Assembly: GCF_013294065.1 (NCBI RefSeq)
Contig: NZ_JABSNM010000008.1
Span: forward strand, 62,001 to 126,000
Direction: 5' to 3'
DNA length: 64,000 nucleotides
Origin: Sphaerotilus uruguayifluvii
GTDB taxonomy: Bacteria; Pseudomonadota; Gammaproteobacteria; Burkholderiales; Burkholderiaceae_C
Shown in pieces: positions 1-64,000 of this stretch (positions within the stretch are counted from its first letter, which is position 1; every line of letters begins with the position of its first letter). The translations under genes and the position numbers were made by a program. The notes beneath the pieces were generated by a model. That model saw nothing but the letters and a program-made list of their open reading frames with translations, made no database searches and was not told the origin of the DNA.

Positions 1-348
1 CACCAGCAGCCGGTGTTCGATCTGGCCGTGCGGCAGGAAGGCCAGGGCGCCGCCCGCCCACAGCAGGCCGGAGGTCAGCGAGAGCGCGGTGTGCCGCCGC
101 AGGAGCGCGTCGACTTGGGCGGGCCAGTCCCGGCGCCGCGCGGTGTGGCGCCACAGCGCCAGGCGCAGCACCGAGTGCAGGCCCAGCAGCGCCAGCCAGG
201 GAAGCAGCCGGCGCGCCGGCACGACGCCCGCCAGCACGCCGGTCTGCGCGGCCGCCACCAGCAGGCTGCCGAGCACGATGAACGGCGTGTTGCGCTGCAG
301 CGCCGCCAGCTGGTGGAGCCGGACGCGGCGGGCATGCATGTCAGGCAT
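1..348 (-). CDS. Membrane protein, N-terminal part only (gene cut by window edge)
   Basis: The first 116 codons of a minus-strand gene that runs off the left edge. The start is the ATG at 348 (MPDMHARR); a second in-frame ATG lies three codons in, at 339. Three hydrophobic stretches are visible, roughly residues 20-38, 45-62 and 86-103, separated by Arg-rich loops, so this is an integral inner-membrane protein. The arrangement resembles the membrane sensory N-termini that often precede GGDEF or kinase domains in Burkholderiales, but no output domain is visible here and the function is left open. It follows the mutarotase gene in the same direction with a 37-bp gap, so it may belong to the thiD-hemL-mutarotase transcription unit. 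Confidence 0.6.
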   Translation of the reverse strand, partial: MPDMHARRVRLHQLAALQRNTPFIVLGSLLVAAAQTGVLAGVVPARRLLPWLALLGLHSVLRLALWRHTARRRDWPAQVDALLRRHTALSLTSGLLWAGGALAFLPHGQIEHRLLV

Positions 349-385
349 GGCGCATGGCGGCGGCGCGTCCCGGCGTCCGGAACGA

Positions 386-1261
386 TCAGTCCTCGGCCAC
401 CAGCGTCTGCATGCCGGCCCATTCCTCGCCCGGGCTCAGGCGCACCGGGTTGCCGATCTGCGCGGCCTCGACGCAGAGCATCAGCGGCCAGTCCTCGTCG
501 GGCATGTCGGGCAGGCTGGCGCACTTCTCGGGGCCGGGGTTCCAGACCACCGTGTCCTCGAACTGGCTGGCGATGATGCGCACCTTGCGGCCGGCCTCGC
601 GCAGCAGCAGCTCGCGCGGCGCTTCCCAGTAGATGCGGTCGAGCTCCTGGGCGATGGTGACCACGTCGACCCACTGCTGGCGCGGCTGGTCGATGACGGC
701 GTCCTGGTAGTTGACGTTCTGCAGACCCTCGAGCTGCGCGCGGCGCACGTCGCCGCAGCGCAGGTAGGTGTGCAGCGCGGCCTGGAACTCGATCGTGCTG
801 TCGCCGGTGTTGATCACGGCCAGCTCCATCTCGAGGCGGCGCGCGTCGACGCTGATGGTCATTTCCACCGCGAAGCCGTGCGGCCAGATCGCGCGGGTGG
901 CCTCGTCGGCGTCCAGGCGCAGCACCGCGAAGGCGTGCTCGCCGCGCACGGTGGCCTCCTGCAGCGTCCAGGCGCGGTTGCGCGCGAAGCCGTGCTTGGG
1001 CAGCGGGCCCTGCTGGTTGAACTGCGGGAAGATCACCGGCACGCCGCCGCGCACCGCGGCCGTGCCGCCCAGCGCGCTGGTGGGCGAGAGGTAGAGCTGC
1101 TCCTCGCCGAGCGCCGGAATCCACGACACGACATGCGCGCCGTGCAGCAGGACGGTGGCCTGCGCGCCGGCGGGCGAGCGCAGGTGCACGGCCGGCTGGC
1201 CGTCGAACAGGCAGGCGCCGGTGGGTTGCGAGGCGCGGGGCAGGGCGGTGTCGTCGCTCAT
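386..1261 (-). CDS. D-hexose-6-phosphate mutarotase (YeaD family)
   Basis: A 291-residue aldose 1-epimerase superfamily protein, expected to interconvert the alpha and beta anomers of glucose-6-phosphate or related hexose phosphates in the cytoplasm. The family is recognised by the order of beta-sandwich motifs: VSWIPALGEEQLYLS near residue 45, GGVPVIFPQF followed by PKHGFARNRAW (the conserved His) near 75-100, the LHTYLRCGD block near 160, and WNPGPEK near 245. The start chosen is the ATG at 1261 (MSDDTALP); a longer reading to 1369 would run into hemL and adds only a Pro/Arg-rich shadow. It lies 19 bp downstream of hemL and is probably co-transcribed with it. The exact sugar substrate is not shown by the sequence. 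Confidence 0.85.
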   Translation of the reverse strand: MSDDTALPRASQPTGACLFDGQPAVHLRSPAGAQATVLLHGAHVVSWIPALGEEQLYLSPTSALGGTAAVRGGVPVIFPQFNQQGPLPKHGFARNRAWTLQEATVRGEHAFAVLRLDADEATRAIWPHGFAVEMTISVDARRLEMELAVINTGDSTIEFQAALHTYLRCGDVRRAQLEGLQNVNYQDAVIDQPRQQWVDVVTIAQELDRIYWEAPRELLLREAGRKVRIIASQFEDTVVWNPGPEKCASLPDMPDEDWPLMLCVEAAQIGNPVRLSPGEEWAGMQTLVAED

Positions 1262-1280
1262 CGTGCGTGGAGACTGGGGA

Positions 1281-2573
1281 TCAGAGGGTGCGGAAGACCT
1301 CGGCGGCGGCGGCCACCGTCGCGGCGATGTCGGCGTCGGTGTGCGCGGCGCTGACGAAGCCGGCCTCATAGAGCGCCGGCGCCAGGTAGATGCCGCGGTC
1401 CAGCATGCCGTGGAAGAAGCGGTTGAAGCGCGGCTGGTCGGTGGTCATCACCGTGGTGTAGTTCTGCGGCAGCTCCGGCATCAGGAAGAAGCCGAACATG
1501 CCGCCCTGGCTGTCGACGCAGAAGGGCACGCCGGCGGCGTCGGCCGCGCCCTTCAGGCCGTCGACCAGCGCGCGGGTCTTGGCGCCCAGCGCGTCGAAGA
1601 AGCCGGGGCGGCTGATCTCGCGCAGCGTGGCCAGGCCGCAGGCGGTGGCCACCGGGTTGCCGCTGAGCGTGCCGGCCTGGTAGACGCCGCCCAGCGGCGC
1701 CAGGTGCGCCATGATGCGCCGCGAGCTGGCGAAGGCCGCCAGCGGCATGCCGCCGCCGATGACCTTGCCGAACACCGAGATGTCCGGGCGGAAGCCCGGA
1801 ATCGCCGCGGCGTACAGGCTCTGCGCCGAGCCCGGCGCGACCCGGAAGCCCGTCATCACCTCGTCGAAGATGAACAGCGCGCCATGCTGGTCGCACAGCT
1901 CGCGGATGCGCTTCACGAAAGGCACGGCCGCGCGCACGAAGTTCATGTTGCCGGCGATCGGCTCGATCATCACGCAGGCGATCTCGGGGCCATGCGTCTT
2001 GAAGGCTTCCTCGATCTGCTCGACGTTGTTGTACTCGAGCACCAGCGTGTGCTGCACCACCTCGGCCGGCACGCCGGCGCTGGTGGGGTGGCCGAAGGTC
2101 GCCAGGCCCGAGCCGGCCTTGACCAGCAGCGCATCGGCGTGGCCGTGGTAGCAGCCCTCGAACTTGATGATCTTCGAGCGGCCGGTGGCGCCGCGCGCCA
2201 GGCGGATCGCGCTCATGCCGGCCTCGGTGCCGGAGCTGACCAGGCGCACCTGCTCGATGCTGGGGACGTGGCGGATGATCTCCTCGGCCAGCTCGACCTC
2301 GCGCTCGGTGGGCGCGCCGAAGCTGAAGCCCTCGACCGCGGCCTTCTGCACCGCCTCGAGCACCGCCGGGTGGCCGTGGCCGAGGATCATCGGGCCCCAG
2401 GAGCCGATGTAGTCGATGTACTGGGTGCCCTCGGCGTCCCACATGTACGCGCCCTGGGCGCGTGCGATGAAGCGCGGCGTGCCGCCGACGGCGCGGAAGG
2501 CACGCACGGGGGAATTGACGCCGCCGGGAATCACCTGGCGGGCGCGCTCGAACAGCTGGTCGTTGGTGGTCAT
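1281..2573 (-). CDS. hemL: Glutamate-1-semialdehyde 2,1-aminomutase
   Basis: A 430-residue PLP-dependent class III aminotransferase-fold enzyme that converts glutamate-1-semialdehyde to 5-aminolevulinate in the C5 pathway of tetrapyrrole synthesis. Diagnostic segments are [11 protein letters not shown] near the N-terminus, the [18 protein letters not shown]-phosphate loop, [15 protein letters not shown] and the lysine motif [10 protein letters not shown] with the Schiff-base Lys at about residue 270. Length matches the family. The start is the ATG at 2573 (MTTNDQLF), the normal HemL N-terminus; an upstream in-frame ATG at 2621 would add a Pro-rich tail with no homology feel. thiD lies 85 bp upstream in the same direction, and a mutarotase gene follows after 19 bp. 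Confidence 0.96.
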
Positions 2574-2658
2574 CGGTCGCGGGCCGGTCGGAGCCGGCGG
2601 TCTTGTTGGAGCCGCGGGCATCCGTCCGGTCCGGGCGGACCCCGATCGGCCGAAGGAA

Positions 2659-3594
2659 TCAGTGGATGCTGCGCGGCTTGCCGGGCGTCGGCTCCAGGCC
2701 CGCCGTCATCGGGTCCTCGGCACCTTCCTCGCCCTCCTCGTCCTCGGGCGGCAGCGCCCAGAAGAAGCGGTCGGGCACGACATTGCCCATGCCCGGGCGG
2801 AAGCCGGCGTCGAGCGACTGGTCGAGGAAGGCCAGCGCCTCCGACACCGCCAGGTGCAGTTCCTGGCCGGTGGCCAGGAGCGCGGCCAGCGCCGCCGACA
2901 GCGTCTCGCCGGCGCCGACGAAGCTGGTGTCGAAGCGCTCGAACTTCTCGCCGGTGATCGCGCCCTGCGGCGAGGCCAGCACGTTGTCGACCTGGTTGTT
3001 GGGCAGCTGCACGCCGGTCACCAGCACGTAGCTGGCGCCATGCTCGCCGGCGGCCACCGCCAGCTCGCGCGCCGAGGGCGGGCGCTCGGCGTCCCACTCG
3101 GGCAGCAGGAAGTCGGTCAGCGTCTTCTGGTTGCCCACCAGCACCTCGGTCTGCGGCAGCACCAGCTCGCGCAGCGCGTCGTGGTAGGCCTGGGCCTCGT
3201 CCTCGTCGTCCATCCAGGACAGCGTGGGCAGGTAGGTGACCAGCGGCACGTCGGGGTAGTCGGAGAGCACCTCGGCGACCGAGCCGACCGTCTCGGCATT
3301 GCCGAGGAAGCCGACCTTCCAGGCCGACAGGGTCACGTCCTCCAGCACGCCGCGGGCCTGTTCGGTCACGGTGTCGGCCTCGAGCGTGACCTGCTCGAAG
3401 ACCTCGGCGGTGTCGCGCATCACGATGGTGGCGACCACCGGCAGCGCATGCGCGCCCATCGCGGCGATGGTGGCGATGTCGCCGGCGATGCCGCCGGCGC
3501 CGGTGGCGTCGCTGGCGTTGAAGCTCATCACGCAAGCCGGGGCCGGCAGGTCCTGGGGGTCTTCGCTGGCGGTATCGGTTGCGGCGGGGTTCAT
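2659..3594 (-). CDS. thiD: Hydroxymethylpyrimidine/phosphomethylpyrimidine kinase-like protein (ThiD family)
   Basis: A 311-residue ribokinase-fold protein of the ThiD family, which phosphorylates hydroxymethylpyrimidine and its monophosphate for thiamine synthesis. The N-terminal block [17 protein letters not shown] corresponds to the substrate loop of ThiD, followed by [18 protein letters not shown]. The C-terminal ATP-site motif reads [15 protein letters not shown]. Residue 230 is therefore Glu, in a loop where ribokinase-fold kinases usually have GAGD or ThiD has GTGC, so activity should not be assumed. It is about 45 residues longer than E. coli ThiD, mostly from an acidic region near 115-130 (DDEDEAQ) and an acidic C-terminal tail. 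The start is the ATG at 3594. Its place next to hemL and a rubredoxin gene is common in Burkholderiales. Confidence 0.75.
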
Positions 3595-3678
3595 CCGGGG
3601 AGCGTGAAGGCGCTGGAAGTTTCTGGGAATTGTTGTGGAGGTCGCTGCCTGTTCTTGCTTTTCGGGCAAGGCCAGTGG

Positions 3679-3700
3679 CTACAATCCTCAGCCATTGTAG
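3679..3700. promoter_or_regulatory. Inverted repeat CTACAAT-N8-ATTGTAG, possible divergent promoter core
   Basis: A perfect 7-bp inverted repeat lies between the divergent thiD and rubredoxin genes. Each arm contains TACAAT, a good -10 hexamer, one for each strand. For the plus strand a TTGCTT at 3655-3660 lies 19 bp upstream, longer than ideal. No convincing -35 was found for the minus strand. It could equally be a repressor site overlapping the rubredoxin promoter. Confidence 0.35.
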
Positions 3701-3720
3701 TGACAAGCTGACCCTCTGCC

Positions 3721-3894
3721 GTGAGTTCTCCGAAAACCTGGATGTGCCTGATCTGTGGCTGGATCTACGACGAGGCGGCCGGCGATCCGGAGCATGGCAT
3801 CGCTCCCGGCACGCGCTGGGAAGACGTGCCGATGAACTGGACCTGCCCCGAGTGCGACGCCCGCAAGGACGACTTCGAGATGGTGCAGATCTGA
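3721..3894 (+). CDS. Rubredoxin
   Basis: A 57-residue rubredoxin, a small cytoplasmic one-electron carrier with one iron held by four cysteines. The two knuckles are MCLICGW (Cys9, Cys12) and TCPECDA (Cys42, Cys45), separated by the usual YDEAAGDPEHGIAPGT loop with conserved Tyr, Asp-Pro and Gly. The second knuckle reads CPECD rather than the usual CPxCG. The GTG start is fixed because an in-frame TGA lies 12 bp upstream. It is divergent from thiD and 77 bp ahead of pilG. The redox partner cannot be read from the window. Confidence 0.93.
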   Translation: MSSPKTWMCLICGWIYDEAAGDPEHGIAPGTRWEDVPMNWTCPECDARKDDFEMVQI

Positions 3895-3971
3895 CGGGTG
3901 CAGACCTGATCCGCCACCCGGATCCCTGAGACCGCGAGGGCCGTGCCCCGCCAGAACCGAGGAACGCTGCC

Positions 3972-4394
3972 GTGGAACTGGAACCTGCTCCGACCCCCGC
4001 CGACGCCGGCCGCGACCGTGCCGCGATGCGCGTGCTGGTGATCGACGACAGCAACACGATCCGGCGCAGCGCCGAGATCTTCCTGAAGCAGGGCGGCTGC
4101 GAGGTCGTGCTGGCCGAGGACGGCTTCGATGCGCTGGCCAAGGTCAGCGACCACCGCCCCGACCTGATCTTCTGCGACATCCTGATGCCGCGCCTGGACG
4201 GCTACCAGACCTGCGCGATCATCAAGCGCAATCCGCATTTCGCGTCGGTGCCGGTGATCATGCTGTCGTCCAAGGACGGGCTGTTCGACAAGGCGCGCGG
4301 CCGCATGGTCGGCTCCGAGGACTACCTGACCAAGCCCTTCACCAAGGACCAGCTGCTGCAGGCCGTGCAGCAGCATGGTCGGGTCGAAGCCTGA
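3972..4394 (+). CDS. pilG: Twitching-motility response regulator PilG
   Basis: A 140-residue single-domain CheY-like receiver. The acidic pair is in VLVIDDSNT, the phospho-acceptor is Asp69 in LIFCDILMP, and the conserved Thr/Ser and Lys are in MLSSKDG and LTKPFTKD. The motif NTIRRSAEIFLKQGGCEVVLAEDGFDAL is shared with PilG proteins (quoted segments overlap in the family pattern), and the cluster order pilG-pilH-pilI-pilJ-chpA settles the identity. PilG is the receiver that promotes pilus extension downstream of the ChpA kinase. The start is a GTG at 3972 with GAGGAA at 3959-3964 as ribosome site; an internal ATG at 4026 would remove an Ala/Pro-rich 18-residue leader and is a real alternative. 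Confidence 0.9.
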   Translation: MELEPAPTPADAGRDRAAMRVLVIDDSNTIRRSAEIFLKQGGCEVVLAEDGFDALAKVSDHRPDLIFCDILMPRLDGYQTCAIIKRNPHFASVPVIMLSSKDGLFDKARGRMVGSEDYLTKPFTKDQLLQAVQQHGRVEA

Positions 4395-4451
4395 TGCCGG
4401 GCATCGCCACGGGGCGCGGCTGAGGCCGCACCCGCACGGAGAACCGACCCG

Positions 4452-4817
4452 ATGCCGATCCACAGCATCCTGCTCGTCGACGACTCGAGGACCGAGCTGC
4501 ATGTCCTGTCCGAACTGCTGGTGCGCCAGGGCTACCGGGTGCGCACCGCCGAGAACGGCGACGAGGCGCTGCGCCGCATCGCCGAGGAAAAGCCCGACCT
4601 GATCCTGATGGACGTGGTGATGCCGGGCCTGAACGGCTTCCAGCTGACCCGCACGATCACCCGCGACCCGCGCTACGCCGACGTGCCGGTCATCATGTGC
4701 ACCAGCAAGGGCCAGGAGACCGACAAGGTCTGGGGCATGCGCCAGGGCGCGCGCGACTATGTCGTCAAGCCGGTGGACCCGGGCGAGCTGGTGCAGAAGA
4801 TCCGCGCCTTCGGCTGA
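4452..4817 (+). CDS. pilH: Twitching-motility response regulator PilH
   Basis: A 121-residue single-domain receiver. Phospho-acceptor Asp54 lies in LILMDVVMPGLNGFQ, with the acidic pocket in LLVDDSRTE and the conserved Lys in YVVKPVDP. SRTELHVLSELL and CTSKGQETDKVWGMRQGA are typical of PilH. In Pseudomonas, PilH acts with PilG as the second receiver of the Chp system, opposing it or serving as a phosphate sink and favouring retraction; the same role is inferred here. It follows pilG after 57 bp and is 18 bp before pilI, in one transcription unit. Confidence 0.92.
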   Translation: MPIHSILLVDDSRTELHVLSELLVRQGYRVRTAENGDEALRRIAEEKPDLILMDVVMPGLNGFQLTRTITRDPRYADVPVIMCTSKGQETDKVWGMRQGARDYVVKPVDPGELVQKIRAFG

Positions 4818-4835
4818 ACCGGGAACCGACACCCC

Positions 4836-5366
4836 ATGGCCAACAAGGAAGCGCTGCGAGAACTGCAGGGCCGGCTCGCCGAGCGGCTCCAGGAGGTGCG
4901 CAGCCTCGAGCACACGACCGGCTGGCTCGCGGTGGAATGCGCCGGCCGGCCGCTGCTGTTTCCGCTGGCCGAGGCCGGCGAGATCTTCCAGCCGGGCGCG
5001 CTGCTGGAGGTGCCGCATGTGCGGCCGTGGTTCCTCGGCGTGGCCAACCTGCGTGGCGCGCTGACCGGCGTGATCGATCTGGCCGGCTTTCTCGGGCTGC
5101 GCGAGCGGGTGCCGCCGGCGGTGCGCGAGCAGGCCCGGGTCGTCGCCTTCAATCCGGCGCTGGAGATCAACGCGGCGCTGCTGGTCGACCGGCTGGCGGG
5201 GCTGCGCAATCCGGAGCAGCTGGTCGCGGTGCCGCCCGACGGGCGGCCGGCGCCGGCCTTCGCCGGGGGCTGCTGGCGTGATTCGGCCGGCCGCCTGTGG
5301 CAGGAGGTCCGCCTGTCGATGCTGCCCAGGGAGGAGCGGTTCCTGCGCATCGTCGACGCCGGATGA
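4836..5366 (+). CDS. pilI: CheW-like coupling protein PilI
   Basis: A 176-residue protein with a single CheW fold that should couple the receptor PilJ to the kinase ChpA at the inner membrane. The CheW core runs from about residue 30 ([22 protein letters not shown]) to the C-terminus, with the signature [26 protein letters not shown] near residues 66-91 (written here in family-typical blocks), and the C-terminal [17 protein letters not shown] strand. The N-terminal 30 residues are a charged helix. The stop overlaps the proposed pilJ start as ATGA at 5363-5366, indicating translational coupling. Confidence 0.9.
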
Positions 5367-7747
5367 GCGAGGCGCGGGCCGTGTCCGCACACCAACAACA
5401 GGACGACGAGGCGTGGATGAGTTTCATTGACAGGCTCAAGGGGCGCGGCACGCGGGAGCCGCGTGCCGGCATGCACGACGCGGAGGACTCGTCGATCGTC
5501 GGTCCGTACACGGGCAGCGAGGACGACGGCCGCGACACCGTCCAGGATCATCTGCTCGGCACGACCATCTCGGTGCCCGACGCGATCATCAGCGAGGCCT
5601 CGCCTTCGGTGCTGTCGTCGATGGCGGGCCGGCGCAGGCCGGCGCCCACCGGACCGGCGGCGCGGCCGCCCCAGCCGGGCTCGGGCGCGCGGCTGCCGCT
5701 GATCGGCCACTGGGGGTCGGATCGCCAGCAGCGGCTGCTCGGCGGCGTGCTGGCGGTCGGCGTGCTCGGTCTGGTGCTGGCCTCGGCGCTGACGGTGCGC
5801 TCGGCCAGCGGCAGCGCGGCGCAGGTCGGCGCGACCGGCCAGGCGCTGATGCAGTCGCAGCGGCTGGCCAAGTCGGTGCTGCAGGCGCTGACCGGCCGTC
5901 CGGAGGCCTTCGTCGAGGTGCGCGACGCGGTGGCGGTGCTGTCGGCCGACGTGCGCGGCCTGCACGGCGGGCGGCCCGAGACCGGCCTGCAGCCGCTGCC
6001 GCTGAGCGTGCGCGGCCAGATCGAGCCGCTGCTCGGCCTGGTCGAGAAGACCGAGCGCAATGCCGCCACCGTGCTGGCGCAGGAGAAGCTGCTGACCCAG
6101 GTCGCGCAGGCGCTCAAGGCGATCAACCGCCAGTCCGGCGCGCTGCTCGACACCGCCGAGGCGATCGCCGCGGCCAAGGTGCAGCAGGACGGCCTGCCCA
6201 ACGACGTCTCGGCCGCCGGCCGGCTGGTGATGCTGACGCAGCGCATCGGCAAGTCCGCCAACGAGGCGCTGACGCTCGACGGCGTCTCGCCCGAGGCGCT
6301 GTTCCTGCTCGGCAAGGACCTGAACACCTTCCGCGACATCGCGCGCGGGCTGCTCGACGGCAACGCCGACCTGCGCCTGACCGCCACCCGCGATCCGACG
6401 CTGCGCACCCGGCTCGACAGCCTGCTGAAGGCGCACGAGGACCTGCGCGTGCAGGCCGGCGCCATCCTGGCCAACCTGCAGGGCCTGGTGTCGGCGCGCG
6501 AGGCGCAGACGGCGATCATCCACGACGCCGAGTCGCTGCGCCGCGGGCTCGAGCAGGTCCAGTCCGAGGTGTCCTCGGCCGGCGGCCTGGGCTGGTTCAA
6601 CGTCGCGCTGCTGGGCGTGTCGCTGCTGCTCGGCGCCGTCGGCGGCTTCGGGCTGCTGGTCGTGTTCATGCACGACCAGCGCGCGCGCGCCTCCTTCTCC
6701 GACCTGCAGCGCCAGGAGGCCGAACGCCAGGAGCGCGAGGCCAAGCGGGTCAACGACGCCAACCAGGCGGCGATCCTGCGCCTGATGAACGAGCTGCAGG
6801 TGGTCGCCGAGGGCGACCTGACCCAGCAGGCCACCGTGACCGAGGACATCACCGGCGCGATCGCCGACTCGGTCAACTACACCGTCGAGGAGCTGCGCTC
6901 GCTGGTGTCGCAGGTGCAGGGCACGGTCGCGCGCGTCACCGACACCACGCAGCAGGTCGAGGCCACCTCCACCGAGCTGCTGGCCGCGTCCGACGAGCAG
7001 CTGCGCGAGATCCGCGAGACCGGCGAGGCGGTGCTGCAGATGGCCGGGCGCATCCAGCGCGTCTCGGGCCAGGCGCAGCAGTCGGCCGACGTCGCGCGCC
7101 ACTCGCTGTCGGCGGCCACCTCGGGCCTGACCGCGGTGCTCGACACCATCGGCGGCATGAACACCATCCGCGAGCAGATCCAGGAGACCTCCAAGCGCAT
7201 CAAGCGCCTGGGCGAGAGCTCGCAGGAGATCGGCGAGATCACCGAGCTGATCTCCGACATCACCGAGCAGACCAACGTGCTGGCGCTCAATGCCGCCATC
7301 CAGGCCGCGTCCGCCGGCGAGGCGGGGCGCGGCTTCTCGGTCGTGGCCGAGGAGGTGCAGCGCCTGGCCGAGCGCTCGGCCGACGCCACCCGCCAGATCG
7401 CGGTGCTGGTCAAGACCATCCAGACCGACACCGCCGACGCCGTGGCTGCGATGGAGCGCTCGACCCAGGGCGTGGTCGAGGGCGCCAAGCTCTCCGACAA
7501 TGCCGGTACCGCGCTGACCGAGATCGACCGCGTCTCGCGCCAGCTCGCCGAGCTGATCGAGTCGATCTCCGCCCAGGCCCATGTCGAGGCGGAGTCGGCG
7601 ACGATCGTCGCCCAGAACATCCAGCACATCTTCGCCGTGACCGAACAGACCGGCGAGGGCACCCGTTCCACAGCGCAGCTGGTCCGCCAGCTCTCGCGCA
7701 CCGCCGAGGAGCTGCGCCAGTCGGTCGCGCGCTTCAAGATCAGTTGA
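5363..7747 (+). CDS. pilJ: Methyl-accepting chemotaxis protein PilJ
   Basis: A 794-residue receptor of the twitching chemosensory system. Order: a polar, acidic N-terminal region of about 120 residues with no signal peptide; TM1 at about 125-146; a periplasmic helical region (about 147-408) with two type-IV-pili MCP-like repeats ([15 protein letters not shown] and [16 protein letters not shown]); TM2 at about 410-436; a HAMP-like helix pair; and the signalling hairpin near 635-680 with [21 protein letters not shown] in place of the usual NAAIEAA, a PilJ hallmark. The start chosen is the ATG overlapping the pilI stop; another ATG at 5417 (MSFIDRLKG) has an equally good claim. PilJ senses pilus or surface signals and controls ChpA through PilI. 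Confidence 0.9.
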
Positions 7748-7757
7748 GCGAGCCACC

Positions 7758-10700
7758 ATGCCATCGCACCGAGACCCTGCCGTGACCGACGACCTCAGCG
7801 CCCTGGCCTGGGTGCATGACGAGCTGCGTCGCACGCTGGAGGCGGCGCAGAAGTCGCTGCGCCGCTATCTGCGCGAGGTCGACGCGGCCGACGGCTCGGA
7901 CCTCGACGATGTCGATCCGTCGATCCTGCGCCAGGCGCGCCAGCAGATCCACCAGGGCGTGGGCGCGCTGGAGCTGGTCAACCTGCCGGAGGCCGCGCTG
8001 GTGATGCGCTCGGCCGAGCAGCTGGTGCAGCGCTTCGTCGCGCGGCCGCAGCGCCTGGACGCCGCCGGGGTCGAGGCGGTCGAGCGCGCGCTGTTCGCGC
8101 TGCTGGACTTTCTCGCGCGCAAGCTCGCCGGCCAGCCGGTGCAGGCGGTCGGCCTGTTCGCGCAGTGGCGCACGCTGCTGGAGCTGACCGGCGCCGAGCG
8201 CATCCATCCGGCCGACCTGTGGCTGCGCGACTGGCAGTGGCATGCGGTGCCGGCGGCCGTCGAGGTGCCCGCGCATGCGGTCGACGCGGCGCAGCTGGCG
8301 CGCTTCGAGAAGGCGCTGCTGGTGCTGATGCGCCAGAACCATCCGGGCGCGGCGGCGGCGCTGTCGCGCGAGTGCGCCGCGCTCGGCCAGGCCAGCCACG
8401 GCGAGGAGCAGGCGCTGTGGCGGCTGGCCGCGGCCTTCTTCGAGGCCTGGGCGCTGGCGCTGCTGGTGCCCGACATGTTCGCCAAGCGCACCGCCTCGCG
8501 GCTGATGGCGCAGCTGCGCGGCCGGCTCAAGGGCGAGACGGACGTGTCCGACCGCCTCGCGCATGACGTGCTGTTCCACTGCGCCCGCGCCTGGCCGGCG
8601 CCGGGGCAGGCCGCGCCGTGGCTGGGCGCGGTCCATGCGGCCTGGCTGCTGCGTCCGCAGCCGGTGGTCGACTACAACGAGCCGCAGTTCGGCCAGCGCG
8701 ATCCGGCGCTGGTGCAGCAGGCGCGCAAGCGGCTGCAGGCGGCCAAGGAGGTCTGGAACGCGGTCGCGGCCGGCGACATGCAGCGCGCCATCCACCTCGG
8801 CGAGACCTTCGCGCTGGTCGGCGACTCGGTCAGCCGGCTCTACGCCGGCGGGCGAGAGCTGGCGCAGGCGCTGTCCGAGGCGGCCGAGACGACGCTGCGC
8901 GGCGCGCGCGCGCCGCAGACCGCGCTCGGCATGGAGGTCGCGACCAGCCTGCTCTATCTCGAGGCGGCCGTCGACGAGGGCGACTTCGACGGCGGCGGCC
9001 CCGAGCCGGCGCAGCGGCTGGCCGAGCGGCTGCGCCATGTGCTGTCGGGCCAGCCGGCCCAGCCGCTCGAGCCGTGGATGGAGCAGCTCTACCGCCGCGT
9101 CAGCGACCGCCAGACGCTGGGCAGCGTGGTGCAGGAGCTGCGCGGCGCGCTGCTCGAGGTCGAGCGGCAGATCGACCAGTTCTTCCGCGCGCCGCAGGAA
9201 AGCGGCCTGCTCGCGGCGGTGCCGGGCCAGCTCGGCTCGATGCGCGGCGTGCTGTCGGTGCTGGGCCTGGAGGCCGGCATCGCGACCATCCTGCGCATGC
9301 GCGCCGACGTCGAGCTGCTGCTGCACGGCGATCACGCGCCGAAGGATCCGGCCACGCTGGGCGCCTTCCAGCGCCTGGCGGCCAACCTCGGCGCGCTGGG
9401 CTTCCTGATCGACATGCTCAACGTGCAGCCGCAGCTGGCCAAGTCGCTGTTCGTCTTCGACGAGCGGCTGGGCGTGCTGTCGCCGCTGATGGGGCGCACC
9501 ACGGTCGACGCCGGTGTCATCGAGCGCGCCGAGGCGCTGGCCGAGGCGGTGCGCACCGACGTGCTGCCGCTCGAGCAGGTCGCCTCGCAGCTGCAGGAGC
9601 TGCAGCGCGACGCCCAGGTGACGGCGCAGCCGGCGCTGGCCTCGCGGCTGGAGGCGGTGCAGCAGGCGCTCGACCAGGCCGCCACCCGGCCGCAGGAGCT
9701 CGAGCCGGCGGGCGCACGCGAGCAGATCGCCCGCGCGGTGCAGGACTTCGCCGCCACCGCGGCCGCGCCGCCGGACTTCGATCCGCTGGGCCCGCCGCTG
9801 ACCGAGCGGCCGGTCGAGGCGCCGGTGGCGCACGCGCCGCCGGCCTTCGCGCCGACCGGGCTCGAGGACGACGACGAGATGCGCGAGGTCTTCCTCGAGG
9901 AGTCGCGCGAGGTCATCGCCGAGGCGCGCGATGCGCTCGGCCAGCTCGCCGGCGAGCCCTCGAACATCGCGCAGGTCACCCGCGTGCGCCGCGCCTTCCA
10001 CACGCTCAAGGGCAGCGCCCGCATGGTCGGCCTGAACGCCTACGGCGAGGCCGCCTGGTCGTGCGAGCAGCTCTACAACCACTGGCTGGCCGGACAGACC
10101 TCGGCCAGCCACGACCTGCGCACGCTGACCGGCGACGCGCTGGACTACTTCGCCGCCTGGACCGAGGCGATCGAGGCGCGCGATGCGCAGGACTTCCTGC
10201 CCGAGCCGCTGATCGCCGCGGCCGAGGCGATGCGCCAGGCCGGCGAGCTGATGCGCGTGGCGCTGCCGTCGCACGATCCGGCGCTGCCGCCGGCCCCGCC
10301 GGCCGAGGTGCCGCCGCAGCCGGGCGAGCCGGTGGAGGCGGTCGATCTCGAGGTGCCGATCGGCGCCGCGCCGACGCCGGTGGTGCAGGAGCTGCAGGCG
10401 ACGCGCCCGATGGAGCTGACGGCGCTGCCGTCGCCGGACCCCGAGCCGCAGCCGGCCGCCGTCGATCTGGCGCTGGATCTGGCGCTCGACCTGGACGAGC
10501 CCGTGGAGCCGGCGCCGGCCGAAGAGGCCGCGGCACCGCCCGAACCCGTCGAGCCGGTCGAGTCCGCCGGGCCGGCAGCGCCGGACGAGCCCGACATCGC
10601 GCTGGACCTGGTGTCGCAGGCACCGGTCGATCTCGAGCTGCCGGACCTCGATGCGGCCGCGCCGGCGCCGGTGACGTCGATCGACGAGACGCTGGTGCTG

Positions 10701-13700
10701 CCGGCGACCCGCCCGGGCGGGCTGATGCACGAGTCCGACCTGCTGCGCGCGCCGCCGTCGCCGGACATCGTGCTCGAGCCGCTGGAGCTCGACACGCTGC
10801 TGTCGGCGCCGATGCCCCAGCCGCCCGAGACGGTGGTGCCGGCCGGGTCCGTCGCGGCCGAGGAGCCGGTGCCGAGCGAGCCGGTGCCGAGCGAGCCGGG
10901 CGCACTGCCCGAGGCCGGCGGCGCCGAGGTCATCCGCCTCGACGAGATCCGCGCCCAGGTCGGCGCCGAGGTGCTGCGCGCGGCCCAGCCCGAGCGCGAT
11001 CCGGACGCCGACCAGGTCAAGGTCATCGGGCCGCTGCGCCTGCAGATCCCGCTGTTCAACATCTATCTGAACGAGGCCGACGAGGTCTCGCGCCGGCTCG
11101 GCACCGAGCTGACGCTGTGGTCGATGGAGCTGCCGCGCGCGCTCGGCGACGAGGTCGTCGTGCTGGCGCACCGGCTGGCCGGCAACTCTGCCACCGTCGG
11201 CTTCTCCGACCTGGCGCAGCTGGCGCGCTCGCTCGAGCAGGCGCTGCAGCTGGTGCAGGGCCTGCAGCGCCACGGCGCGGTCGACGCGGGCGACGCCGAG
11301 CTGTTCGTGATGGTCAGCGACGACATCCGCCGGCTGCTGCACCAGTTCGCCGCCGGCTTCCTGCGGCCGGCCTCGCCGGCGGTGTCGACGCGGCTGCAGG
11401 ACTGGATCGACAGCGCCGGTGGCCGCCTGAGCGAGCTCGACGGGCTGATGAGCGTGCCGATGCCGCTCAGCGGCCCCGGCGAGCTGGCGCCGGTCGCGCC
11501 TTCGCCGGCCCTCGAGGCGGCGCTGGCGCCGCGGGCGCCGCACGACCACGAGTTCGAGGGCGACATCGACCAGGTCGATCAGGTCGATCCGGACCTGTTC
11601 CCGGTCTTTGCCGAGGAGGCGCAGGAGCTGCTGCCGCACCTGGAGTCGCAGATCGCCGCGTGGCAGCGCGATCCGGCCAGCAGCGAGCCCGCACCGGCGC
11701 TGATGCGCACGCTGCACACCTTCAAGGGCAGCGCCCGCCTGGCCGGCGCGATGCGCCTGGGCGAGATGGCGCACCGGCTCGAGTCCGCCGTCGAGGCGCT
11801 CGGCGCCGTGCCGGGCGAGAGCGGCCTGGCGACGCTGTCGCGCCGCGGCGACCTGCTGTCGTCGGCCTTCGAGGCGCTGCGCGAGCGCCAGGCCGGCGCG
11901 CCCTCGACGCTGACGGTGTCCTGGGCGACCCGGCCGGCCCCCCTGGCGCCGCCCGCGCCGTCCCGCCCGAACCATCCGCCTGCGGCGGCGATGATCTCGC
12001 TGGCCGACACGCCGGCCGAGCGGGCCGCGCACCTGCCGGCGTCCGCCCCGGCCCCGGCCCCGACACCGGCGTCGGCGGCCGAGCCGATCCGTCCGGGCGA
12101 GGCGCTGGACTGGAGCGCCTGGCTGGCCGACGCCGCCGCGCTGCCGGCGACGCCGGCGCCGGTCGACCGCTCGCCGGTCAATCCGCAGCCGCTGCGGGTG
12201 CGGGCGCCGCTGCTGGACCGGCTGGTCAACCTGGCCGGCGAGGTCAGCATCACGCGCTCGCGGCTCGAGTCCGAGCTGGGCCAGATCCGCGGCTCGCTGG
12301 GCGACCTGACCGACAACCTCGAGCGCCTGGGCCGCCAGCTCCATGACGTGACGCTGCAGGCCGACACCCAGCTCGAGTCGCGCAAGGAGGCCGCGCGCGC
12401 GGCCGCGCAGGAGTTCGATCCGCTCGAGCTCGACCGCTACACCCGGCTGCAGGAGCTCACCCGCATGATGGCCGAGTCGGTCAACGACGTGGCCACGGTG
12501 CGCAGCGCGCTGCAGCGCACGCTGCAGACCGCCGAGGACGAGCTCGCCGCGCAGGCCCGGCTGACCCGCGAGCTGCAGGGCGACCTGCTGCGCACCCGCA
12601 TGGTCGAGTTCGAGAGCCTGTCCGAGCGCCTGTACCGCGTCGTGCGGCTGGCGGCGAAGGAGACCGGCCGCCAGGTGCGCTTCGACATCGTCGGCGGCTC
12701 GATCGAGGTCGACCGCGGCGTGCTCGACCGCATGAACGCCGCCTTCGAGCACCTGCTGCGCAACTGCGTCACCCACGGCATCGAGCCGCCCGAGCAGCGC
12801 CAGGCCGCCGGCAAGGACCCGACCGGCAGCATCGTCATCACGCTCGAGCAGGAAGGCAACGAGGTCAGCGTCGAGATCCGCGACGACGGCGCCGGGCTGG
12901 ACCTGCCGCGCATCCGCCAGCGCGCCATCGAGATGGGCCTGGTCGCCGAGGCCGACCGGCTCGACGAGTCGGCGCTGGCCAACCTGATCTTCGCGCCGGG
13001 CCTGTCGACGGTGTCGGTGCTGACCGAGGTCGCCGGCCGCGGCGTCGGCATGGATGTCGTCAAGTCCGAGGTGCAGGCGCTGGGCGGGCGCATCGAGATC
13101 CTCAGCCGGCCGGGGCGTGGCACGCGCTTCCGCCTGGTGATGCCGCTGACGACGGTGGTCACGCAGGTGGTGCTGCTGCGCGCGGGCACGCGCTCGATCG
13201 CCGTGCCGTCCAACCTGGTCGAGCTGGTGCAGCGCCAGCCCGCCGAGCAGGTGCTGCAGGCCGCGCATGAGGGCCACTACCAGTACGGCGGCCTGAACCT
13301 GCCGTTCTACTGGCTGGGCGCGCTGATCGACGGCAGCGGCCGCAGCCTGGAGACGGCCGGCGCGCGCACGCTGCCGCTGGTGGTGGTGCGCTCGGCGCAG
13401 CAGCGCGTGGCGCTGCAGGTCGACGAGGTGCTCGGCAGCCACGAAGTCGTGGTCAAGAACCTGGGCCCGCAGCTCTCGCGCCTGCCGGGGCTGGCCGGCA
13501 TGACGCTGCTGGCCTCCGGTGCGGTCGCGCTGATCTACAACCCGGTCACGCTGGCGGCGGTCTACGGCGCCGAGGCGCAGCAGCTGATGCAGGTGCCCGA
13601 GGCGATGCCGGCCGACGCGACGCCGGTCGAGCCGGTGCGGCCGGCGCCGCTGGTGCTGGTGGTCGACGATTCGCTCACGGTGCGCCGCATCACCAAGCGG

Positions 13701-14027
13701 CTGCTCGAGCGCGAGGGCTACCGGGTCGCGCTGGCCAAGGACGGCATGGAGGCGCTCGAGCAGCTCGCCGGCGAGCGCCCTGTGGCGGTGCTGTCCGACA
13801 TCGAGATGCCGCGCATGGACGGCTTCGACCTGCTGCGCAACATCCGCGGCGACCTGGCGCTGTCGGCGCTGCCGGTCATCATGATCACCTCCCGGATCGC
13901 GCAGAAGCATCGTGATCTGGCGCACGAACTCGGCGCGGACGACTACCTCGGCAAGCCGTACAGCGAGGAGGAACTGCTAAGGCTGATCGGTCGACATGCC
14001 GATGTAGCGGCACCCCTTCCGCATTGA
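7758..14027 (+). CDS. chpA: Hybrid chemosensory histidine kinase ChpA/PilL
   Basis: A 2089-residue CheA-type kinase that drives PilG and PilH. Order: a long helical N-terminal region of about 700 residues with sequence of the PilL/FimL type; an Hpt domain with His748 (FHTLKGSARM); a Pro/Ala/Glu-rich linker at about 830-1060; a second Hpt with His1138 (LAHRLAGNSATVGF); a third Hpt with His1320 (LHTFKGSARL); a second linker; dimerisation helices at about 1480-1620; an ATPase domain with LLRNCVTHGIE, DDGAGLD and GRGVGMDVV; a CheW domain (MPLTTVVTQVVLLRAG onwards); and a C-terminal receiver with Asp2014 (LSDIEMPRMDGF). The ATG start at 7758 is 10 bp after pilJ. It is shorter than Pseudomonas ChpA (about 2470 residues), mainly in the number of Hpt-like modules. 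Confidence 0.93.
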   Translation: MPSHRDPAVTDDLSALAWVHDELRRTLEAAQKSLRRYLREVDAADGSDLDDVDPSILRQARQQIHQGVGALELVNLPEAALVMRSAEQLVQRFVARPQRLDAAGVEAVERALFALLDFLARKLAGQPVQAVGLFAQWRTLLELTGAERIHPADLWLRDWQWHAVPAAVEVPAHAVDAAQLARFEKALLVLMRQNHPGAAAALSRECAALGQASHGEEQALWRLAAAFFEAWALALLVPDMFAKRTASRLMAQLRGRLKGETDVSDRLAHDVLFHCARAWPAPGQAAPWLGAVHAAWLLRPQPVVDYNEPQFGQRDPALVQQARKRLQAAKEVWNAVAAGDMQRAIHLGETFALVGDSVSRLYAGGRELAQALSEAAETTLRGARAPQTALGMEVATSLLYLEAAVDEGDFDGGGPEPAQRLAERLRHVLSGQPAQPLEPWMEQLYRRVSDRQTLGSVVQELRGALLEVERQIDQFFRAPQESGLLAAVPGQLGSMRGVLSVLGLEAGIATILRMRADVELLLHGDHAPKDPATLGAFQRLAANLGALGFLIDMLNVQPQLAKSLFVFDERLGVLSPLMGRTTVDAGVIERAEALAEAVRTDVLPLEQVASQLQELQRDAQVTAQPALASRLEAVQQALDQAATRPQELEPAGAREQIARAVQDFAATAAAPPDFDPLGPPLTERPVEAPVAHAPPAFAPTGLEDDDEMREVFLEESREVIAEARDALGQLAGEPSNIAQVTRVRRAFHTLKGSARMVGLNAYGEAAWSCEQLYNHWLAGQTSASHDLRTLTGDALDYFAAWTEAIEARDAQDFLPEPLIAAAEAMRQAGELMRVALPSHDPALPPAPPAEVPPQPGEPVEAVDLEVPIGAAPTPVVQELQATRPMELTALPSPDPEPQPAAVDLALDLALDLDEPVEPAPAEEAAAPPEPVEPVESAGPAAPDEPDIALDLVSQAPVDLELPDLDAAAPAPVTSIDETLVLPATRPGGLMHESDLLRAPPSPDIVLEPLELDTLLSAPMPQPPETVVPAGSVAAEEPVPSEPVPSEPGALPEAGGAEVIRLDEIRAQVGAEVLRAAQPERDPDADQVKVIGPLRLQIPLFNIYLNEADEVSRRLGTELTLWSMELPRALGDEVVVLAHRLAGNSATVGFSDLAQLARSLEQALQLVQGLQRHGAVDAGDAELFVMVSDDIRRLLHQFAAGFLRPASPAVSTRLQDWIDSAGGRLSELDGLMSVPMPLSGPGELAPVAPSPALEAALAPRAPHDHEFEGDIDQVDQVDPDLFPVFAEEAQELLPHLESQIAAWQRDPASSEPAPALMRTLHTFKGSARLAGAMRLGEMAHRLESAVEALGAVPGESGLATLSRRGDLLSSAFEALRERQAGAPSTLTVSWATRPAPLAPPAPSRPNHPPAAAMISLADTPAERAAHLPASAPAPAPTPASAAEPIRPGEALDWSAWLADAAALPATPAPVDRSPVNPQPLRVRAPLLDRLVNLAGEVSITRSRLESELGQIRGSLGDLTDNLERLGRQLHDVTLQADTQLESRKEAARAAAQEFDPLELDRYTRLQELTRMMAESVNDVATVRSALQRTLQTAEDELAAQARLTRELQGDLLRTRMVEFESLSERLYRVVRLAAKETGRQVRFDIVGGSIEVDRGVLDRMNAAFEHLLRNCVTHGIEPPEQRQAAGKDPTGSIVITLEQEGNEVSVEIRDDGAGLDLPRIRQRAIEMGLVAEADRLDESALANLIFAPGLSTVSVLTEVAGRGVGMDVVKSEVQALGGRIEILSRPGRGTRFRLVMPLTTVVTQVVLLRAGTRSIAVPSNLVELVQRQPAEQVLQAAHEGHYQYGGLNLPFYWLGALIDGSGRSLETAGARTLPLVVVRSAQQRVALQVDEVLGSHEVVVKNLGPQLSRLPGLAGMTLLASGAVALIYNPVTLAAVYGAEAQQLMQVPEAMPADATPVEPVRPAPLVLVVDDSLTVRRITKRLLEREGYRVALAKDGMEALEQLAGERPVAVLSDIEMPRMDGFDLLRNIRGDLALSALPVIMITSRIAQKHRDLAHELGADDYLGKPYSEEELLRLIGRHADVAAPLPH

Positions 14028-14039
14028 CGGAGTTCCCCG

Positions 14040-15134
<1,095 letters not shown>

Positions 15135-15142
15135 GCGCAGCC

Positions 15143-16642
15143 TCAGGGCCGCGCCGCCACCTTCTTCACCGCGTCGAAGCGCGCCAGCGTGCGCGCCCGG
15201 GCCTCGTCATGGTCGACTACCGGATGGGGGTAGCTCTTGCCCAGCTCGACGCCCGCCGCCAGCCGCTCCATCGGCCGGGCCTGCCAGGGCGCGTGGATCG
15301 CGTCGTCGTCCAGCGCGGCCAGCTCCGGCACGTAGCGGCGGATGAAGCGCCCCTCCGGATCGAACTTCCGGCTCTGCGTCATCGGGTTGAAGATGCGGAA
15401 ATAGGGCTGCGCGTCGCAGCCGGTGGACGCCGCCCACTGCCAGCCGCCGTTGTTGGCGGCCAGGTCGAAGTCGTTCAGGTGCAGCGCGAACCAGGCCTCG
15501 CCGCGGCGCCAGTCGATCCCCAGATGCTTGGTCAGGAAGCTGGCGGTGATCATGCGCAGCCGGTTGTGCATGTAGCCGGTCTGCGCGAGCTGGCGCATCG
15601 CCGCGTCGACGATCGGGTATCCGGTCCGCCCGGTGCACCAGGCCTCGAACAGCGCATCGGCCGCCTTGCCGTGCTCCCAGCGGATCGCGTCGTACTCCGG
15701 CTTGAAGCAGTGGCCGACGACGCGCGGGTGGTGGTGCAGGATCTGGAAGTAGAAGTCGCGCCAGATCAGCTCGGACAGCCAGACCTCGGCACCGCGCGAG
15801 CCGGCCGTCATGCGTTCGTGCGCCAGCCGCGCGAGCTGGCGGATCGACACCGTCCCGAAGCGCAGGTGCACGCTCAGGTAGCTCGGGCCCTTGATGGCGG
15901 GGAAGTCGCGGCTGCTGTCGTAGCGGTCGATGCGCTCGAGGAAGTCCAGCAGCAGGTGCTCGCCGCCTGAGGCGCCGGGATGCAGGCGCGCGGCCATGTC
16001 GGTGGGCGTGAAGCCGAGCGCCTCCAGCGTCGGGATGCCCAGGTCGAAGTCGGTCGGCACCGGGGCGAGATGGCGCGCGTGACGCTCGACCGGATAGGCC
16101 TTCAGGTAGAAGCCGCCGCCCTCGGCCAGCTTCTTCAGCCAGGCGTTGCGGTAGGGCGTGAAGACCGAGAAGGGCGTGCCGGCGGCGGTCAGCACCTCGT
16201 CGGTCTCGAAGATCACCTGGTCCTTCCAGCTGAGGAAGGAGATGCCGGCGTCGGCCAGCGCGCCGCGCACCTTCGCGTCGCGCGCGATCGCGGCGGGCTC
16301 GTGGTCGCGCGCGACATGCACGGCCTGCACATGCAGCGCCTTCGCCAGCCGCGGGATCTCCTCGCGCGGGTCGCCCTGGCGCACGATCAGGCCGCCGCCG
16401 AGCGCGCGCAGCCGCCGGTCGAGCTCGTGCAGCGCGTGCCAGATGAACTCGACGCGGCGGTCGGCCGGGGGCAGGCCGGCCAGGATCGTGGTGTCGAGGA
16501 TGAAGACGCACCAGACCTGGCGGGCCTGGCGCAGCGCGCGGTGCAGCGCGGCATGGTCGTCGACGCGCAGGTCGCGGCGCAGCCAGACCAGCGCCCGGTC
16601 GACCGGGTCGAGCGAGGGGGAGGGGGGCAGTCGCGTGGGCAT
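15143..16642 (-). CDS. phrB: Deoxyribodipyrimidine photolyase (class I CPD photolyase family)
   Basis: A 499-residue photolyase/cryptochrome-family protein that uses blue light to split cyclobutane pyrimidine dimers. The N-terminal antenna domain begins [21 protein letters not shown]. The C-terminal FAD domain has WREFYFQIL-like [50 protein letters not shown], and the highly conserved [14 protein letters not shown] and [16 protein letters not shown]. The ATG at 16642 (MPTRLPPSP) gives the expected length; the longer frame to 16735 would overlap yqgE on the other strand. It is tail-to-tail with the diguanylate cyclase gene (8-bp gap) and head-to-head with yqgE (34 bp). Cryptochrome-like activity cannot be excluded by sequence alone. 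Confidence 0.92.
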
Positions 16643-16663
16643 CTGCGCAGTGTGCGCGATCGC

Positions 16664-16669
16664 TACAAT
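16664..16669 (+). promoter_or_regulatory. Candidate -10 box TACAAT very close to the yqgE start
   Basis: TACAAT ends 7 bp before the yqgE ATG. If used, transcription would begin at or next to the start codon and the mRNA would be nearly leaderless. No clear -35 hexamer is seen 15-19 bp upstream, so the call is tentative. Confidence 0.3.
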
Positions 16670-16676
16670 CCCTGCC

Positions 16677-17258
16677 ATGTCCGTCCCCGGCAGCATCAAT
16701 CTCACCAACCAGTTCCTGATCGCCATGCCCGGCATGGGCGACGATCATTTCGCCGGCTCGGTCGTCTACCTGTGCGAGCACACCGAACGTGGCGCGCTCG
16801 GACTGGTGATCAACAAGCCCATCGACATCACGATCGCCAACCTGTTCGAGCGGGTCGAGATGGCGCTGGAGCGCGAGGACCTGGCGGCCACGCCGGTCTA
16901 CTTCGGCGGTCCGGTGCAGACCGAGCGCGGCTTCGTGCTGCACGACCGCCCGGCCGACGACGCGGCGGCCTACGCCTCGTCGCTGCTGGTGCCCGGCGGC
17001 CTGGCGATGACCACCAGCCGCGACGTGCTCGAGGCGCTGTCGGGCGGCAACGGCCCGCGCCGGGTGCTGATCACGCTGGGCTACGCCGGCTGGGGCGCCG
17101 GCCAGCTCGAGGACGAGCTCTCGCGCAACGGCTGGCTGACGGTCGACGCCGATCCGTCCATCATCTTCGACACGCCGGTCGAGAGGCGCTACCAGCGCGC
17201 GCTGTCGCTGCTGGGCATCGATCCCGGCTTCCTGGCCCAGGAGGCGGGGCACGCATGA
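16677..17258 (+). CDS. yqgE: YqgE/AlgH family protein
   Basis: A 193-residue member of the conserved UPF0301 (YqgE/AlgH) family, of unknown biochemical role. Family motifs are [25 protein letters not shown] at the N-terminus (given as family landmarks), [27 protein letters not shown] and [15 protein letters not shown]. The ATG at 16677 is chosen because the frame upstream runs antisense through phrB. The stop overlaps the start of ruvX (ATGA), and the order yqgE-ruvX-pyrR-pyrB is typical of beta- and gammaproteobacteria, so it is very likely the first gene of that operon. Confidence 0.93.
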
Positions 17259-17725
17259 CCGCGCCGCGCCCGCCCGAGACCTACCTGGCCTTCGACTACG
17301 GACTGCGCCGCACCGGGGTGGCCAGCGGCAGCCGGCTGCTCGGACGCGGCTCGCCGCTCCGCACCATCGCCGCCGAGGGCCAGGCCCGCTTCGCGCCGAT
17401 CGAGGCGCTGATCCGCGAGTGGCGCCCCGACGCGCTGGTCGTCGGTGTGCCGCGCCATCCGGACGGCGCCGACCACGAGAACACCCGCCGCGCGCAGCGC
17501 TTCGCGCGCCAGCTCCAGGGCCGCTTCGGCCTGCCGGTGTTCGAGGTCGACGAGCGCTACAGCACCACCGAGGTGCTGGCTGCGGGCGTGCGCGATGCCG
17601 ATGCCTCGGCCGCGGCGCTGCTGCTGACGCAGCACTTCGACGAGCTCGACCGGGCCGCGCGCGCCGCCGCGCTCGCGCCGCCGCAAGAACAAGACCCCGA
17701 AGAAACGAACCCACCGAAGGATTGA
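17255..17725 (+). CDS. ruvX: Putative pre-16S rRNA nuclease (YqgF/RuvX)
   Basis: A 156-residue RNase H-fold protein of the YqgF family, thought to mature the 5' end of 16S rRNA. The first acidic residue is in YLAFDYGLRRTGVASG, a second in ALVVGVPRHPDG, and the third in VFEVDERYSTTEV, the expected nuclease triad pattern. The start ATG overlaps the yqgE stop by four bases, which indicates coupling. The last 20 residues are Glu/Pro-rich and probably disordered. pyrR follows after 4 bp. Confidence 0.92.
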   Translation: MTAPRPPETYLAFDYGLRRTGVASGSRLLGRGSPLRTIAAEGQARFAPIEALIREWRPDALVVGVPRHPDGADHENTRRAQRFARQLQGRFGLPVFEVDERYSTTEVLAAGVRDADASAAALLLTQHFDELDRAARAAALAPPQEQDPEETNPPKD

Positions 17726-17729
17726 TTCC

Positions 17730-18239
17730 ATGAGTCTGCATCTCGATGCCGAGGCGCTCTACGGCGAGCTGCTCGCCGGCGTGCGGGGGCTGCTGGAGCC
17801 CGAGGCCGTCCTGGTCGGCGTGTGGTCCGGCGGCGCCTGGCTGGCCGAGCGGCTGCAGCGCGACCTCGGCCTGGCCACGCCGCACGGCGTCATCTCCAGC
17901 ACGCTGCACCGCGACGACTTCGGCTCGCGCGGCCTGGGCTCGACCACCGACGCGACGAACCTGCCGTTCAGCGTCGACGGCCGCCCGATCGTGCTGATCG
18001 ACGACGTGCTCTACACCGGCCGCACGACGCGCGCGGTCATCAACGAGCTGTTCGACTTCGGCCGCCCGGCCTCGGTCCGGCTGGCGGTGCTGGTCGACCG
18101 GGGCGGTCGCCAGCTGCCGATCCAGGCCGCCTTCGCCGCCGCGCGCATCGCGCTGCCGGCCACGCAGCAGATCGCGCTCGACCGCGACGAGGCCGGCCGC
18201 TTCCGCTTCACGGTCCGCGACACCCAGGAGACCCGCTGA
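17730..18239 (+). CDS. pyrR: PyrR-type phosphoribosyltransferase (pyr regulator / uracil phosphoribosyltransferase)
   Basis: A 169-residue type I phosphoribosyltransferase. The PRPP loop is [20 protein letters not shown], with [13 protein letters not shown] near the N-terminus and [13 protein letters not shown] (flexible substrate region) near residue 128. In Gram-positives PyrR binds pyr mRNA; in proteobacteria it lies at the head of pyrB and may act mainly as a uracil phosphoribosyltransferase. No PyrR-type RNA leader was recognised in the 4-bp gap before it or in ruvX. Its stop overlaps the pyrB start (TGATG). Confidence 0.9.
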
Positions 18240-19201
18240 TGCTCTCGCGCCGCAATCCCCAGCTCAACAAGCACGGCGAGCTGATCCACCTGCTGTCGAT
18301 CGAGGGCCTGCCCCGGGCGGTGCTGACGCACATCCTCGACACCGCCAGCACCTTCCTCGCGGTCAACGACCGTGAGGTCAAGAAGGTGCCGCTGCTGCGC
18401 GGCAAGTCGGTGTTCAACCTGTTCTTCGAGAACTCGACCCGCACCCGCACCACCTTCGAGATCGCCGCCAAGCGCCTGTCGGCGGACGTGATCAACCTCG
18501 ACATCGCCAAGTCGAGCGCCTCCAAGGGCGAGAGCCTGCTCGACACCATCTCCAACCTGTCGGCGATGCATGCCGACATGTTCGTGGTGCGCCACAGCGA
18601 GTCGGGCGCGCCCTACCTGATCGCGCAGCACTGCGCGCCGCATGTCCATGTGGTCAACGCCGGCGACGGCCGCCACGCGCACCCCACCCAGGGGCTGCTC
18701 GACATGTACACCATCCGCCACTACAAGAAGGACTTCACCAGGCTGCGGGTGGCGATCGTCGGCGACATCGTGCACAGCCGCGTGGCGCGCTCGGACATCC
18801 ATGCGCTGACCACGCTGGGCGTGCCCGAGATCCGCGCGGTGGGCCCGAAGACGCTGGTGCCGGGCAACCTGTCCGAGATGGGCGTGCAGGTCCACCACGA
18901 CATGGCCGAGGGCATCCGCGATGCCGACGTCATCATCATGCTGCGCCTGCAGAACGAGCGCATGAGCGGCGCGATGCTGCCCAGCGCCGGCGAGTACTTC
19001 AAGAGCTACGGCCTGACCGAGGAGAAGCTCGCGCTGGCCGCGCCCGACTGCATCGTGATGCACCCGGGTCCGATCAACCGCGGCGTCGAGATCGACTCGG
19101 CGGTGGCCGACGGCCGGCACAGCGTGATCCTGCCGCAGGTCACCTTCGGCATCGCGGTGCGCATGGCGGTGATGTCGATCATCGCGGGGAACGAAGCATG
19201 A
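18239..19201 (+). CDS. pyrB: Aspartate carbamoyltransferase catalytic subunit
   Basis: A 320-residue ATCase catalytic chain, which condenses carbamoyl phosphate with aspartate in pyrimidine synthesis. The carbamoyl-phosphate motif [13 protein letters not shown] lies at about residues 60-72, followed by [13 protein letters not shown], the [11 protein letters not shown] block (about 145), and [13 protein letters not shown] near the C-terminus. The start ATG overlaps the pyrR stop by one base. No regulatory chain (pyrI) follows. Instead a dihydroorotase-like gene overlaps its end by four bases, the arrangement known from Pseudomonas, where PyrB needs an inactive dihydroorotase partner for assembly. 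Confidence 0.96.
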
Positions 19202-20490
19202 AGATCCTGATCCAGAACGGCCGCGTCGTCGATCCGGCCTCGGGCCGCGACGAGATCGCCGACGTGGCGATCGCCGCCGGCCGCATCGTCGCCATCGGCG
19301 CGGTGCCGACCGACTTCCATCCCAGCCGCACCCTCGACGCACGCGGCTGCGTCGTCGCGCCCGGCCTGGTCGACCTGGCCGCGCGGCTGCGCGAGCGCGG
19401 CATGCTCGAGAGCGAGCTCAACGCGGCGGCGGCCGGCGGCGTGACCAGCCTGGTCTGCCCGCCCGACACCGATCCTGCGCTCGACGAGCCCGGCCTGGTC
19501 GAGATGCTGAAGTTCCGCGCCCGCAAGCTCTCGCTGTGCCGGCTGTTCCCGCTGGGCGCGCTGACCCGCGGCCTGAAGGGCGAGGCGCTGACCGAGATGG
19601 CCGAGCTGACGGCCGCCGGCTGCGTCGGCTTCTCGCAGGCCGAGGCGGCGATCAAGGACACCCTGGTGCTGCAGCGCGCGATGATGTACGCGTCCTCGCA
19701 CAACCTGTCGCTGTGGCTGCGACCGGTCGATCCGTGGCTGGGCAAGGGCGTGGCCGCCAGCGGCGCGGTCGCGACCCGGCTGGGCCTGTCGGGCGTGCCG
19801 GTGGCCTCCGAGACGATCTCGCTGCACACCATCTTCGAGCTGATGCGCGCCACCGGCGTGCGGGTGCACCTGTGCCGCCTGTCGAGCGCCGCCGGCGTCG
19901 AGCTGGTGCGCCAGGCCAAGGCCGAGGGCCTGCCGGTCACCGCCGACGTCAGCATCAACTCGCTGCACCTGACCGATGTCGACATCGGCTACTTCAATTC
20001 GGCCATGCGCCTGACGCCGCCGCTGCGCCAGGGCCGCGACCGCGACGCGCTGCGCGCCGGTCTGGCCGACGGCACGATCGACGCGCTGGTCTCCGACCAC
20101 ACGCCGGTCGAGGGCGACGCCAAGACGCTGCCCTTCGGCGAGGCCGAGCCGGGCGCGACCGGCCTGGAGCTGCTGCTCAGCCTGGCGCTGAAGTGGGGCC
20201 GGGACCATGAGCTGTCGCTGGCGCAGACGCTGGCGCGCGTCACCTCGGACCCGGTGCGGGTTCTGGGCGATGCGCTGGGCTCGCTGGCGTCGAGCGCCGG
20301 CCGGCTGGTCGAGGGCGGCGTGGCCGATGTCTGCGTCTTCGATCCGGACGAGACCTGGCCGGTCACGCCCGACGTGCTGCACAGCCAGGGCAAGCACACG
20401 CCGTTCGCCTTCGCCGACACCGGCATGGCGCTGCCGGGCCGGGTGCGCGCGACGCTGGTCGCCGGCACCGTCGCGCACGAGCTGCGCTGA
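19198..20490 (+). CDS. pyrX: Dihydroorotase-like protein lacking metal ligands (PyrC'/PyrX type)
   Basis: A 430-residue amidohydrolase-fold protein of the dihydroorotase family. Active dihydroorotases have HxH after the PGxxD motif; here the segment reads [14 protein letters not shown], so both His are lost. The carboxylated-Lys region is also absent, while [26 protein letters not shown] is kept. It is therefore expected to be non-catalytic. In Pseudomonas such a PyrC' protein is a structural subunit of aspartate carbamoyltransferase; the four-base overlap with pyrB supports that role here. A functional dihydroorotase must be encoded elsewhere. The start ATG is at 19198. Confidence 0.9.
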
Positions 20491-20505
20491 CGCCGGGCGG
20501 TCCGC

Positions 20506-21264
20506 GTGCTGCGCAGCCTGAGGGCGGTCTGGCGCCTCGGCCGGGTGCTGGTGCACATCCTGCACGGCGTCTGGGTCGCCTGGCGGGAGTTCGACGGTGC
20601 CAGCGCCGCGCATCGCTGCGCCCGCATCCAGTGGTGGTCGGCGCGGCTGCTGGCGCTGCTGGGCCTGCGGCTGCGGCCGGACGGCCGCTTCGCGCCGGGC
20701 GCGCACCTGATCGCCGCCAACCATGTCTCCTGGCTGGACATCACCGCGGTGCATGCGGTCTGTCCGCAGGCGCGCTTCGTCTCGAAGGCCGACGTGAAGG
20801 CCTGGCCGGTGCTGGGCTGGCTGATCACGGCCGCCGGCACGCTCTTCATCGAGCGCGAGAGCAAGCGCGACGCGCTGCGGGTGGTGCACCAGTCGGCCGA
20901 GGCGCTGGCCGCCGGCGACACGGTGGCCTTCTTCCCCGAGGGCACCACCTCCGACGGCCACCAGCTGCTGCCCTTCCACGCCAACCTGCTGCAGGCGGCA
21001 GTCACCACCGGCGTGCCGGTGCAGCCGCTGGCGCTGCGCTTCTCCGAGCCCGGCCATCCGGTGAGTCCGGCGGCGGCCTACATCGGCGACACCACGCTGC
21101 TGCAGAGCCTGTGGCGCATCGCCTGCGCCGACGCCATCGAGGTGCGCGTGGGCATCCTGGCGCCGATCGATCCCGCCGGCCTGGACCGCCGCGCGCTGTC
21201 GCAGGCCCTGCGCGCGCGCATCGCCGCGGCGCTCGGCATCGCGTCCGACACGCCGCCGGCCTGA
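20506..21264 (+). CDS. 1-acyl-sn-glycerol-3-phosphate acyltransferase (PlsC family)
   Basis: A 252-residue membrane-associated lysophospholipid acyltransferase. An N-terminal hydrophobic helix (about residues 8-26) is followed by the HX4D catalytic motif in AANHVSWLDITAVHA and the glycerol-phosphate motif VAFFPEGTTSDGHQLLPF. The FVSKADVKAWPVLGWL block between them is typical of the family. It is expected to make phosphatidic acid or a specialised acylated lipid at the inner membrane. The start is a GTG at 20506, 15 bp after the pyrX stop. It probably shares the pyr transcript, although a lipid role has no clear link to pyrimidines. Confidence 0.88.
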   Translation: MLRSLRAVWRLGRVLVHILHGVWVAWREFDGASAAHRCARIQWWSARLLALLGLRLRPDGRFAPGAHLIAANHVSWLDITAVHAVCPQARFVSKADVKAWPVLGWLITAAGTLFIERESKRDALRVVHQSAEALAAGDTVAFFPEGTTSDGHQLLPFHANLLQAAVTTGVPVQPLALRFSEPGHPVSPAAAYIGDTTLLQSLWRIACADAIEVRVGILAPIDPAGLDRRALSQALRARIAAALGIASDTPPA

Positions 21265-21321
21265 GCCTCGGGCAGAATCGACCGGATCCGGCAACGACGA
21301 ACCGCTCGAGAAAGTCCGACC

Positions 21322-21645
21322 ATGCTCTACAAGTTCCGCTCCAAGGCGTCCGGCGACGTGATCATGACCTCCGATGTCGGCGACCGGCTGATGCGCCTGC
21401 TCGGCCGCGAGCCGGCGCCGCAGGGCATCTTCCAGCCGGCGCAGATGCCGCAGGCCATCGCCGTGCTGGAGGCGGCGGTGCTCGACGAGGAGGAGGCGCG
21501 CCGCCGCGCCGAGGCCGAGGCCGCCGCCGAGGGCCGCACGCTGCCGGCCCCGAAGGGCGTGAGCCTGCGCCAGCGCGTCTGGCCGCTGATCGACATGATG
21601 CGGCGCTGCGCCGCCGCCGAGGAAGACATCGTCTGGGGCGTCTGA
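21322..21645 (+). CDS. DUF1840 family protein
   Basis: A 107-residue protein matching the DUF1840 family of betaproteobacteria by its N-terminus MLYKFRSKASGDVIM, the middle PAQMPQAIAVLEAAV and the C-terminus WPLIDMMRRCAAAEEDIVWGV. The centre (EEEARRRAEAEAAAEG) is a charged helix, probably a coiled coil. No membrane segment or catalytic motif is visible, and the function of the family is not known. It lies 57 bp after the acyltransferase gene and 50 bp before the YbhB-like gene. Confidence 0.8.
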   Translation: MLYKFRSKASGDVIMTSDVGDRLMRLLGREPAPQGIFQPAQMPQAIAVLEAAVLDEEEARRRAEAEAAAEGRTLPAPKGVSLRQRVWPLIDMMRRCAAAEEDIVWGV

Positions 21646-21695
21646 GCGCGCCCCTCGCTCCCCGCGTCCCCGAACCCGCAAGGAAGACCGCTCCC

Positions 21696-22331
21696 ATGCA
21701 ACTCCGCAGCGACAGCCTGACCGACGGCGCCGCCATTCCCGCCCGCTTCGCCGCCGGCCGCCCCGACGACGCCGGCATCGTCACCTTCTCCGACAACGTC
21801 AGCCCGCACCTGGCCTGGAGCGACCTGCCCGCCGGCACGAAGAGCCTGGTGCTGGTCTGCCACGATCCGGACGTGCCCAGCCGCGGCGACGACGTCAACC
21901 AGACCGACCGCGAGGTGCCGGCCGACCTGCCGCGCGTGGACTTCTTCCACTGGGTGATGGTCGACCTGCCGCCGACGCTGGCGCAGATCGCCGAGGGCGA
22001 GTTCAGCCAGGGCTTCACCGCCCGCGGCAAGGCCGGCCCCGAGACGCTGCACGGCGCGCGCCACGGCCTGAACGACTACACCGGCTGGTTCGCCGGCAAC
22101 GCCGACATGTCGGGCCAGTACTTCGGCTACGACGGCCCCTTCCCGCCGTTCAACGACAGCCTGGTGCACCACTACGTCTTCACGCTGTACGCGCTGGACC
22201 TGGCGCGCTGCCCGGTCGAGGGCGCCTTCACCGGCGCGCAGGTGCGCGAGGCGATCGCCGGCCATGTGCTCGGCCAGGCCGCGATCACCGGCAGCTACAC
22301 GCTGAACCGACGCCTCGGCGCGGGCGCCTGA
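21696..22331 (+). CDS. YbhB/YbcL family (phosphatidylethanolamine-binding-like) protein
   Basis: A 211-residue PEBP-fold protein related to E. coli YbhB/YbcL and to eukaryotic Raf kinase inhibitor protein. Typical segments are SPHLAWSDLPAGTKSLVLVCHDPDVP, FFHWVMVDLPP and GYDGPFPPFNDSLVHHYVFTLYALD (each recognisable in part). There is no signal peptide, so it should be cytoplasmic; the ligand is unknown. The ATG at 21696 follows a good AAGGAAG ribosome site at 21680-21686. It lies in line with the neighbouring plus-strand genes and is 11 bp ahead of the histidine-phosphatase gene. Confidence 0.88.
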   Translation: MQLRSDSLTDGAAIPARFAAGRPDDAGIVTFSDNVSPHLAWSDLPAGTKSLVLVCHDPDVPSRGDDVNQTDREVPADLPRVDFFHWVMVDLPPTLAQIAEGEFSQGFTARGKAGPETLHGARHGLNDYTGWFAGNADMSGQYFGYDGPFPPFNDSLVHHYVFTLYALDLARCPVEGAFTGAQVREAIAGHVLGQAAITGSYTLNRRLGAGA

Positions 22332-22342
22332 GGAAGCGCGGC

Positions 22343-23020
22343 ATGGGCCACGGCACCCGCATCCTCGCGATCCGTCACGGCGAGACCGCCTGGAACGTCG
22401 ACACCCGCATCCAGGGCCAGCTGGACATTCCGCTCAACGACACCGGCCGCTGGCAGGCCGGGCGGGTCGCCGAGGCGCTCGCCGGCGAGGACATCGCGGC
22501 GATCTACGCCTCCGACCTGGTCCGCGCCGCCGACACCGCCGCGGCCATCTCGCTGCGCACCGGTCTGCCGGTCATTCACGACCAGGGCCTGCGCGAGCGG
22601 CGCTTCGGCCTGTTCCAGGGCCGCACCGTCGCGGAGATCGAGGCGATCCACCCGGACCTGGTCCGGCGCTGGAAGTCGCGAGAACCCGACTTCGAGCCCG
22701 AGGGCGCCGAGTCGCTGCGCGTCTTCTACCAGCGCTCGGTCGATGCCGCCCAGCGCCTGGCGGCGGCTCACCCCGGCGAGACGGTGGTGCTGGTGGCGCA
22801 CGGCGGCGTGCTCGACTGTCTGTACCGCGCCGCCTGCGGCATGCCCATCGAGGCGCCCCGCACCTGGCAGCTCGGCAACGCCAGCATCAACCGCCTGCTG
22901 TTCACCGGCGAGCGGCTGACCATGATCGGCTGGGGCGACATCCAGCACCTCGAAGGCGACACCCTCGAGGAAAGCAGCGATGGCGGCCGCGGCCTCACGC
23001 CGGCGCACAGCCTGTCCTGA
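22343..23020 (+). CDS. Histidine phosphatase family protein (phosphoglycerate mutase-like)
   Basis: A 225-residue member of the histidine phosphatase superfamily. The catalytic RHGET motif places the phospho-His at residue 12, the Arg near residue 60 lies in IYASDLVRAADTA, the acid is in LRERRFGLFQG (Glu), and the second His is in VVLVAHGGVLD. This pattern fits phosphoserine/cobalamin-pathway or GpmB-like phosphatases as well as a mutase, and the substrate cannot be decided. The last 15 residues are Ser/Gly-rich. It is convergent with ruvB, only 6 bp away. Confidence 0.85.
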   Translation: MGHGTRILAIRHGETAWNVDTRIQGQLDIPLNDTGRWQAGRVAEALAGEDIAAIYASDLVRAADTAAAISLRTGLPVIHDQGLRERRFGLFQGRTVAEIEAIHPDLVRRWKSREPDFEPEGAESLRVFYQRSVDAAQRLAAAHPGETVVLVAHGGVLDCLYRAACGMPIEAPRTWQLGNASINRLLFTGERLTMIGWGDIQHLEGDTLEESSDGGRGLTPAHSLS

Positions 23021-23026
23021 GCGCGG

Positions 23027-24106
<1,080 letters not shown>

Positions 24107-24165
24107 GCGCGGAATTGTCCGTCAAAGCCGGCCGACGACCGGCCGGAAACCGTGCGCAGGACTGT

Positions 24166-24744
24166 CTATTTCACCAGTGATTTCAGCGCCGCGCGGATGC
24201 CGTCGCTCACGCCGATGTCGGCGGGCAGCGCCTTGATCGCCGCGGCCGCGTCCTTGTCGCTGTAGCCCAGCGCGACCAGCGCCTGGACGATGTCGGCCTG
24301 CGCGTCGCTGGTCACGACCGCGCCTGCGGGCACGCCCAGGTCGGGTGCGAGCTTGCCCTTGAGCTCGAGCAGCAGGCGCTCGGCGGTCTTCTTGCCGATG
24401 CCGGGCACCTTGACCAGGCGGCCGGGCTGCTGCTGGCTCACCGCCTGCGCCAGCTCCTGCGCGCTCATGCCCGACAGCACCGCCAGCGCGATGCGCGGGC
24501 CCACGCCGCTGATGCGGATGAGCTCGCGGAAGGTCTCGCGCTCCTCCAGCGTCAGGAAGCCGTAGAGCAGCTGCGCGTCCTCGCGCACCACCATGTGGGT
24601 GTGCAGCGTGACGCGCTCGCCCAGGTGCGGCAGGCTGCAGAAGGTGCTCATCGGCACGTCGACCTCGTAGCCGACGCCGCCGACATCCATGAGCACGAGC
24701 GGCGGGGATTTCTCCGCCAGGGTTCCGGTGAGTCGTCCGATCAT
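24166..24744 (-). CDS. ruvA: Holliday junction recognition protein RuvA
   Basis: A 192-residue RuvA subunit that binds four-way junctions as a tetramer and loads RuvB. Domain I begins [31 protein letters not shown] (landmark GYEVDVP); domain II carries two helix-hairpin-helix motifs, [15 protein letters not shown] and [19 protein letters not shown]; domain III is the C-terminal three-helix bundle starting near [16 protein letters not shown], which contacts RuvB. Length is normal. It lies just upstream of ruvB, and a response-regulator gene follows on the other side in the same orientation. Confidence 0.96.
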
Positions 24745-24765
24745 GGACGCGATTATGCGAGCGCC

Positions 24766-25437
24766 TCAGCGCCGGAACAGGCCCAGGCGCTGCGCCTCCA
24801 GCGCCGCCTCGGCGCGCGAGCTCACGTTGAGCTTGCGGTAGATCTGCTTGACGTAGTCGGCGATGGTGTGGCGGGACAGGCCCAGCTGCACGCCGATCTC
24901 CGGCAGCGTGAAGCCCTTGGCCACCCGCAGCAGCACCTCGCGCTCGCGCTCGGTGAGCTGCACGTTCGGGATCAGCTGGTCCTGGGTCTGCTGCGGCTGC
25001 AGTGCCGGCTTGTTCGCCTGCGCCGAGAAGTAGGAGATCATCCGGCGCGCGATCGACGGCGACAGCGGCGGCTCGCCCTGGCTGATGCGCTGCAGATGCT
25101 CCATCAGCTGCTCGCGCGGCTGCTCCTTGAGCAGGTAGCCGTAGGCGCCGGCCTGCAGCGCCGGGAACAGGTGGTCGTCGTCGTCGTGGATGGTCACCAC
25201 CACCGACTGCGCGTCGGGCTGGGCCTCGCGCAGCGCCTGCACCACCTTCACGCCGGAGCCGTCGGGCAGGCCCAGGTCGATCATCGCCAGGTCGAAGCGC
25301 TGCGCGGCGACCTGCTGCAGCGCGTCGTGCACGCGCGCCGACTCGACCACCGTCGAGCCGGGAAACACCTGCATCACCAGGGCGCGCAGCCAGGCGCGGA
25401 TTTCGGGAAGGTCTTCGAGCAGCAGGATCGTTTTCAT
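24766..25437 (-). CDS. NarL/LuxR-type response regulator
   Basis: A 223-residue two-domain regulator. The receiver has acidic residues in LLLEDLPE, phospho-acceptor Asp54 in LAMIDLGLPDGSG and the conserved Lys in YLLKEQPREQL. The C-terminal LuxR helix-turn-helix runs from about 155 to 215, with LTEREREVLLRVAKGFTLPEIGVQLGLSRHTIADYVKQIYRKL (landmarks TEREREVL and HTIADYVK). Its partner is almost certainly the HisKA_3 sensor kinase encoded 154 bp upstream on the same strand. The gap between them holds an imperfect dyad. Target genes are not known. Confidence 0.9.
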   Translation of the reverse strand: MKTILLLEDLPEIRAWLRALVMQVFPGSTVVESARVHDALQQVAAQRFDLAMIDLGLPDGSGVKVVQALREAQPDAQSVVVTIHDDDDHLFPALQAGAYGYLLKEQPREQLMEHLQRISQGEPPLSPSIARRMISYFSAQANKPALQPQQTQDQLIPNVQLTEREREVLLRVAKGFTLPEIGVQLGLSRHTIADYVKQIYRKLNVSSRAEAALEAQRLGLFRR

Positions 25438-25526
25438 GGTCTTTCCTCGGGCAGCCAGCGGCGGTTCGTTCGATCGGACGTGAGTGTGAACCCCGCCGGG
25501 CCGGCTGGAGCCCCGTGGCGGAACTG

Positions 25527-25553
25527 GTTACGAAAATGACCGGAATTCGTGAC
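25527..25553. promoter_or_regulatory. Imperfect inverted repeat GTTACGAA-N11-TTCGTGAC
   Basis: The arms match at 7 of 8 positions. The repeat lies in the 154-bp gap between the sensor kinase stop and the response-regulator start, about 90 bp upstream of the latter. It could be an operator for a separate regulator transcript or a chance dyad; there is no second copy in view. Confidence 0.25.
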
Positions 25554-25591
25554 GGATCACTGGCGTTGCCGGTCGATTGGTACTTGTTGGT

Positions 25592-27643
25592 TTACAGCGG
25601 CAGCGTCAGGCGGATCGTCGTGCCGTAGCCGGGGCCGGACTCGACCAGGCACTGGCCCTGCAGCTGCTTGGCGCGGCCCTTCATCGTCGACATGCCGTGG
25701 CCGCGGTCGAGCTTGCCGTCGAGCTCCATCGGAATGCCCTTGCCGTTGTCGGAGATGGTCAGCTCGAAGTCGTTGAGATCCATGCGCATCGAGATCTCGC
25801 AGTGCGTCGCGCCGCTGTGCTTGAGCACGTTGCTGACGGCCTCGCGCAGGATGCGGGTGGTCTGCACGTAGGCGCGGGCGCTCATCGCCCGCTCGCTCAT
25901 CAGCAGCTCGTCGGGCGTGTTCCAGTTCAGCTCCACGCCGCCCTGGCTCAGGCGCATCATGACCTCGCTGCGCCAGTCGCCGATGGCGTCGCCGAGCTGA
26001 ACCGCCCGGCCGGTCAGGCCGCGCACCGACAGCCGCATCTCCTCGAGCGCCTCGCGCGCCAGCGTGGCGATGCGCTCGCTCTCGCTGGTGTGCACGATGG
26101 TCAGCAGCTTGGCGCCGAGGTCGTCGTGCAGGTCGGCGGCGATGCGCTTGCGCTCCTTGGCGGTGACCTGCTCGACGCGCAGCTCGGCCATGTGGCTGTA
26201 GTTGTGCTCCATGTCGGCGGTGATCTCCTGCACGCGGCGCTCGGCGGCGACCCGGCCGTCCTCGGCCGCGGCGATGGCCGACTGCATCTGCTGCATCAGC
26301 CGCATCACCATGCCGGCGAACATCACCACCAGCGCGACGCTGATGGCGCGGCTGCCGGGCAGCAGGATGCTGCCGGGCACCATCATCTGCTCGAAGGCGC
26401 CGACCAGCAGCGCCACGCCCAGCGCCAGGCCGACGACGCGGAAGTCCGCCGGCGAGCACTGCCAGGCGCGGCGCAGGAAGGCGCCGACCGCCACCAGCAC
26501 CTCCAGCGACAGGATGACCATCCACGGCTGGGTGATCGTGCTGATGCGGTCGGGCGCGGCGATCAGCAGGCTCAGCGGCACGACGATGCTCTGCAGCGCG
26601 ATCGACAGCTCGAGCCAGCGCACCTGGATGCCGCTGTAGCGCATCAGCGAGAGGATGAGCGCCACCGCGATCGGCGGCATCAGCGCACCGGCCAGCCACT
26701 CGTGCGCGGCCACCGTCAGCGGCAGGTGCGCGCCGGTCAGCAGCGCGCACAGCAGCGCCCAGCCGACGCTGGCCGCGCCGAAGTAGCCCAGGTAGGGCAG
26801 ACGGCTGCGCGCGGCCAGCGCCAGCGCGGCCACGCCGACGACGCCGGCCAGCAGCGCCAGCGCCTGCGTGGTGCTGGTGCGCACCGTGTGCTGGCGCCGC
26901 TGCAGGCCCTCGAGCGCCGGCAGCGGGCCGACGCGCACCGGCGAGAGGTGGCCGGCGTGCTCGCTGACGGCCACCTGCGAGCGCACCTGCGCGTCGAGCA
27001 GGATGTCGAGCTGGTTGTCGGCCGCGCGCAGCATCGCCGGCGGCAGCGACACCAGCACCGGCTCGAGGCAGTCGTTGGGCCGCGGCGCGCCGATCCGGCC
27101 GCGCGCCGACAGCCGCCAGCCGTTGAGCCGGATCTCGTGCGCGCCGCAGATCTGCTCGATGTACAGGCCCTGCATCACCGGCGAGGCCGGATCGAGGCGG
27201 GGCAGGTCGAAGCGCAGCCGGTACCACAGCGGCGAGCTGCTGCGCGGAGACTGCTCCCAGGCGTGGGGCAGCGTGATCAGCCGTGCGGGGCCGACCTGCG
27301 GCTGCTCCGGGGTCGGCGCGCGCATCACCAGCGCGCTGCGGATCTGCAGCTGGTCCAGCGGGCCGGGGTGGCTGCCGAGCTCGACCAGCCACAGCCCGGC
27401 CAGGATCAGCGCGACCACCAGCAGGCCCCAGCGGGCCGGGTGCAGGGCCTCCAGCAGCGAGCGGCCGCCGCTGCTGCGCAGGCGCTCCAGATGAGCCCGC
27501 CATCCCGAGGGGGCAGGCTCGACGGTCGAGCCTGCCGCGGCGGGCGTGTCGACGGGAGAGACGGTCTCGACCGCCGAGCTCACCGGCAGGACGGTCGGCA
27601 GGGGCGGCGGCGCGTCGTGCGCGGAGGCATCGGTCGAGGTCAC
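25592..27643 (-). CDS. 7TM-type sensor histidine kinase (HisKA_3 family)
   Basis: A sensor kinase of about 683 residues. After a Pro/Ala-rich N-terminus and one membrane helix (about 80-100), a periplasmic beta-rich region of about 200 residues (WYRLRFDLPRL, EIRLNGWRLSARGRIG) resembles the extracellular part of 7TMR-DISM proteins; seven hydrophobic segments follow (about 290-480), then a HisKA_3 dimerisation helix with phospho-His at about residue 506 (IAADLHDDLGAK) and an ATPase with REAVSNVLKHSGA, DNGKGIP and GHGMSTMKGR. It is the likely partner of the NarL-type regulator downstream. The start is uncertain: no ATG fits, and GTG at 27643 (VTSTDASAH) is preferred over an ATG at 27748. Confidence 0.85.
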   Translation of the reverse strand: MTSTDASAHDAPPPLPTVLPVSSAVETVSPVDTPAAAGSTVEPAPSGWRAHLERLRSSGGRSLLEALHPARWGLLVVALILAGLWLVELGSHPGPLDQLQIRSALVMRAPTPEQPQVGPARLITLPHAWEQSPRSSSPLWYRLRFDLPRLDPASPVMQGLYIEQICGAHEIRLNGWRLSARGRIGAPRPNDCLEPVLVSLPPAMLRAADNQLDILLDAQVRSQVAVSEHAGHLSPVRVGPLPALEGLQRRQHTVRTSTTQALALLAGVVGVAALALAARSRLPYLGYFGAASVGWALLCALLTGAHLPLTVAAHEWLAGALMPPIAVALILSLMRYSGIQVRWLELSIALQSIVVPLSLLIAAPDRISTITQPWMVILSLEVLVAVGAFLRRAWQCSPADFRVVGLALGVALLVGAFEQMMVPGSILLPGSRAISVALVVMFAGMVMRLMQQMQSAIAAAEDGRVAAERRVQEITADMEHNYSHMAELRVEQVTAKERKRIAADLHDDLGAKLLTIVHTSESERIATLAREALEEMRLSVRGLTGRAVQLGDAIGDWRSEVMMRLSQGGVELNWNTPDELLMSERAMSARAYVQTTRILREAVSNVLKHSGATHCEISMRMDLNDFELTISDNGKGIPMELDGKLDRGHGMSTMKGRAKQLQGQCLVESGPGYGTTIRLTLPL

Positions 27644-27764
27644 TGAAATGTGAAATCCGGAAGAGGTGGCGGGCGGGCGCCCGATTCTGCCGGACCGCCC
27701 CGGATGCCGGCGCGCGGCGACAATCGCGGCTCCGGCCCCGTGCCTCAAAGTTCACACTCGAACC

Positions 27765-28772
27765 GTGATCCTGCGCCACGCCTTCATTCCCCACGACAAC
27801 CAGCGTCTCGCCCATGTCTGCGGCGCGCTGGACGAGCACCTGCGCACGATCGAGGCCGCCTTCGACGTCAGCATCCGCCGGCGCAACGAGACCTTCCGCG
27901 TCGAGGGCGCCCGCCGCGCCGCCGAGCGCGCCGTCGCGGTGCTGCAGCAGCTCCACGAGCGCGCCGCCGCGCCGATCGAGCCGGCCGAGCTGCAGCTGCT
28001 GCTGGTGCAGGCGCTGCAGGACGACGGCCCGGCGCTGCGGGTGGTGCAGGCCGGCGAGACGGTGGTCGAGCCCGCCGGCGAGGCGCCCGAGATCGTGCTG
28101 AAGACGCGCCGCGCCGAGCTGGCCGGGCGCACCCGCAACCAGGTCGCCTACCTGCGCAACATCCTCGGCCACGACATCACCTTCGGCCTGGGGCCGGCGG
28201 GCACCGGCAAGACCTTCCTGGCGGTGGCCTGCGCGGTCGACGCGCTCGAGCGCGGCGGCGTGCAGCGCATCATCCTGACCCGCCCGGCGGTGGAGGCCGG
28301 CGAGCGCCTGGGCTTCCTGCCCGGCGACCTGGCGCAGAAGGTCGACCCCTACCTGCGCCCGCTCTACGACGCGCTCTACGACCTGATGGGCATGGAGCGC
28401 GTGGCCAAGGCCTTCGAGAAGGGCCAGATCGAGATCGCGCCGCTGGCCTTCATGCGCGGGCGCACGCTCAACCACGCCTTCGTCATCCTCGACGAGGCGC
28501 AGAACACCACGCCCGAGCAGATGAAGATGTTCCTGACCCGCATCGGCTTCGGCAGCCGCGCGGTGGTCACCGGCGACACCACGCAGATCGACCTGGCCAA
28601 GGGCCAGAAGAGCGGCCTGGTCGATGCCGCGCAGGTGCTGCGCCAGGTGCGCGGCATCGCGATGACCCGCTTCACCGCCGCCGACGTGGTGCGCCATCCG
28701 CTGGTGGCGCGCATCGTCGAGGCCTACGATGCGGCGCGGCCGCGTCCGGTGGGCGACCGGCCCGAGGCCTGA
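27765..28772 (+). CDS. ybeZ: PhoH-like ATPase (YbeZ)
   Basis: A 335-residue PhoH family P-loop protein. Walker A is [13 protein letters not shown] (about residue 145-155) and Walker [17 protein letters not shown], with TGDTTQIDL and the RGRTLNHAF block typical of YbeZ. The N-terminal 90 residues form a KH-like region ([15 protein letters not shown]). It is linked genetically to ribosome and RNA metabolism through its neighbour ybeY. The start is a GTG at 27765, giving the standard [16 protein letters not shown]-terminus; the longer ATG frame from 27666 overlaps the divergent kinase gene region. A GACAAT at 27719-27724 could be its -10 box. Confidence 0.93.
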
Positions 28773-28833
28773 ACCCGGCCCCCGGACCGCCCGCCGCGCC
28801 CTTCCTTCACCGATTCCGAGAAAGCCCCGTTCC

Positions 28834-29295
28834 ATGCCCGCTGCCCGTCCCGAACTGAGCCTGTCGCTGCAATTCGCCGATCCGCGCCACCGCGCGCTGC
28901 TGCCGCGCCACAAGGTCGCGCGCTTCGTGCGCGCCGCGCTGGAGCTGCCTGGCGAGATCACTGTGCGCATCGTCGACGCCGAGGAGGGCCAGACGCTCAA
29001 CCGCGAGTACCGCCAGAAGGACTACGCCACCAACGTGCTGACCTTCGACTACGCCGACGAGCCGGTGGTGGTGGCCGATCTGGTGCTGTGCGCGCCGGTG
29101 GTCGAGGCCGAGGCCGCCGCCAACGGCAAGGAGCTGCTGGCCCACTACGCCCACCTGCTGGTGCACGGCACGCTGCACGCCCAGGGCTACGACCACGAGG
29201 ACAGCGAGGAAGAGGCCGAGGCGATGGAGCAGCGCGAGCGCGAGGTGATGGCGGCGCTGGGCTTCGCCGATCCGTACGCGGAAGGTGCGGCATGA
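28834..29295 (+). CDS. ybeY: Endoribonuclease YbeY
   Basis: A 153-residue zinc-dependent single-strand endoribonuclease involved in 16S rRNA maturation and ribosome quality control. The metal site is the motif [14 protein letters not shown], with three His, and the conserved [16 protein letters not shown] segment lies at about residues 55-70. The ATG at 28834 is favoured over an upstream ATG at 28729 that is still inside ybeZ. The stop overlaps the next start as ATGA. The ybeZ-ybeY pair is the standard arrangement; the usual ybeX/corC neighbour is instead at 57031. Confidence 0.93.
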
Positions 29296-31409
29296 GCGCC
29301 GTGTCGCCTGCCGAGGGCGAGGCCCCGGACCTCTGGCTCGAAGACGTGCTGGGCGAGGCCGCGCTGGCCTGGGTGCGCGAGCACAACGCCCGCACCGAGG
29401 GCGAGCTGGGCGCGCGCGCCGACTACGCCGAGTTCCGTCCGCGCCTGAAGGCGCTGATGGACGCGCGCGAGCGCATTCCCTACGTCAGCCGCATCGGCCA
29501 CGACTTCTACAACTTCTGGCAGGACGCCGAGCATCCGCGCGGCCTGTGGCGGCGCACGACGCTGGCGAGCTACCGCCAGCCCGAGCCGGCGTGGGAGACG
29601 GTGCTCGACCTGGACGCGCTGGCCGCGGCCGAGGGCGAGAACTGGGTCTGGCACGGCGTGGACGTCTGCACGCCGGCGCGTGATGCCGAGGGCCGCCCGG
29701 TCTGGCGCCGCTGCCTGATCGACCTGTCGCGCGGCGGCGCGGACGCCACCGTGGTGCGCGAGTTCGATCTGGTCGAGCGCCGCTTCATCCCGGCCGAGGA
29801 GGGCGGCTTCACGCTGCCCGAGGCCAAGAGCAGCGCGAGCTGGATCGACGCCGACACGCTGGCGGTCGGCACCGACTTCGGGCCGGGCTCGATGACCGAC
29901 TCGGGCTATCCGCGCGTCATCAAGGCCTGGCGTCGCGGCACGCCGCTGGCGGACGCGCCGACGATCCACGAGGGCGAGGCGAGCGACGTCTCGGCCTGGG
30001 TCAGCATCGACGACACGCCCGGCTTCGAGCGCGTGATCCACGGCCGCTCGGTCGACTTCTACACCACCGCGATGTGGCTGGCCGGCCCCGACGGCCGCCG
30101 CCGCGAGATCCCCAAGCCGGCCGACGCCAGCCTGGGCTTCCACGAGCGCTGGGCGGTGATGGAGCTGCGCAGCGATCTGGTGCAGCACGACGGCACGCGC
30201 CATCCGGCCGGCTCGCTGCTGGCGGCCGACGCCGACGCGCTGATGGCGCAGGGCGTCGAGGCGCTGCGCTGGACGGCGCTGTTCACGCCGACGCCGACCT
30301 GCTCGCTCGGCGGCAGCGCCTGGACGCGCGGGCAGGTGCTGCTGAACCTGCTCGACAACGTCGCCAACCGGGTGGAGGCGCTGCGCTTCGACGCCGCCAC
30401 CGGCACGTGGACGCGCCGCGCGGTGGCGCTGCCGGGGCCGGGCACGCTGGGCCTGGGTGCGCTGCATGAGCCGCATCTGCCGGACGATCCGCTGGCCGAG
30501 CACTGCTGGGTCACCTACGCCGACTTCCTCACGCCCGACTCGCTGATGCTGCTCGATGCGGGTGGCGCGGGCGCGCCCGAGGTGATCAGGCAGCGCCCGA
30601 GCTACTTCGACGCCGCGGGGCTCGTGGCCGAGCAGCGCTTCGCCACCAGCGCCGATGGCACGCGCGTGCCGTACTTCGTCGTGCGCCCGAAGGACGCGCC
30701 GATGGACGGCAGCACGCCCACGCTGCTCTACGGCTACGGCGGCTTCGAGGTGTCGATGCAGCCCTGGTACTCGGGCGGCTTCGGCCTGGCCTGGTACGAG
30801 CGCGGCGGCGCGCTGGTGGTGGCCAACATCCGCGGCGGCGGCGAGTTCGGCCCGGCCTGGCACCAGGCGGCGGTCGGCGAGCACAAGCCCCGCAGCCACG
30901 AGGACTTCATCGCGGTGGCCGAGGACCTGGTCGCCAGCGGCCTGAGCTCGCCGGCGCGGCTGGGCATCATGGGCGGCAGCAACGGCGGCCTGCTGGTGGG
31001 CGCGGCGATGACGCGCCGGCCGGACCTGTTCGGCGCGGTGGTCTGCCAGGTGCCGCTGCTCGACATGCTGCGCTACCACCGGCTGCTGGCGGGCGCGTCG
31101 TGGATGGCCGAGTACGGCGACCCCGACCAGCCCGAGCAGCGCGCCTGGATCGAGCGCTACAGCCCCTACCAGGCGCTGCGCGAGGGCGTGAGCTATCCGC
31201 GTGCGCTCTTCACCACCTCGACCCGCGACGACCGGGTGCATCCGGGCCACGCGCGGCGCATGGTCGCGCGGCTTGAGGCGCTCGGCCAGCCGGTGCTGTA
31301 CTACGAGAACATCGAGGGCGGCCACGGCGGCGCGGCCGACAACGCCCAGCGCGCGCACCTGCAGGCGCTGGAGTTCGCCTACCTCTGGTCGCGCCTCGGC
31401 GACCGCTGA
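29292..31409 (+). CDS. S9 family prolyl oligopeptidase-like serine peptidase
   Basis: A 705-residue cytoplasmic serine peptidase with no signal peptide. The N-terminal two thirds form a beta-propeller (repeated WARRT/TTLASYR and FDLVERRF-like blades) and the C-terminal third an alpha/beta hydrolase domain. The catalytic triad can be placed at Ser563 ([11 protein letters not shown]), Asp646 ([13 protein letters not shown]) and His678 ([10 protein letters not shown]). [18 protein letters not shown] and [16 protein letters not shown] are typical of the S9A prolyl-oligopeptidase/oligopeptidase B group; the sequence does not settle whether it cuts after Pro or after basic residues. The start overlaps the ybeY stop by four bases. 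Confidence 0.9.
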
Positions 31410-31420
31410 TCGCCACGCGC

Positions 31421-33124
31421 ATGGCCTTCCCCACCCTGACGGCAGCCCGCGATCTCGGCCGGCTGCAGGAGATCGCGGCGGTCTTCATCCGCCACGGCCT
31501 GGGCGATCTGGTGCGCCGGCTCGGCTGGGCCGACCGGCTGGCTCGCGCCGGCCATGTGCTGCGCATGGACCATGCCGCCGATCTGGCGCGGCTGGAGCCG
31601 CCGGTGCAGCTGCGCATGGCGCTCGAGGATCTGGGGCCGACCTTCGTCAAGCTCGGCCAGATCCTGGCCGGGCGCGCCGACCTGTTCGGCCCGGCCTGGA
31701 TCGCCGAGCTCGAGAAGCTGCACAGCCAGGCGCCGACGGTGCCGGTCGCGGTGGTGCGCGCCCAGCTCACCGAGGACCTGGGCGCGCCGCCCGAGGAGGT
31801 CTTCGCTCGCTTCGATGCCGAGCCGCTGGCGGCGGCCTCGATCGCGCAGGTGCATGGCGCGCAGCTGCACGACGGCACCGAGGTCGTCGTCAAGGTGCGC
31901 CGGCCCGGCATCCGCCCGGTCATCGAGGCCGACCTGCGCCTGCTCGAGCGGCTGGCGCTGATCGCCGAGGACGAGTGGCCCGACCTGCGGCCCTACCAGC
32001 CGGTCGGCCTGGTGCGCCAGCTCGCGCGCTCGCTGCGCCGCGAGCTCGACCTGCAGAGCGAATGCCACAACGCCGAGCGCATCGCCGCCCATTTCGCCGG
32101 GCGCGAGCACATCGTCATCCCGAAGGTCTACTGGGACTGGACCGGCGAGCGGGTCAACGTGCAGCAGCGCATCGACGGCATCCCGGGCCACGAGCTGGCG
32201 CGGGTGGATGCCGCCGGGCTCGACCGCATGCTGCTGGCGCAGCGCGGCGCGCAGGCGGTGCTGAAGATGATCATCGAGGACGGCTTCTTCCACGCCGATC
32301 CGCACCCGGGCAATGTCTTCTACCTGCCGGGCAACCGGCTGGCCTTCATCGACTTCGGCATGATGGGCCGGCTCAGCGACGTGCGCCGCGACCAGCTGCT
32401 GTCGCTGATGCTCGGTCTGGTGCAGCGCGATCCGGAGGCGGTCGTCGAGGTGCTGATGGAGTGGACCGAGGACGCCGGGCGCACCGACATGGAGGGCCTG
32501 CAGCAGGACGTCGTCGCCTTCGTCGACCAGTACCGCGGCACCGCGCTGGCCAAGCTCAGCCTGGGCGCGATGATGAACGACGTCACCACCATCCTGCGCG
32601 AGTACCGGCTGGCGCTGCCGGCCGATCTGGCGCTGCTGGTCAAGACCTTCATCACGCTGGAGGGGCTGGGGCGCTCGCTGGCGCCCGACTTCCACATGGC
32701 CACCGAGGCCGAGCCGCTGCTGGAGGCGGCGGTGCGCGCGCGCTATTCGCCCAGGGTGCTGGTCGAACGCGGCTGGAGCTCGGCGGTGCATGGCCTGCGC
32801 CTGCTCGGGCGCCTGCCGCGCGAGGCTGCCCGCATGCTGCGCCAGGCCAAGCGCACCGGCGTGCAGGTGCATGTCGAGGTGCGCCATCTCGAGCGGGTCG
32901 TCGACCAGCTCGACCGCGCGGTTAGCCGGCTGACGGTGGCGATGGTGGTGGCGGCGCTGATCGTCGGCTCGTCCATCGTCATGACCGTCAAGGGCGGGCC
33001 GATGCTGTTCGGTCTGCCGGCCTTCGGGCTGCTGGGGTTCCTGATCGCCGGCATCGGCGGCATCTGGCTGGCCTGGTCGGTGCTGCGCAGCGGCCGGGCC
33101 GCGCGGGCGGTGCACCGGGATTGA
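31421..33124 (+). CDS. ABC1/UbiB-family atypical kinase-like protein
   Basis: A 567-residue member of the ABC1/ADCK/UbiB family, which supports ubiquinone synthesis or lipid homeostasis. The family hallmark KxGQ is present in LGPTFVKLGQILAGRADLF; the Ala-rich loop is PLAAASIAQVHGAQL, followed by the VVVKVRRPGI lysine strand, DGFFHADPHPGNVFY (catalytic loop) and FIDFGMMGRL (metal-binding). Two C-terminal membrane helices (about residues 500-520 and 527-550) anchor it, as in UbiB. Whether it acts with the ubi pathway is not shown by its neighbours, since no ubi genes are nearby. It follows the peptidase after 11 bp. Confidence 0.9.
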   Translation: MAFPTLTAARDLGRLQEIAAVFIRHGLGDLVRRLGWADRLARAGHVLRMDHAADLARLEPPVQLRMALEDLGPTFVKLGQILAGRADLFGPAWIAELEKLHSQAPTVPVAVVRAQLTEDLGAPPEEVFARFDAEPLAAASIAQVHGAQLHDGTEVVVKVRRPGIRPVIEADLRLLERLALIAEDEWPDLRPYQPVGLVRQLARSLRRELDLQSECHNAERIAAHFAGREHIVIPKVYWDWTGERVNVQQRIDGIPGHELARVDAAGLDRMLLAQRGAQAVLKMIIEDGFFHADPHPGNVFYLPGNRLAFIDFGMMGRLSDVRRDQLLSLMLGLVQRDPEAVVEVLMEWTEDAGRTDMEGLQQDVVAFVDQYRGTALAKLSLGAMMNDVTTILREYRLALPADLALLVKTFITLEGLGRSLAPDFHMATEAEPLLEAAVRARYSPRVLVERGWSSAVHGLRLLGRLPREAARMLRQAKRTGVQVHVEVRHLERVVDQLDRAVSRLTVAMVVAALIVGSSIVMTVKGGPMLFGLPAFGLLGFLIAGIGGIWLAWSVLRSGRAARAVHRD

Positions 33125-33208
33125 TGTACCTGCTCTGTAATCGAAGGGTATTTTCATAGACCAAGTCAACATGATGGTCTTTGGGGCGTCGACTTGATCA
33201 GGGGCCTG

Positions 33209-33249
33209 GGGTTTACCCTAAACTTCAGCCATCAACCAAGGGTTTTCCC
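33209..33249. promoter_or_regulatory. Pair of palindromic GGGTTTWCCC motifs 31 bp apart
   Basis: GGGTTTACCC at 33209-33218 and GGGTTTTCCC at 33240-33249, each followed by TAA. The two copies sit 31 bp apart (about three helical turns) on the same face of the DNA, just before the ribosome site of the small gene at 33263. The gap around them is much less GC-rich than its surroundings. This looks like a two-site operator; the regulator is unknown. Confidence 0.45.
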
Positions 33250-33262
33250 TAAGGAGTTCGTG

Positions 33263-33526
33263 ATGGCCCAGATCCTTGTTCCCGTTCAGTCGCAGGCTTT
33301 TGCTGCCGCCCAGGCACCGCTGGTGCGTCTGGTCGGCTGGCTGGTCGATCAGTGGCAGGGCGCGATGAAGGCCGCCAGGAGCAGCCTGCAGCCGCGCGAG
33401 CCGCGCACCGCCGAAGAGCTGATCGAGTGGGCCGGCCGCTACGAGGCGACCCAGCCCTCGTATGCCGCCGACCTGCGCGCCGCCGCGGTGCGCGCCCAGC
33501 AGACCGCCGGCAGCGTCCGCGCCTGA
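33263..33526 (+). CDS. Small protein of unknown function
   Basis: An 87-residue protein I do not recognise. The ATG at 33263 has a strong AAGGAG ribosome site at 33251-33256; a longer frame from 33194 would translate through the operator-like motifs and is rejected. The N-terminal half is an amphipathic or hydrophobic helix (APLVRLVGWLVDQWQGAM, with two Trp), and the C-terminal half is charged and helical (AEELIEWAGRYEATQPSYAADLRAAA in part). There is no signal peptide, Cys or metal motif. It appears to be transcribed alone: it has its own AT-richer upstream region, and a terminator hairpin follows. Strong translation signals suggest it is well expressed. Confidence 0.65.
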   Translation: MAQILVPVQSQAFAAAQAPLVRLVGWLVDQWQGAMKAARSSLQPREPRTAEELIEWAGRYEATQPSYAADLRAAAVRAQQTAGSVRA

Positions 33527-33541
33527 AGCCGGCGCGGACGC

Positions 33542-33569
33542 AAAAAAGGCCGGTCGTCGCCGACCGGCC
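33542..33569 (-). terminator. Rho-independent terminator of the thiolase gene
   Basis: A perfect 9-bp stem GGCCGGTCG / CGACCGGCC with a TCGC loop, followed on the minus strand by six T residues. It lies 86 bp beyond the thiolase stop. On the plus strand the same hairpin stands 21 bp after the small gene but lacks a T-tract, so it may still slow plus-strand transcription. Confidence 0.8.
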
Positions 33570-33655
33570 TGTGAACGACCTCTGAATCGAGGCACGCATG
33601 AAAGAGGAGGACGGTGCCGGCCGGATGCGGCCTCACCGTCCCGGGCGCCTGCCGA

Positions 33656-34837
33656 TCAGCAGCGCTCGAAGATCGCAGCGATGCCCTGGCCGCCGCCGAT
33701 GCACATCGTCACCAGCGCGTAGCGGCCGCCGGTGCGCTGCAGCTCGTAGACCGCCTTGGTGGTGATGATCGCGCCGGTGGCGCCGATCGGGTGGCCCAGC
33801 GAGATGCCCGAGCCGTTCGGGTTGACCTTGGCCGGATCGAGGCCCAGTTCCTTGTTGACCGCGCAGGCCTGGGCGGCGAAGGCCTCGTTGGCCTCGATCA
33901 CGTCCATGTCGGCGACCGTCAGGCCGGCGCGCTCGAGCGCCTTGCGCGAGGCCGAGACCGGGCCGATGCCCATGATGGTGGGCTCGACGCCGGTGTGGGC
34001 GTAGGACACCAGGCGGGCCAGCGGACGCAGGCCATGGCCCTTGACGGCCTCGCCGCTGGCCAGCATGACCGCGGCGGCGGCATCGTTGATGCCCGAGGCG
34101 TTGCCGGCGGTGACGGCGCCGTCCTTCTTGAAGGCCGGGCGCATCTTGGCCAGGCTCTCGGCGGTGGTGTCGGCCTTGATGTGCTCGTCGGTCACGAAGC
34201 TGATCGTGCCCTTGCGGCTGGCGATCTCCACCGGGACGATCTGTTCCTTGAAGTAGCCGGCGGCGGTGGCGGCAGCGGCGCGGCGGTGGCTCTCGGCCGC
34301 GGCCTCGTCCATCTGCTGGCGGCTGATGCCGAACTGCTCGCCGACGTTCTCGGCGGTGATGCCCATGTGGATCTTGTGGAAGGGATCGTGCAGCGCGCCG
34401 ACCATCAGGTCGATGAGCTGCGCGTCGCCCATGCGGGTGCCCCAGCGCGCGCCCGGCATCAGGTAGGCGCCGCGGCTCATGTTCTCGGCACCGGCGCCGA
34501 CCGCCACTTCGCAGTCGCCCAGCAGGATGGCCTGCGAGGCCGAGATGATGGCCTGCAGGCCCGAACCGCACAGGCGGTTGACGTTGAAGGCCGGGGTCTC
34601 CTTGGGCAGGCCGGCGTTGACCGCGGCGACGCGGCTCAGGTAGCAGTCGCGCGGCTCGGTGGTGACGACCGTGCCCATCGCGAGGTGACCGACGGCGTCG
34701 GCCGGCGCGCCCGAGCGGGCGAGGGCGGCCTTGACGGCGGTGGTGGCGAGGTCGGCCAGAGGAACGTCCTTCAGCGTGCCTCCGAACGTGCCGATCGCGG
34801 TGCGTGCGGCGCTGACGACAAAGACTTCACGTGCCAT
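33656..34837 (-). CDS. Acetyl-CoA acetyltransferase / beta-ketothiolase (BktB-like)
   Basis: A 393-residue thiolase. The nucleophile is Cys90 (NVNRLCGSGLQAI), with the His in GISLGHPIGATGA and the acid/base Cys379 in MCIGGGQGIAAIFE. The overall pattern, including TEPRDCYLSRVAAVNAGL and HKIHMGITAENVGEQ, is close to Cupriavidus BktB as I recall it, a biosynthetic thiolase with broad chain length used for hydroxyvalerate-containing polyhydroxyalkanoates and for fatty-acid breakdown. A strong GGAGGAAGA ribosome site precedes the ATG at 34837. No phaB or phaC is adjacent; it seems monocistronic, with the terminator at 33542-33569. Confidence 0.9.
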   Translation of the reverse strand: MAREVFVVSAARTAIGTFGGTLKDVPLADLATTAVKAALARSGAPADAVGHLAMGTVVTTEPRDCYLSRVAAVNAGLPKETPAFNVNRLCGSGLQAIISASQAILLGDCEVAVGAGAENMSRGAYLMPGARWGTRMGDAQLIDLMVGALHDPFHKIHMGITAENVGEQFGISRQQMDEAAAESHRRAAAATAAGYFKEQIVPVEIASRKGTISFVTDEHIKADTTAESLAKMRPAFKKDGAVTAGNASGINDAAAAVMLASGEAVKGHGLRPLARLVSYAHTGVEPTIMGIGPVSASRKALERAGLTVADMDVIEANEAFAAQACAVNKELGLDPAKVNPNGSGISLGHPIGATGAIITTKAVYELQRTGGRYALVTMCIGGGQGIAAIFERC

Positions 34838-34946
34838 GGCTGTCTTCCTCCGGAAAAATCGGTGTGCGGGGTTGCCACAGTACTTGTCCTCCTCTACAGC
34901 GAACTGACACGGGCGATGTCACACTCCGCCGCCGCCGGCTCCCGCC

Positions 34947-35954
34947 GTGCCGACCTCGCCCGCCGACTGGATCCCCCTGACGGTGGCGAGCTGCAACCTG
35001 CTCAACCTCGCGCTGCCCGGGCGGGCCTTCTATCCGAACCAGGCGCCCTACGGCATGGCCGAGCACGAGCGCAAGCTCGAATGGATCGGCCAGATGCTGC
35101 GCCGGCTCAACGCCGATGTCGCCGGCGTGCAGGAGGTCTGGGACGAGGCGGCGCTGAAGGCGGCGGTGGCGCGCAGCGGCCTGCAGGCGATGCAGGTGCT
35201 GGCGCCGGGCGCCGAGACCGGCGCTGAGGGCACGCCGCGCGTCGGTCTGGTGACGCGGCTGAAGGTCGAGGCGGTGCGCAGCCTGGCCGACTTCGGCCCG
35301 GGCGAGTCGGTCGTCGTGCCGGAGGTCGGCGAGCACGCCCGCTTCGAGCGCCCGGTGCTGCACGCCACGCTGCGCACGAAGCGCGGCCAGCGCCTGCATG
35401 TGCTGGTGGCGCACCTGAAGTCCAAGCGGCCGAAGTTCCTGCAGGATGCCGAGGGCCGCGCGCTCGAGGACCGCGATGATCCGCGGGTGGTCGCGCGGGC
35501 GTCGCTGCGCGCGATGATCATGCGCGGGGCCGAGTCGGCGGCGCTGCGCGCGCGCGTCATCGACCTGACGCGGCACACCCGCGACCCGCTGGTGCTGCTC
35601 GGCGACATGAACGACGGACCGCGCTCGGTCACCAGCCAGCTCATCGCCGCGACGCAGGCGGTGGCCTACGACCGCCAGGCCCGCGACGTGGCGCTGTTCC
35701 ATGCGCTCGACGTGCAGACCGAGCCGGGCCTGAACCGCGACCTGGCCTACTCGCATGTCTTCCAGGGCTGGCCCGAGCTGCTCGACCAGATCTGGGTCAG
35801 CGAGGAGTGGGTCGCCTCGTCGCGCTTCGCCCTCGGCGACGTGCGCCGCGTCGAGGTCTTCAACGACCATCTGCACGAGGGCCGGGACCGCACGCGCAGC
35901 GACCACGGCTTCGTGCGGGCGCTGCTGCGACTGAAGTCACTGCCCGCCGCCTGA
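34947..35954 (+). CDS. Endonuclease/exonuclease/phosphatase (EEP) family hydrolase
   Basis: A 335-residue EEP-fold, metal-dependent phosphohydrolase. The order of catalytic motifs is typical: VASCNLLNLALP (Asn), VAGVQEVWDE (metal-binding Glu), LHVLVAHLKSKRP (His), LVLLGDMNDGPRS (Asp/Asn) and TRSDHGFVRALL (Asp-His). No signal peptide is visible, so it should be cytoplasmic. The substrate (DNA, phospholipid or sugar phosphate) cannot be told from sequence. The start is a GTG at 34947; it is divergent from the thiolase gene with a 109-bp gap. The NYN-domain gene follows after 83 bp. Confidence 0.85.
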   Translation: MPTSPADWIPLTVASCNLLNLALPGRAFYPNQAPYGMAEHERKLEWIGQMLRRLNADVAGVQEVWDEAALKAAVARSGLQAMQVLAPGAETGAEGTPRVGLVTRLKVEAVRSLADFGPGESVVVPEVGEHARFERPVLHATLRTKRGQRLHVLVAHLKSKRPKFLQDAEGRALEDRDDPRVVARASLRAMIMRGAESAALRARVIDLTRHTRDPLVLLGDMNDGPRSVTSQLIAATQAVAYDRQARDVALFHALDVQTEPGLNRDLAYSHVFQGWPELLDQIWVSEEWVASSRFALGDVRRVEVFNDHLHEGRDRTRSDHGFVRALLRLKSLPAA

Positions 35955-36037
35955 GCGGCGGGATCGCCCTCTCGCCGACGGCGCGCCTGCGTACACTGCG
36001 CCCCTCGCTTTCTGCTCCAGCCCCAGATTCCCCACCC

Positions 36038-37405
36038 ATGAAGTCGGCCCTGTTCGTTGATTTCGACAATGTCTATTCGGGCCTGCGCAAGCTCGATCCG
36101 GCGGTCGCCGAGCGCTTCGGCCGCCAGCCGGCCGAGTGGATCCGCTGGCTCACCGACGAGCTCGGCCTGCCCGAGGGCCTCGACGAGGCCGAGGCCCGCA
36201 CCCGGCGCCGGCTGCTGGTGCGGCGCGTCTACCTCAATCCGCAGGTCTACCAGCGTTTCCGCCCGTCCTTCAACCATGCCGGCTTCGAGATCGTCGACTG
36301 CCCGTCGATGACCAGCGAGGGCAAGACCAGCACCGACATCCACATGGTGCTCGACATGGTCGAGCTGCTGCAGCATCCGGTGCACTACGACGAGTTCATC
36401 GTCTTCTCGGCCGACGCCGACTTCACGCCGGTGCTGCGCAAGCTGCGCCGCTGGGACCGCCGCACCACGGTGCTGGCCGTGGGCTTCCCGTCGGCGGCCT
36501 ACCGCGCCTCGGCCGACCTGCTGATCGAGCCCGACCGCTTCATCCGCGAGGGCCTGGGCTTCGGCGCGGCCGGCGACGCGGAGGAGGCCGCCGGCGTGCC
36601 GGCGGCGCCGGCCGGCGAGGGGGGCGCCGTGCCCGTGGCGCCGGTCGTCGCCGCCGAGGCGCTGACCGGCTGGCTGCGCGGCGAGGTGGCGCGCTCGGAC
36701 CTGCCGGTGCCCTGCGCGCGGCTGGCCGCCCGGCTGATGGCCGAGCATCCGGGCCTGGCGCCGGAATGGGGCGGTCACGGCAGCTTCCGGCGCTTTCTCG
36801 AGGCGCTGCCGCTGGCGCCGCTGCGCCTGGACTGGAGCGGCTCGGGCGGCTACCTGTTCGATCCCGCGCGCCATGTGCCGCGCACGCCGGCGGCCGCGCG
36901 GGTGCATCCCGATGCCTCGGCCTGGGGCGTCGAGCCGGCGATGTTCGCGCTGGCGCGCCAGGTGCATGACGCCGTCGGCGTGCCGATGCTGTCGCCGCGC
37001 GACTTCCGCGCGCTGCTCGAGACCATCGCCGCCGATGTCGCCGATCAGCCCTTCCAGCTCAACGAGACCGGCAAGCGGGTGCGCGACCGCTGCCGCGAGG
37101 CCGGCCACGAGGTCAGCCGCGAGGCGGTCAACTGGGTGCTGCGCGGCCTGCTGCTGTGCGGCCACGAGTTCGGCAAGGGCCGCGACGACGTGCCCACGCT
37201 GTCCTACCGGCTGGTCGGCAACCTGCTCAACCTGTGCCGGCGCGAGCAGCTGATGATGGACGAGTCGGCGCCGGCGCTGCTGCAGCGCTGGGTCAGCGGC
37301 AAGGCGGCCGCGGCCGAGGCGCCCGTCGAGATTCCCGAGCCCCTGCCGGCGCCGGCCGCCGAACCCGCGTCCGTGCCGGTGCCTGACGGCGACGCGGCCG
37401 CCTGA
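36038..37405 (+). CDS. NYN domain protein with C-terminal OST-HTH/LOTUS-like region
   Basis: A 455-residue protein with an N-terminal PIN-like NYN domain, a fold of Mg-dependent RNases. Acidic residues are visible in ALFVDFDNVYSGL, STDIHMVLDMVEL and FSADADFTPVLRKL, followed by the AVGFPSAAYRASADLLIEP strand. After an Ala/Pro linker (about 185-210), two winged-helix-like repeats follow at about 215-290 and 305-425 that look like OST-HTH/LOTUS domains; the C-terminal tail is Pro/Ala-rich. In other bacteria such proteins are thought to act on RNA, but targets are unknown. The ATG is at 36038, and a TACACT at 35991-35996 may be its -10 box. Confidence 0.8.
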   Translation: MKSALFVDFDNVYSGLRKLDPAVAERFGRQPAEWIRWLTDELGLPEGLDEAEARTRRRLLVRRVYLNPQVYQRFRPSFNHAGFEIVDCPSMTSEGKTSTDIHMVLDMVELLQHPVHYDEFIVFSADADFTPVLRKLRRWDRRTTVLAVGFPSAAYRASADLLIEPDRFIREGLGFGAAGDAEEAAGVPAAPAGEGGAVPVAPVVAAEALTGWLRGEVARSDLPVPCARLAARLMAEHPGLAPEWGGHGSFRRFLEALPLAPLRLDWSGSGGYLFDPARHVPRTPAAARVHPDASAWGVEPAMFALARQVHDAVGVPMLSPRDFRALLETIAADVADQPFQLNETGKRVRDRCREAGHEVSREAVNWVLRGLLLCGHEFGKGRDDVPTLSYRLVGNLLNLCRREQLMMDESAPALLQRWVSGKAAAAEAPVEIPEPLPAPAAEPASVPVPDGDAAA

Positions 37406-37436
37406 CGCCCCGACCGGGCGCCATCGCCGCGTGACC

Positions 37437-38075
37437 TCAGTCCACCCAGCCCTGCCGCCAGGCCAGCCGGGCCAGGTCGAAGTCGCTGGGCGTGTCGAGC
37501 TTGGACTTGATCTGGTAGTGCAGGTTGTGGACGGTCTTGACGCTCAGGCACAGCGCCTCGGCGATCTGGCGCGGGCTGCAGCCCGCCAGCAGCAGGCGCA
37601 GCACCTCGAACTCGCGCGGCGTCAGGCCGTGCGGCGTCGCGGTCGGATGCTCGATCAGGTGGCGCGCGACCTCGCCGGCGATGTCGCTGCCCAGCACCCG
37701 GCGCCCGGCGTGCACCTCGCGCACCGCGTGGACCAGCTGCTCCGGGTCGCTGCTCTTGGTGACATAGCCGAGCGCGCCGGCGCGCAGCGCCTGCGTGACC
37801 CAGACCGCGTCGCGGTACATGCTGAAGGCCAGGCAGCGCACGTCGGGGTCGCGCTGGCGCAGCCGGCTGACGAGCTCCAGCCCGCCCATGCCCGGCAGCG
37901 CCAGGTCGACCACCAGCACCGAGGGCCGCGGCTGCATCGCCCGCCACTGCAGCAGCGCCGCATCGGCATCGGCCGCCTCGGCGACCACGCGCACGTCCTC
38001 GTGCAGCTCGAGCAGCCGCCGGTAGCCCTCGCGCACCACCGCATGGTCGTCGACCAGCATCACCTCGATCGTCAT
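37437..38075 (-). CDS. NarL/LuxR-type response regulator
   Basis: A 212-residue regulator. The receiver has VMLVDDHAVVREGYRRLLE, phospho-acceptor Asp57 (VLVVDLALPGMGG) and Lys in YVTKSSDPEQL. The LuxR helix-turn-helix is at about 150-205 with LTPREFEVLRLLLAGCSPRQIAEALCL (landmarks TPREFEVLRL and SVKTVHNL). The ATG at 38075 overlaps the stop of the upstream sensor kinase by four bases, so the two are translationally coupled partners. The gene lies at the end of a minus-strand group that starts with icmF, but control of icmF is only a guess. Confidence 0.9.
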   Translation of the reverse strand: MTIEVMLVDDHAVVREGYRRLLELHEDVRVVAEAADADAALLQWRAMQPRPSVLVVDLALPGMGGLELVSRLRQRDPDVRCLAFSMYRDAVWVTQALRAGALGYVTKSSDPEQLVHAVREVHAGRRVLGSDIAGEVARHLIEHPTATPHGLTPREFEVLRLLLAGCSPRQIAEALCLSVKTVHNLHYQIKSKLDTPSDFDLARLAWRQGWVD

Positions 38076-39523
38076 GTCTCGTTCTCCACGGGAACCGGCG
38101 GGCGGATCGGCAGCCGCACGCGCAGCCGCATGCCGCCCGCCTCGGGCAGGTCGAGGGCCAGCGCGCCGCCGAGCGCCTGCACGCGCTCGTGCAGCCCGAG
38201 CAGGCCGTGGCCCGGCACCGGGCCGTCCGGGCCGGGGCCGCGGCCGTCGTCGGCGATGTCGATCACCAGCGCGGCCTGCGGGGCGCTGTCCATGTCCAGC
38301 CGCACCTGCACCGCGCTGGCCTCGCCGTGGCGGACCGCGTTGGTCAGGCCCTCCTGGACGATGCGGTAGACATGGACGGCCATGTCCGCCGGCACCGCCT
38401 CCAGCCCGCCGGGCGGGAGCTGCAGCGTGCAGGCGGGCGGGGCGCCGTCGACCTCGCGGCGGCGCGGCTGCGCGACCAGCGCCTCCAGCGCCGCGCCGAG
38501 GCCGAAGCGGTCGAGCATCGTCGGGCGCAGCGCCTGCAGCACGCCCTGCAGTGCCTCCTGCAGCTGCGCGCACAGCGTGGCGATGCGGCCGGCGGCCTGC
38601 TGCAGCGCCGGCGCGCCGGTGCGCGCAGCCAGCGCGGCGATGACCGCGGTCTCGGCGCGCAGCGCGCTCAGGCTCTGGCCCATCTCGTCATGCAGCTCGC
38701 GGGCGAGGTGGCGGCGCTCCTCCTCGCGGGTGTGCAGCAGCCGGCCGGCGAGCTGCTGCTGGCGCGCCAGCAGCTCGGTCCAGCGCTGCGCCAGCCGGTT
38801 GAAGCACAGCGTCAGCTCGCGCAGCTCGCGCAGCGGCGGCACCGGCAGGCGCACCTCGCGCTCGCCGGCCTCCAGCCGCGCCAGCGCCGCCAGGATCTGC
38901 CGCGTCGGCCGCAGCGCCCGGCCGACCGGCCGCGTCAGCGCCAGCCCGCCCAGCCCGAGCAGCAGCCCGAAGCCCATCAGCAGCAGCAGCCGGGTGGCCC
39001 AGACCGCGCCGACATGGTCCCAGTTCACGCCGACCTCGATCGTGCCGGCCTTGATGCCGCCCGGCAGCAGCAGCGGCAGGTCCACCCGCGCGGGCGCGCC
39101 GTCGAGCGCCGCCAGCCGCGCGCCCAGCCAGGCCACCGGCCCGGGGGGCGGTTCACCCGGCGCGCAGTGGCCGCCGATCGGCCGCTCGTCGAGCGTGCGC
39201 AGCCGCACGCACAGCGGCAGCCGCCGCTCCAGATCGTCGAGCACCTCGAGGCGCACCGGCACCTCCTGCAGGTCGCGCTCGAAGGCCGTCAGCTGCCGCG
39301 CCAGATCCTGATGCAGCAGCTGCGCGACCAGCCGGGCGGTGGCCGGCAGCGCCACGCGCTCGGCCCGGCCCAGCTCGTGCCCCGACCACAGCCCCAGCCC
39401 GAGCAGCAGCACCGCCACCAGCAGCGCCCCGCGGCGCAGCAGCGTGCGCTGCAGGTCGAGCGCAGGCTGCAGCGCGTCGGCAGACAGGGCGGAAGAGGAG
39501 GTCGCGGGCAACTCGGTCGGCAT
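38072..39523 (-). CDS. NarX/UhpB-type sensor histidine kinase
   Basis: A 483-residue membrane kinase. TM1 is at about 31-48 and TM2 at about 172-195, enclosing a periplasmic domain of about 120 residues containing two Cys (LPLCVRLRT and GGHCAPGE) that could pair. A HAMP-like segment follows, then HisKA_3 with phospho-His278 (LARELHDEMGQSL) and an ATPase with YRIVQEGLTNAVRHGEA, DDGRGPG and GHGLLGLHERV. The start ATG at 39523 is chosen; the longer frame to 39595 has a Pro/Arg-rich leader and nearly touches icmF. The ligand is unknown. The stop overlaps the response-regulator start. Confidence 0.88.
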   Translation of the reverse strand: MPTELPATSSSALSADALQPALDLQRTLLRRGALLVAVLLLGLGLWSGHELGRAERVALPATARLVAQLLHQDLARQLTAFERDLQEVPVRLEVLDDLERRLPLCVRLRTLDERPIGGHCAPGEPPPGPVAWLGARLAALDGAPARVDLPLLLPGGIKAGTIEVGVNWDHVGAVWATRLLLLMGFGLLLGLGGLALTRPVGRALRPTRQILAALARLEAGEREVRLPVPPLRELRELTLCFNRLAQRWTELLARQQQLAGRLLHTREEERRHLARELHDEMGQSLSALRAETAVIAALAARTGAPALQQAAGRIATLCAQLQEALQGVLQALRPTMLDRFGLGAALEALVAQPRRREVDGAPPACTLQLPPGGLEAVPADMAVHVYRIVQEGLTNAVRHGEASAVQVRLDMDSAPQAALVIDIADDGRGPGPDGPVPGHGLLGLHERVQALGGALALDLPEAGGMRLRVRLPIRPPVPVENET

Positions 39524-39611
39524 GGCGGGCGGCAGGGGGCCCGATCTTGCCCGAGGTGCAGCCGCCCGCGGCGGGCCTCCGCGCATGTCGGGCAATCTGC
39601 CCGAGGCCGCC

Positions 39612-42600
39612 TCACATGCTGCGCCGATACTGCCCGCCCACCTCGAACAGCGCGCTGGTGATCTGCCCCAGCGAGCACACCCGCACCGCGTCCATCAGCA
39701 CCTCGAACACGTTGGCGTTGTCGATCACCGCCTGCTGAAGCCGCTTGAGCATCGCCGGTGCCGCGGCGGCGTGGCGGGCGTGGAAGTCGTTCAGGCGCTG
39801 GAGCTGCGACTGCTTCTCCTCCTCGGTCGAGCGGGCCAGCTCGATCGACTCGGGCACCGCGTCGCCGTGCGGGTTGCGGAAGGTGTTGACGCCGATGATC
39901 GGGTACTCGCCGGTGTGCTTGAGCATCTCGTAGTGCATCGACTCTTCCTGGATCTTCGAGCGCTGGTAGCCCGTCTCCATCGCGCCGAGCACGCCGCCGC
40001 GGTCGGCGATCTTCTCGAACTCGGCCAGCACGGCTTCCTCGACCAGCTCGGTCAGCTCGTCGATGATGAACGCGCCCTGGCTCGGGTTCTCGTTCTTCGC
40101 CAGGCCCCACTCGCGGTTGATGATGAGCTGGATGGCCATCGCGCGGCGCACCGATTCCTCGGTCGGCGTCGTGATCGCCTCGTCGAAGGCGTTGGTGTGC
40201 AGCGAGTTGCAGTTGTCGTAGATCGCGATCAGCGCCTGCAGCGTGGTGCGGATGTCGTTGAACTGGATCTCCTGCGCGTGCAGGCTGCGGCCGGAGGTCT
40301 GGATGTGGTACTTCAGCTTCTGGCTGCGCTCGCTGGCGCCGTACTTGTCGCGCATCGCCACCGCCCAGATGCGCCGGGCGACGCGGCCGAGCACGGTGTA
40401 CTCGGGGTCCATGCCGTTCGAGAAGAAGAACGACAGGTTGGGCGCGAAGTCGTCGACGTGCATGCCGCGCGCCAGGTACGCCTCCACGAAGGTGAAGCCG
40501 TTCGACAGCGTGAAGGCGAGCTGGCTGATCGGGTTCGCGCCGGCTTCGGCGATGTGATAGCCCGAGATCGAGACGGAATAGAAGTTGCGCACGTCGTGGT
40601 GCACGAAGTAGGCGGCGATGTCGCCCATGACCTTCAGGCTGAACTCGGTCGAGAAGATGCAGGTGTTCTGGCCCTGGTCTTCCTTCAGGATGTCGGCCTG
40701 CACCGTGCCGCGCACGTTGGCCAGCACCCAGGCTCGGATCTTGGCGGCCTCGTCGTCGGTCGGGTCGCGGCCGTTGTCGGTGCGGAACTTGGTCGTCTGC
40801 TGGTCGATCGCGGTGTTCATGAACATCGCCAGGATCGACGGCGCCGGGCCGTTGATCGTCATCGACACCGAGGTGGTCGGGCTGCACAGGTCGAAGCCGT
40901 CGTACAGCACCTTCAGGTCGTCGAGCGTCGCGATCGACACGCCCGAGTTGCCGACCTTGCCGTAGATGTCCGGACGCGGGTCGGGGTCGGAGCCGTAGAG
41001 CGTGACCGAGTCGAACGCGGTCGACAGCCGCTTGGCCGGCATGCCCTCGCTGACCAGCTTGAAGCGGCGGTTGGTGCGGAAGGCGTCGCCCTCGCCGGCG
41101 AACATGCGCGTCGGATCCTCGCCCTCGCGCTTGAACGCGAACACGCCGGCGGTGAAGGGGAACGATCCGGGCACGTTCTCCAGCATCAGCCACTTCAGCA
41201 GCTCGCCGTGGCATTCGTACTGCGGCAGCGCGACCTTGCGGATCTTGTTGCCGCTCAGCGTGGTGTGGACCAGGCCGGTGCGGATCTCCTTGTCGCGGAT
41301 CTTCACGACGTACTCGTCGCCGGCGTAGGCCTTCTGCATCGCCGGCCACTGCGCCAGCAGCCGGCGCGCGGCCGGGTCGAGGCGGCCGTCGCGCTCGTCG
41401 GCCAGCGCCAGCACGGTGTTCTTCGCGCCGTCGCGGGTCGGGTCGTTCTCGTGCAGCATGCGGGCGGTCTCGCGCAGCTGCTGGACCTCGCGCGCCAGCG
41501 CGGCCTGCTTGCGCGCGCGGGCCTTGTAGCCGCGCACGGTGTCGGCGATCTCGGCCAGGTAGCGGCTGCGCGCCGGCGGCACGATCGGCGTCTGGTGCGT
41601 GCTGTGGCGGGTGTCGACCGGCGGCAGGCGGCCCTCCTGGAGCCGCAGGCCCAGCGCGCCCAGGCGCACCTTCAGCGCCTGATAGAGCGCGGTCACGCCG
41701 TCGTCGTTGAAGCGGCTGGCCATCGTGCCGAAGACGGGCATCTCCTCCGGACGCCTGCCGAAGGCCTCGCGGTTGCGCTGCACCTGTTTGGCGACATCGC
41801 GCAGCGCGTCCAGCGCGCCCTTGCGGTCGAACTTGTTGATCGCGACGAACTCGGCGAAGTCGAGCATGTCGATCTTCTCGAGCTGGCTGGCGGCGCCGAA
41901 CTCGGGCGTCATCACGTACATCGGCACGTCGACGAAGGGCACGATCGCCGCGTCGCCCTGGCCGATGCCGCTGGTCTCGACGATGACGAGATCGAAGCCG
42001 GCCGCCTTGGCGGCGGCGATCACGTCGGGCAGCGCCGCCGAGATCTCGCTGCCGGTGTCGCGGGTGGCGAGGCTGCGCATCCAGACCCGCGCGCCCTGGC
42101 GCCACGGACCGATCGCGTTCATGCGGATGCGGTCGCCCAGCAGCGCGCCGCCGCTCTTGCGCCGCGACGGATCGATCGAGATGACGGCGATGCGCAGCGC
42201 GTCGTCCTGGTCCAGGCGCAGCCGGCGGATCAGCTCGTCGGTCAGGCTGGACTTGCCGGCGCCGCCGGTGCCGGTGATGCCGAGCACGGGCGTCTGGCTC
42301 GCCCGGGCCGCTTCATGCACCGCGGCGACCACGCCCGCGTCCGCCTTGCCGTTCTCGAGCGCGGTGACGAGCTGCGCCAGCGAACGCCAGGCGGCCTCGG
42401 TGTGGCCCTGCAGCGCGGCGAGTCCGGTCGGCGCGTGGCTCGAGAGATCGCGGTCGCAGCGCATCACCATCTCGCCGATCATGCCGGCCAGGCCCAGGCG
42501 CTGGCCGTCCTCGGGGCTGTAGATGCGCACGCCGTGGCTGTGCAGGTCGCGGATCTCGGCCGGCACGATCACGCCGCCGCCGCCGCCGAAGACCTGCACA

Positions 42601-42902
42601 TGCGCGCCGCCGCGCGCGCGCAGCAGCTCGACCATGTACTTGAAGTACTCGACATGGCCGCCCTGGTAGGAGCTGACCGCGATGCCCTGCACGTCTTCCT
42701 GCAGCGCGGCCGTCACCACCTCGTCGACCGAGCGGTTGTGGCCGAGGTGGATCACCTCCGCGCCCATGCCCTGCAGGATGCGGCGCATGATGTTGATCGA
42801 GGCATCGTGCCCGTCGAACAGGCTGGCTGCCGTCACGAAGCGCACCTTGTGCGTCGGGCGGTAGTTCGCAAGGGCCTGGTGGTCGGCGGCGAGATCGGTC
42901 AT
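39612..42902 (-). CDS. icmF: Fused isobutyryl-CoA mutase IcmF (B12 domain, GTPase chaperone, mutase)
   Basis: A 1096-residue adenosylcobalamin-dependent carbon-skeleton mutase with built-in G-protein chaperone. Order: B12-binding domain with [15 protein letters not shown] (Asp30, His32 as lower ligand, base-off binding) and [14 protein letters not shown]; MeaB-like GTPase at about 205-410 with [40 protein letters not shown] and NKFDRKG; a helical linker; and the TIM-barrel substrate domain with [19 protein letters not shown] and [19 protein letters not shown]. Length and order match IcmF rather than two-subunit methylmalonyl-CoA mutase. It interconverts isobutyryl- and n-butyryl-CoA (some members also use isovaleryl/pivalyl-CoA). 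A perfect palindrome lies 40 bp upstream of the start. Confidence 0.93.
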
Positions 42903-42941
42903 CTGAGGGCTCCGAGGGACATCCGGACCTCGATTTTCAAT

Positions 42942-42961
42942 TGACGTTTACGTAAACGTCA
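42942..42961. promoter_or_regulatory. Perfect 20-bp palindrome upstream of icmF
   Basis: TGACGTTTACGTAAACGTCA is perfectly self-complementary and lies 40 bp before the icmF start. From memory it resembles operators of LiuR, the MerR-family regulator of branched-chain amino-acid and acyl-CoA breakdown genes; such a site would make sense for IcmF. The assignment needs a motif comparison. Confidence 0.6.
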
Positions 42962-43197
42962 TCTGGGGAGAACCCGCACATGAACCGTCGTGCATCGCCG
43001 CGCACCGATCCGCGGCGGCATGCACGTCCGCGGGGCATGGCGTGAATGCATCGAGTCGTGACATGGCGCCTCATTGCCGTGCACCTGTCGCGGGCGTCGC
43101 CTGTCGATGGTGCGCCGCACAAGAAAAACCGGCGCCCGAGCGCCCGCGACCTGTGCTCCATGGCACGGAACGGGCGGTGGAGGCGGGTTTTCCAGGG
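42962..43197. other. Non-coding control region between icmF and the nrtA promoter
   Basis: No gene is supported here; short frames on both strands lack ribosome sites and coding bias. It holds a long inverted repeat (42989-43026) and two sequences resembling NtrC sites of the form TGCACC-N5-GGTGCA: TGCACG-TCCGC-GGGGCA at 43021-43037 (10 of 12 matches) and TGCACC-N5-CGGGCG at 43080-43096 (9 of 12). Both are 115-190 bp upstream of the sigma-54 promoter, a normal distance for enhancer sites. Confidence 0.45.
42989..43026. repeat. Long inverted repeat in the icmF-nrtA gap
   Basis: Outer arms CGTGCAT (42989-42995) and ATGCACG (43020-43026) and inner arms GCCGCG (42997-43002) and CGCGGC (43011-43016) with an 8-base centre. 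No T-tract follows on either strand, so it is more likely a protein site than a terminator. Its right end overlaps the better NtrC-like sequence. Confidence 0.5.
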
Positions 43198-43214
43198 TTG
43201 GCACGGTCCCTGCA
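43198..43214 (+). promoter_or_regulatory. Sigma-54 (RpoN) promoter of the nrt operon
   Basis: TTGGCACG-GTCC-CTGCA matches the RpoN consensus (YTGGCACG-N4-TTGCW) at all but one position. The GG (43200-43201) and GC (43212-43213) are exactly 10 bp apart. Transcription would begin near 43225, directly before the first leader stem-loop. Use of RpoN implies nitrogen control through NtrC or a similar activator. Confidence 0.75.
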
Positions 43215-43225
43215 ATACCTGTTGC

Positions 43226-43280
43226 GAGGCCTCGGCGACGGGGTCTCACTAGGTGGGACATTTTGGACAACGGCGTCCGA
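43226..43280 (+). promoter_or_regulatory. Two leader stem-loops, likely ANTAR-protein target
   Basis: Stem-loop 1 is GAGGCCTC-GGCGAC-GGGGTCTC (43226-43247; 8 pairs with G-U, hexaloop with G at position 4 but G rather than A at position 1). Stem-loop 2 is TTGGAC-AACGGC-GTCCGA (43263-43280; 6 pairs, hexaloop with A1 and G4). Paired stem-loops with A1/G4 hexaloops are the known target of ANTAR antiterminators such as NasR. An alternative hairpin GTCTCAC-TAG-GTGGGAC (43243-43259) competes with stem-loop 1. Confidence 0.65.
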
Positions 43281-43340
43281 TCGTCCCGATGTCCCGGCGA
43301 AAGCCGGGTGTCGGACACGATCGTGACGCCGCTTTTTTTT
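43271..43340 (+). terminator. Leader terminator ahead of nrtA (attenuator)
   Basis: A long interrupted stem: CGGCGTC/GACGCCG, GATCGT/ACGATC, CCGA/TCGG and CCCGGC/GCCGGG, capped by a GAAA tetraloop at 43299-43302 and followed after one base by eight T residues (43333-43340). Its first arm is the loop and 3' side of leader stem-loop 2, so the two structures exclude each other. It stands 35 bp before nrtA and would stop transcription unless antiterminated. Confidence 0.8.
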
Positions 43341-43374
43341 GCCGTCCCCGCTTCTTCCCCTGGAGAGATTCCCC

Positions 43375-44628
43375 ATGACGACGCCCTCGATTCCTGTCAA
43401 CCCGTCCCGGCGCGAGTTCCTGCAGCGCACGGCCGCCGTGGCGGCTGCAGGCAGCGCCGTCACCCTGCCCGGCGGTGCCTGGGCCGCCGGCTCCGATGCG
43501 CCCGAGAAGAAGGAAGTGCGCATCGGCTTCATCCCGCTGACCGACTGCGCCTCGGTGGTGATGGCGTCGGTCATGAAGTTCGACGAGAAGTACGGCATCA
43601 AGATCATCCCGTCGAAGGAGTCCTCCTGGGCCTCCGTGCGCGACAAGCTGGTCAACGGCGAGCTCGACGCGGCCCATGTGCTGTACGGCCTGGTCTACGG
43701 CGTGCACCTGGGCGTCGGCGGTCCGAAGAAGGACATGGCCGTCCTGATGACGCTGAACAACAACGGCCAGGCGATCACGCTGTCGAAGAAGCTCGCCGAC
43801 AAGGGCGCGGTCGACGCGGCCAGCCTGGCCAAGCTGATGAGCTCGGACAAGCGCGAGTACACCTTCGCGCAGACCTTCCCGACCGGCACCCACGCGATGT
43901 GGCTGTACTACTGGCTCGCCTCGGCCGGCATCAACCCGATGAGCGACGCCAAGGTCATCACCGTGCCGCCGCCGCAGATGGTCGCCAACATGCGCGTGGG
44001 CAACATGGACGGCTTCTGCGTCGGCGAGCCCTGGAACCACCGCGCCATCATCGACGGCATCGGCGTGACCGCCGCGACCACCCAGGACATCTGGAAGGAC
44101 CACCCGGAGAAGGTGCTGGGCACCACGGCCGAGTTCGTGCAGAAGAACCCGAACACGGCGCGCGCCATGATCATGGCCATCCTGGATGCGAGCCGCTGGA
44201 TCGACACCGGCCTGCAGAACAAGATGAAGATGGCCGAGACGATCGCCGAGAAGTCCTACGTCAACACCTCGGTCGACGCGATCAACCAGCGCATCCTGGG
44301 CCGCTACCAGAACGGCCTGGGCAAGACCTGGGACGATCCCAACCACATGAAGTTCTTCAACGACGGCGCGGTCAACTACCCCTACCTGTCCGACGGCATG
44401 TGGTTCCTGACCCAGCACCGCCGCTGGGGCCTGCTCAAGAGCGATCCGGACTACCTGGCCGTGGCCAAGGCGGTCAACCAGACGGCGCTCTACAAGGAGG
44501 CCGCCGCCCAGGTGAAGGCCAGCGTCCCGAAGAGCGACATGCGCTCGAGCAAGCTGATCGACGGCGTGGTCTGGGACGGCACGAACCCGGCCAAGTACGC
44601 CGCCAGCTTCAAGATCAAGGCCGCCTGA
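43375..44628 (+). CDS. nrtA: Nitrate ABC transporter substrate-binding protein
   Basis: A 417-residue periplasmic binding protein of the NrtA/CmpA family. The N-terminus SRREFLQRTAAVAAAGSAV is a Tat-type signal with cleavage expected near AWA (about residue 37). The mature protein has VRIGFIPLTDCASVVMA, the SSWASVRDKLVNGELDAAHV block and FCVGEPWNHRAI, all typical of nitrate/nitrite or bicarbonate binders. The start ATG at 43375 is preceded by GGAGAG. A sigma-54 promoter and ANTAR-type leader upstream argue for nitrate rather than bicarbonate or taurine. It heads the nrtA-nrtB-nrtD operon, which ends at the terminator at 46525. Confidence 0.9.
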   Translation: MTTPSIPVNPSRREFLQRTAAVAAAGSAVTLPGGAWAAGSDAPEKKEVRIGFIPLTDCASVVMASVMKFDEKYGIKIIPSKESSWASVRDKLVNGELDAAHVLYGLVYGVHLGVGGPKKDMAVLMTLNNNGQAITLSKKLADKGAVDAASLAKLMSSDKREYTFAQTFPTGTHAMWLYYWLASAGINPMSDAKVITVPPPQMVANMRVGNMDGFCVGEPWNHRAIIDGIGVTAATTQDIWKDHPEKVLGTTAEFVQKNPNTARAMIMAILDASRWIDTGLQNKMKMAETIAEKSYVNTSVDAINQRILGRYQNGLGKTWDDPNHMKFFNDGAVNYPYLSDGMWFLTQHRRWGLLKSDPDYLAVAKAVNQTALYKEAAAQVKASVPKSDMRSSKLIDGVVWDGTNPAKYAASFKIKAA

Positions 44629-44689
44629 GTCCCGCGGCCCCCAGACCAAGAAAAGCCAGAGAAGTCCTGTCCGTTCAAGGAGTCCCGAG

Positions 44690-45571
44690 ATGAACGCTGC
44701 CACCCTGCCCGTTGCCGGCGCTGCTGCGCCGGCCGCCCCGGTGCTCGACGCCGAGACCCAGGCGCGCATGAAGGCCCAGGCCGAGGCCATGGCCCGCGCC
44801 CAGCGCCTGCGCACGATGACCCGCCTTGCCGCGCCGGTGGTGGGCTTCGCGTTCTTCCTGCTGGTGTGGCAGGCGGTGGCGCACAGCGGCGACAAGCAGC
44901 TGCCCGGACCGCTGGCGGTCTGGGACGCGGCGGTCAAGCTGTTCTCGGACCCGTTCTACGTCAACGGCCCGAACGACCAGGGCATCGGCTGGAACGTGCT
45001 GGCCTCGCTCAAGCGCGTCGGCATCGGCTTCGGCCTGGCGGCGCTGGTGGGCATTCCGCTGGGCTTCCTGATCGGCCGCTTCGCCTTCTTCAACCAGATG
45101 CTCGACCCGATCATCAGCCTGCTGCGGCCGGTGTCGCCGCTGGCCTGGCTGCCGATCGGCCTGATGGTGTTCAAGGCCGCCAACCCGGCCGCGATCTGGA
45201 CGATCTTCATCTGCTCGATCTGGCCGATGGTCATCAACACCGCGGTGGGGGTGCGGCAGGTGCCGCAGGACTACCTGAACGTCGCGCGTGTGCTGAACCT
45301 GTCGGAGCTGACGATCATCCGCAAGATCCTCTTCCCGGCCGTGCTGCCCTACATGCTGACCGGCATCCGGCTGGCGGTGGGCACGGCCTGGCTGGTGATC
45401 GTCGCGGCCGAGATGCTGACCGGCGGCCAGGGCATCGGCTTCTGGCTGTGGGACGAGTGGAACAACCTGAACGTCGCCCACATCCTGATCGCGATCTTCG
45501 TCATCGGTGGCGTGGGTCTGGCGCTCGAGGCCCTGCTGATGGCCATCGCCCGCCGCTTCGACTACTCCTGA
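44690..45571 (+). CDS. nrtB: Nitrate ABC transporter permease
   Basis: A 293-residue inner-membrane permease with six predicted helices, the first at about 45-62. The ABC-permease EAA-like loop is in [33 protein letters not shown] (landmarks [19 protein letters not shown]), preceded by [30 protein letters not shown] features typical of NrtB/SsuC-type permeases. The N-terminal 40 residues are Ala-rich and charged ([16 protein letters not shown]) and would lie in the cytoplasm. A clear AAGGAG ribosome site precedes the ATG. The gap to nrtA is 61 bp and to nrtD 34 bp. Confidence 0.92.
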
Positions 45572-45605
45572 GCCACCGACTTCCGATCTTCCGGGGACCC
45601 TCATC

Positions 45606-46445
45606 ATGAGCCAAGCCAATCTGGACACCCGCAGCCAGCGCTTCCTGAGCATCGAGAACGTCGGCATGTCCTTCCCGACGAAGAAGGGCACCTTCGTCGC
45701 GCTGCGCGACATCAACCTGGAGGTGGCCCGCGGCGAGTTCATCTCGCTGATCGGCCACTCCGGCTGCGGCAAGTCGACGCTGCTGAACCTGGTCGCCGGC
45801 CTGACCACGCCGACCTCGGGCGTGCTGCTGCTCGACGGCCGCGAGCTGAAGGGGCCGGGCCCGGAGCGCGCGGTGGTGTTCCAGAACCACTCGCTGCTGC
45901 CGTGGCTGACCTGCATGGAGAACGTCTACCTGGCGGTCGAGCGCGTCTTCGGCGCCACCGAGAACAAGGCCAGGCTGCGCGAGCGCTCGCTGGCGGCCCT
46001 GGAGCTGGTCAACCTGAGCCACGCCCGGGACAAGCGCCCGGGCGAGATCTCCGGCGGCATGAAGCAGCGCGTGGGCATCGCCCGGGCGCTGGCGATGGAG
46101 CCGAAGATGCTGCTGATGGACGAGCCCTTCGGCGCGCTGGACGCGCTGACCCGCGCCAAGCTGCAGGACGAGATGATGAAGATCGTCGCCACCACCGGCT
46201 CGACCGTCATGATGGTGACGCACGACGTCGACGAGGCGGTGCTGCTGTCGGACCGCATCGTGATGCTGACCAACGGCCCGGCGGCGACCATCGGCGAGAT
46301 CCACCAGGTGCCGCTGGCGCCGATCCGCGAGCAGTTCCGCCCGCGTCTCGAGATGGCACACGACGCCGGCTACCTGGCCTCGCGCGAGGCGGTGCTGGAG
46401 TTCCTGTACCACAAGCAGGCGCACGTCGAGAAGGACGCCGCCTGA
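45606..46445 (+). CDS. nrtD: Nitrate ABC transporter ATP-binding protein
   Basis: A 279-residue ABC ATPase. Walker A is [13 protein letters not shown], the Q-loop [16 protein letters not shown], the signature [15 protein letters not shown], Walker [14 protein letters not shown], and the switch His in [13 protein letters not shown]. The QNHSLLPW and GAL(D)[14 protein letters not shown] details match NrtD-type ATPases. It is shorter than cyanobacterial NrtC and has no fused substrate-binding domain. Final gene of the operon; a strong terminator begins 79 bp after its stop. Confidence 0.92.
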
Positions 46446-46524
46446 GCCAGGCTGTTGCCAGCGCGTGGCGTGGTCGCCACAGAAGACGGTGAGGCTTGTC
46501 TCCAAGGTGACGCCTCGCTTCCGA

Positions 46525-46549
46525 CCCGACGGTACCCCGTCGGGTTTTT
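46525..46549 (+). terminator. Rho-independent terminator of the nrt operon
   Basis: A perfect 8-bp stem CCCGACGG / CCGTCGGG with loop TACC, followed by TTTTTATTT. It closes the nrtABD transcript before the next plus-strand gene. Confidence 0.92.
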
Positions 46550-46630
46550 ATTTGTGCATTTCTGAAACGGTGTGTCGCCGCCCGAGGCGCGGAATCCGGC
46601 AGTTTTGCGGTCACAATCGCCTCATGCCGT

Positions 46631-47197
46631 GTGCGGAATGACGATGTCAGCGCATCGCGCCGACACAGGCTGGAGCCATCTTTGGGGATCCCGTGCAAGA
46701 CATCGGCCGGTCATGCCGAACTGGCCGCGCGCGAGCAGCGCCTGTCGCAGCGCCATCGGCTGCTGCTGCTGCTGGTGGACGGGCAGCGCACGCTCGAGGA
46801 GGTGGTCGAGCAGGGGCGCCGCGCCGGTGTGCCGCGCGGCTACATCGACGAGCTGTTCGCCCTCGGGCTGATCGTCATCGGTCCGCCGCCGACCGCGCCG
46901 ATGCCGCTCGACGGGCCCGACACGGTCGGGCCGGGCACGGCGGTCAGCGACACCGAGCTGGCCCGCCTCGACGCGGGCGACGCCTCGTTCGCGCAGGCGC
47001 GCCAGATGCTGATCGGGCTGCTGCGCAGCCATGTGCCGCTGGCCGGGGCCGTGACGATGCTCAGGGTCAGGCGGGCACGCTCTCGCGCAGAATTGCAGGC
47101 CCTGCTGCCGGACGTGCGGGCACGCCTCGAGCGCGTGCGGCAGCCGGGCGAGATGCGCGAGCAGCTGCTGCGCGTCGAGTCGCTGCTGGCGTCCTGA
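46631..47197 (+). CDS. Conserved-looking protein of unknown function with winged-helix-like segment
   Basis: A protein of up to 188 residues that I do not recognise. The segment [25 protein letters not shown] followed by [13 protein letters not shown] looks like a small winged-helix module of the type seen in proteins with a 'divided by growth state' regulatory tail, but this is only a resemblance. The C-terminal half is helical and rich in Arg/Glu/Leu ([22 protein letters not shown]), with no membrane helix. The start is uncertain: GTG at 46631 is the first possible codon shown, and the clear codon bias begins only near 46725. It lies between the nrt terminator and coaX, which starts 43 bp on. 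Confidence 0.55.
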
Positions 47198-47240
47198 GGC
47201 GGGCGCCGGCGTCCGTTTTCCGTCGTCCTGTGGCGTCCTC

Positions 47241-48011
47241 ATGAGTTTCCTGGTCATCGACATCGGCAACACGCGGCTCAAGTGGGGCCTGTACGAGGCG
47301 CCCCGGCCCGGCGCGGACCTGATCGCGCAGGGCGCGGTCTTTCTCGAGGCGATCGACCGGCTGTCCGACGAGGGCTGGGCCGCGCTGCCGGTGCCCGGCC
47401 GCATGCTCGGCTGCGCGGTGGCGGGGCAGGGCGTGCGCCGCCGCGCCGAGGAGCAGCTCGAACTCTGGGACCTGACGCCGCGCTGGGTGGTGTCGCAGCC
47501 GCAGGACGCCGGCGTGACCAACGGCTACGAGCATCCGGCGCGGCTGGGCTCGGACCGCTGGCTGGCGATGATCGGCGCGCGAGCGCGGGTGCTCGCCGCC
47601 GGCCCGGCGCGGCCGGCGCTGGTCGTGATGGTCGGCACCGCGGTGACGGTCGACGCGATGGACGCGGACGGGCGGTTTCTCGGCGGGCTGATCCTGCCGG
47701 GCTTCGGGCTGATGCTGCAGGCGCTGGAGTCGGGCACCGCCGGGCTGAAGGTGCCCACCGGCGAGGTGCGCGAGTTCCCGACCAACACCAGCGACGCGCT
47801 GATGAGCGGCGGCACCTACGGCATCGCCGGCGCGATCGAGCGCATGCACCGCCACCTGCTGCGCCGCTGCGGCGCCGAGCCGGTGCTGCTGATGGGCGGC
47901 GGCGCCGCGGTCAAGCTCGCGCCCGAGACCGACCTGCCCTTCGAGCTGGTCGACACGCTGATCTTCGAGGGCCTGCTGCGCCTCGGGGCTCAGGAGTTCC
48001 CGGACGGCTGA
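47241..48011 (+). CDS. coaX: Type III pantothenate kinase
   Basis: A 256-residue ASKHA-fold kinase that phosphorylates pantothenate, the first step of coenzyme A synthesis. The phosphate-1 motif is [17 protein letters not shown], the pantothenate-binding and catalytic region [14 protein letters not shown], and the phosphate-2 motif [34 protein letters not shown] and [11 protein letters not shown] follow. The ATG is at 47241. Its 3' end overlaps the end of the K+ channel gene on the other strand by 22 bp. birA, often fused or adjacent to coaX in betaproteobacteria, is not next to it. Confidence 0.92.
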
Positions 48012-48805
48012 TCCCGCCCGCAGGGGGCGGGCGAGGGCGCAGGCGGGGTCGGCGGCAGCCGGCGCTGCAGCGCCTGCAGCTCGGCGTGGGTGGAGCGCAG
48101 CTCGGTGCGCAGCCGGCCGATCTCGGCGTGCAGGTCCTGCAGGATGTCGCGCTCGACCTGGCGCTCGGTCGTCTCGACCCACATCGCCGCGATCGATGCG
48201 GTCACCAGCGACAGGATGCCGAAGCCCAGCAGCACGACGAAGACCGAGAAGATCTTCGAGGCCGGCGTGCTCGGCACCACGTCGCCGTAGCCGACGGTCG
48301 CGGCGGTGGTGAAGGCCAGCCACAGGCCGTCGGCCAGCGTCGGCGTGCGCGGCTCCAGCCACCAGAAGCCGGCGCCGCACAGCATCAGCACGCCCAGCGC
48401 GGTGCCCAGCAGCGCCGGCAGGCTGTCGCGCTCGAGCAGGTGGCGCAGGCACCAGACCATGTGCATCAGCGTCAGCAGCGCGGTGAGCGAGCGCAGCACC
48501 AGCGCCGGCGTCGAGGTCGAGCTCGGCGGCAGCAGCGCCGCGGTGACCAGTCCGCCGATCAGCAGGCGCGTCAGGATCAGGCGCAGCCGCGGCAGCCGGC
48601 CGCGGCGCGGGCGCTCGGTCAGCACCACGATCAGGGCCGCGATCAGGTAGGCCGCGGCCGCCGCCGGCGGTGACCGGCCGCCCGACAGCAGCTCGAGGTA
48701 GAAGGCGGGAATCGTTCCGACCAGGCCGCACAGCAGCAGCCAGTGCCTCGGCACGCGCGAGGGCACGAAGGAGAAGGTCGACGGGGATCGCTCCGGAACG
48801 CTCAT
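47990..48805 (-). CDS. Potassium channel family protein
   Basis: A 271-residue membrane protein with six predicted helices, the last two flanking a pore loop with the selectivity filter [12 protein letters not shown]. The layout, with four helices before the pore pair and no clear Arg-rich S4, resembles small prokaryotic Kv-like or Kch-type channels without an RCK domain. The cytoplasmic C-terminus (about 210-250) is a heptad-like coiled coil ([32 protein letters not shown] in part), which may hold the tetramer together, and ends in a Pro-rich tail. The gene ends inside coaX, tail-to-tail by 22 bp. Confidence 0.88.
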
Positions 48806-48848
48806 GCGGCCAGCGTAGCAGAGCCCCCCGCGGCGACCGTGCGCGCGA

Positions 48849-51239
48849 TCAGGCCGGCGCGCGGGGCGTGCGCGCCTGCTGCCAGGCCTGCAGTGCCGCG
48901 GCGTCCAGCGGCGCGCCGATGCCCATGCCCTGCAGCTGGTCGCAGCCGTGCGCCAGCAGGAACTCGCGCTGCGCCTCGGTCTCGACGCCCTCGGCGACGA
49001 CGGTCAGGCCCAGGCCGCGCGCCAGCTCGATGATCGCGCCGGCGATCGCCGCCGACTCGCGCTGCTGCGGCAGCTCCTGCACGAAGGAGCGGTCGATCTT
49101 CATCTTGTCGATCGGCAGCTCCTTCAGGTGGCTCAGCGAGGAGTAGCCGGTGCCGAAGTCGTCGACCGAGAGCTTCACGCCGAGCTGGCGCAGCTGCGCC
49201 AGCCGCGCCAGCACGCCGGGCACGTCGTCCATCAGCATGCGCTCGGTCAGTTCGAGCTCGAGCCAGCCCGGCGGCAGGCCGGTCTCGGCCAGCAGCGCCT
49301 CGATCGAGGCGACGAAGTCGGGCGCCTGGAACTGCAGCGTGGACAGGTTGACCGCCACCGTCAGCGGCGTGCCGGCCGCATGCCACAGCCGTGCCTGGCG
49401 CGCGGCCTCGCGCAGCACCCAGGCGCCGATCGGCACGATCAGCCGGTGCTGCTCGGCCAGCGCGATGAACTCGTTGGGCACCAGCAGGCCGCGCTGCGGA
49501 TGGTTCCAGCGGATCAGCGCCTCGACGCCGACGAACTGGCCGTCGCAGGCCCGCACCTGCGGCTGGAACAGCAGCGCGAACTCCTCGTGCTCGATCGCGT
49601 GGCCGAGCTGGCTCTCGAGCATCAGGTTGTCGCGCGCCAGGCTGACCTGGCGCGGCTCGAAGAAGGCGCTGGTGGCGCGCCCGCGCGCCTTGGCCACGTG
49701 CATCGCGGCGTCGGCGTGCTGGATCAGCAGGTCGGGCGTGGCGGCGTCGGCCGGATACAGGGCGATGCCGATCGACGGCGTCACCGAGATCGCCTGCGCC
49801 TGGCCCTCGAGCGCGACCGGCGCGGCCAGCGCGTCGAGCAGCTTGCGCGCGACATGCGCGACATCCTCGCGGGTGCGCACGCCGGGCAGCAGCACCATGA
49901 ACTCGTCGCCGCCGAAGCGCGCGACCCGGTCGGTGCTGCGCACCCGCTGGCCCAGGCGCAGCGCGATCGTCTTCAGCAGCGCGTCGCCGGCGGCATGGCC
50001 GAGCGAGTCGTTGACGCGCTTGAAGTGGTCGAGGTCGATGAACAGCAGCGCCAGCTGGGTGTCGGAGGCGCGCGCGGCCACCATCAGGTGCTCGAGCTGG
50101 CCGAGCAGGGCGCCGCGGTTGGCCAGCCCGGTCAGCGCGTCATGGTGCGCGAGGTAGTGCAGCCGCGCCTGCGCGTCGCGGCGGTCGCTGATGTCGCGCA
50201 GCACCGTCATGCGCATCGGCTCGCCGCGCTGCAGCGTGCCGCGCTCGATCAGCTCGACCGGGATGCGCCGGCCGTCGCGCGCCAGCACGCTGGTCTCCAG
50301 GCAGAGGTCCTCCTGCGCGTCGAGCCGGCGCGCCAGCCGGGCCTGGCATTCCGGCGCGATCAGGCCGAGCAGCGGGCGGTCGAGCAGCTCGTGCAGCGAC
50401 AGGCCGAGCAGCTCGCACAGTGCCGGATTGGCGTCGACGATGTGGCCGTCGCGGTGGAAGACGATGCCCTCGACGCCGGCCTGCATGAAGCGCGCGAGCC
50501 GGTCCTCGGACTCGAGCAGCGCGCGCTCGGCGTGGTGATGGCGGCTCTGGTCGCTGACCAGCAGGTACAGGCCGAGCGGGCGCCCGCGTGCGTCCAGGTG
50601 CGGCGCCAGCGTCAGTTCGGCCCAGATCGCGGTGCCGTCGGCCAGCATCAGCCACTGCTCGGCGCTGACCGCCTCGCCGTCGCGCTCGAGCAGATCGCAG
50701 GCGCGGCGCAGCCAGTCGGCCAGCTCGGGCGTGACCGCCTCGTGCAGCGGGCGCTCCAGCGGGCTGAGCGCCTGCGGGCACAGCGACTGCACGAAGGCGC
50801 GGTTGGCGTAGCTGCACCGCCGTCCGGCATCGGCCTCGCAGTAGGCCATCAGCACCGGCGCGCTGTCGGCGAGCCGGCAGAGCTTGTCGCGCTCGTGGCG
50901 CATCTGCAGCTCGGCCTGGCGCAGCGCGCCGACGTCGCGCAGCAGCACCAGCGCCGCGCCCGGTCCGGCCGGCCAGGACAGCTCGGCCTGCAGCCAGCGC
51001 CCGCCGGCCGACAGCGGCTCGGTCGTGCCGGGACGGCCCGCCTCGAGCGCCGCCAGCAGCAGCCGGCGCCCCGAGGGGTCGAGCGGCAGCGCATCGCGCT
51101 CGGCCGGCAGCGACAGCCGCTCCAGCGAGGCCAGCCCGGCCAGCGGCCGCGCCTGCACGTCGACCACCACCGCCGCCAGTCCGAGCAGGTCGGCGGCGGC
51201 CAGGGCGGAGAGCAGTTCGGGCGCGAGCGGGCTGGGCAT
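48849..51239 (-). CDS. PAS-GGDEF-EAL c-di-GMP turnover protein
   Basis: A 796-residue soluble protein with two or three PAS-like domains (about 10-110, 115-225, 235-345), then GGDEF and EAL. The cyclase loop is intact (GGDEF at 443-447), with an RxxD inhibitory site (RSTD) five residues before. The EAL domain has EAL at 573-575 plus NLS, ELTE, DDFGTGYSSL, the Lys in IDKMKIDRSF and VVAEGVET, so phosphodiesterase activity is plausible; the final QGYxxSxP-like motif is altered to QGMGIGAPL. No transmembrane segment is seen. It follows hslU by 115 bp in the same direction, with a GC-rich hairpin between them, and probably has its own promoter. Confidence 0.92.
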   Translation of the reverse strand: MPSPLAPELLSALAAADLLGLAAVVVDVQARPLAGLASLERLSLPAERDALPLDPSGRRLLLAALEAGRPGTTEPLSAGGRWLQAELSWPAGPGAALVLLRDVGALRQAELQMRHERDKLCRLADSAPVLMAYCEADAGRRCSYANRAFVQSLCPQALSPLERPLHEAVTPELADWLRRACDLLERDGEAVSAEQWLMLADGTAIWAELTLAPHLDARGRPLGLYLLVSDQSRHHHAERALLESEDRLARFMQAGVEGIVFHRDGHIVDANPALCELLGLSLHELLDRPLLGLIAPECQARLARRLDAQEDLCLETSVLARDGRRIPVELIERGTLQRGEPMRMTVLRDISDRRDAQARLHYLAHHDALTGLANRGALLGQLEHLMVAARASDTQLALLFIDLDHFKRVNDSLGHAAGDALLKTIALRLGQRVRSTDRVARFGGDEFMVLLPGVRTREDVAHVARKLLDALAAPVALEGQAQAISVTPSIGIALYPADAATPDLLIQHADAAMHVAKARGRATSAFFEPRQVSLARDNLMLESQLGHAIEHEEFALLFQPQVRACDGQFVGVEALIRWNHPQRGLLVPNEFIALAEQHRLIVPIGAWVLREAARQARLWHAAGTPLTVAVNLSTLQFQAPDFVASIEALLAETGLPPGWLELELTERMLMDDVPGVLARLAQLRQLGVKLSVDDFGTGYSSLSHLKELPIDKMKIDRSFVQELPQQRESAAIAGAIIELARGLGLTVVAEGVETEAQREFLLAHGCDQLQGMGIGAPLDAAALQAWQQARTPRAPA

Positions 51240-51257
51240 GTCGAAAATGATGAAATC

Positions 51258-51277
51258 GCCCCGCGATCGGGCGGGGC
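51258..51277 (-). terminator. GC-rich hairpin after hslU (weak terminator candidate)
   Basis: Stem GCCCCGC / GCGGGGC with a 6-base loop, between hslU and the GGDEF-EAL gene. On the minus strand it is followed only by GATTTCATCATTTT, so it is at best a weak terminator and could instead be a processing or pausing signal. Confidence 0.35.
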
Positions 51278-51354
51278 AGGGTCATCATATCGGCCCGCCT
51301 GAAGGCAGACAGGGTCTTCCCATCCCCCTGTTCAGGGTGGTACCGCTCGACTTG

Positions 51355-52734
51355 TCAAAGGATGTAACGTGACAGGTCCTCGTTGCCGGCCAGCTCGCCC
51401 AGGCGCGCGTCGACCTGCGCGGCGTCGATCGACACCGTCTCGCCGCTGCGCCGCGGCGCATCGAACGAGATCTCGTCGAGCAGGCGCTCCATCACGGTCG
51501 AGAGCCGGCGCGCGCCGATGTTCTCGGTGCGCTCGTTGACGCCGTGCGCGATCTCGGCGATGCGCCGGATCGAGCCGGGCTGGAAGTCGAGCGTCACGCC
51601 CTCGGTGGCCAGCAGCGCCTGGTACTGCTTGAGCAGGCTGGCGTGCGTGCTGGTCAGGATGGCCTCGAAGTCGTCGATGCTCAGCGAGCCCAGCTCGACG
51701 CGGATCGGGAAGCGCCCCTGCAGCTCCGGGATCAGGTCGCTCGGGCGCGACAGGTGGAAGGCCCCCGAGGCGATGAACAGGATGTGGTCGGTGCGCACCA
51801 TGCCGTGCTTGGTCTTGACGGTGGTGCCCTCGACCAGCGGCAGCAGGTCGCGCTGCACGCCCTGGCGCGAGACGTCGGCGCCGCCGCTGCCTTCGCCCCG
51901 GCTGGCGACCTTGTCGATCTCGTCGATGAAGACGATGCCGTTCTGCTCGGTGTTGTGCAGCGCGCGAGCGACGATTTCCTCCTCGTTGACCAGGCGCTGT
52001 GCCTCCTCGTCGATCAGCAGGCGGCGCGCCTCGGCGATGGTGAGCTTGCGGGCCTTGCGCTTGCCCTGGCCCATCTGCGAGAACATGCCCTTGAGCTGCT
52101 CGGCCATGTCCTCCATGCCGGCCGGACCCATGATCTCGACCGCGGGCCGCGCCTCGGCGACCTCGATCTCGATCTCCTTGTCCTCCATCGAGCCTTCGCG
52201 CAGGCGCTTGCGGAAGGTCTGGCGCGCGGCGCTGTCGACCGGCGCCGGCGCGGGCGCCGCAGGCTCGGCGAAGCCGAAGCCCAGGCCGCCCAGACCGGGC
52301 GCGCCGGCCGGGCGCGGCGGCGGCACCAGCACGTCGAGGATGCGCTCCTCGGCGGCGTCCTCGGCGCGGTGGCGCATCAGCTTCACCTGGCGCTCTCGCT
52401 CCTGCTTGACGGCGCTCTCGACCAGGTCGCGGATGATGGTGTCGACGTCCTTGCCGACGTAGCCGACCTCGGTGAACTTGGTCGCTTCCACCTTGATGAA
52501 GGGCGCGTCGGCCAGCTTGGCCAGCCGGCGGGCGATCTCGGTCTTGCCGACGCCGGTCGGGCCGATCATCAGGATGTTCTTCGGCGTGATCTCGGGGCGC
52601 AGCTTCTCGTCGACCTGCTGGCGGCGCCAGCGGTTGCGCAGCGCGATGGCGACGGCGCGCTTGGCGCCCTGCTGGCCGACGATGTGGCGGTCGAGCTCGG
52701 AGACGATTTCCTGCGGGGTCATGGCGCTGCTCAT
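51355..52734 (-). CDS. hslU: ATP-dependent protease ATPase subunit HslU (ClpY)
   Basis: A 459-residue AAA+ unfoldase that feeds substrates to HslV. It has the N-terminal [16 protein letters not shown], Walker [15 protein letters not shown], pore motif [15 protein letters not shown], Walker [13 protein letters not shown], sensor 1 [29 protein letters not shown] (landmarks IASGAFH and GRFPIR), and sensor 2 with [12 protein letters not shown]. The I-domain insertion (about 110-220) is Pro/Ala-rich. The C-terminus NEDLSRYIL ends in the hydrophobic residues that dock into HslV. The start ATG at 52734 is 8 bp after the hslV stop; MTPQEIV at 52722 is the alternative. Confidence 0.96.
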
Positions 52735-52742
52735 GCTCGGGG

Positions 52743-53285
52743 TCACTCCAGGGTCTCGAGGGTGTGGGACTGGTTGGTGTAGATGCACAGGTCGCCGGCG
52801 ATCTCCAGCGAGCGCTTGACCACCTCGGCCGGCGCCATCTCGGTGTGCTGCAGCAGCGCGCGGGCGGCGGCCTGCGCATAGGCGCCGCCCGAGCCGATCG
52901 CCACGATGCCGTGCTCGGGCTCGAGAACGTCGCCGTTGCCGGTGATGATCAGCGAGGCGCTGCGGTCGGCCACCGCCAGCATGGCCTCGAGGCGGCGCAG
53001 CACCCGGTCGGTGCGCCAGTCGCGCGTCAGCTCGACGGCGGCGCGCACCAGGTGCCCCTGGTGCTTCTCCAGCTTGGCCTCGAAGCGCTCGAACAGCGTG
53101 AAGGCGTCGGCGGTCGCGCCGGCGAAGCCGGCCAGCACCTGCTCGCGGTAGAGCTTGCGCACCTTGCGCGCGCTGGACTTGACGACGATGTGGCCGAGCG
53201 TGACCTGGCCGTCGCCGCCAATGGCCACGGTGTTGCCGCGACGCACGCTGACGATGGTCGTGCCGTGAAAGGATTCGGTGGACAT
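52743..53285 (-). CDS. hslV: ATP-dependent protease peptidase subunit HslV (ClpQ)
   Basis: A 180-residue N-terminal threonine peptidase of the proteasome beta family. The catalytic TTIVSVRR motif is preceded by MSTESFHG, so Thr9 becomes the nucleophile only after removal of an eight-residue propeptide at Gly-Thr, unlike E. coli HslV, which starts with Met-Thr. Other landmarks are [13 protein letters not shown], the Lys in [25 protein letters not shown] and the C-terminal [11 protein letters not shown]. The ATG at 53285 is chosen. hslU follows after 8 bp in the usual VU order. No sigma-32 promoter was recognised in the 87-bp gap upstream. Confidence 0.95.
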
Positions 53286-53372
53286 GGGGGAGCTCGCTCC
53301 GGGGGATCGCTGCGGGATGGCGCAGGTGGGGGCGGTCTGCCCGGCCTGCAAGGGGGCGCAGCGCCCGGTCGC

Positions 53373-55121
53373 TCAGCCCTTGCGCACGGTGACGCGCGCC
53401 TGCTCGGTGATGCCCATCGCGCCGCAGAACAGCGCGACCAGGCGGTGCGCGTCGACGAAGGTGACGTGGCGGCCTTCGGCGTGGCGGTTGATGACCCAGT
53501 TCAGCAGGTCGCCCGCGGCGATGAAGTCGATGCGGATCAGCCGCGCGCACGAGACGTGGATGATCGTCGACTTGCCGATCTGCTCGTCCATGCCGTGCAG
53601 CAGTGCGCCGATGTCGCCGAGCAGCTGGCCGTTGAGCTCGACCTGCGCGACCTCGAGCATGCCCTCGTCGGGGGTCTGCGACTCCATGAAGCCGGTGGCG
53701 ACGTCGGCGATGCCGGTGGTCGGCTGCTCGACGACGATCTGGCCGGAGGTGTCCGACAGGCGCACCGTGCAGCGCGCCGGCATCCACGACGGCGGCGAGA
53801 CCTCGTAGGTCATGCAGTAGTCGATCGCGGCCTGGTCGAAGTCGTTGGTGCGGTGCGCCAGCCGCAGCGCCTCCATGCGCAGCAGCCAGAACACCGGGTC
53901 GGCGTCGCGCATGCCGTTGGGCGCCATCTCGGCCAGCACCGCGAACAGCCGGTCGGCGCCGATCCAGCGCATCTCGACCGGCTCGTCCGACCATTCGTGC
54001 AGCAGCCGCGTGAGCATGCCCGCGGCCTGGGTGTCGATGCGGCGCAGCGGGCGCCAGTCCAGCACCCAGGGCAGCGGCATCTGCAGCATCTGCGAGCGCA
54101 GCAGGCCGACCGCGTCGATGTCGAGCCCCTCCGGGCTGACCCAGCCGACGCTGCCGTCGAGCTGGGCGGCGCTGCGCGCGCCGCCGCGGCCGGCACCGCG
54201 CTCGCTGCTGCTGGCCGCCTCGGCGACCTGCCGAGGCATCGAGAACCACTGCGGCGGCGACACGCCGAAGCGGTGCAGGTAGTCGAGCGCCGCGGCATCG
54301 AAGCGGGTCTGCTGGCCGGTGGCGCGGTAGTGGTCGAACAGCACATGCCAGGTCTCGGCATGCTGGGCGCGCGGGCCGCTCAGGCTGACCAGCGACAGCA
54401 GCGAGCGCTCGCACAGCTCGAAGTCGGCGTTGGCGAAGGCGATCACCGCCTCGTCGAGGTCCGGATCGTGCGCGAGCTCGGCCACCTCGAGCGCACGGCT
54501 GTCCTCGTCGAGCTGGCCGTGCACGCTGCTGATGATGCGCGGCGGCGCCGGCGGCGGCATGCCGGTGGTGTCGATGCCGCGCTTGAAGTCGGACTCCATC
54601 TGCATCGGCGCGGTCGGCTTGAATGCGTCCGACAGGTGCGGATGGGCGGCCATGACCTGCGGGGCGGTCGTCTGGTTGAAGGTCGACTCGGAGCGCGGGC
54701 CGGCCTGGCGGCCCATCACCGCGGCGGCCGGGCGGCGCGCCTGCGCGCCTTCTCCGACCATCTGGCGCTCGATCGCGTCGATCTTGCCCTTGACGTCGTC
54801 GCCGTCGGGGCGGGTGCCGTAGCTGTCGTGGCTGCGGACCTCGGAGTCGTCGAGGTGGGACAGGCTGTCGAGCCCGGCCAGACGTTCGCCGCTCAGGCCC
54901 TCGCGGCGGATGCGGCGCAGCGCGTCGAACTCGCGCTTGCGAACGAAGTCGTTGCGGCGCTTGCGCTCGATCATCGCCTTGAGCTCGGAGCGCGCGTAGT
55001 CGTCCTGGCGGGAATCCGGGCCGCTGCCGTTCAGGTCAGCCCAGTCGGTGGTCGGATTGAGCGCGAAGCGCACCACCTTGCGGAAGAATCCGCTCTTCGG
55101 GGAGTCCTTGGAGTCAGCCAT
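53373..55121 (-). CDS. STAS-like domain protein of unknown function
   Basis: A 582-residue soluble protein. Residues 1 to about 200 are charged and low in structure ([20 protein letters not shown] near 60-80). From about 200 the chain is folded: a helical stretch with [17 protein letters not shown] and [25 protein letters not shown] (TPR-like), a STAS-like unit near 325-410 ([27 protein letters not shown]), a second helical repeat ([25 protein letters not shown]), and a clear C-terminal STAS domain near 475-575 ([41 protein letters not shown] in part). The role is unknown; STAS domains bind nucleotides or partner proteins. The ATG at 55121 gives [12 protein letters not shown]. It sits between dksA and hslV, all minus strand. 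Confidence 0.7.
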
Positions 55122-55181
55122 GTGTGTTGCCTGGTGGCGCCGCACGCTGACTCCGGCTGTCTCCCCGGAGCTCGTCTGCGC

Positions 55182-55655
55182 TCAGTCGCCGAAGAGCTTT
55201 TGTTTCAGTTCCCTGCGCTGCTGCGCTTCCAGCGACAGTGTAGCGGTCGGGCGGGCCAGCAGGCGGCCCAGCCCGATCGGTTCGCCGGTTTCGTCACAGT
55301 AACCGTAGTCACCGGAGTCGATCCGGGTCAGCGCCTGCGAGATCTTCTTCAGCAGCTTGCGCTCGCGGTCGCGGGTGCGCAGCTCCAGCGCGTGTTCCTC
55401 CTCGATCGTGGCGCGATCGGCCGGATCCGGCACGATCGAGGTGTCCTCGCGCAGGTGCTCGGTGGTCTCGCCGGCGTTGGCCAGCAGGTCTTCCTTCTGG
55501 CTCTGCAGGCGCGAGCGGAAGAATTCGAGCTGCTGGTCGCTCATGTACTCGCTGTCGGGCATGGCCAGCAGCTCGGCGTCCGTCAGGTCGCGTCCCGCCT
55601 TGGTCTTCCAGGCGTTGGCGAGATTCGGGTCGGTCTTCAGGTCGTTCTGGGGCAT
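55182..55655 (-). CDS. dksA: RNA polymerase-binding transcription factor DksA (reduced zinc-finger type)
   Basis: A 157-residue DksA family protein that works with ppGpp on RNA polymerase. The coiled-coil tip carries DPADRATIEEE, with both key Asp and the Ala in place. The zinc finger is degenerate: where E. coli has four Cys, this protein has YCDETGEPIGLGRLLARPTATLSLEAQ, keeping only the first Cys and replacing the others with Thr, Ser and Ala. It should fold without zinc, as in the DksA2 class. It lies 172 bp downstream of a COG0523 GTPase gene on the same strand. Whether another four-Cys DksA exists in the genome cannot be seen. Confidence 0.93.
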   Translation of the reverse strand: MPQNDLKTDPNLANAWKTKAGRDLTDAELLAMPDSEYMSDQQLEFFRSRLQSQKEDLLANAGETTEHLREDTSIVPDPADRATIEEEHALELRTRDRERKLLKKISQALTRIDSGDYGYCDETGEPIGLGRLLARPTATLSLEAQQRRELKQKLFGD

Positions 55656-55827
55656 GGGAGCCTCGGGTGGCTGGCAGTGGAGAAGGCCGTGATGGCCACC
55701 GGGTCGATCGTGCCGATTCCGGGCGCGCGGATTGTAGCGATCTCGGCCTGCGACACGCTGATCGTCTGCAGGGCGTGGCGCATCCGCCGCACCCGCTTCA
55801 GCCGACCGGGGGACATCGGTGCCTGCC

Positions 55828-56898
55828 TCAGGCCAGGCACTGGCTCAGGCCGGCCTGGAAGACGTCGCGCGGCAGGTCGATGCCGATGAAGACCATGCGG
55901 CTCTCGCGCTTCTCGCCCGGCGCCCACTTCGGGCCCAGGTCGCTGCCCATCAGCTGGTGCACTCCCTGGAAGATCACCTTGCGGTCGGTGCCCTTCATGT
56001 TCAGCACGCCCTTGTAGCGCAGCATCTTCGGGCCGTAGATCTGCACGATCGAGCCGAGGAAGTCCTCGAGCCGGGCCGGATTGAAGGCCTTGTCCGAGCG
56101 GAAGACGAAGGACTTCACGTCGTCGTCGTGGCGATGGTGGTGCGGGTGGTCGCAGGTCTCGCCGGGCGCGTGGTCGTGGCCGCAGTCGTGATCGTGCGCA
56201 TGGTCATGGCCGTGATGGTCGTGGCCGTGGTCGTCCGCATCCAGGAAGGCCGGGTCGATCTCGAGCTTGGCGTTGAGGTTGAAGCCGCGCAGGTCGAACA
56301 CGTCCTTGATCGGCACGACGCCGAAGTCGACGCGGTGCTGCGGCGCGCGCGGGTTCATGTGCTTGATGCGGTGCGCCAGCGCGTCCAGCGTGGCGGCGTC
56401 CACCAGATCGGCCTTGCTGATGAAGATCTGGTCGGCGAAGCCCACCTGGCGGCGCGCCTCCTGGCGGGTGTCGAGCTGGGCGTCGCCGTGCTTGGCATCG
56501 ACCAGCGTCAGGATCGAGTCGAGCAAGAAGCTCTCGGCGACCTCGTCGTCCATGAAGAAGGTCTGCGCGACCGGGCCCGGATCGGCCAGGCCGGTGGTCT
56601 CGATGACGACGCGGTCGAAGTGCAGCTCGCCCTTGCGGCGCTTCTCGGCCAGCGTGGCCAGCGTCGCGCGCAGGTCCTCGCGGATCGTGCAGCAGACGCA
56701 GCCGTTGCTCATCTGGATGATCTGCTCCTCGGTGTCGCTCACGAGGATGTCGTTGTCGATGTTCTCCTCGCCGAACTCGTTCTCGATGACGGCGATTCGC
56801 TGGCCATGGGATTCGGACAGCACGCGCTTGAGCAGCGTCGTCTTGCCCGAGCCGAGGAAGCCGGTCAGGATGGTCGCGGGAATGAGGCCGTTGGACAT
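55828..56898 (-). CDS. COG0523 (CobW/YjiA/ZNG1-type) GTPase metallochaperone
   Basis: A 356-residue G3E-family GTPase. Walker A is ILTGFLGSGKTTLL near residue 12, the metal-binding CxCC is in MSNGCVCCTIREDL, Walker B ETTGLADPGP, and the base-recognition motif SKADL. Between the GTPase and the C-terminal CobW domain lies a His/Asp-rich segment at about residues 220-262 (DDHGHDHHGHDH and repeats), expected to bind zinc or another divalent metal. The C-terminal domain includes SFVFRSDKAFNPARLEDFLG and MLRYKGVLNMKG. No Zur-box-like palindrome was recognised upstream. dksA follows downstream; corC is divergent. Confidence 0.9.
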   Translation of the reverse strand: MSNGLIPATILTGFLGSGKTTLLKRVLSESHGQRIAVIENEFGEENIDNDILVSDTEEQIIQMSNGCVCCTIREDLRATLATLAEKRRKGELHFDRVVIETTGLADPGPVAQTFFMDDEVAESFLLDSILTLVDAKHGDAQLDTRQEARRQVGFADQIFISKADLVDAATLDALAHRIKHMNPRAPQHRVDFGVVPIKDVFDLRGFNLNAKLEIDPAFLDADDHGHDHHGHDHAHDHDCGHDHAPGETCDHPHHHRHDDDVKSFVFRSDKAFNPARLEDFLGSIVQIYGPKMLRYKGVLNMKGTDRKVIFQGVHQLMGSDLGPKWAPGEKRESRMVFIGIDLPRDVFQAGLSQCLA

Positions 56899-57030
56899 GG
56901 CTGGGCGGGTCCGTTCTGTTCTGGATCGAGGGAAAAAGGGATGGACGACTGTCTGTCAAGCCCCCAGGCCTGTCAAGTCGACCCCGGTCCTTGCGGTATT
57001 CTTCGCGCATCTCCACTTCCGGCACACACC

Positions 57031-57903
57031 GTGTCCGAACCCCAGCCGAGTTCCCGCACCAGCGCGGATCACCGCACGCTGTTCGAGCGGGTGATCGAGT
57101 TCATCTCCCCCGGTCCCGACTCGCGCGACGAGCTGATGGAGACGCTGGCCGATGCGGAGCGGCGCGAGCTGATCGATCCCGAGTCGCGCGCGATGCTCGA
57201 GGGCGTGATCCGCATGGCCGACCTGACGGCCGGCGACGCGATGGTGGCCTCGCCGCGCATCGACATGATCGACATCGCGTCGTCGCTCGACGACGTGCTC
57301 GACGCGGTGGTCGAGACCGGCCACTCGCGCTTTCCGGTCTTCGAGGGCACGCGCGACAACATCATCGGCGTGCTGCTGGCCAAGGACCTGCTGCGCGCGC
57401 GCGGCGGCGACGCGGCGCGCGACCTGCGCGCGCTGCTGCGCCCGGCGCTGTTCGTGCCGGAGTCCAAGGGGCTCAACGAGCTGCTGCGCGACTTCCGCTC
57501 CAACCGCAACCACCTCGCCGTCGTCATCGACGAGTTCGGCGGCATCGCCGGCATGATCACCATCGAGGACGTGCTCGAGGAGATCGTCGGCGAGATCGAG
57601 GACGAGTACGACGAGAAGAAGGACGGCGAGTCGGGCCTGTACACGCTGTCGGACGGCAGCTCGCGGGTGGCCGGCGATGCGGCGGTCGCCGCGGTCAACG
57701 CGCACTTCGCCACGGAGCTGCCGGGCGAGGCGTTCGAGACCATCGGCGGTCTGGTCGCGCACGAGAACGGCCGCGTGCCGCGCCGCGGCGAGAGCGTCGA
57801 CGTCGGCCCGCTGCGCTTCGTGGTGATGCTGACCCGCGGCGGCGCGGTGCGCTGGTTCCGGGTCTCGCGCATTCCCGCCCACGACGACGCCAGCGGTGGC
57901 TGA
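57031..57903 (+). CDS. corC: CorC/HlyC family transporter-associated CBS domain protein
   Basis: A 290-residue soluble protein of the CorC/YbeX family. Two CBS domains occupy about residues 68-195 (landmarks AMVASPRIDMIDI and LAVVIDEFGGIAGMITIEDVLEEIVGEI in part), followed by a C-terminal CorC_HlyC domain (LPGEAFETIGGLVAHENGRVPRRGE in part) of the FAD-PCMH-like fold. It is linked to magnesium/cobalt efflux in E. coli and is usually found just before lnt, as here. The start is a GTG at 57031. It overlaps lnt by 8 bp. Confidence 0.92.
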   Translation: MSEPQPSSRTSADHRTLFERVIEFISPGPDSRDELMETLADAERRELIDPESRAMLEGVIRMADLTAGDAMVASPRIDMIDIASSLDDVLDAVVETGHSRFPVFEGTRDNIIGVLLAKDLLRARGGDAARDLRALLRPALFVPESKGLNELLRDFRSNRNHLAVVIDEFGGIAGMITIEDVLEEIVGEIEDEYDEKKDGESGLYTLSDGSSRVAGDAAVAAVNAHFATELPGEAFETIGGLVAHENGRVPRRGESVDVGPLRFVVMLTRGGAVRWFRVSRIPAHDDASGG

Positions 57904-59419
57904 GCGCACCCCGTTCCGCGTGCCGGCGGCCGTCGGCAGCCTGCTCGCGCTTGGCGCCGGCGGCCTGCAGGCGCTGTCGCTGGCGCCCGAGCCGCGCGGC
58001 GTGCTGCAGGTGCTGGGCGCGGCGCTGCTGGCGGCGCTGGCGATGCAGGCCGCGCCGCGGCGCGCCTTCGTGCTGGGTGCGCTGGCCGGCGTGGCCTGGC
58101 TGGCGGGCACCTTCTGGTGGCTGTTCATCAGCATGTACCGCTACGGCCACCTGCCGGCCTGGCTGTCGGCCGGCGCGGTGCTGGCGCTGGCAGCGGCGCT
58201 GTCGCTCTACCTGGCCGGCGCGATGGCGCTGTTCGCGCGCTGGCGCGGGCGCGGCTTCGGGCGCGAGCTGCTGCTGTGGAGCGCGCTGTGGCTGCTGGCC
58301 GAGCTGGCGCGCGCGCAGCTGCTGACCGGATTTCCCTGGGGCGCCTCGGGCTACGCGCATGTCGACGGGCCGCTGGCGCTGCTGGCGCCGTGGCTGGGCG
58401 TGCACGGCATGGGCGCGGCCGGCGCGGCGCTGGGCTTCGTGCTGGCGCGGCTGGCGCTGCAGCCGTCCGTGCCGGCCCGCGCTGCGGCGCTGGGGATGAC
58501 CGCGGCGCTGGCGCTCGCCCCGGCGCTGCGCGGGCCGGACTTCACCCGCGCCACCGGCGGCCTGTCGGTGACGCTGCTGCAGGGCAACGTGCCGCAGGAC
58601 GAGAAGTTCGACTTCAGCCGGCTGCCGCAGACGCTGGACTGGCACCTGCGCGCGCTCTTCGCCTCGACCGCCGAGCTGGTGATCGCGCCGGAGACGGCCA
58701 TCCCGCTGCTGCCGGCGCAGCTGCCGCAGGGGCTGTGGCAGGGCCTGGGCGAGCACTTCGCGCGCAGCACCACCTCGGCGCTGGTCGGCGTGCCGCTGGG
58801 CGATGCCGACAGCGGCTACAGCAACTCGGTCGTCGGCTTCGGCCCGGGCCGGCGCGGCGCCGAGCTCTACCGCTACGACAAGCACCACCTGGTGCCCTTC
58901 GGCGAGTTCATTCCCTGGGGCTTCCGCTGGTTCGTCGACATGATGCGCATGCCGCTGGGCGACTTCTCGCGCGGGCCGCTGGCCGCGCCGTCCTTCGCGG
59001 TCGGCTCCGAGCGGGTCGGGCCGAACATCTGCTACGAGGACCTGTTCGGCGAGGAGCTCGCCACCCGCTTCGTCGATGCGGCGCAGGCGCCGACGGTGCT
59101 GGCCAACGTCAGCAACATCGGCTGGTTCGGCGAGTCGGTGGCGGTCGACCAGCACCTGCAGATCTCGCGCCTGCGCACGCTGGAGCTGCAGCGGCCGATG
59201 GTGCGTGCCACCAACACCGGCGCGACGGTGGCGATCGACCACCGCGGCCAGGTCACCCACCGGCTGGCCCCGCATGTGCGCGGCGTGCTGGAGGCGCAGG
59301 TCCAGGGCCGCGAGGGCACGACGCCGTTCGCCTGGTGGGCCGGGCGGCTGGGTCTGCTGCCGCTGTGGGCGCTCGGGCTGGCGGGGGTGGCCTGGGCGCG
59401 GCGGCGCCGTCCGGGCTGA
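57896..59419 (+). CDS. lnt: Apolipoprotein N-acyltransferase
   Basis: A 507-residue inner-membrane enzyme that adds the third acyl chain to lipoproteins. Six or so N-terminal helices (about 10-210) precede a periplasmic nitrilase-fold domain with catalytic Glu266 (IAPETAIPLLP), Lys329 (YDKHHLVPFGE) and Cys379 (NICYEDLFGE), all close to the E. coli positions (267, 335, 387). A last helix lies near the C-terminus (LGLLPLWALGLAGVAW). The GTG start at 57896 overlaps corC by 8 bp. Lipoprotein targets would be sorted by Lol from here. Confidence 0.95.
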   Translation: MAERTPFRVPAAVGSLLALGAGGLQALSLAPEPRGVLQVLGAALLAALAMQAAPRRAFVLGALAGVAWLAGTFWWLFISMYRYGHLPAWLSAGAVLALAAALSLYLAGAMALFARWRGRGFGRELLLWSALWLLAELARAQLLTGFPWGASGYAHVDGPLALLAPWLGVHGMGAAGAALGFVLARLALQPSVPARAAALGMTAALALAPALRGPDFTRATGGLSVTLLQGNVPQDEKFDFSRLPQTLDWHLRALFASTAELVIAPETAIPLLPAQLPQGLWQGLGEHFARSTTSALVGVPLGDADSGYSNSVVGFGPGRRGAELYRYDKHHLVPFGEFIPWGFRWFVDMMRMPLGDFSRGPLAAPSFAVGSERVGPNICYEDLFGEELATRFVDAAQAPTVLANVSNIGWFGESVAVDQHLQISRLRTLELQRPMVRATNTGATVAIDHRGQVTHRLAPHVRGVLEAQVQGREGTTPFAWWAGRLGLLPLWALGLAGVAWARRRRPG

Positions 59420-59443
59420 GCCGGCCGGCCCGAGGCCCGGGAT

Positions 59444-60571
59444 TCAGGCCGCGCCGCTCCAGCGCCGCGCCGCCGCCTCGACCACCTCCGACAGCGGGCC
59501 GCCCTCGCCCTGGGCGCGGCGCTGCCGGCGCAGCCAGGTCGCGTCGTTGCCCTCGCCCAGCGAGTCGCGGATCTCCTGGCAGGCCTCCCAGGACTTCAGG
59601 TCGACGGCATGGGCGTCGACCTTCGCCAGCGTGCGCACGATGTCGTCGCGCAGCCGCACCCGCTCCTTGGTCTGCGGGTCGACGATCTCGCCGGCCAGCC
59701 CGAAGCGGCAGGCCTGGAAGCGGTTGTAGGTGTAGACGAGGTAGTCGTCCTCGGCCGGCTCGAAGGGGCGCTCCTCGAGCAGGTGGCGGCAGATCGCCTG
59801 CAGGTAGCAGGCCAGCGCGGCGGCCTTCTCGACCGTCAGCGGCGTGTCGCACACGCGCAGCTCGATCGTGCCGTACTCGGGCTTGGGGCGGATGTCCCAG
59901 TAGAAGTCCTTCATCGACTTGACCACGCCGGTGCCGGCCATCTTGTCGAAGTAGGCGCCGAATTCCTCCCAGCTGCGCACGAAGGGCGCGCGCCCCGACA
60001 GCGGGAAGGCGAAGACCGAGTTCAGCCGCGCCGAGTCGAAGCCGGTGTCCTGGCCCTGCACGAAGGGCGAGGAGGCCGCCAGCGCGATGAAGTGCGGCAC
60101 GTAGCGCGACAGCGCGTGCAGCAGCCACAGCGCGCGGTCGCCGTCGGCGCAGCCGACGTGCACATGCTGGCCGAAGACGGTGAACTGCTTGGCCAGGTAG
60201 CCGTAGAGGTCGCTGAGGTAGTGGAAGCGCTCGCCGGGATAGATCTGCTGCTCGCTCCAGTGCTGGTAGGCGTGCGTGCCGCCGCCGGCGATGGCGATGT
60301 TGAGCCGGCGCGAGGCCCGCACCAGCTGGTCGCGCATGTCGCGCAGCTCGGCCAGCAGCGGCGCGTGCTCGCGCTGGATCGAGGTGCCGATCTCGATCAT
60401 CGAGCGGGCGATCTCGGGCTTGATGTCCCAGGCGCCGGTGTGGCGCGCGGTCTCGCGCAGCAGGTCCTCGGCCTGCGGCACCAGATCCTGGTCATGCGTG
60501 GAGACCAGCTGGAGCTCGAGCTCGACGCCCAGCGTCAGCGGTTCGGAGGTGGCGAAGTCCTGCAGCGGCAT
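59444..60571 (-). CDS. ybdK: Carboxylate-amine ligase of the YbdK / glutamate-cysteine ligase 2 family
   Basis: A 375-residue cytoplasmic ATP-grasp-like ligase. Family landmarks are [11 protein letters not shown] at the N-terminus, [58 protein letters not shown] and the C-terminal [27 protein letters not shown] (given in part). E. coli YbdK has only weak gamma-glutamylcysteine synthetase activity, so the true substrate is uncertain. Start ATG at 60571. A cluster of four CGTTC repeats lies just upstream, between this gene and the antiporter gene. Confidence 0.9.
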
Positions 60572-60595
60572 GGCGGGGGTCTTTCCGGGTCGCGT

Positions 60596-60631
60596 CGTTC
60601 GGGGCGTTCTGGACGTTCTGGACGTTCGGGG
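60596..60631. repeat. Four direct CGTTC repeats with 9-bp period
   Basis: CGTTC-N4 repeated four times (spacers GGGG, TGGA, TGGA, GGGG) in the 60-bp gap between the antiporter stop and the ybdK start, 25-60 bp upstream of ybdK. A 9-bp period is not a full helical turn, so a stacked protein site is possible but not clear; it may be a small tandem duplication. Confidence 0.55.
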
Positions 60632-61951
60632 TCAGTCGGGGCGGCCGTCGCTCTCGCGCGCGACGACCCGCAGGCCGAGCTGCAGCCACACCGGGCCGCT
60701 GAGCTGCAGCAGCGTCAGCGCGATCAGCAGCGCCTGCATCGGCTCGGCCGGCGGCGCCGGCAGGCCGGCCGGCCAGCCCAGCGTCGCGCTGGTCAGCAGC
60801 ACCGTCAGTCCCGAGGCGGGCTGCAGCGCCAGTCCCAGCCCGAGCGACTGCCGCCAGCCCAGGCCGCTCGGGCGCGCCAGCAGCAGCACCGTGCCGACCT
60901 TGGCCAGCAGCCGCGCGCCGATGATCGCCACCACCAGCGGCCACAGCCGCAGCATGCCGTCGAGCGTCGACAGCAGGCCCAGCGTCAGCAGCAGCAGCAG
61001 CGTCAGCGCGGCGCCGCCGCTGCCGAGCTGCGGCTCGACCTGCAGCCGGTGGCCCATGCGCGCGCGCGCCACCATGCCGGCCACCAGCAGCGACAGCAGC
61101 GGCGAGACGGTGAACTGCGCCGCCAGCATCGCCGCGATCACCACCAGCGCGAGCTGCAGCGTCGCCAGCCCGGTGCCGCGGATCTGCCGGCTCAGCCGCT
61201 CGAGCAGCAGCCCGGCGAAGGCGCCCAGCAGGTAGGAGCCGCACAGCGCGTACAGCACGCCGGCGGCCACCGGCTGCCATTCGAAGCCGTCGGCGTCCAG
61301 CGTCACCGCGATCTGCCAGATGCTCAGCGCCAGCACCGCGCAGACGGTGTTGACCGCGGTCATCACCAGCAGCCGCTCGGTGACCTGGCCGCGCGGACGC
61401 AGCTCGCCCACCACCGCCATCGTGATCACCGGCGAGCCGGCCATCGCCACCGCGCCGGCCAGCAGCGCCGCCGAACCGGCCACGCCCAGCGCCGACAGCG
61501 CCAGCGTGACCGCCACGCCGGCCAGCAGCGCCTCGGCGACGCTCTTGACCGCCAGCCAGGGGTTGTCGCGCAGCCAGCGCGGCCGGATGCGCGTGCCCAG
61601 CTCGAACACCAGCAGCCCGACGGCCAGGTCGAGCAGCGGCTTCCAGGGATCGAGCTCGGCGCGGGCCACCAGGCCCAGCGCCAGCGGGCTGGCCAGCGCG
61701 CCCACCAGCATCGCGCCCAGCGCGCGCGGCAGCCCGGTGGCGCGGCGCACCGCCTCGCCCGCCAGCAGCGCCACGATCATCAGCACCGCCAGCCCCATCA
61801 CCGGGTCGGCCCCGCGCAGCGCCTCGATCGGCCACAGCGCGATCTCCCGGCCCAGGTCGGCCGCACCGGCGCGCGTCGGCTCGAGCGCGTTCAGATCCTC
61901 GGTCGCCGGCAGCAGCCGGACCATGGCGTCGGACAGGGCGATGCGGCTCAA
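60632..61951 (-). CDS. Cation:proton antiporter (CPA2-like)
   Basis: A 439-residue membrane protein with about 12 helices. Landmarks are GLLVFELGTRIRPRWLRDNP, AGAVAMAGSPVITMAVVGELRPRGQVTERL (in part) and VSPLLSLLVAGMVARARMG, which resemble CPA2/KefB-type Na+ or K+/H+ exchangers, including the MAGSP bend. The start is taken as a TTG at 61951, 7 bp after an AGGAG site (61959-61963 on this strand); the ATG at 61924 (MVRLLPATED) would have no ribosome site at the right distance. No TrkA-N/RCK domain is fused. It is upstream of ybdK and divergent from the uup-type gene. Confidence 0.85.
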   Translation of the reverse strand: MSRIALSDAMVRLLPATEDLNALEPTRAGAADLGREIALWPIEALRGADPVMGLAVLMIVALLAGEAVRRATGLPRALGAMLVGALASPLALGLVARAELDPWKPLLDLAVGLLVFELGTRIRPRWLRDNPWLAVKSVAEALLAGVAVTLALSALGVAGSAALLAGAVAMAGSPVITMAVVGELRPRGQVTERLLVMTAVNTVCAVLALSIWQIAVTLDADGFEWQPVAAGVLYALCGSYLLGAFAGLLLERLSRQIRGTGLATLQLALVVIAAMLAAQFTVSPLLSLLVAGMVARARMGHRLQVEPQLGSGGAALTLLLLLTLGLLSTLDGMLRLWPLVVAIIGARLLAKVGTVLLLARPSGLGWRQSLGLGLALQPASGLTVLLTSATLGWPAGLPAPPAEPMQALLIALTLLQLSGPVWLQLGLRVVARESDGRPD

Positions 61952-62098
61952 GTCGGGTCTCCTGGAAGCGGCGTGGGGCTGCGGCGCGGCCGCAGCGTGG
62001 GGGGCTGAGGGCCTCGAATCGCCGGATGTCGTGAAAAGAGTCACGATTCGTCGCGAGGGCGAACCAGTGTAGCGATGCACTGCGACAGCACCGTAACA

Positions 62099-62124
62099 AC
62101 CGGCTGAAATCGGGGACAGCCGGT
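62099..62124. promoter_or_regulatory. Inverted repeat ACCGGCTG-N10-CAGCCGGT in the antiporter-uup gap
   Basis: A perfect 8-bp inverted repeat in the 223-bp region between two divergent genes, 51 bp before the uup-type start and just upstream of a GATAAT (62143-62148) that could be its -10 box. It could be an operator for either gene. Confidence 0.4.
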
Positions 62125-62174
62125 GAACCGGGGCGGGCCGGGGATAATGTCCGATTACCCATCGAACCCCTGCC

Positions 62175-64000
<1,826 letters not shown>

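Follow-up and report, generated by a model that had tools for sequence, protein, structure and literature searches.

The DNA analysed here (the window) is a 64,000-nt stretch of contig 8 of the 4.89 Mb Sphaerotilus uruguayifluvii genome. It contains the nitrate transport genes nrtABD behind a sigma-54 promoter, two hairpins and a long terminator. The features of the locus are as follows.

39612..42902, minus strand: IcmF-like methylmalonyl-CoA mutase (Pfam MM_CoA_mutase, MeaB and B12-binding), upstream neighbour of the RNA by synteny
43109..43120, strand not assigned: GGTGC-N2-GCAC palindrome, candidate NtrC-type activator site 90 nt upstream of the sigma-54 site
43199..43213, plus strand: sigma-54 promoter TGGCACGGTCCCTGC, GG-N10-GC by sequence reading, with TGGCACG...TGC in 13/13 genus copies
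43226..43247, plus strand: hairpin 1 (SL1), loop GGCGAC; stem covaries in 13 genomes, loop not conserved
43249..43262, plus strand: conserved element CTAGGTGGGACATT, identical in 13/13 genomes; predicted to be unpaired save for its last bases in the window copy
43263..43280, plus strand: hairpin 2 (SL2), UUGGAC[AACGGC]GUCCGA, ANTAR-type hexaloop; loop invariant in 13 genomes
43271..43331, plus strand: terminator stem, using the SL2 loop and 3' arm (43271-43280); pairing kept in the genus
43333..43340, plus strand: T8 run, read from the sequence
43375..44628, plus strand: nrtA, nitrate ABC transporter substrate-binding protein with TAT signal (above cut-off); Pfam NMT1_2 352.6 bits; ATG at 43375
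44690..45571, plus strand: nrtB, permease (TIGR01183 above cut-off)
45606..46445, plus strand: nrtD, ATPase (TIGR01184 above cut-off)
46682..47197, plus strand: gene without known function, which by synteny adjoins the RNA downstream where nrtABD is absent
47241..48011, plus strand: coaX, type III pantothenate kinase (Pfam Pan_kinase), downstream of the RNA in 13/13 genomes

Anatomy of the leader

Direct reading placed the RpoN promoter, with exact GG-N10-GC spacing, at 43199-43213, where the first-pass annotation, made from the letters alone, had put it. The two stem-loops (43226-43247 and 43263-43280), the long terminator with T8 (43271-43340) ahead of nrtA, and the SL2 hexaloop AACGGC, whose loop and 3' arm double as the first arm of the terminator, also lie as that annotation had described, and the last arrangement is kept in 13/13 Sphaerotilus genomes. 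Judging from the position of the sigma-54 site, transcription probably starts near 43225. No Rfam riboswitch or other Rfam family reached its gathering score in the window.

A simple motif scan found no sigma-70-like site in 43100-43420 of the window; promoter/terminator scanning also missed the T8 terminator with its long, bulged stem. In 9/9 genomes in which nrtABD follows this RNA, nrtA starts 12-37 nt past the T-run. Given this short distance and the lack of a sigma-70-like site, nrtABD most likely depends on read-through of the terminator, no other source of nrtA mRNA being evident.

The sequence GGTGC-N2-4-GCA[CG] occurs within 200 nt upstream in 9/13 genus copies, exactly the nine with nrtABD, compared with 0.3 expected. 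In other genera GGTGC-N2-4-GCAS was found upstream of 25/67 sigma-54 sites (1.4 expected). A second arrangement, GCAC-N6-8-GTGC, lies upstream of the sigma-54 site in 4/13 genus copies (0.6 expected) and 31/67 regions of other genera (3.2 expected). These palindromes are candidate NtrC sites.

The same RNA with and without nrtABD

The host genome (G000) was compared with congeners G001-G012, of which G008 is 83% and G011 68% complete. A window-type RNA is followed by nrtABD in 9/13 genomes (G000, G001, G003, G006-G009, G011 and G012). In the other four (G002, G004, G005 and G010) an orphan RNA occupies the same junction and nrtABD is absent behind it. The RNA is flanked by coaX in 13/13, with coaX matched only in part in G004 and G005, where the examined stretch ends. 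An icmF-like gene lies on the other flank in 11/13; no icmF match was found within the stretch examined around the RNA of G003 or G008. The four orphan genomes have nrtABD elsewhere, behind its own leader with two purine-1/G4 hexaloops, as scored by an automatic rule (the looser one mentioned below) in G005 and G010 and by eye in G002 and G004. As 4/13 genomes carry this RNA at the corresponding junction with no nrtABD behind it, a role as nrtABD leader does not fully account for it. It is probably a stand-alone RNA gene as well, and its terminated form very probably has a second role independent of nrtABD.

The icmF tree, from which G003, G008 and G011 were left out, agrees with a single insertion of nrtABD (support 0.967). 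The coaX, nrtA, nrtB and nrtD trees leave the insertion history unsettled; icmF and coaX conflict over G001, and nrtA of G002/G005 nests next to nrtA of G001 (support 0.877).

Several genomes show local peculiarities. G003 (L195, C8) has two nrtA genes in tandem, which share 89% and 66% identity with that of the window, and a window-type RNA lies between them. The nrtA of G012 (L201, C90) is just 81% identical to the window's, its nrtB and nrtD are 95-97% identical, and it groups with G010 nrtA, which suggests recombination. Just past the orphan terminators, G002 and G005 (L192, L238) resemble each other over a stretch that opens with GATGAACCTGAACTG or GATGAATCTGAACTG and has an ATG 22 nt downstream of the T-run; this could be a short frame or could reflect recent shared ancestry.

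Conservation and folding

Both CTAGGTGGGACATT and TTGGACAACGGCGTCCG are invariant in 13/13 genomes, with a spacing of 0 or 1 base between them. The first-pass annotation had named loss of SL2 or of the shared arm in close relatives as evidence against its reading; both are kept in 13/13 congeneric copies. Among the four orphans, mean pairwise identity in an ungapped, anchored alignment is 0.94-0.97 for the block, 0.76 for the promoter and 0.65 for hairpin 1, with 0.31 and 0.38 for the upstream and downstream flanks, respectively. BLAST of the host genome returned the window copy alone, with no second copy of the leader. The 14-mer CTAGGTGGGACATT occurs once per genome at ≤1 mismatch on both strands of the 13 genomes, and a long antisense target for it was rejected at that threshold. 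An outer stem GGGAC/GUCCC around SL2 was rejected as the cause of the conserved block, as it is broken in orphan G010 where GGGAC is kept. Finally, a mobile-element origin of the block was dismissed: there is no plasmid match and a single copy per genome.

The SL1 loop is variable: GGCGAC (4 genomes), GGCAAC (2), GGCCAC, AGCGTA, ATCGCA, CTCACG (2) and GGTCCT (2). A1 and G4 occur together in 2 of the 13, G4 in 6, and neither in 7. The deviation of the window loop, proposed earlier to mark a G1 variant of the motif, is therefore real in the window, but the genus as a whole is not merely G1. By the strict ANTAR dual-hexaloop rule (A1 and G4 in both loops) SL2 passes and SL1, with G1, does not, and the window copy fails. 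Requiring just G4 and a C-G closing pair in the two loops would admit the window copy; across the genus SL1 keeps G4 in 6/13 and the C-G pair in 13/13. Purine-1/G4 is present in both loops of 6/9 nrt-linked copies vs 0/4 orphans, a difference that is only suggestive in so few related genomes.

The first-pass annotation had proposed folding the leader and searching relatives for compensatory changes, and both bore out the structure. RNA 43222-43345 folds at -65 kcal/mol, far more stably than its shuffles (z = -4.66; 0/200 equal it). The SL1 and terminator stems covary over the 13 Sphaerotilus copies, with 13 double-changed cells compared with 4.4 in shuffles (0/500 shuffles reach this number). 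In SL1 98.3% of cells are paired, with pairing-keeping double changes at three pairs. SL2 is paired in 100% of cells, and the terminator stem in 99.5% over 14 pairs, two of which are double-changed, both in orphan G010.

SL2 and the intrinsic terminator are mutually exclusive in 13/13 copies, arm 43271-43280 being common to both. The basal terminator helix is part of the predicted best fold of the full RNA in 13/13 copies, and over these full RNAs the terminator fold beats an SL2-forced fold by 2.4-10.7 kcal/mol, the 2.4 margin belonging to orphan G005. In the nascent RNA SL2 lies within the best fold in 11/13 copies, the exceptions being orphans G010 and G004.

nrtA leaders in other genera of the family

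Regions upstream of 68 nrtA homologues, the examined part of those in other genera, were scored with a coded rule: a sigma-54 site followed by two hairpins whose hexaloops have a purine at 1 and G at 4, with one arm of the second hairpin also used by a terminator. A sigma-54 site was found in 67, a hexaloop hairpin overlapping a terminator in addition in 42, and both hairpins in 39. The same three steps retained 141, 0 and 0 of 1360 first-order resampled controls. The remaining 29 regions fail at least one coded rule, and several of these look complete by eye. A looser rule that included the genus copies gave 57/82 and is superseded by the strict 39/68.

A covariance model of the window-type RNA matched in 58/399 family genomes under strict filters, by which weak matches are lost. 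Scores above 90 bits were confined to six Sphaerotilus genomes and the next best was 44 bits. Of the 52 non-genus matches 24 were inspected, and each of these precedes an nrtA homologue, with identities of 76-86% in 23 cases and 34% in the remaining one. One non-genus match (G022, C4:410471) lies about 10 kb from the nrtA of its genome, so not every model match need be an nrtA leader. Because nrtA of other genera stands behind canonical two-hexaloop ANTAR leaders, the antitermination logic for the nrtA leader is well founded. The window leader is a derived version, seen in Sphaerotilus only.

Candidate ANTAR regulators

The reading of the first-pass annotation required an ANTAR-domain protein in the genome, and two ANTAR matches were found, on contigs C25 and C23. 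One is a 446-aa fusion in which a receiver-like part, too weak for the Pfam cut-off, is joined to an ANTAR domain (67.3 bits) and two PilJ stretches (97 bits). Its neighbours in the host are genes for a NarK-type transporter, a PP2C/protein-kinase (kinase/phosphatase) protein, a pyridine-nucleotide reductase and a nasA-type molybdoenzyme. The search for nasR or nasT near an assimilatory nitrate reductase yielded no NIT-ANTAR protein and in its place this ANTAR/PilJ fusion gene beside nasA. The other protein (L002, G000:C23:9500) pairs a typical receiver with a divergent ANTAR domain, which scores 29 bits in one search and 26.4 against a cut-off of 27.3 in another. It is an alternative candidate effector. 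All 13 genus genomes have such a weak, divergent ANTAR match, under the cut-off in three of them.

The likely host regulator is not NasR, nor does it form a clear NasS-NasT pair. No NIT-ANTAR (NasR) protein was found in its genome; unlike in the NasR system, its NIT and ANTAR matches are on separate proteins, the sole NIT match being on C12, whereas congeners G002, G005 and G010 do have a NIT-ANTAR protein (NIT 144-165 bits). With respect to NasS-NasT, the strong host ANTAR protein carries two PilJ domains, the weak receiver-ANTAR protein is present, and no second NrtA/NasS-like partner was found in the host at E <= 1e-40, NrtA being the sole match.

Fusion orthologues occur in 10/13 genus genomes. 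None of the nine nrt-linked genomes has a strong ANTAR match other than the fusion (66-73 bits), and G004 has the fusion plus a 222-aa receiver-ANTAR protein. A strong ANTAR gene adjoins nrtA in G004 (with another elsewhere) and in G010, and is on another contig in G002 and G005. Outside the genus, a fusion-type homologue covering the receiver, ANTAR and PilJ parts was found in about 15 of 118 family genomes searched, and many other family genomes have a receiver and ANTAR-restricted match close upstream of nrtA. Separate PilJ-PilJ frames of about 270-380 aa in family genomes match the C-terminal half of the fusion. These frames are possible nitrate sensors for the short receiver-ANTAR proteins, as if the parts of one regulator were split or fused across the family.

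The PilJ motifs N..G.LRMLSQR and N..GRQRML.QR are kept in 20/20 aligned homologues, ten from the genus and ten picked among the family matches, and presumably resemble the NarX/NarQ P-box. The second PilJ domain aligns weakly (E 0.019) with the solved domain 6gcv, 'Chemotaxis transducer', which we take to be McpN. McpN is reported to bind nitrate via its PilJ domain (cited in PMC8199190). By analogy, the PilJ domains of the fusion would sense nitrate or nitrite directly. The effector of the switch is most likely this receiver-like/ANTAR/PilJ/PilJ protein beside nasA. It would link ANTAR output to PilJ sensor domains. No description of an ANTAR and PilJ architecture, or of the Sphaerotilus RNA, was recognised in the open-access literature searched.

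A gene that is transcribed divergently from the ANTAR-PilJ gene, and is of NarK type wherever this was tested, has its own signals. In 17/24 regions (L004:8310-8550, L007-L016, L123-L136) a sigma-54-like site is followed at 33-38 nt by an [AG]NNG hexaloop hairpin. A second such hairpin lies at 77-85 nt in 7/24, and most regions lack a U-tract terminator by eye. These hairpins are perhaps the fusion's own, non-attenuator type of target.

A proposed default-off attenuator and its alternatives

Sequence anatomy, conservation, covariation, synteny and gene content together point to a nitrate-responsive attenuator for nrtABD, with the fusion as likely effector, built on an RNA that is kept in the absence of nrtABD as well. 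We put the probability of this reading at roughly 60%. The sigma-54 promoter, active under nitrogen limitation, would feed a default-off attenuator, with the RNA starting near 43225. If no effector is bound, terminator 43271-43340 would form and an RNA of about 115 nt would be released. An ANTAR protein holding hairpin 2 would block the terminator, and polymerase would read into nrtABD. Nitrate or nitrite sensing by the PilJ domains would make read-through nitrate-dependent, and the terminated RNA would have a second role with no need of nrtABD.

The ANTAR antitermination leader proposed by the first-pass annotation thus stands insofar as nrtA of other genera lies behind nas-type ANTAR leaders and the host has ANTAR proteins; it falls short in that SL1 is not canonical, NasR is missing and the RNA outlives nrtABD. 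In the Enterococcus eutP leader A1 or G4 changes in either loop reduced induction (PMC3369931). Against the attenuator, SL1 G4 is lost in 3/9 nrt-linked genomes (G006, G008, G009), and SL2 is missing from the best nascent fold in 2/4 orphans (G010, G004). The structure of EutV with RNA is reported to permit a single hexaloop, G4 being the sole base-specific contact (PMC8934654), and NasR reportedly bound the two hairpins together about twelvefold more tightly than the second one by itself (PMC7496416). Given these precedents, it is possible that the Sphaerotilus switch operates mainly through hairpin 2, and the leader tests how far the two-hexaloop rule can relax. A further point against pairing of the fusion with the RNA is G004: in this genome the fusion is present, the window-type RNA is an orphan and a different ANTAR gene adjoins nrtA.

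Conservation of the block hardly drops where nrt genes are missing behind it, which a leader serving nrtABD alone would not account for. The presence of the RNA in 13/13 genomes with nrtABD behind it in just nine would fit a primarily trans-acting small RNA, with SL1 as a stabilising 5' stem, CTAGGTGGGACATT...GGACAA as the pairing region, the terminator as 3' end, and nrtABD on leaky read-through without ANTAR control. The covarying SL1 stem with its drifting loop, the invariance of CTAGGTGGGACATT and the two compensatory changes in the G010 terminator also speak for such an RNA. However, the 14-mer has no other site at ≤1 mismatch, although real small-RNA pairing can be shorter, and the ANTAR hexaloop, C-G closing pair and terminator overlap are all invariant, none of which a pairing RNA needs. 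We regard this explanation as unlikely, if the most serious of the rivals.

The orphan RNA could otherwise be a decoy titrating an ANTAR protein, as EutX/Rli55 does for EutV. Such a sponge has precedent (PMC5821096), single-hexaloop binding is structurally allowed (PMC8934654) and SL2 is invariant. Yet the terminated RNA buries the SL2 loop and 3' arm, the terminator being the best fold in 4/4 orphans (by 2.4 kcal/mol in G005), and this makes the decoy improbable. Furthermore, SL1 loops lack G4 in 4/4 orphans, and the EutX site is described as not associated with a terminator (PMC5821096). Least credible of all, and close to dismissed, is that the orphans are inert relics of recent nrtABD loss; the conflicting trees leave the direction of change unsettled, but identity of the flanks has fallen to background, whereas the four orphans, which come from two icmF lineages, are still 94-97% identical in the block, and the G010 terminator carries its two compensatory changes.

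A more far-reaching interpretation is more tentative, and we hold it at below even odds. The Sphaerotilus RNA may be an RNA gene under nitrogen control that ends in a terminator and has a conserved function of its own, kin of the nrtA leader, behind which nrtABD docked in one lineage. There the NIT-ANTAR or short receiver-ANTAR regulator would have been replaced by a one-protein receiver-like/ANTAR/PilJ/PilJ nitrate sensor, leader and small RNA swapping roles. With the RNA present with or without the operon in 13 related genomes, cis and trans roles of a terminated ANTAR-type leader are genetically separable.

Relation to known leaders

The two hairpins, terminator and downstream nitrate genes resemble the Klebsiella NasR/nasF system, in which the terminator behind a two-hairpin motif is bypassed with nitrate (PMC7496416). 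Like the orphan copies, EutX/Rli55 is a stand-alone RNA with an ANTAR-type hexaloop, but its site is terminator-free and downstream of a B12 riboswitch, whereas here the hexaloop overlaps a terminator and no riboswitch reached the gathering score in the window.

The Rfam model P11 (RF00625), which we presume may correspond to the NalA leader, matches 43187-43330 at E 4.3e-5, but with 30 bits against a gathering score of 70 the window RNA does not qualify as a member. Orphan G002 RNA has no Rfam match at E <= 1. The NalA leader of Pseudomonas nirBD is under sigma-54/NtrC and NasT antitermination, and its terminated form is described as a small RNA (PMC3973561, PMC12830290). The window RNA shares with it the sigma-54 promoter, the terminated leader, the nitrate-assimilation context and, as proposed here, ANTAR-dependent read-through. 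It differs from NalA/P11 in that the SL1 loop is non-ANTAR in most genus copies, the regulator is another one and orphan copies exist. The narK RNA (RF03032) scores 13.8 bits (E 2.3) on the window copy. One canonical nrtA leader of another genus, that of G088, scores 36.8 bits for narK RNA (threshold 43.2) and 31.5 bits for P11 (threshold 70). By eye, the consensus sequences of the P11 and narK RNA alignments contain a sigma-54-like site and ANTAR-like hexaloops, and both families may be ANTAR leaders.
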